Shown here: piece after piece, positions 1 to 23,812 of the stretch
Position numbering within the stretch: the first letter of the stretch is position 1
How the letters are laid out: the number at the start of each line of letters is the position of its first letter
Source: a virus
Reading direction: 5' to 3' (one strand)
Length of the DNA: 23,812 nucleotides
Virus record (IMG/VR): IMGVR_UViG_3300025138_000357
Coordinates: 1 to 23,812 of that record
Notes under the pieces: model-generated
Database searches by the model: none
The model's input: only the letters and a program-made list of their open reading frames with translations
What the model was told of the DNA's origin: nothing
Position numbers and translations under genes: made by a program

Positions 1-28
1 AATCTACTTGTAGTGCGTTGTTTTCCAT
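1..28 (-). CDS. Start of an unidentified gene, cut by the window edge
   Basis: An ATG at 28-26 on the minus strand opens a frame reading MENNALQVD and leaves the window. It starts three bases after the nrdB stop codon, with the A/T-rich leader seen before other genes here, so it is very probably the next gene of the same operon. The large ribonucleotide reductase subunit (nrdA) is a natural guess next to nrdB, but nine residues cannot show this. Confidence 0.5.
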
Positions 29-31
29 ATT

Positions 32-1018
32 TTAAAATAATGATCCAGCATCCCAATTTTGAACACCTTTACTATAATTTGTTACTCTATTTGCAAAAAA
101 ATCGGTATGTTGTTTTCCTCCTGATAAGCTATCAAACCACTTCATTCTTTTTACTGCATCTTTATCTATACCATTAACAATCGGTCCATACCCTAAATCA
201 CTCATTTTAGTATTTACTCTATGTTTAATAAAAGAAATTAGGTCATATTTTGGACAGCCTGATAGGTCTCCCATTTCATACACTTTATTAATAAAATCTA
301 ATTCTAATTTTAAAGATAATAAAGCTGCTTCTTCAATGTCTTTTTTTAATTCTGGTGTATTGTACTCAGGCTTTTCGTCCATTAATGTTCTAAATAACCA
401 GCAACCAGCATCTGAATGTAGTGATTCATCTCTAATACTCCATTCTACAATTTGTCCTACTCCTTTAAGTTTATTATCTAATTTAAATGATAATAAAACA
501 GCAAATGAACTAAACAAATTAACCCCTTCTGTAAATGCTGAAAATATAGCTAAGGATTTTGCTCTTTCGTGCCAATTAGGAGTACCATCATGGGAATCTC
601 TTACAGTAGTTAAAGCCTCAATTTTAGCCATTGTTGCTTCATCTTCTAAAAATTCATCAAAGTTATCTAATCCTAATTCCTCATTTAATAAAGAATATGC
701 CTCGGCATGGATTGTTTCAAATGCACCAAATGTAACAGCCATTTTAATTATTTCGGGTTTTCTAAACCAACTAGTTACTAAATTAGTCCAATAATCATTT
801 ACAACAGTTTCAGTTTGAGCAAACCCCTTTAAAATAGAACCAATAATATTTTTTTCTGTTTCTGATAAATTTTGTTTCCAATCATTTACATCGGACATCA
901 TAGGTACTTCTGTATGTAACCAATGTGCTTGATGTTGTTTTAACCAGTAATCAGATGCTTCTTGGTATTCAAAAGGTTTATAAACAATTCTTTCTTTAGT
1001 AATGTCTCTTTTTGCCAT
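32..1018 (-). CDS. nrdB: Class I ribonucleotide reductase, small (beta, R2) subunit
   Basis: This subunit houses the dimetal centre and radical that the large subunit uses to turn ribonucleotides into deoxyribonucleotides for phage DNA synthesis. At 328 aa it is shorter than E. coli NrdB (376 aa), but the ferritin-like core is complete. By spacing to E. coli, the metal ligands are Glu70, Glu101, His104, Glu164, Glu198 and His201; the E-T-I-H and R-D-E-S-L-H motifs are plain. Tyr108 sits four residues after His104, where E. coli has its radical Tyr122. The first ligand is Glu rather than the Asp84 of E. coli. The C-terminus (N-R-V-T-N-Y then W and F) fits the tail that docks on the large subunit. 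It is the last complete gene of the replication cassette, 14 nt after the helicase gene. Subclass and metal cannot be told from sequence alone. Confidence 0.95.
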   Translation of the reverse strand: MAKRDITKERIVYKPFEYQEASDYWLKQHQAHWLHTEVPMMSDVNDWKQNLSETEKNIIGSILKGFAQTETVVNDYWTNLVTSWFRKPEIIKMAVTFGAFETIHAEAYSLLNEELGLDNFDEFLEDEATMAKIEALTTVRDSHDGTPNWHERAKSLAIFSAFTEGVNLFSSFAVLLSFKLDNKLKGVGQIVEWSIRDESLHSDAGCWLFRTLMDEKPEYNTPELKKDIEEAALLSLKLELDFINKVYEMGDLSGCPKYDLISFIKHRVNTKMSDLGYGPIVNGIDKDAVKRMKWFDSLSGGKQHTDFFANRVTNYSKGVQNWDAGSLF

Positions 1019-1032
1019 TTATTTTTATTTTA

Positions 1033-2406
1033 TTAAGGATTTAATTCAAAAAATTTCTTACGTAATAACTGCTTGTCAAATGTATCCACATCTGTATCAA
1101 ACTTATTAGACTTAGAAGAAGGTGTAAAATTTTCATCTTCTTCACCTTCAATATACTCATCTTTTACAACAAAGTGTCCAGTAGAAGTATCAGCTTCTAA
1201 TCCAAAAGTAATTCCATCCATACCATATCGGTTTTTCATTAAATGGAATCTACCTGTATTATTAACTTTATCTTCTTTTTTACGAGATAGAGACATACAA
1301 AAATCAGTAATCATTATTTTATCATACGACCCTGCTGCCTTATCTCCTTGGATAACTTTATCCTGAGCTCCTGCACGATTAACTTGAGAAACTGACCAAA
1401 TAGGTATATTAAGTTGTCTAGCTAATCCTTTAGTACTTGTATAAATATCGTCAATTTCGTCCTTACGTTCCCTATTTGTTTTTCTTGATGAAAGAAGGTC
1501 TACATAATCAATAATTACCAAATCTGGTTTAACTCCCATACTTGTGCTTTTTGCAATATGTGACTCGATAGTTGAGACTGATGCCCTTCCTGTTGGGTAT
1601 TCTTTAATAATTAATTTACCTGGCAATTGAGGTATAAGTTCTTCTACTTTATCTCTATGTGAATCTACTTTATTAACTGGTATTTTAGTGAAGAAAGCAT
1701 CATATCTTTTCCCAACATATTCCTCTCCTAATTCTAAAGTATAATGAAGTACATTATATCCTAATCTAACTGCATGTCCTCCTAAGGCTACTAATGACCA
1801 AGATTTACCACCTCCTGGATTACCAAATATGAGACCAAAATCTCCATTTCCCAATCCACCTTGTAATAATCCATTAATTTTATCCCAAGGTGTTGGAACA
1901 GTTTCTCTTGAATTTTCTCTATACCTTGATTCAATATCTTTAACATATTCATGTCCTATATTTTTATCTTGTCCTGCTTTTAAAGCGTTATCAACTAAAA
2001 AACGAATACCATCAAAATCTCCTGCTTTTAACATATCAACAGAAGACATTAAGGCCTTTTTTAATTGTTGGTTTTTACAAAAATTTGTAAATTCTTCTTG
2101 TACATATTCTAAATCATCATCGGAAGTAACAAATGCTAATTTTAATTGTTCTTTTATAGATAATTGTAATACTTCATTATCTACTTTCTGTAACTCTACC
2201 TTTAATATATCTAAAGAGGGTGTTGTATGGTATTTGTCATAATAATTTAATATTTCTTTTATAGCCCATTTTTGGGCAGGATTTTCAAAGTACTCATCAG
2301 ATATAATATCATGGATATTAACTAAAAATTCTTTATGTGTTAATAATGATGATAACACTTTAATCTGGAAATCATGTCCGTACTGATTTATACTATTTAA
2401 TGTCAT
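1033..2406 (-). CDS. gp41: Replicative DNA helicase, DnaB/T4 gp41 type
   Basis: This is a RecA-fold hexameric helicase that would unwind the replication fork ahead of the polymerase. At 457 aa it is close to T4 gp41 (475 aa). An all-alpha N-terminal region covers about residues 1-150. The ATPase follows, with Walker A GNPGGGKS at 195-202, Walker B in DLVIIDYVDLL at 295-305, and the S-Q-V-N-R sensor motif at 330-334. The segment with R-F-H-L-M-K-N-R-Y-G near 386-395 matches the end of the DnaB core, where the arginine finger lies. It sits between the 5' nuclease and nrdB on the same strand. No primase (gp61) or helicase loader (gp59) is visible in the window, so those would be encoded elsewhere. 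Confidence 0.93.
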   Translation of the reverse strand: MTLNSINQYGHDFQIKVLSSLLTHKEFLVNIHDIISDEYFENPAQKWAIKEILNYYDKYHTTPSLDILKVELQKVDNEVLQLSIKEQLKLAFVTSDDDLEYVQEEFTNFCKNQQLKKALMSSVDMLKAGDFDGIRFLVDNALKAGQDKNIGHEYVKDIESRYRENSRETVPTPWDKINGLLQGGLGNGDFGLIFGNPGGGKSWSLVALGGHAVRLGYNVLHYTLELGEEYVGKRYDAFFTKIPVNKVDSHRDKVEELIPQLPGKLIIKEYPTGRASVSTIESHIAKSTSMGVKPDLVIIDYVDLLSSRKTNRERKDEIDDIYTSTKGLARQLNIPIWSVSQVNRAGAQDKVIQGDKAAGSYDKIMITDFCMSLSRKKEDKVNNTGRFHLMKNRYGMDGITFGLEADTSTGHFVVKDEYIEGEEDENFTPSSKSNKFDTDVDTFDKQLLRKKFFELNP

Positions 2407-2425
2407 CTATAACCTTTTTATTTTA

Positions 2426-3463
2426 TTATTTATAAGTTGGAAGCATAGCAAATATATCCTTTAACCATGTTTCTAAATTTCTAATCATTCCCCCTAGTTT
2501 ATCTTCATTATAAAATTGAACAAACATCTCAGGATTAAAATCAGGAAAATCTTCTACTATTAAATTATCTATATGTTCTTTTCCTCTATCATCAATCATT
2601 GGAATACTTAAATCCATAACTTTATAATTAGTTTCAATCCTATCTTGTTCCTGAACTATGCGTGAATATACAATGTGTTCCTTAAACTTCCTAGCAGATA
2701 TATCAAAAATATCCTGTAGTGTTAATTCTTCTGTTTTCAATTCAGGAAACCTTTTAAATATCCCCTTTGCACCTAATCCTTTAACACCTTTAATATTATC
2801 TGAATTATCACCTAGTAGGGTTTTATGTAAAATAAAGTTATGTGGTAATAAACCAAATTTCTCTTCTACAACTTTAGGAGTGTAATACTCTTTCTCCATT
2901 GGTCTATATACAATAATCTTATCAGTTACTAGTTGTAAGAAATCCTTATCACTAGATACTATAAAACAAGTTGAATCATGTTTTTCTACTAATTTTTCAG
3001 CTAATACTGCTATAATATCATCAGCTTCAACTTTATCTAATATAGTAGTTTTAACCGGTAATAATTTTAAGTACTGGATTATACGAACAATTTGGTCAAT
3101 TTTTGAATCATGTTCTTCTTCTATATTATCAAATGCTTCCCAATTAGTAATTCTAGACAAATTCCTTGTTCCTTTGTACTCGGAGAGCAAGTTCTTACGG
3201 TTTACCGTTGAACCCGCTCCATCGAATACTACATAAACAGATGTTGGATTTGTTTGTCTAATCATAGCACCTAAAGAACGGAAAAACCCACCTAATCCCC
3301 CAATATGAACACCATCAGGATTAACCATATTCATCATAGCAAAATTTCTAAAAAATAAATTTAAGCCATCTAAAATTAATACCCTATCATGTTTATTTGG
3401 AGTAGATATCTCCTGATCTTCCTGGATATTATCCAGCAAGTTAAATAACTCTTTGTGCTTCAT
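2426..3463 (-). CDS. FEN-type 5'-3' exonuclease (T4 RNase H / Pol I 5'-nuclease family)
   Basis: This nuclease would remove RNA primers and 5' flaps from lagging-strand fragments. The 345-aa protein has the family acidic sites in order: Asp32 in LILDGLN, Asp81 in VVFDG, the E-A-D-D cluster at 146-149, and S-S-D-K-D at 170-174 with Asp172 and Asp174. These are followed by G-D-N-S-D-N-I at 218-224 and the helix-three-turn-helix glycines G-V-K-G-L-G-A-K-G at 226-234. T4 RNase H has 305 aa. In many bacteria this domain is fused to Pol I; here it is a separate gene in the same cassette as a family A polymerase without one. It lies 8 nt after uvsX. The product may be called RNase H-like or a 5' flap endonuclease; the family call is secure. 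Confidence 0.92.
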   Translation of the reverse strand: MKHKELFNLLDNIQEDQEISTPNKHDRVLILDGLNLFFRNFAMMNMVNPDGVHIGGLGGFFRSLGAMIRQTNPTSVYVVFDGAGSTVNRKNLLSEYKGTRNLSRITNWEAFDNIEEEHDSKIDQIVRIIQYLKLLPVKTTILDKVEADDIIAVLAEKLVEKHDSTCFIVSSDKDFLQLVTDKIIVYRPMEKEYYTPKVVEEKFGLLPHNFILHKTLLGDNSDNIKGVKGLGAKGIFKRFPELKTEELTLQDIFDISARKFKEHIVYSRIVQEQDRIETNYKVMDLSIPMIDDRGKEHIDNLIVEDFPDFNPEMFVQFYNEDKLGGMIRNLETWLKDIFAMLPTYK

Positions 3464-3471
3464 GTTTGTGT

Positions 3472-4545
3472 TTATAAGTCTTGTACGTCGTAAAGTACAG
3501 GTGTTACGTCTTCTTGATCTTCTACAATTTTAAATGTCCCTCCTCCTAGGATTTTAGACCATTCATCAGCATGTTCTTTTTTATACTCGTTTTTGTCTTT
3601 ATCTGTATCTTGTATAAAACCATGGTTTGTCATAACAATTTTACCTCTTGACTGCATACCATTAACGTGGTTCTTATCAATTTGTAAATTTGTTCTTTTA
3701 CCCCATTCTACTTGCATGCCACCTTTAATTGCTTTAATCTTAGATGTCCCAGCATTTGAAATATTACCAAATGTAACTACAAATGTTGCATCATACCACA
3801 TAGCCATCCCACCTTTGTTCATCATCTTTGGTTGACCCATAGGTGATTCTGCTTTTGCTGTCCAAACTTTGTTAACTGCAATTAATGTATTGGTAAATGG
3901 TGAGGATTCTTTACGAGACATTACAATACTTTGGTTAACTGTGTTACCAAATTGTGTTGACATTGCACCTGCATTCCATTCATTGTTATTCTTCAGTTTT
4001 TCAACTGACATTGCACAAGGAATAGAGCCAATAGAATCCCAGAAAAATGCTAAATTGTAAGGTAAATTACCTTTTTTCTGCTCATTTTGTAGATCCATAA
4101 TAAATGCTGCTACATCTTCAATAGTATGTAAAGTTTCTCTATCAACATAAATAAAATTTCCTTCGTAATCAATAACATTACCCTCATCATCTTTGATTAG
4201 TTTAACTTCTAACCCCATTTGGGCTGCATGTTCCCAATTCCACTTCATTTCAGTAATAATAAACACGGGAAGTGATCCCATATTTTGTGCTGAAACTGCT
4301 GCTTCTAATAGTGCTGTGGTTTTACCTGTATCAGAATGACCTCTAAGTAATGTAATGTGTCCCATTGGTATACCAGGTACTCCTGCTACTTTTTGAAAAG
4401 CAGGGGATAGTGGTATCCACTGTTGATCCTTAAATTTGACGTTTTTATCTAAACCCTTAGAAGATTTAAATTTATTTAAATCAAATTTGCTCTTAATCTC
4501 GGCAGACACTGCTGCCGAGAGAGACTTTGATATCTTTTTTGCCAT
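3472..4545 (-). CDS. uvsX: UvsX-type recombinase (RecA family)
   Basis: The protein would form ATP-dependent filaments on ssDNA for recombination-dependent replication and repair, working with the gp32-like protein encoded directly upstream. It is 357 aa, compared with about 390 for T4 UvsX. Walker A is GHSDTGKT at 69-76, the catalytic-glutamate strand F-I-I-T-E lies at 95-99, and the Walker B strand NLAFFWDSIGSI at 164-175. A long C-terminal part follows (M-N-K-G-G-M-A-M-W near 242-250, then K-N-H-V-N-G-M). Asp and Ser follow Walker B as in UvsX. The start at 4545 is two bases after the gp32 stop, indicating tight co-transcription. The first 20 codons contain a strong hairpin, listed separately. 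Confidence 0.93.
   Translation of the reverse strand: MAKKISKSLSAAVSAEIKSKFDLNKFKSSKGLDKNVKFKDQQWIPLSPAFQKVAGVPGIPMGHITLLRGHSDTGKTTALLEAAVSAQNMGSLPVFIITEMKWNWEHAAQMGLEVKLIKDDEGNVIDYEGNFIYVDRETLHTIEDVAAFIMDLQNEQKKGNLPYNLAFFWDSIGSIPCAMSVEKLKNNNEWNAGAMSTQFGNTVNQSIVMSRKESSPFTNTLIAVNKVWTAKAESPMGQPKMMNKGGMAMWYDATFVVTFGNISNAGTSKIKAIKGGMQVEWGKRTNLQIDKNHVNGMQSRGKIVMTNHGFIQDTDKDKNEYKKEHADEWSKILGGGTFKIVEDQEDVTPVLYDVQDL
4497..4520 (-). other. GC-rich hairpin inside the first codons of uvsX
   Basis: In mRNA sense the sequence is TCTCGGCAG, loop CAGTGT, CTGCCGAGA: a perfect 9-bp stem with a 6-nt loop, 25-48 nt after the uvsX ATG. Six of nine pairs are G-C in a very AT-rich genome. The codons forming it use G or C in the third position (TCG, GTG, GCC, GAG), unlike their surroundings. 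There is no U-run after it, so it is not a classical terminator. A role in translation or mRNA processing between gp32 and uvsX is inference. Confidence 0.5.
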
Positions 4546-4547
4546 AT

Positions 4548-5378
4548 TTAGAAAGGAAGATCATCACCATTACTACTATCTTTTTTGTCAAATAATGAAT
4601 CAAATTGATCTACTTTACTTTGTTTAGCTTTAGTAGTATCTAGACTAAAATTTGTAGGAGGTGTTGATGGAGATGCTGGAGTGCTAACTTCATCAGATCC
4701 TTCTTCTTCTGGTGATAACCATTTTTCTAAAGCAGATTTCATATCGTCAAATGAATATTTTTTAAATAATCCTTCTTTAGGATTAGGTTGTTCATTTGTC
4801 CATTTTTCTACTATAGCAGCATCTTCACTAAGAGGAGATGTTTTTAATCTTACTCTAACTGATGATTTGTTATACGGAGTACCAGTTGCTTCTGGTCCTA
4901 CTGTTTCTACTGTAAGATCTCTACCACTTACAATATCAGTATAATCTCCAATTTCATCATCAACAGCAAGTGCTAATAATTCTTCATATACTAACTTACC
5001 AAATTGCCATAATCTAACACCTTTATCTTCTTCTCCACGTACTACTACGGGAACAAAAACACGGTTTTTAGCGTCTAACTTTTTAGCTAATACATAATTT
5101 TCTTTATTATACTCTCCTTCACGTAGTTTCCCAGCAAATAGAGCAATTGGGTCTTTTTCACCGTAATTTGAAGGTGAAATCATTACTTTATTAGTAATAC
5201 CATAATAGAACTTAAGTTCTGTAAATGGGTTTGAAGCATCATACGCTGATGGTACGATTCTAATTTGTTGTTTACCTACTGTAGGTCTCCAAAAAATGGT
5301 TGTGTAATCGGTCTTTTGACCACCCTGTGGTTTTGATTGGAGGGTATCCAACTTCTGTTTAAGTTTTGATAAATCCAT
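4548..5378 (-). CDS. gp32: Single-stranded DNA-binding protein, T4 gp32-like
   Basis: This protein would coat ssDNA at the fork and recruit UvsX and replication proteins. At 276 aa it is slightly shorter than T4 gp32 (301 aa). The N-terminal basic segment (K-L-K-Q-K-L near 5-10) resembles the self-interaction arm. A beta-rich OB-type core covers about 27-200 with F-W-R-P at 29-32 and R-L-W-Q-F-G near 122. A Ser/Thr/Pro linker near 228-243 leads to an acidic tail ending D-D-L-P-F. The protein contains no Cys or His, so the zinc site of T4 gp32 is absent. The DDLPF end resembles the D-D-D-I-P-F tip of bacterial SSB. It is the first gene of a five-gene run with uvsX, the 5' nuclease, the helicase and nrdB, preceded by a promoter candidate. 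Family assignment rests on arrangement, tail and context. Confidence 0.85.
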   Translation of the reverse strand: MDLSKLKQKLDTLQSKPQGGQKTDYTTIFWRPTVGKQQIRIVPSAYDASNPFTELKFYYGITNKVMISPSNYGEKDPIALFAGKLREGEYNKENYVLAKKLDAKNRVFVPVVVRGEEDKGVRLWQFGKLVYEELLALAVDDEIGDYTDIVSGRDLTVETVGPEATGTPYNKSSVRVRLKTSPLSEDAAIVEKWTNEQPNPKEGLFKKYSFDDMKSALEKWLSPEEEGSDEVSTPASPSTPPTNFSLDTTKAKQSKVDQFDSLFDKKDSSNGDDLPF

Positions 5379-5418
5379 AAGTGTAACTTTATTTTAATTA
5401 TAACTGTTTATATGTGCC

Positions 5419-5450
5419 TAAATATACGAAATATAATTTGGGGAGCCAAA
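5419..5450 (-). promoter_or_regulatory. Candidate Bacteroidota-type promoter for the gp32-uvsX-helicase-nrdB run
   Basis: On the minus strand TTTG (5450-5447) is followed by a 20-base spacer and TATATTTA (5426-5419), 40 nt before the gp32 ATG. This matches the flavobacterial housekeeping pattern TTTG/TTG, 17-23 bases, TAnnTTTG with one mismatch in the second box. A very similar second box precedes the polymerase gene at 7184-7191. It lies in one of the few real gaps of this half of the window (5379-5450), so early or middle transcription by host polymerase is plausible. Confidence 0.5.
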
Positions 5451-5918
5451 CTATAATTCAATAATCTTGTAAATTTTTGTATTTAATTGGTTTAAATCAT
5501 TGTGTTGGGTAAGTAAAACACAATTTCTATAGTGTTGCCAATCTATTTTATAGCTTGTATCAACAACACCACCATTAAGCTTTTTAATAAGTTCATTTAA
5601 AGCATTAATAGTATATAAGGTATTAGATTCCTTTTTTCTATGTACTAGAATAGTATTTTCAGGGATAGAATTTATGTTTGATTGATCTACATTATATGTT
5701 ACAACGTATTCGTCTTTTCCTACAATTTCAAGGACAAACATTTTATTGTATATGATTGTATATTTTGATTGTATGTCTTCAAGCAATGCGTCTAATCCGT
5801 CTAAATCCGTAAAAGTGCAAAATAGTTTATTATTCAAATCTCCTAATATTTTAATGTCTGATACGACATCATATTCTGCATTATACATATTGGGATTATT
5901 CTGTAAAATTGTAGTCAT
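5451..5918 (-). CDS. Unknown 155-aa protein between the DNA polymerase and gp32 genes
   Basis: I do not recognise this protein. It appears soluble, with no signal peptide or membrane segment, alternating beta strands and helices, and a motif N-T-L-Y-T-I-N-A-L-N-E-L-I-K-K near 98-112. The near-C-terminal stretch (Y-K-I-D-W-Q-H-Y, then N-C-V-L-L) looks well structured. Its start overlaps the end of the polymerase gene by 23 nt, so the two are probably translated together. Its stop is followed by the gap that precedes gp32, and the TTTG box of that promoter directly abuts the stop codon. Position suggests a replication accessory factor, but nothing in the sequence proves this. Confidence 0.8.
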   Translation of the reverse strand: MTTILQNNPNMYNAEYDVVSDIKILGDLNNKLFCTFTDLDGLDALLEDIQSKYTIIYNKMFVLEIVGKDEYVVTYNVDQSNINSIPENTILVHRKKESNTLYTINALNELIKKLNGGVVDTSYKIDWQHYRNCVLLTQHNDLNQLNTKIYKIIEL

Positions 5919-7167
5919 AACCTTTTATTTCTTTAATGTTTAAATTATATTTTTTAAATACTTTTCTAATTTCATCTAAAACTTCTTCTTCCTCATCATC
6001 TACATCTAATAAAAACGAATCATATGTGTATAATACTAGTTTCGTTTTACATCTCCTTAATATACAACACATATCCCATAATATCAACACATTTGTTGAT
6101 GTTTCTAAATTTTGTAAAATATAATTAAACAGTTTTTGTGGGTTCATGTTTTGTAAGTTTTCTTTTTCATATCTATATCCAGAAATCTCACACTCTACAA
6201 ACCCATCGCTTTGAAACTTATTCCAAAGTTCTCCTACGTATTTCTCAATTTTACTAAAAAATTCCAACCCTTTATAATTTTCAAATACGCCTCCATATAA
6301 CTGTTTGAAAGTAAGTTCTTTTGATTTTTTATAATCCACTTTATATAGCGAAGCAAAATGAGCGTGGATATCACTAGTGGTAAAACTATAATTAACGAGA
6401 TTAGCAGCCAAACTAGGGTGGTAAGCACTAATGTCAATCTCCAAAAATTTATTATTACGTGGTATAAAACTTTTTCTACATCCGTTTTCTTTATTAAGTG
6501 CTGCATAATTTACATTTTTAAATTTATTTGAGGGTCTTGTTGTTGTTGTTTTTAAGTTGAACTGAGTGTTGACGTATTCACCGTCAACCTCGTGGAAGTA
6601 TTCACTGAAGGTTTCATTGTGTATACGTATGCCACTTCTTTCGATTGCGTTGAATACCACGGATACTTTATTGTTAAAGAACTCATCATATTTTGTTTTT
6701 TTATTGTTAATATTTGCTTTTAGATCTCCAAAAATTGTCTCACATAATTCATAATGTTTAACAATCGGAATAATTAGGTTTAACTCCGGATTATCTTTAT
6801 GTTGACGATAGTATAAATCGTGTGTTGTGGTTGTTGGTCGTATATATGTATGAGGAGGTAGATTTATGTCGTAAAGAGTTTTGTTTGGAAAATAGTGTAA
6901 TATCTCCTTTTTATCACGACAATATAGAATATCAAATTTATTTAATAAATCGTTTATACGCGTGTTTAACGCATTTAAAGATTCACTATGCGTAATACAT
7001 ACCATAAAGCCTTTACTCGCTTCAATTGGTCTAATATACACTAAACTTACGTGGTTTTGTACGGGGTGTATTGTATCATTATAAGGTATTACCTCAATGA
7101 AAGCCTTTTTATAACCACTATTTATTAAAACATTTAACTGTTCCTCGTTTTCTACAAGCCAGTACAT
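5896..7167 (-). CDS. Compact, divergent family A DNA polymerase
   Basis: Three palm/finger motifs identify family A. Motif A is F-L-E-I-D-I-S-A-Y-H-P with Asp245. Motif B is K283-xxx-F287-xxx-Y291-G. Motif C is Y-T-Y-D-S-F-L-L-D-V with Asp383. A T-T-T-T-R-P-S-N segment near 207-214 corresponds to the Pol I T-x-T-G-R-L-S-S region. At 423 aa it is much shorter than Pol I or T7 polymerase. Residues 1-150 sit where a 3'-5' exonuclease would be, but I cannot find its carboxylate motifs, so proofreading is probably absent or encoded elsewhere. Phage RM378 of Rhodothermus is, from memory, a precedent for a family A polymerase split from its exonuclease. Substitutions versus Pol I: Glu710 is His250, and the H-D-E of motif C is Y-D-S. 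T4 itself uses a family B polymerase. Confidence 0.82.
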   Translation of the reverse strand: MYWLVENEEQLNVLINSGYKKAFIEVIPYNDTIHPVQNHVSLVYIRPIEASKGFMVCITHSESLNALNTRINDLLNKFDILYCRDKKEILHYFPNKTLYDINLPPHTYIRPTTTTHDLYYRQHKDNPELNLIIPIVKHYELCETIFGDLKANINNKKTKYDEFFNNKVSVVFNAIERSGIRIHNETFSEYFHEVDGEYVNTQFNLKTTTTRPSNKFKNVNYAALNKENGCRKSFIPRNNKFLEIDISAYHPSLAANLVNYSFTTSDIHAHFASLYKVDYKKSKELTFKQLYGGVFENYKGLEFFSKIEKYVGELWNKFQSDGFVECEISGYRYEKENLQNMNPQKLFNYILQNLETSTNVLILWDMCCILRRCKTKLVLYTYDSFLLDVDDEEEEVLDEIRKVFKKYNLNIKEIKGYDYNFTE

Positions 7168-7183
7168 ATACCTTTATTTTACC

Positions 7184-7191
7184 CGAATATA
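7184..7191 (-). promoter_or_regulatory. Candidate promoter box before the DNA polymerase gene
   Basis: The minus strand reads TATATTCG, a one-mismatch match to TAnnTTTG, within ATTTCGTATATT, a string shared almost exactly with the promoter before gp32. It is 16 nt before the polymerase ATG. No TTG box is visible 17-23 bases upstream, which makes this weaker than the gp32 copy. It marks the border between the structural genes and the replication cassette. Confidence 0.35.
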
Positions 7192-7200
7192 CGAAATTAT

Positions 7201-8043
7201 TTAATAACCTCCACCCATTCTATTACTTCTTTGAGTTTCTGTTTTATTAATTTTATATTGGATATTAGAACCACTAACAGGGATTAAATAATCATGTGGG
7301 ATGTTTGTATGCTCTGCCCCTACCATTGGTCCTTTTGTTGGGTGAATGTGGTATAAACCAATATAAGGTTTATTAGATCTTTCTATTAAAAACTCACTAC
7401 CATCTGTTTTTAAATTTTCTCCTGGGGAGTATCTAAAATATTGATCATATACATTTTTAAAATAAGACTTAAACCCGCTTAATAAATTATTATTTTGAAT
7501 TCTTTCTACTGTTTTTTGATTAATATTATAAACATCATTTCTTTTACCTGAAATAAGCCATGGAAGACTATATACATTATACAAAGGATAATCTACGTTA
7601 GGTTCTTCATTTTCAAATTTTGTAAATTGATTTAAATCTATTTCTACATATTTTACTTCATTAACTTTTGAAGCAAAATATCTTTGAAATTCTCCTAACT
7701 CATAATCTCCTTCTGTTGGTTGGTTAGCTATAGATATTGGGGGTGAAGGTGGTATTGATTCTAAACCTAAGTTTATATTTTGAGCATATATGTCAGGTAC
7801 TAAATATAGATTAGTATCTGGTGTATATGACCCAGCTGCTCCTTCTTCTGCATCTTCTGTTTGTGGGTCAACTTCAATAATAATTTCTTGAACAGGGGCA
7901 TCATTTGGATTTCTTCCTGTATAGTATTTACCATTTGAAGTTTGAAAGTAATACCCCAAATAATAGGTAGATGAATCAGGATAAATAAATTCATTTCCAT
8001 TAGTATATAAATTAGTTGTTATTTGGGATTTTGGAAAATACAT
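7201..8043 (-). CDS. Putative tail/baseplate structural protein of unknown function
   Basis: This 280-aa protein is last in the baseplate gene run, and its ATG overlaps the stop of the 1261-aa hub gene by one base. The N-terminal part is rich in Tyr, Asn and Pro (Y-Y-L-G-Y-Y-F-Q-T near 27-35; Y-Y-T-G-R-N-P near 40-46), followed by an acidic, Pro-rich linker. The C-terminal third holds a conserved-looking His segment, Y-H-I-H-P-T-K-G near 231-238, then A-E-H and I-P-H, ending in a Gly-rich tail. No signal peptide or membrane segment is seen. I infer a virion protein from position and composition. The His cluster might bind metal, as in some phage spike and fibre proteins, but I see no family-defining motif. 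Confidence 0.75.
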   Translation of the reverse strand: MYFPKSQITTNLYTNGNEFIYPDSSTYYLGYYFQTSNGKYYTGRNPNDAPVQEIIIEVDPQTEDAEEGAAGSYTPDTNLYLVPDIYAQNINLGLESIPPSPPISIANQPTEGDYELGEFQRYFASKVNEVKYVEIDLNQFTKFENEEPNVDYPLYNVYSLPWLISGKRNDVYNINQKTVERIQNNNLLSGFKSYFKNVYDQYFRYSPGENLKTDGSEFLIERSNKPYIGLYHIHPTKGPMVGAEHTNIPHDYLIPVSGSNIQYKINKTETQRSNRMGGGY

Positions 8044-11000
8044 TATTTATTAAATTTTTGAAATAGTTGAAGTAATTCTTTCTGTGGGAAAACATCACTT
8101 TTATCTGTTCTGTAAGAATTATGGGTAAAAGTTCCTCGATTCTTACTAAAAGCGGTTGATGCTACACCACCACCTTTTTTAGGGAATTGTTCATAAAATC
8201 CATTTCCTCCACTATACTTTGATCCAAAAGTAATATTTGGAAATTTAGTTTTAACTTGTTTCATTACTTTTTCTAAAGATTTTAACTGTTTTTTAGTATA
8301 AGAATGAAAAAGACCATATCCTTTATAATCACCCCAAGGTTTTAATTTATTGCTGCTATCCATGTAATAAGGTTGTGCTACAGGTACATCAGATTGACCT
8401 TGTTGTAATTTTTCATAAGTATAACTTCTATCACTTTGTATAAATACTGAATCTTTATTAAATGTAGAGTTACTTCTGCTAGTACCTTTAACTTTTACAT
8501 ACCCTAAAGCTACTAACTCTACAGAAACTGTACTTTTTTGGAGATAACTATTACCTGCTCTTTTAGATCCAATATGGTTACCCCAAAAATCTAAGGGGAA
8601 TAATTGTTCTATTCTACCTGCTCTATCTATAATAAAGTGAGTTGAAACATGAGTACTCTTTTTACTCCAACTATTTTCTATAATGGCTTTAGCTCCACCT
8701 AATCCTGCTGTGTGATGTACTACAAATTGAATTTTTGGTGTTTTTATAGGGTAATACATTAACCCATTATTTGATTGAGCTCTTAATGAATACCCATTGG
8801 TTAAAGTTTTAGCAAATTTTTCATCTCCAGTCCATGGATTTACGACTACATTACTAGATAGAGTTTCTCCTTTAACAAAAATTTCTTTAGGTTTTACAAT
8901 CTTTCTTATATCACCCTTAGTAGTTCTAGGGGTAGATATTGTAGTAAGTGAAGTTTCCCATATATTAGATTTTACTTCATGATCTACACCATCTACTAAA
9001 AAATTTAAAAATGCTGGATATGTTGAGGGTAATGCTTTTTGATTTACAGATAAAGAATTATAAATATTAATCCCCCCTATACCATCAAAAGTAAATCCTA
9101 AAGTTACAGGGATAAAACCAGTTGAACCTCCTACTTGTGAAGCAACCTCAAAATTATTTTTATCTATTGAATTTTTATATTTTTTAAACATATTATATCC
9201 TCTTTCCATAAAATCCGGATTATCTGAAGTATACCAATATAGGGCATCAGATGTTCCTACTTGTTGCATTACAAAAGTAGATTCTCCCCCCAATCCTGTT
9301 TGTGCTCCTTCAACAACTGGTATATCTGTAGCTACTGCAGTATTTGGGTTTTTTAATACTTTTTTTCTAATATTTGCATAAATAGGTTTACCACCTTCAC
9401 TTCCTATTTTTTCTCTAGTTGTAACTGTTTTATATAAATCTTTAGTTTTAACAAGTATTTTTCTAGTACCTGTTCCACCAAATGCATCTAATAAATAAGT
9501 AGGATAATCATTATATCCATCTTTAGCATTACCTGCTGAATCTGCAAATGTTGTTTGGTTTGAAGTATTTATTTGGGCTACTGAAGCGTCAATTTCTTTA
9601 ACTTGTTTTTTGAATAATTCTTGAAAAGCAGGATCTGCCCAATTTGTTGAGTTAAAACTCCAATACGAAGTTTCTTCAGTAGCTAGATACATTGTATAAC
9701 CTTTATAAGTCCATTTATATCCTTTATTTGCAACATAACCTGATGTTGGACGCCCTCCCACATCAGATTTAAATTTATCAAAAGATTCTTTAAAATATGC
9801 AGCTTCATCTATTGCTGCTTGTTCTGTAGTTGGTAATGCTGGTGGTAAAAAATTATCTGTAGGACCCTGTTTGTAAGTTTCTTCAAATCTATTTTTAAGA
9901 CCACTATTCCAATTTAAAAAACCTATAGCATCTACAGAATTAGTAGGAGAACCTGGGGCTGCTGCTCCCATAGAAATTTGGTTCATTAAACTAGGTGTAA
10001 TTTTAGTTTGAAAATTAAAATCTTTTACAAAAGTTGAAGTGCCATCAGAATTATACCCCACAATATTAAACACCGCAGGATTTTGGTTTATTTTAGGGTA
10101 AACTTGATCATATCCTTGTATTGGGTTTTCATCTAAAAAATATATAATATTATCATTTTTTATACAGGTAGTAAGCTCACAAACATTACCCATGCATTTA
10201 TTAATACCATCTAATAGTTTTTGTAAAAAATCAAATAGAGTTACATTTCCTTTTTTATCCTTATTAGAAGATAAAGTTTTAGATATAAAATCCATATTAA
10301 GGTAAACATTCATTAATTCACCATGATAAACTCCATCTTTTTCTTTTACAAAATCTTTAAGTGATGAAAAAGTGGGTAGGTTTACATTTCCAACAACCCC
10401 TATATCATCAGTATATATAGGTTTAAATATACAGATTGAAGGATCTAAAGGTATTAAATTTGGTTCATAACTAATTCTAGTAAATTTTTCCGATCTTTCA
10501 AATTCTATAGTAGGTGATGTTCGAGAATTTCCGTTTGCAACCCTTAATATTACATTGTTTTCTATTTTTTCTATTAATTCTCCAAACCTAATATAAAATC
10601 GTGAAGATGGAGGAACTTTACTTCTATTAATATTAGCATCGTTTTGGGCATTACCTGCACTATATGCTCCTATTGTATTTGGTAAATAACAATAATCTTT
10701 ACTATTTTGAAGACCAGCATCGAAAAAACTTTCAATTTGTTGGGCTAAAAAAGTAGATAATAAGTCAGTTCCTAAATTACCAATTACACTATTAGATTCT
10801 ACGTCTGTTGATGATTCTTCTCCTTCTTTAGGTGCTTGATTTATTTTATATAACGTTTCAAGTTTTGTTTTTCTTAGTTTAAGTTGTTGTGAGCTTATAG
10901 GAGGAGATGGAACAATAACTGATATTGATTCTATTACAGCTCCTATAGTAATTAAATTTATTGTAATATCATAAGTATTATCTTTATTTAATTTCCAAGT

Positions 11001-11828
11001 AAAGTTATTTACTTTACCAAAAAATCCTTGATAATTTCCTTTATAAGTATCTACAAACCCATTTATATTTTTTAACATTTCTAATTGAGTAAAAGATTTA
11101 CCACTCTTAAACCAATCATTTTCTATTATAGTAGATTCTACTTGTTTAAAAACAGGTTTATTATTATCATCTATAGAGTCTATATACTTATCCCAACCCC
11201 ATTCTAACATCATTAAATAGCCTAATCTTAAATAAAGTATTTCAATAATACCAAATTGGAACTTATTATATGCTTTTAAAGTTACAACTGCTTTTCTAAT
11301 TGAACCCCTATTAATACTTTCAACTTTTATACCAGTAATACCAGGAACAGGTTGTAGTCCTCTACTACTACCCCCCATTCCACCATAAGTTTTATTATTA
11401 CTACCTTTCCAAGTATTAGTATTTCTTACACCACTTCTACTAATATATGTAGCATTAGTTGTTTGAACTATCTGATTGCTATTTCCTTCTCCTACTTTTT
11501 CTCTTGTTGCCCCCTCTTCTAAGGATTGTATAGTATTAAATAAAATGTAATTTTTAGCTAATTCTATTCCTGATAGTGAATTCTGATCATCTTCAGTAAA
11601 ATAATCCTCAGTTTCAAGTTGTGCTAAATCCTTTAATCTAGTAGTATTTTTTAACGCAACTCCAGAGGCTAATTTTATCCAAGCATTTTTATTATTTAGA
11701 AAATTTAATACTTCAGGAGTTCTTTCTATAGATTTTCCATTGTAACCAGCACCTTGTAATTTTTGTCTTAAATTAATTTGGTCACTAACTACTTTTTTAA
11801 TTGGATCCCCAATTATATTTCCTGCCAT
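8043..11828 (-). CDS. Large baseplate hub protein with C-terminal N-acetylmuramoyl-L-alanine amidase
   Basis: At 1261 aa this is the largest protein of the window. The N-terminal part includes a hydrophobic helix-like stretch near 195-214 (G-I-I-E-I-L-Y-L-R-L-G-Y then M-L-E-W-G-W), of the kind I associate with T4-like hub proteins. A long beta-rich middle follows. Residues about 1030-1261 form an amidase_2 (T7 lysozyme/PGRP-like) domain: V-V-H-H-T-A-G with His1038/His1039, T-H-F-I-I-D-R-A-G-R-I, N-H-I-G, V-S-V-E-L-V, and near the end T-H-N-S-Y-R-T-D-K-S-D-V-F-P with His1236 and Asp1242/Asp1245 as likely zinc ligands. It would cleave the peptide stem from glycan strands when the tail penetrates the wall, the job done by the gp5 lysozyme domain in T4. 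It directly follows the gp53-like gene. The amidase is secure; the hub assignment rests on context. Confidence 0.85.
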   Translation of the reverse strand: MAGNIIGDPIKKVVSDQINLRQKLQGAGYNGKSIERTPEVLNFLNNKNAWIKLASGVALKNTTRLKDLAQLETEDYFTEDDQNSLSGIELAKNYILFNTIQSLEEGATREKVGEGNSNQIVQTTNATYISRSGVRNTNTWKGSNNKTYGGMGGSSRGLQPVPGITGIKVESINRGSIRKAVVTLKAYNKFQFGIIEILYLRLGYLMMLEWGWDKYIDSIDDNNKPVFKQVESTIIENDWFKSGKSFTQLEMLKNINGFVDTYKGNYQGFFGKVNNFTWKLNKDNTYDITINLITIGAVIESISVIVPSPPISSQQLKLRKTKLETLYKINQAPKEGEESSTDVESNSVIGNLGTDLLSTFLAQQIESFFDAGLQNSKDYCYLPNTIGAYSAGNAQNDANINRSKVPPSSRFYIRFGELIEKIENNVILRVANGNSRTSPTIEFERSEKFTRISYEPNLIPLDPSICIFKPIYTDDIGVVGNVNLPTFSSLKDFVKEKDGVYHGELMNVYLNMDFISKTLSSNKDKKGNVTLFDFLQKLLDGINKCMGNVCELTTCIKNDNIIYFLDENPIQGYDQVYPKINQNPAVFNIVGYNSDGTSTFVKDFNFQTKITPSLMNQISMGAAAPGSPTNSVDAIGFLNWNSGLKNRFEETYKQGPTDNFLPPALPTTEQAAIDEAAYFKESFDKFKSDVGGRPTSGYVANKGYKWTYKGYTMYLATEETSYWSFNSTNWADPAFQELFKKQVKEIDASVAQINTSNQTTFADSAGNAKDGYNDYPTYLLDAFGGTGTRKILVKTKDLYKTVTTREKIGSEGGKPIYANIRKKVLKNPNTAVATDIPVVEGAQTGLGGESTFVMQQVGTSDALYWYTSDNPDFMERGYNMFKKYKNSIDKNNFEVASQVGGSTGFIPVTLGFTFDGIGGINIYNSLSVNQKALPSTYPAFLNFLVDGVDHEVKSNIWETSLTTISTPRTTKGDIRKIVKPKEIFVKGETLSSNVVVNPWTGDEKFAKTLTNGYSLRAQSNNGLMYYPIKTPKIQFVVHHTAGLGGAKAIIENSWSKKSTHVSTHFIIDRAGRIEQLFPLDFWGNHIGSKRAGNSYLQKSTVSVELVALGYVKVKGTSRSNSTFNKDSVFIQSDRSYTYEKLQQGQSDVPVAQPYYMDSSNKLKPWGDYKGYGLFHSYTKKQLKSLEKVMKQVKTKFPNITFGSKYSGGNGFYEQFPKKGGGVASTAFSKNRGTFTHNSYRTDKSDVFPQKELLQLFQKFNK

Positions 11829-11830
11829 AA

Positions 11831-12133
11831 CTATCTTTGGTTTAACTGTTCGTACTCTAAAACTATAGCTCCAACATTTCCAGGGATTCTAATTTGTACT
11901 CCTAAAGGTGGAAACATTGAATTCTGGTTAAATTGGGGGTTTGCAATTGATATTATCCACCATAAATTAGAATCAGTATAATATGTTTGAGCTAGTATAT
12001 CAAATCTATCTCCTTCATCTGTATAGGCATAAATATCATCAAAAGTTAATGGTATATCTGGGTATTTAACTGTTGATACAAAGGGTTTTCCTTGTAAAGT
12101 TGATCTTCTAATTATAGTTGAATATCTTCCCAT
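11831..12133 (-). CDS. gp53: Baseplate wedge protein, gp53/LysM-like
   Basis: This 100-aa protein has the pattern of small baseplate LysM-like proteins: G-D-R-F-D-I-L-A near 42-49, then Y-Y-T-D-S-N-L-W-W-I-I-S-I-A-N near 51-65, then a short proline-containing tail with V-Q-I-R-I-P. T4 gp53 (196 aa) carries a related fold, and protein X/gpX-like tail proteins share the motif. It would help lock wedge to hub in the baseplate. It lies 2 nt before the hub-amidase gene and 10 nt after the 723-aa baseplate gene. It is shorter than T4 gp53, so it probably represents only the LysM-like domain. Confidence 0.72.
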   Translation of the reverse strand: MGRYSTIIRRSTLQGKPFVSTVKYPDIPLTFDDIYAYTDEGDRFDILAQTYYTDSNLWWIISIANPQFNQNSMFPPLGVQIRIPGNVGAIVLEYEQLNQR

Positions 12134-12143
12134 TATAAATTAT

Positions 12144-14315
12144 TTAAGCTAATCTATTTAATGATACATCAGTACCTTCATTTATAAAATCAAAATTATT
12201 AATAGTTCCACCATTACCAACTTCAGGAATTCCATTACTATTAATCACACTATTTTTAGTTTCATAATTTGTTGAATTCCCATTACTTAAAGCTATATAT
12301 CTTTGCTCCCCAAATTCTTCAACTAAACCTTCTACTCCTGGGCCTATGTTATTTGTTTCTTTAAATTGATTTTTCTGTACTTGTGGTACAAAATTATGGA
12401 TTGGAATAAAGCTAAATCCTGATACTTTTATCATAAATGGAAGTTCCTTAACAGATGAATCACTATTTCCAAACTCATCTATTGCTATTTCCCAAGGTGA
12501 ATCCATAGGTACAGTATAATTAATCCCTTTCATGATTCCAACCTGGTTATATAAGTAACCTCCTACTGTTAATTCGATTAAATTACCTCTCATATATCCA
12601 TTTACAGAATAATCGGGTGCTGTTACAGAAGCTAAATAATTTAACTTTTGATACATAGGTATTAATTCTTCTTTTGATTGAGCATATAAGGTCCATGATA
12701 GATTAACACTTCTATCAAAACCTTGGTAATTATAGAAATTTTCAGCTCTACCCGCATATTTTTGGGATGACCAATCTGCTGAGTAGCTATCATCCATACT
12801 ATCTAAAAAGGCTCTAAAATGAATATAAGTTTTTAAAGAAGGGTTATCATTATTAATTACACCAATTCTAAATTTACATAAATCATTTACAGGGAGATCT
12901 GTCCTATTTGTTGAGGATTGATAAAGTGAAAGTGCATTTATTTTATCTAAAGGACCTAAATTTTCACCTGCTCCATTACGTTTACCTAATGTATAACTTT
13001 GTTTATTACCTTTTATACCAGGATCTCCTAAATGTACTCTTCGTGGGAGTTGATTTGATGATATATATAAATCTGGAGATATAGGTGATTTAGAATTTGT
13101 ATTTAATCTAAAATCTGGGCCAATTGTTGCTTTTGGGTAATCATTATTTTCATTACCACCTACAGAACCAGGACCAGTTTTAGCACTCATTAATCCGCTA
13201 TAATCAAGTGTTGTTCCTAACCCCCTTACACCAGGTGTATTGGCTTGAAAACCACCAGGTTGGTATACACTTTGACCTACAGTGCTTATTTGAGCTCCAT
13301 TTTTAACCTCATTAGTAGTTTTAAATTGATCATTTAAAAGACTATTTAGGTTTGTATTTGTAAGAGTTGCGTATTTTCCTGTTACGGTTTTTGACCCAGG
13401 TAATTTTCCAAAGTATGTTCCTCCTTTAAAGTTTAAAATTTTTTGATTTGTAGGACCTCCTTGGAAAATATTATAATTAAAACCAAAATTGGTAGCTTCA
13501 GTAGCACCAGTAGTAAAAAACCCATCAGTACGTAATTTTTTATTATTTATACCTGTTCTTTGGTCTGAAAGTGCTTTTATAGTTGTATTATTTACTCCTA
13601 ATACTGAACCAGGACCTCCAGAGTAAGAATATAATACATTATCTGTATCACGTTTATTTTGGTTATTTTTTACAAATTGATCTAACCTACTAGATATTGT
13701 ATTTGGATCTTTTCTTTCATTATAAGCAGCTGTGTTGAAATATAAGGGATTTGATAAAGGTAAACTTTCACCTGTTAGAAAAGAAAAAATGCCTCCTGCG
13801 TTACCAACATTAGCTGCTTCACTTGTATCAAAAAATGGATTTATACCTTGTTTAAGTAAATGTCCCCCTATTGGATTAACCGCAGCTTGTAATAAAGTTG
13901 AAGTAGGTAAATATATACCGTTATTTAACGGTAATTTATTATTAGGCTGGCGATTAGGAGTACCACTTTCGGCTTGTATATTAACTGCTGTTCTAGATAA
14001 TACTTCTTGTTTAGCTGTAAATAAAAGTCCATTAGGAGTTTTTAAGTCAATAAACATTTTAGTTAATCTAGATACATCTTTTGCAATAGTATTAGGTAAC
14101 AATTGTCCCCCTCTTACTATAAAATCAGTAAATTGTCGGTTTTGGACACTACTACCAAAATCGCTTTCATCAAATCTTCTTGTTGGGAGGTTTTCTAATT
14201 CATAAGGTTGGCCACTCGCATTAGTATTGCGAGGTCCTGCTCCTCTTCTATCATACCCATATTGGGCTGTATTATAGGAAGAAAGGTCTGTTCTTATATT
14301 TAATAACCTAGGCAA
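12144..14315 (-). CDS. Baseplate / tail-tube-initiator-like protein
   Basis: This 723-aa protein follows the tape measure and the 62-aa gene, the place of gp48/gp54 in T4. The N-terminal two thirds is Asn/Gly/Thr/Pro-rich and looks like extended virion material. The C-terminal part from about residue 480 looks like a tail-tube fold: R-A-F-L-D-S-M-D-D-S-Y, A-D-W-S-S-Q-K-Y-A-G-R-A-E, Y-N-Y-Q-G-F-D-R-S, then E-E-L-I-P-M-Y-Q-K-L-N-Y-L. I have the impression that similar segments occur in tube-initiator proteins of marine T4-like phages. A role as platform from which the tube polymerises is inferred. Alternatives are another inner-baseplate protein or a neck protein; no enzymatic motif is visible. 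Confidence 0.65.
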   Translation of the reverse strand: MPRLLNIRTDLSSYNTAQYGYDRRGAGPRNTNASGQPYELENLPTRRFDESDFGSSVQNRQFTDFIVRGGQLLPNTIAKDVSRLTKMFIDLKTPNGLLFTAKQEVLSRTAVNIQAESGTPNRQPNNKLPLNNGIYLPTSTLLQAAVNPIGGHLLKQGINPFFDTSEAANVGNAGGIFSFLTGESLPLSNPLYFNTAAYNERKDPNTISSRLDQFVKNNQNKRDTDNVLYSYSGGPGSVLGVNNTTIKALSDQRTGINNKKLRTDGFFTTGATEATNFGFNYNIFQGGPTNQKILNFKGGTYFGKLPGSKTVTGKYATLTNTNLNSLLNDQFKTTNEVKNGAQISTVGQSVYQPGGFQANTPGVRGLGTTLDYSGLMSAKTGPGSVGGNENNDYPKATIGPDFRLNTNSKSPISPDLYISSNQLPRRVHLGDPGIKGNKQSYTLGKRNGAGENLGPLDKINALSLYQSSTNRTDLPVNDLCKFRIGVINNDNPSLKTYIHFRAFLDSMDDSYSADWSSQKYAGRAENFYNYQGFDRSVNLSWTLYAQSKEELIPMYQKLNYLASVTAPDYSVNGYMRGNLIELTVGGYLYNQVGIMKGINYTVPMDSPWEIAIDEFGNSDSSVKELPFMIKVSGFSFIPIHNFVPQVQKNQFKETNNIGPGVEGLVEEFGEQRYIALSNGNSTNYETKNSVINSNGIPEVGNGGTINNFDFINEGTDVSLNRLA

Positions 14316-14317
14316 TT

Positions 14318-14506
14318 TTAGTTTCCTACATTACCAGTTACGTCTGATGCTCTTGGAGTATCAACTACATAATCTTGATAAGTACCAACTTCAAATGTGT
14401 TATTAATAGGAATTACCCCATTGCCCTTTAAAGGTGCTGATGGTGTTTCTCCTCTAAGTGGAGTTAAAGTACTTCCTTGTTGTTCTAATCTGTTAAGTAA
14501 AGGCAT
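14318..14506 (-). CDS. Small putative structural protein, 62 aa
   Basis: I do not recognise it. It is Pro/Thr/Gly-rich (T-L-T-P-L-R-G-E-T-P near 13-22; V-I-P-I-N-N-T-F near 31-38; Y-Q-D-Y-V-V near 43-48). The gene has its own late-type element about 30 nt upstream and ends 2 nt before the 723-aa baseplate gene, so it would be the first cistron of the baseplate run 14506-7201. Position and composition suggest a minor virion component or assembly factor. Short coding length is the main uncertainty, but spacing to both neighbours supports it. Confidence 0.7.
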   Translation of the reverse strand: MPLLNRLEQQGSTLTPLRGETPSAPLKGNGVIPINNTFEVGTYQDYVVDTPRASDVTGNVGN

Positions 14507-14531
14507 AATTTTAAATTTTAATTATTAAATG

Positions 14532-14546
14532 TTTATTATAAATATT
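14532..14546 (-). promoter_or_regulatory. Late-type element before the 62-aa gene and baseplate run
   Basis: The minus strand reads AATATTTATAATAAA, the shared core TATTTATAATAAA found before four other tail-region genes. It lies in the 41-base gap after the tape-measure stop, 30 nt before the ATG at 14506. It contains a perfect TATAAT and also the exact reverse complement of the T4 late box TATAAATA. It would start the transcript for the baseplate genes. Confidence 0.5.
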
Positions 14547-14547
14547 A

Positions 14548-16779
14548 TTATTGTATAGAAAATGCACCCATATCTACAGCTGTACCTAGAGCTACATCAT
14601 TCATTTGTATTACAGGTTGTGGTGCTGGTTTAGATAAAACCTCAGCTAATAAATTTTCCATTTTTGATGTATCAATAGTTTGGGCGGGAGCTTGTTGGTT
14701 TTGGGTTGGGAATAATTTAGTTCCTGCTATTACAGTATCTTTATTATTTAAAGCAATAGCTCCTTCAGGCCCCAATAATGTTCTATTACCATATCCTGAT
14801 CCTCCAGGAGACATTATATCATCACCAGATTTAGCTCCAGCTAAAAGACTCATCAATCCCGCTATAGCTGCAACACCAAGAGCAATACCAGCTATAGCAC
14901 CTATAGGACCTAATGAAGCCATAGCAGCTGTAATTTTAGCACCTGCGCCTACTGATTGTACACCTGTTTTTTGTATTTCACTTTTTAATAACCTTTTATT
15001 TAATTTTAATTGAACTAGTTTATTTGCTGTTGTTAAAGCAAATTGAGCTACTAAAGCAGTAGTAATAATACCAACTATAACTTTAACTGCGGCTGCGTTT
15101 TCTAATAATTTAGCAAAACCTTCAACCATTCCTAATAAAGGTTCAGCAGAATTAGCTAAAGAAGATTGTATTTTATTTACTAAATCTGCCATTTTTTCTT
15201 GAACAGCTTGATTTTGATAATTTATCAGTAATTGTTTACCGTTTTCTGTTGAATTTAATTTTTCTAATTCACCTCTTTTTGCTAGCTCTTCTAAACTTGT
15301 AGCTCCTAAAGCATTTAAAGTTTCTTGATTTCTTAAAGTTTCTGCTAATTGATCAGCAGTCATCCCAGCTGCTTTAGCTAATGATTCTTGTTGTAAAACA
15401 TTCATATTAGCAAATTCAGCTGAAGATCCCATTTGTTTTACTATTTCAGCTGTTGCTTCAGCACTTTTTCCTTGTAAAGCAAGTGCTCTAGCTCGGTTAA
15501 GGTTTATAGACTTACCAGTCATTAATTCTGCTTCTAATTCTGATTGAATTGAACTTTCAAAATCAAGTAATCCTCTAGCTATTCCTTGGGTTTCTTTTAA
15601 TGAAAGGCCTAATTTATTAGAAATTATAACAGCTTCCGCTAGTGCTTTATTATTATAACCATATTGTGCTCCTAATTGCCCAGTTGCATTAGCTACTTCT
15701 TTTAAAACTTTTCTACCATCTAATCTTATTCCTGTTTCTTTTGATAAAGTTGCTACTGTATCTAAAACTTCCTCTGAAACAACTTTAGCTGATTTACCGT
15801 TAGCCATACTAAGTTTTAGTAAATTAGCTGCTTCGGCTCCTTGTAATCCTACTTTTTTAGTAAGCATTACTTGGTCTGCTAATTGTTCACTTGTAAACCC
15901 AGTTGTAGTTCCTAATGAATCCCCGAGGCCCATTTGGGCTTCTTTCATTTTTTCAACAGTTAAATAAGCTTTATTACTGTTTATAGCAAAGGTATTCATT
16001 TCCTTTCCTAAATCTCTAGCATCACTTTTAGATATTCCTAATGTTTTAGAAAATTCAGTGGTAACTTTATCAGCTTTATTTAAACCTGCTATAACAAAAG
16101 CTATAGCACCTTTACCTAAAGCATCAGTTGCATTTTTAGCTCTTTCTAATTGTGCCGCTGTTCTATCTGCACCTGTTAAACTTTTATCTATTCCTACTTT
16201 AAATTGGGCTATACCTTTAGATAAGTTTTGGATGGGACCAGCTAGTAAAGGACCAATACCTGGGAGGATTTTTAACCCTTCAGCTAGTTTATCAATAAAC
16301 CCTGTAGATTTATTTATTTCTTGAATCTGATCTTTAGATTGAGAAAATGCTTTTGTTAAATTATCTGCAGTATTAAGTGAATCTAGTAAATATTGATTTG
16401 CATCTAATAAAGCTGCACGTTCCTTATCGGTTGCAGTTGCAAGTTTTTTCTGATTAGCTAATAATGTAGCTTCGGTTGATGCACGTTTTTTAGCTACAGC
16501 GGCTAAATCACTAGCAAGCTTATTTCTAATTTTAGAATTAGATAAATCTTGCTTCCCGTATTGTGCTAATTTTGCTGCAACACCAGATAACCCTCCAGCT
16601 TCCTTTTGGGCTGTTTTAAAAGTTTCAGCAAATTCCTTATTAGTTTTAGCATTATTAGACAATGCAGCCCCTATATCGTTAAAGGTTTGTCTAGATTCTG
16701 CGGCAATTACACTTGCTTCTTTTAGTGCATCTCTATACGCCTGGGCATCTAATTTAGATTGTTTAATTTCATCTGCCAT
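14548..16779 (-). CDS. Tail tape measure protein
   Basis: The protein would fill the tail lumen and set tail length. It is 743 aa (T4 gp29 is 590 aa). Residues 1-160 are charged helices rich in Ala, Lys and Gln, in coiled-coil style. A helical middle follows, then hydrophobic stretches near 560-580 and 616-650, as in other tape measures, where such segments may enter the host membrane. The C-terminus has S-P-G-G-S-G-Y-G-N-R and G-P-E-G-A-I-A-L-N-N-K-D-T-V-I-A-G, a common tape-measure ending. At about 1.5 angstrom per residue, the usual rule for this family, the tail would be around 110 nm. It follows the two chaperone-position genes and has its own late-type element upstream. Confidence 0.88.
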   Translation of the reverse strand: MADEIKQSKLDAQAYRDALKEASVIAAESRQTFNDIGAALSNNAKTNKEFAETFKTAQKEAGGLSGVAAKLAQYGKQDLSNSKIRNKLASDLAAVAKKRASTEATLLANQKKLATATDKERAALLDANQYLLDSLNTADNLTKAFSQSKDQIQEINKSTGFIDKLAEGLKILPGIGPLLAGPIQNLSKGIAQFKVGIDKSLTGADRTAAQLERAKNATDALGKGAIAFVIAGLNKADKVTTEFSKTLGISKSDARDLGKEMNTFAINSNKAYLTVEKMKEAQMGLGDSLGTTTGFTSEQLADQVMLTKKVGLQGAEAANLLKLSMANGKSAKVVSEEVLDTVATLSKETGIRLDGRKVLKEVANATGQLGAQYGYNNKALAEAVIISNKLGLSLKETQGIARGLLDFESSIQSELEAELMTGKSINLNRARALALQGKSAEATAEIVKQMGSSAEFANMNVLQQESLAKAAGMTADQLAETLRNQETLNALGATSLEELAKRGELEKLNSTENGKQLLINYQNQAVQEKMADLVNKIQSSLANSAEPLLGMVEGFAKLLENAAAVKVIVGIITTALVAQFALTTANKLVQLKLNKRLLKSEIQKTGVQSVGAGAKITAAMASLGPIGAIAGIALGVAAIAGLMSLLAGAKSGDDIMSPGGSGYGNRTLLGPEGAIALNNKDTVIAGTKLFPTQNQQAPAQTIDTSKMENLLAEVLSKPAPQPVIQMNDVALGTAVDMGAFSIQ

Positions 16780-16790
16780 TTAAGAAACGT

Positions 16791-16805
16791 TTTATTATAA
16801 ATATT
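16791..16805 (-). promoter_or_regulatory. Late-type element before the tape measure gene
   Basis: The minus strand reads AATATTTATAATAAA within an extended A/T context, ending about 11 nt before the ATG at 16779. It is the same core as before the sheath, tube, 62-aa and coiled-coil genes. It fills most of the 37-base gap after the preceding gene, which leaves a leader of only a few bases if it is a -10 type box. Confidence 0.5.
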
Positions 16806-16816
16806 AAAAAAAATAA

Positions 16817-17149
16817 CTATTTATAGCTACTTTTTCCTTGATATGGCTTTGATGCATTTTTAAATTGTGAAGTATTAACTTGCCCATCTGAGTTAACTAA
16901 TGATGTTTTACCTGGATTGCTTTGAGCTTTTATTTTTTGGTTTTGTTCATCATTAAAATCTTGAATTTCTTTAAAAGTAAATTTTCTTAACCAAATGGGC
17001 ATATTATATATTGTAGTCCAATCATACCCACCATTACCATGGTAAACTATGTTATGTATTTGTCTAAAAATGCTTTGTCTAACAGAGGATGCTTCTTTAG
17101 AGCTCAGGCCAAAAAAAGTTGATATTAACAGGGATGGATTTTTTGTCAT
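16817..17149 (-). CDS. Second gene of a tail-assembly-chaperone-like pair
   Basis: This 110-aa frame overlaps the end of the upstream gene by 53 nt in the +1 frame and ends just before the tape measure. It contains N-I-V-Y-H-G-N-G-G-Y-D-W near 33-44, then M-P-I-W-L-R-K-F-T-F-K-E-I near 50-62, followed by a Lys/Gln/Ser-rich tail that looks disordered. In T4 the small gp51 follows gp26; in many other tailed phages an overlapping frame here is read by ribosomal frameshift as an extension of the chaperone. The ATG at 17149 could serve as an independent start, so both modes remain possible. No enzyme motif is visible. Confidence 0.7.
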   Translation of the reverse strand: MTKNPSLLISTFFGLSSKEASSVRQSIFRQIHNIVYHGNGGYDWTTIYNMPIWLRKFTFKEIQDFNDEQNQKIKAQSNPGKTSLVNSDGQVNTSQFKNASKPYQGKSSYK

Positions 17150-17825
17150 TTGAGTTATCGGGAAAAAAAGTCAAATCCACATCAGGTTGGATTTGTTGAA
17201 TATATTCTCGTAATGCTCGAGAATCCCGAGCTAAAAGAGCAGTATCTACAAATTCCCTAATTTTAGGGTTTTCTGTTTCTCCATTAATTGAAGTAATCAT
17301 ATATTTTAATCTAGTAGATAACTCAGGGTTTGCTTCTTTATTAAACCTTTTAAGTCCTTGTAATTCTTGTTGAATTTTTATATCATCTCCATGTGTAAGA
17401 AGTTTAAATGTAATTGCAATTTTAGAATGAGGTAAAGTAAAACCAAAATCATTTTTACCAGGAGAATAAAAACTAGAATCTAATTCTTTATTTTCTATAT
17501 CTGATAAGTTAACTTCGTATTCTTTTTCTAAGTAGGTAAATTTATATTCTCCTCCATAACCTAATACACGAGCTGCTACCATTATAGCATTTTTATCTCC
17601 TACTATAAGATCATTATAGTTAATTTTAGTAACAATTAAAGATTTTAATAATTTATCAATTACTGTTCCTTTTTCAATGTAGGATTGATTAGTTAAAATA
17701 TCTTCTTCCTTAGCGGTCATATATTTAATTTCAATTTTACCACTTGATAAAGGATTGTCTTTTAAATATACTAAACCTTTTGAAGGTAATTCTATTTCTT
17801 CTGTTGGGAATTTAAATTCGGCCAT
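17097..17825 (-). CDS. Tail assembly chaperone / baseplate hub gp26-like protein
   Basis: This 242-aa soluble protein lies between the tube and tape-measure genes, the usual site of tail assembly chaperones. The start L-P-S-K-G-L-V-Y near 13-20 and K-Y-M-T-A-K-E-E-D near 34-42 resemble a class of phage proteins annotated as gp26-like hub proteins or chaperones. Acidic and helical segments follow, and the C-terminus ends N-F-F-W-P-E-L. It would be non-structural or hub-associated and coordinate tube polymerisation around the tape measure. Its leader (17826-17872) holds no late-type element and lies just after a terminator, so expression probably depends on read-through or an unseen promoter. 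I am confident it is a gene; its exact role is inferred from position. Confidence 0.72.
   Translation of the reverse strand: MAEFKFPTEEIELPSKGLVYLKDNPLSSGKIEIKYMTAKEEDILTNQSYIEKGTVIDKLLKSLIVTKINYNDLIVGDKNAIMVAARVLGYGGEYKFTYLEKEYEVNLSDIENKELDSSFYSPGKNDFGFTLPHSKIAITFKLLTHGDDIKIQQELQGLKRFNKEANPELSTRLKYMITSINGETENPKIREFVDTALLARDSRALREYIQQIQPDVDLTFFPDNSNDKKSIPVNINFFWPEL
17099..17170 (-). other. Candidate +1 frameshift zone joining the two chaperone-position frames
   Basis: From the last stop of the downstream frame (TGA at 17173-17171) to the stop of the upstream gene (17099-17097), both frames are open. Two runs of seven T in sense orientation lie here, 17169-17163 and 17117-17111. At the first, codons TTT CCC could slip +1 to TTC CCG with tRNA-Phe still paired; at the second, TTT TGG could slip to TTT GGC. 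A fusion of roughly 320-340 aa would result. This is a sequence possibility only. Confidence 0.35.
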
Positions 17826-17872
17826 AATCTTTATTTAATTAAAACATTTGTTCGTTAATACATATACAATAT

Positions 17873-17903
17873 AAAAAAAAGCTTGACCTAAGCCAAGCAA
17901 TTT
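17873..17903 (-). terminator. Rho-independent terminator after the tail tube gene
   Basis: On the minus strand GCTTGGC, loop TTAG, GTCAAGC (17898-17881) forms a 7-bp stem with one G-U pair, followed directly by eight T (17880-17873). It begins about 30 nt after the tube stop codon. A-rich sequence on the upstream side could pair with the T run, and a short T run also lies on the other strand, but there are no plus-strand genes to terminate. It would end most sheath-tube transcripts before the chaperone gene. Confidence 0.8.
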
Positions 17904-17928
17904 TTCAAATTAAGGGTGGGTAAAATTT

Positions 17929-18417
17929 TTAGAAATTTAATACACAATAATCTGGTTGTACAGTCATTGTAATTTCTTGAGCAGCACCGTCTTGGTCCCA
18001 ACCAAAATCTCCAAATGAAACATCTGTAATCATTGCTCCTTTAATAATCCATTCTGAAACAATATCGCCTACAGGTCCTAGTACATTGATTGTAAGATCT
18101 TTCTTATAGAAATCACTATAACCATCTCTACCAGTTACTGATTCGTGATGTAATCTAACCCATTCCATTACTGATTGTGCACCAGATGGAGTAATTGGAT
18201 CAAATAATGTGAATTCAATAGTTCCCCAAGTTGTTTTACCTTTTACAAATCTTTGAACATTAATGTGATTTAAAGGTACTGTTCCTTGTGTTAGTGTTAC
18301 AGCTCCTACACCTTTCATAATGTAAGCTGGGAATCCATCTACAAAAGCGATAAATCTATTCTTTTGTTTTGGTTCGAAAGCTGTGAAAAATATTTCGTTT
18401 GGGTTTAATACTGCCAT
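17929..18417 (-). CDS. gp19: Tail tube protein, T4 gp19-like
   Basis: This protein polymerises as hexameric rings to form the inner tail tube through which DNA passes. At 162 aa it is nearly the length of T4 gp19 (163 aa). The order of features is that of the family: an N-terminal A-F-E-P-K-Q-K-N-R-F-I-A-F-V-D-G near 14-29, W-G-T-I-E-F-T-L-F-D-P near 64-74, W-V-R-L-H-H-E near 86-92, and a C-terminal strand D-V-S-F-G-D-F-G-W-D near 132-141 followed by E-I-T-M-T-V-Q-P-D-Y. It follows the sheath gene, as in T4, has its own late-type element and is closed by a terminator, consistent with very high expression. Confidence 0.93.
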   Translation of the reverse strand: MAVLNPNEIFFTAFEPKQKNRFIAFVDGFPAYIMKGVGAVTLTQGTVPLNHINVQRFVKGKTTWGTIEFTLFDPITPSGAQSVMEWVRLHHESVTGRDGYSDFYKKDLTINVLGPVGDIVSEWIIKGAMITDVSFGDFGWDQDGAAQEITMTVQPDYCVLNF

Positions 18418-18430
18418 TTTATTTTTTTAT

Positions 18431-18445
18431 TTTATTATAAATATT
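18431..18445 (-). promoter_or_regulatory. Late-type element before the tail tube gene
   Basis: The minus strand reads AATATTTATAATAAA, preceded by GATA and ending about 13 nt before the ATG at 18417. It occupies the 42-base gap after the sheath stop codon. With the terminator after the tube gene it could produce a monocistronic tube transcript. Confidence 0.5.
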
Positions 18446-18459
18446 TATCTTTTTAATTT

Positions 18460-20760
18460 TTATGCCGGAAATGTTGCTCCAGTTGGTAATACATTGAAAT
18501 CTAATAATATAAATTCAGCTGTTCTTGTTGGTTGTAAGAATATTTGTCCTACTAACTCATTTCTATCAATAACATCTGGTGTATTATTTTGTTCATCCAT
18601 TACTACTTTAAATGCATATAATCCTTGTCTTTGTTGAACACTTTCTAAATATGGATTTACTTGTGTTAAAAAGTTTTGTCTTGTTGCTATTGTATTTTGT
18701 TCAAATACTAAATTATCAGCAATTTGAGAAATATAATCCTTAAGTGTAATTAACAATCTACGTACATTTACTCTATCTAGGGCAGAAGCAGCTTTTTGTA
18801 GTGTTTTCTGTCCAAATACTACAACTCCTTGTTGTGGGAAAGTAGCGATTGGGTTAACATTTGCTTCATATAAAGCATCTCTATTATTAGAAGTTAATTT
18901 TCTTTCAGCTCTAACAACTTGTCCCATTCCTCCTCTAGTAATACCTGCTGGCGCAAACCATGGATCACTTGAAGCATCTGTAAATGCATATACTCCTGGT
19001 ATAAAGGTTGATGCTGGGATAAATACTAATTGTCCTGAATTTGGATCAATTGTTTGTAACCATGGCCAATATGTAGCTGTGTAGCTATTATCTATCCCTC
19101 CGGACTGGCCTATTACTGTGTTTATTGGTTGATTGTACGTTACTAAATCGATTACCGCAATACTATCACCACGTGTAATGGAATTATTCATTACGCTTGT
19201 AATTTGCGAAGCATGTGTTTGATTAGTTAAACCAGGTACTGATATTACATTATATTGATAATCATCTTGGTTAGCTAATAAAGCAATTGCGTTTGTATAA
19301 TCAGATCCTACTAATCCCTGAGAATCATTTTGATTTATGTTTTGGTAAAAATTAGCTACTCTGTTTACAGGTATGTTAGATCCTAATGCTCCATCAAATG
19401 AACCAGATCCTAATTGAGGTAATGAGCTTGTAAATTCTGGTTTTGCAATACCATTATTTTGGAAATAACGTGGTGTTGCTGAATCTACTGATTTTACTCT
19501 AACATAACTAGATATTAATGGGAATGAACCTGATTCTTGTAAAAAAGTATCTGTTCCTTCTGTTATTAATGTAGTTGTTATATCACCAATTGCTCTTGAA
19601 ATATAATTCGGAGAAAATGGGTCTAAAGAAATATTATTATATGTTTCTAACACTACAGGTCGATTAGCATCATCATTTCCACGTCTAATTGCTAATGAAA
19701 ATACTCCAGAAGAAGTATTAACACTTGTAACTTGCCATCTTAAATTTTGAGCTGAACCACTTGCTAAAGCACCACCTGGTAATTCTTGATACGATGTATC
19801 AGAATTTAAAGGGAATGTATTATTCATTATCGAGCCTTCTGATATTGTTTCTAATACAAAAGAAGGATTATTTTCTATATTGGCATCAGTTAATGTAAAA
19901 GTTGGTGCTATACCAGGATTACCTATACTTGATCCTGCTATAGATACTACTGTTGGAGTTGTAGTTTCATATCCTGTTCCATCTTCTACTACAACAATGT
20001 TTGAAATTTCAGTTAAAAGTTGAGATTGTATTAAAGCACCTACATTATAAGTACCACTTCCTCCAAGAGCTGAACCTTCTATAGTAAGAACATCACCTAC
20101 TTTAAATCCACTTCCTACATTAACTATAGTAATTTGAGTAATAGCAGAACCTGCAACCGTAATGTCTGCTGTAGCTGCTGTACCTGATCCACCACTTAAA
20201 GCAACACCATTTGCTGAACTTGCTACAACACCACCACTACCTAAAGTTAAATTCCCTACTACTAATATTCCATTTGAATTACTAGTTGTTACATCTACTA
20301 CTGCACCACTACCTGCTCCTGAATCTGTTACTACTGCTACTTGTGAATAAGTTTGAGGAGCTGATGATCCACTACCTTGGTTTGCTGTGACAGCTGGTAA
20401 GTTAACTAAACCACCTGATAAGGATTCTACATTATTTTGGATTGTTGTTGATACTGCAGGGCTCCAATTAGAATCTGAACCAGAAGCTACTCTTGTTACT
20501 AATAAAGAAGTTCCACCATTTTGAAAATATTGGTTTGCTGCTATAGAAGTAAGGTAAGTATATTCGTTAGATCCACTTTGTAAAGCTCCACCAAACAATG
20601 CTTGATACGAGCTAAATGAACTGATGAGAGTAGGTCTTTCAACTGGTCCCAATACTGTTGGGCCTATGATTGCTGCACCTCTGTCAACTGGTTGGGAAGT
20701 AACGAAGGATTGGTCGTTTTCTCTTGCTAATACACCTGGAGATATTAATGTTTCTGCCAT
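18460..20760 (-). CDS. gp18: Contractile tail sheath protein, T4 gp18-like
   Basis: The sheath surrounds the tube and contracts to drive it into the cell. The 766-aa protein starts with the typical I-S-P-G-V and R-G-A-A-I-I-G-P near 27-34, then F-S-S-Y-Q-A-L-F-G near 49-57. The C-terminal part is typical of the family: N-R-D-A-L-Y-E-A-N-V-N-P-I, F-G-Q-K-T-L, V-N-V-R-R-L-L, and a last strand T-R-T-A-E-F-I-L-L-D-F. It is about 100 aa longer than T4 gp18 (659 aa). The extra length fits an insertion near residues 102-297, rich in Gly, Ser and Thr, with two repeat-like strands (I-V-N-V-G-S-G-F near 212-219, V-V-V-E-D-G-T-G-Y near 256-264). Inserted domains of sheaths sit on the outer surface in known structures. 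Confidence 0.95.
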   Translation of the reverse strand: MAETLISPGVLARENDQSFVTSQPVDRGAAIIGPTVLGPVERPTLISSFSSYQALFGGALQSGSNEYTYLTSIAANQYFQNGGTSLLVTRVASGSDSNWSPAVSTTIQNNVESLSGGLVNLPAVTANQGSGSSAPQTYSQVAVVTDSGAGSGAVVDVTTSNSNGILVVGNLTLGSGGVVASSANGVALSGGSGTAATADITVAGSAITQITIVNVGSGFKVGDVLTIEGSALGGSGTYNVGALIQSQLLTEISNIVVVEDGTGYETTTPTVVSIAGSSIGNPGIAPTFTLTDANIENNPSFVLETISEGSIMNNTFPLNSDTSYQELPGGALASGSAQNLRWQVTSVNTSSGVFSLAIRRGNDDANRPVVLETYNNISLDPFSPNYISRAIGDITTTLITEGTDTFLQESGSFPLISSYVRVKSVDSATPRYFQNNGIAKPEFTSSLPQLGSGSFDGALGSNIPVNRVANFYQNINQNDSQGLVGSDYTNAIALLANQDDYQYNVISVPGLTNQTHASQITSVMNNSITRGDSIAVIDLVTYNQPINTVIGQSGGIDNSYTATYWPWLQTIDPNSGQLVFIPASTFIPGVYAFTDASSDPWFAPAGITRGGMGQVVRAERKLTSNNRDALYEANVNPIATFPQQGVVVFGQKTLQKAASALDRVNVRRLLITLKDYISQIADNLVFEQNTIATRQNFLTQVNPYLESVQQRQGLYAFKVVMDEQNNTPDVIDRNELVGQIFLQPTRTAEFILLDFNVLPTGATFPA

Positions 20761-20784
20761 TTTATTCTGTTATTTTAATATTGT

Positions 20785-20799
20785 TTTATTATAAATATT
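20785..20799 (-). promoter_or_regulatory. Late-type element before the sheath gene
   Basis: The minus strand reads AATATTTATAATAAA in the 57-base gap upstream of the sheath gene, ending about 24 nt before the ATG at 20760. It is identical over 15 bases to the elements before the tape measure, tube and 62-aa genes. Confidence 0.5.
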
Positions 20800-20817
20800 A
20801 AAAATCCTTTCAAAAAA

Positions 20818-21072
20818 CTATTTTGTTACAGTAAATTCTCCACTTTTTAAATCAATATTTCCTTGACCATATTTATCTTGTAATTCTTTAGCTGATTTGT
20901 TAGATTTTTCTTGTAGGTTAGCTAATTCTTCTAAAACTACACTTCTTTGCCCCTCTAATATGGCTTTTTGAATATCAACATTACCTAACTCAAAGGTAAT
21001 TTGATTTTGTTGTTGTTGATAACCTTTTAGAATTTCTAATTCTTCTTTTGATAACTTAATTGATTTACTCAT
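20818..21072 (-). CDS. Small coiled-coil protein of unknown function, 84 aa
   Basis: I do not recognise a named family. The protein is almost entirely charged helix with heptad-like spacing (L-S-K-E-E-L-E-I-L-K near 7-16; V-V-L-E-E-L-A-N-L-Q near 45-54), predicted as a coiled coil, with a short beta-like end (G-E-F-T-V-T-K). It is a separate transcription unit with its own late-type element upstream and one downstream before the sheath gene. Its position beside the sheath and the late element suggest a small structural or assembly protein. Clear start, A-rich leader and exact fit between two elements support a real gene. Confidence 0.75.
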   Translation of the reverse strand: MSKSIKLSKEELEILKGYQQQQNQITFELGNVDIQKAILEGQRSVVLEELANLQEKSNKSAKELQDKYGQGNIDLKSGEFTVTK

Positions 21073-21082
21073 TTTATTTTTG

Positions 21083-21094
21083 TTTATAAATATT
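21083..21094 (-). promoter_or_regulatory. Late-type element before the 84-aa coiled-coil gene
   Basis: The minus strand reads AATATTTATAAA, the divergent member of the set: it keeps AATATTTATA but continues ACAAAA instead of ATAAAA. It ends 10 nt before the ATG at 21072, in the 37-base gap after the glycosyltransferase-like gene. Confidence 0.45.
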
Positions 21095-21109
21095 AATAAT
21101 TGTTTTTAA

Positions 21110-22081
21110 CTACCATAATTCTTCATAATTTATATTGACATAATTAGAACTTTTATATTCTTTCATTAGATCAATAAAATTATCTTTGTATACATAACCT
21201 ATCTTTTTTATTTTAGGTAAATGTATTAATTTTTTTCTATCTTTTATGTTTATAACTGTATTATTAACTACAAAATCAAACCCTTTTGATTTGTTGTTAT
21301 ATATTAATGCTTTAGAACTATGAGGTAATGGGTGTACTGTGGGGTGTGTTGTATCATTTTGTAATAAAATTTTAAAATCATTATGTTTACTACAATTTAA
21401 CATATCAGGTTCTTCAAATTTAATTGAATCCTGTATTTCATCTTTAAAAATAGTATAATGAAAGTTTTTAATAATATCTCCAAAATATTCTTCTGCATCC
21501 CTATAATATATAGTTTCTCCTTTTTTATTATAATAACCCTTTATATATTTTTCTTTTGAAAATAAAGGTAAAACTCTTTGTAGATTTTTTTTACTAAATA
21601 TACTAAATAATAAACTAGGAAATCTAAAATTATCCTTTACTCTTTTATCTACAACTTTACTACTTAATAAAGGTACAGGGTTTTTGATTGCTTTAATTAT
21701 ATTATCTGTAATTTTAATATCATAATTAATAAAAGTATAATGGTCAAAGTCTAAAGATAAACCTAAATTACCTGCTAATAAAATTTGATTTATTGAAGTC
21801 CAACCAAAATCAAAAAGTACATTAATAGCTTTATAAGGTTTATCAAAATCTATTTTCATCCAATGTATCATACCTCTATCAGGCCAGTGTAATATTGGAT
21901 TACTTTTATCGTAAATAAAATAATCAACTGTATCTTGAATATCCTGATTTACAGGGATATGGGATACTACTAAGATTTTTAAATTTTGTTTTTTTAAAGT
22001 TTTTATATTTTCTTCTAAAACAGAAATTTTTTCTTTTGTATTACAATGACACTGAACTATTATTAGATTTTTATTTTTCAT
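21110..22081 (-). CDS. Putative glycosyltransferase, GT-A-like
   Basis: The 323-aa protein begins with a Rossmann-type strand L-I-I-V-Q-C-H-C-N near 5-13, then a helix and a second strand I-L-V-V-S-H near 36-41, as in GT-A sugar transferases. A strand with F-I-N-Y-D-I near 116-121 is where the D-x-D-like metal site would lie. Later E-T-I-Y-Y-R-D-A-E-E-Y-F near 194-205 resembles the acceptor-side helix of family 2 enzymes. No membrane segment or signal peptide is seen. Its ATG lies inside the end of the GT-deacetylase fusion gene (11-nt overlap), so the two proteins are translated together. I infer a sugar-transfer role in the glycan module; substrate is unknown. The family assignment is less certain than for its neighbours. 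Confidence 0.55.
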   Translation of the reverse strand: MKNKNLIIVQCHCNTKEKISVLEENIKTLKKQNLKILVVSHIPVNQDIQDTVDYFIYDKSNPILHWPDRGMIHWMKIDFDKPYKAINVLFDFGWTSINQILLAGNLGLSLDFDHYTFINYDIKITDNIIKAIKNPVPLLSSKVVDKRVKDNFRFPSLLFSIFSKKNLQRVLPLFSKEKYIKGYYNKKGETIYYRDAEEYFGDIIKNFHYTIFKDEIQDSIKFEEPDMLNCSKHNDFKILLQNDTTHPTVHPLPHSSKALIYNNKSKGFDFVVNNTVINIKDRKKLIHLPKIKKIGYVYKDNFIDLMKEYKSSNYVNINYEELW

Positions 22082-23504
22082 AACAAGCTACATAGGGTGT
22101 AATATCTTTATTTTTATCATATTTAGTAATTGATTCATACTCAATATAATTAGTATCAGAATTACTTTTAAACCAACTTCCATTTTTTGTTTTAATTTGG
22201 TTAATAATAGGTTGTTCCGATTTATACAATCTAAGCAATTCTACTTTATAATCCAAATAATCTTGTTTTAATTTTTTTTCTGATTTGTTAAATACGTAAA
22301 AATTATTTGTTTCTTTTTTTACAGCATCAAAAACCAATTTATGTTGTGGGTGTCCATATTCACCAATAGGGTTATGTGTTACTATTTTTTCCCAACTTTT
22401 AAAATTAATTATATCTTTTAAATCAAATTCTTCAGTAGGGGTTAAAGTATCTTCATAATCTAATATTTCCCAAGAACTTACACCTAATTTTTTCATTACA
22501 CTTTCAAATTCTTTACTTCTAATTTTATTTGATTTATTAGTAAGACAAAGAACTTTATACTCAGAACCATGTTTTATTAATTCTGCACCCCCAAATATTA
22601 ATTCATCATCTGGATGGGCTACAATCATTAACTTTTTAGATTGATAATCATTAAATGCACGATTTAATACTGTTGAACTTTTAGATAAAACAGAAGGATC
22701 AGGACCATGTATAAAATAGGGTTCTAGTGTATTTTTATCGTACATTACATCAAATCCTTGTTTTAAAAAGTAAGGGTTTACTAGGGTTTCATCTTTTGAA
22801 CTATAATAATTATTCCAAGTAATAGGTAAATCTAATGCTTTATTTTCTTCCCATAAAATACAATTTGCTACCCTTTCTTCTGAAAATGCATTATCGTCTG
22901 TGTATACTTTTATGCTGTGGGTATTTAATTTTTTATTCCATTCTAAACATTTTTTAAAGAAATTTTTACTGTTTTTATTATAAAAATAAAATCCAGTAGC
23001 TATTATTTTACTATTTGGATTTCTTTGAATATTTTTTATTGATGATAGTTCTCCACCGTAGTTTCCTGTTAATCTTATATTATTTAAACTTCTCCATTGG
23101 TTAATATCATTATGAAAATATTTCATAAATAAAGGATAATCTTTTAAATTATTAATATACTGTAAAGATTTATCTATATGTTCTGTAACAAAAGCATCTC
23201 CATCTATCCAAGCAAAATTATCATATTTTTCATTTAAAGAATCTAAACTAGCTAAATATTTAGCAAAATATATAGAATAATCTTTATAAAGTAAATCAGG
23301 TTCATGTGTGTTTTTTGATGTAAGTTTAGGTAGATAATCAATTCTTTTATTAATTACATTGGGTAAATCGATTGTAGAATTACAATTGAAACTATACACT
23401 ATAAGTTTGTGTTTAGAATATTTTAATAAACTTTTAGCAAGTACCTCAATCATTAATAAATAACTTTGGTCTCCTCCTGTTATCCAAACAAATTTTTTAC
23501 CCAT
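22071..23504 (-). CDS. Glycosyltransferase fused to PIG-L/LmbE-type deacetylase
   Basis: This 477-aa protein has two domains. Residues 1-285 look like a GT-A glycosyltransferase: F-V-W-I-T-G-G-D-Q-S-Y near 5-15, then F-A-W-I-D-G-D-A-F-V near 97-106 with the D-x-D at 101-103. Residues 291-400 are a PIG-L/LmbE de-N-acetylase: A-H-P-D-D-E at 296-301, and H-N-P-I-G-E-Y-G-H-P-Q-H at 377-388. By comparison with MshB the zinc ligands would be His297, Asp300 and His388. An N-acetyl sugar would be deacetylated and transferred, or transferred and then deacetylated. The gene is 12 nt after the heptosyltransferase-like gene and overlaps the next by 11 nt. The deacetylase is secure; the transferase half is likely. 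The acceptor is unknown. Confidence 0.85.
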   Translation of the reverse strand: MGKKFVWITGGDQSYLLMIEVLAKSLLKYSKHKLIVYSFNCNSTIDLPNVINKRIDYLPKLTSKNTHEPDLLYKDYSIYFAKYLASLDSLNEKYDNFAWIDGDAFVTEHIDKSLQYINNLKDYPLFMKYFHNDINQWRSLNNIRLTGNYGGELSSIKNIQRNPNSKIIATGFYFYNKNSKNFFKKCLEWNKKLNTHSIKVYTDDNAFSEERVANCILWEENKALDLPITWNNYYSSKDETLVNPYFLKQGFDVMYDKNTLEPYFIHGPDPSVLSKSSTVLNRAFNDYQSKKLMIVAHPDDELIFGGAELIKHGSEYKVLCLTNKSNKIRSKEFESVMKKLGVSSWEILDYEDTLTPTEEFDLKDIINFKSWEKIVTHNPIGEYGHPQHKLVFDAVKKETNNFYVFNKSEKKLKQDYLDYKVELLRLYKSEQPIINQIKTKNGSWFKSNSDTNYIEYESITKYDKNKDITPYVACYEK

Positions 23505-23516
23505 TAAATAAGAATT

Positions 23517-23812
23517 TTATTTTTTATTATTTAAATAATCTATTACACTAGTATAAACTTGTTTAACAGTTATTGATTTTTGGGCTATATGTTGTTTTTC
23601 TGTGCCTTGATATTCTGGGTCCCAATCCCAATCTCCAGCATCAAATACATAATGAGGGTTGGACCATACATTATTATTTACTGAATGGTTTTCTATTTTA
23701 GTTAAATTATTAGTAAATTCATAGCCATAAGGGATAAAATTATTTATCATTATAGTATGTTTATTTAATGCCCAATTTACCCAAGATAAACCAGATCCTA
23801 ATCCTATAAATA
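23517..23812 (-). CDS. C-terminal part of an autotransporter-heptosyltransferase-like glycosyltransferase, cut by the window edge
   Basis: The frame is open to the window end, 20 codons beyond the ATG at 23750, so that ATG is not the true start. The 97 visible residues begin F-I-G-L-G-S-G-L-S-W-V-N-W-A-L-N-K, which is the nucleotide-sugar-binding end of TibC/BAHT-type (GT-B) heptosyltransferases, followed by N-N-V-W near 49-52 of the visible part and D-A-G-D-W-D-W-D-P, the counterpart of the family's D-W-x-W-C-P segment. In TibC-type enzymes, from memory, four cysteines here hold an iron atom; none is present. The ending S-I-T-V-K-Q-V is also in line with the family. It heads, in the visible part, a module of three sugar enzymes upstream of the sheath gene. 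Substrate and donor sugar are unknown. Confidence 0.8.
   Translation of the reverse strand, partial: FIGLGSGLSWVNWALNKHTIMINNFIPYGYEFTNNLTKIENHSVNNNVWSNPHYVFDAGDWDWDPEYQGTEKQHIAQKSITVKQVYTSVIDYLNNKK

Follow-up and report, generated by a model that had tools for sequence, protein, structure and literature searches.

The late box described here is, as judged from sequence comparison, a conserved element of a large T4-related phage group, and its copies of the form AATATTTATAATAAAA most probably act as leftward late promoters of tail genes that are read by a phage gp55-like sigma factor together with the host core polymerase. The original prediction had named late promoters served by a phage sigma factor or gp55-like protein, and this reading is now supported by the conservation of the box, its placement before structural genes, its position after terminators, the lack of a −35 element, and the discovery of a protein resembling gp55 in full-length relatives. 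In the proposed mechanism, the phage-encoded sigma (the KNV73_gp118 family) would be produced earlier in infection, with early and replication genes placed under a host-sigma-type promoter. Bound to the host RNA polymerase core, it would recognize the core TATTTATA at the place of the T4 box TATAAATA, about −13 to −6, with no −35 element, and the A/T-rich stretch after the core would melt. The leaders would then be roughly 7–25 nt long in the window. We infer that the box works late and that the start-site register is as in T4.

The window is the whole stretch of DNA that was analyzed, a 23.8-kb fragment (23,812 nucleotides) of an uncultured virus with T4-type genes, all of which are transcribed leftwards. 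Its left part holds genes for NrdB, a DnaB-type helicase, an exonuclease, a UvsX-like recombinase, and SSB, and its right part holds baseplate, tube, and sheath genes. The genes that concern the box, all on the minus strand, are a 62-aa gene (14318–14506), a 743-aa gene in the tape-measure position (14548–16779), a baseplate-hub gene (17097–17825), the gene for the T4 gp19-like tail tube protein (17929–18417; phrog_4542, E 1.4e-24), the gene for the T4 gp18-like tail sheath protein (18460–20760; phrog_23, E 7.6e-67), and an 84-aa gene (20818–21072).

The decamer AATATTTATA occurs in all five gaps in which it had been predicted, always on the minus (coding) strand, which gives five sense and no antisense gaps. 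The copies lie at 14537–14546 (core TATTTATA at 14537–14544; first T 38 nt from the ATG of the 62-aa gene), 16796–16805 (24 nt from the ATG of the 743-aa gene), 18436–18445 (26 nt from the tail-tube ATG), 20790–20799 (37 nt from the tail-sheath ATG), and 21085–21094 (20 nt from the ATG of the 84-aa gene). The extended 15-base form AATATTTATAATAAA is exact at four of these sites, and with it the perfect TATAAT that had been noticed in four copies. The fifth copy, which starts at 21085 and not at 21083 as first given, reads AATATTTATAAACAAA, with the downstream part AACAAA in place of ATAAAA. The boxes do stand before start codons, but the distance from their 3′ end to the ATG is 11–25 nt and not the 12–30 nt first proposed. 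No copy precedes the replication genes of the window, as had been claimed, and one extra copy is intragenic (9059–9068). The resulting count of six was reached by none of 100 dinucleotide shuffles. In 20,000 simulations under a Markov model that had been trained on the eight intergenic gaps of the window, motif included, at most two gaps carried the motif, compared with the five observed. The 14-mer originally described, with three mismatches allowed, showed no enrichment (58 matches vs 53 expected), since such a loose search has no power in A/T-rich DNA; what carries the signal is therefore the core in its exact form.

A sixth site was absent from the original prediction. The gap before the hub gene carries TATGTATT at 17857–17864 (minus strand), 39 nt before the hub ATG, in the place where orthologues carry TATTTATA or TATGTATA-type variants, and its sequence and the orthologues make it a probable variant late box. 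Directly upstream of it and 3′ of the tail-tube gene stands an intrinsic terminator, GCTTGGCTTAGGTCAAGC followed by eight T, at 17873–17898 (minus strand). A hairpin and T-tract after the tail-tube gene recur in the orthologous gaps of many relatives, and such a conserved terminator is consistent with high expression of the tube.

Conservation was studied in 156 related IMG/VR loci, collected in two scans that took the sheath and tube proteins of the tail as queries. Equal frequency of the motif in coding DNA, named at the outset as an outcome that would speak against a promoter, was not what these loci showed: ATATTTATA was counted 534 times in intergenic and 61 times in coding DNA, a density 188-fold higher outside genes, and 515 of the 534 intergenic copies have a start codon on the same strand within 150 nt. 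Antisense boxes are almost absent. Counted over distinct upstream regions, whose sequences are related and therefore not independent, the exact box precedes the tail tube in 121/121, the sheath in 40/42, the 62-aa gene in 40/41, the 743-aa gene in 10/11, the 84-aa gene in 60/112, and the hub gene in 28/103. Many of the hub and 84-aa regions without an exact box carry one-base variants such as TATGTATA and TATTTATC. Three co-transcribed genes with no gap to their neighbor have no box in any of 117 regions. When 113 tail-tube gaps were compared, the ten columns of the box were invariant and the flanks were variable.

The box was also recovered from complete genomes by de novo k-mer enrichment in gaps, with no motif supplied; as a positive control, the method recovers TATAAATA from T4. 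In Flavobacterium phage immuto, the top sense gap words are TATATTTA and TATTTATA, and in Microcystis phage Mel-JY01 the top word is ATATTTAT, with a strong sense bias in both phages. Their tail tube proteins are 58–59% identical to that of the window, a divergence that guards against pure inheritance of the box. In immuto, the box stands before 14 of 54 structural genes vs 10 of 171 others, and its sites precede the terminase, portal, sheath, tube, hub, tape measure, and tail-spike genes. In Mel-JY01 and at many sites of immuto, other A/T bases come after the box; an E. coli-type TATAAT −10 element is ruled out on this ground, and the shared core is TATTTATA. Among the papers searched, none joins ATATTTATA with phage and promoter, and none mentions Mel-JY01. 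As a separate observation, Mel-JY01 encodes its own ribosomal protein S21 (RpsU), in a gene that lies amid those for the capsid (locus L166, 22183–22410).

The candidate sigma factor emerged from these complete relatives, in keeping with the suggestion that a gp55-like gene should be sought elsewhere; the window itself, a 23.8-kb fragment, lacks a sigma gene. The PHROG late-sigma model phrog_234 matched one immuto ORF, KNV73_gp118 (E 0.008), whose family is conserved, "hypothetical", and not annotated as sigma. Alignment of this family with nine gp55 sequences by hhalign gave 91.9% with an E value of 6.9e-7 over 108 co-linear columns (residues 1–111 to 1–113). Weak Sigma70_r2 matches were found in 7 of 21 family members, with scores close to the one that T4 gp55 itself obtains under this model. 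The AlphaFold model of gp118 is all-helical and of moderate confidence (pLDDT 74.6, pTM 0.47), and its six best Foldseek matches in the PDB are chains of sigma factors or RNA polymerase holoenzymes, at E values of 0.68 or more that alone prove nothing. Searched against PDB sequences, the sigma profile of the family returned two unrelated marginal matches and no sigma. Taken at sequence level, the gp118 family can be described as a domain that resembles sigma region 2, aligns co-linearly with gp55, and is remotely homologous to it.

The family is widespread, with 57–91% identity in the best 80 IMG/VR loci of at least 600 matching stretches, and homologues in Mel-JY01 (36%) and in the uncultured phage LR756508 (40%). 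Two 160-kb relatives have both the sigma gene and a box before the tail tube. PHROG gp55 models found no match on the IMG/VR fragments, because these cover 37–62 kb around the tail genes and leave the sigma gene out of reach. We infer that a sigma of the gp118 family would read the TATTTATA box, and the phage of the window presumably carries such a gene. The pairing of sigma and box is not universal: LR756508 has no TATTTATA before its tail genes, and the box that its sigma homologue had led us to predict there failed to appear in the tail region. For the sliding clamp gp45, PF02916 gave a match in T4 but none in immuto, in Mel-JY01, or in either of the two large relatives, although a diverged clamp could escape this model.

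It is unlikely that no phage factor is involved and that the box is read by the host housekeeping sigma, Bacteroidota sigma-A with its −33 TTG or TTTG and −7 TAnnTTTG. This explanation draws on the ATATTTA that late and early elements share and on a second element in the same phages that does look host-type. In immuto, this element has the form TTG-N-TATATTTAGG, resembles the Bacteroidota housekeeping promoter (PMC9723704), and precedes clusters of small genes. The window has two copies on the minus strand, both of the form TTTCGTATATT followed by TAGG or CGGG. The first, TTTCGTATATTTAGG at 5417–5431, matches the immuto element and stands before the SSB/UvsX/helicase/NrdB run; from its sequence, it is likely a host-type early or middle promoter. 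The second, TTTCGTATATTCGGG at 7182–7196, stands before a 423-aa gene that would be DNA polymerase A-like, judged by its position relative to immuto. Such host-type elements suggest a Bacteroidota host for the window. Since separate elements precede the late genes and the early and replication genes, there are two promoter classes, one for each gene class, and the late box departs from the host class in several respects. It lacks the −33 element: of the immuto early elements, 94% have TTG at −24 with respect to ATATTTAGG, whereas just 1% of late boxes have it at this spacing. Compared with the consensus (PMC6847099), A replaces T−12 in 73% of copies and G−5 in every copy, and TAHHTTTG is found near only 13 of the 515 boxes. 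Furthermore, the same box tops the gap words in phages of Flavobacterium and of a cyanobacterium, Microcystis, so the phage and not the host sets the box.

A signal at the RNA level, either an A/U-rich translation enhancer or a processing site in the leaders of tail genes, is very improbable. It would suit flavobacteria, which have no Shine–Dalgarno sites and show a preference for A at particular positions ahead of the start codon (PMC6847099), and a few copies of the box do adjoin the AUG. The distance from the first T to the AUG, however, is far from fixed: its median is 26 nt, and it ranges from 10 to more than 45 nt over the 515 sites in relatives. In Mel-JY01, the box lies mostly 39–48 nt from the AUG with a GGAG/GAGG-like sequence in between, and the distance is shorter in the immuto group, whose hosts translate without Shine–Dalgarno sites. 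This varying spacing is consistent with a promoter that suits its leader to host translation, and it speaks against an RNA-level signal. Co-transcribed internal genes, moreover, never have the box. At 32 of the 515 sites, vs none of the 61 coding copies, the T-tract of a terminator runs straight into the box, the arrangement with which a fresh unit of transcription opens. Upstream of the late box, no conserved hexamer was seen at −35/−33, where TTG reaches 4% at most at those spacings. The position after terminators, the lack of a −35/−33 box, and the variable distance to the AUG thus point to a promoter and not to a translation signal. A small group of sites is harder to place. At 13 of 515, the box is so near the AUG that a start in the T4 register falls at or after it. 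In several orthologues of the 84-aa gene, the box ends 2–3 nt from the ATG (L132 at 999, L141 at 1002, L151 at 7898, L130 at 6425, L134 at 626, L143 at 4185, and L147 at 329), so close that a transcript begun at the usual distance from a promoter would lack the start codon. Leaderless messages are known in flavobacteria, where they make up 5.5% of mRNAs (PMC9723704), yet these gaps of 2–3 nt stay unexplained.

The late box of T4, TATAAATA, which is served by the sigma gp55 with the co-activator gp33 and the clamp gp45, occupies −13 to −6, is followed by A/T-rich sequence, and has no −35 element (PMC1524935, PMC2988020). The promoters proposed here are alike in having an 8-bp TATA box with A/T-rich sequence downstream, no −35 element, a place before structural genes, and a gp55-like sigma. 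They differ in the central AA, which has become TT in TATTTATA, in the conserved A/T extension AATATTTATAATAAAA, in a sigma that is only remotely related to gp55, and in gp45, which the Pfam model did not detect. As had been pointed out, TATTTATA and TATAAATA are exact reverse complements of each other, and a T4-type box used in the opposite direction, for antisense or bidirectional initiation, had been raised on this basis. Such a use is highly improbable. Every copy faces its downstream gene, and sense TATAAATA, which is enriched in T4, is not enriched here. The two boxes differ by two central bases (TAT-AA-ATA to TAT-TT-ATA), for which divergence in the same direction is simpler. Because all copies point at their genes, they are read as a two-base variant and not as a reverse complement; an opposite orientation is unneeded, as TATTTATA read in the sense direction already agrees with the spacing in T4. 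By analogy, the system would work like T4 late transcription, but a strict definition by the T4 box leaves it outside, with TATTTATA two bases off and sense TATAAATA unenriched in the group.

T4-type boxes are known to vary between phages. The marine cyanophages S-PM2 and Syn9 have late promoters NATAAATA (PMC2984593), and Aeromonas phage Aeh1 has the late box CTAAATA together with a diverged gp55 (PMC1524935). These boxes change the upstream end, whereas the present box changes two central bases. Rhodothermus phage RM378 (loci L167 and L271) is a further T4-like phage for comparison: its most enriched gap word, TATTTAAA in 17 gaps, begins with TATTTA, and its hypothetical protein Rm378p020 matches the gp118 sigma family weakly (E 2e-4). 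Unlike the present box, the word ends with AAA and not ATA, and both strands are enriched, which leaves its orientation ambiguous; it is possibly the late box of RM378 itself.

A chance product of gaps that are 85% A+T, or a functionless mobile repeat, is hardly credible, as it is contradicted by the simulation, the conservation by gene family, the strand bias, and the ten core columns fixed in tail-tube gaps with variable flanks.

Tentatively, T4-like late transcription could have a branch of its own that extends over phages of Bacteroidota and cyanobacteria, where a lineage of diverged gp55 has re-specified the two central bases of the late box and may work without a T4-type clamp. The phage-sigma reading supplies a promoter signature that is short and strict, together with a candidate sigma, for abundant but little-studied aquatic T4-like phages, whose late genes become recognizable from sequence alone, even in fragments. 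The pairs of gp55 with TATAAATA and of the gp118 family with TATTTATA would make it possible to test which residues of a sigma recognize the central bases of a −10-like element, and whether all T4-like late transcription is coupled to a clamp.

Two further observations concern other parts of the window. Upstream of the tail cluster lie two overlapping genes (21110–23504, minus strand). The 323-aa product of one (21110–22081) matched no PHROG family, and the 477-aa product of the other (22071–23504) has phrog_11796, of unknown function, as its sole match. In the baseplate cluster, a 1261-aa protein (8043–11828, minus strand) has a C-terminal amidase domain and apparently combines a baseplate protein and a lytic enzyme in one chain.
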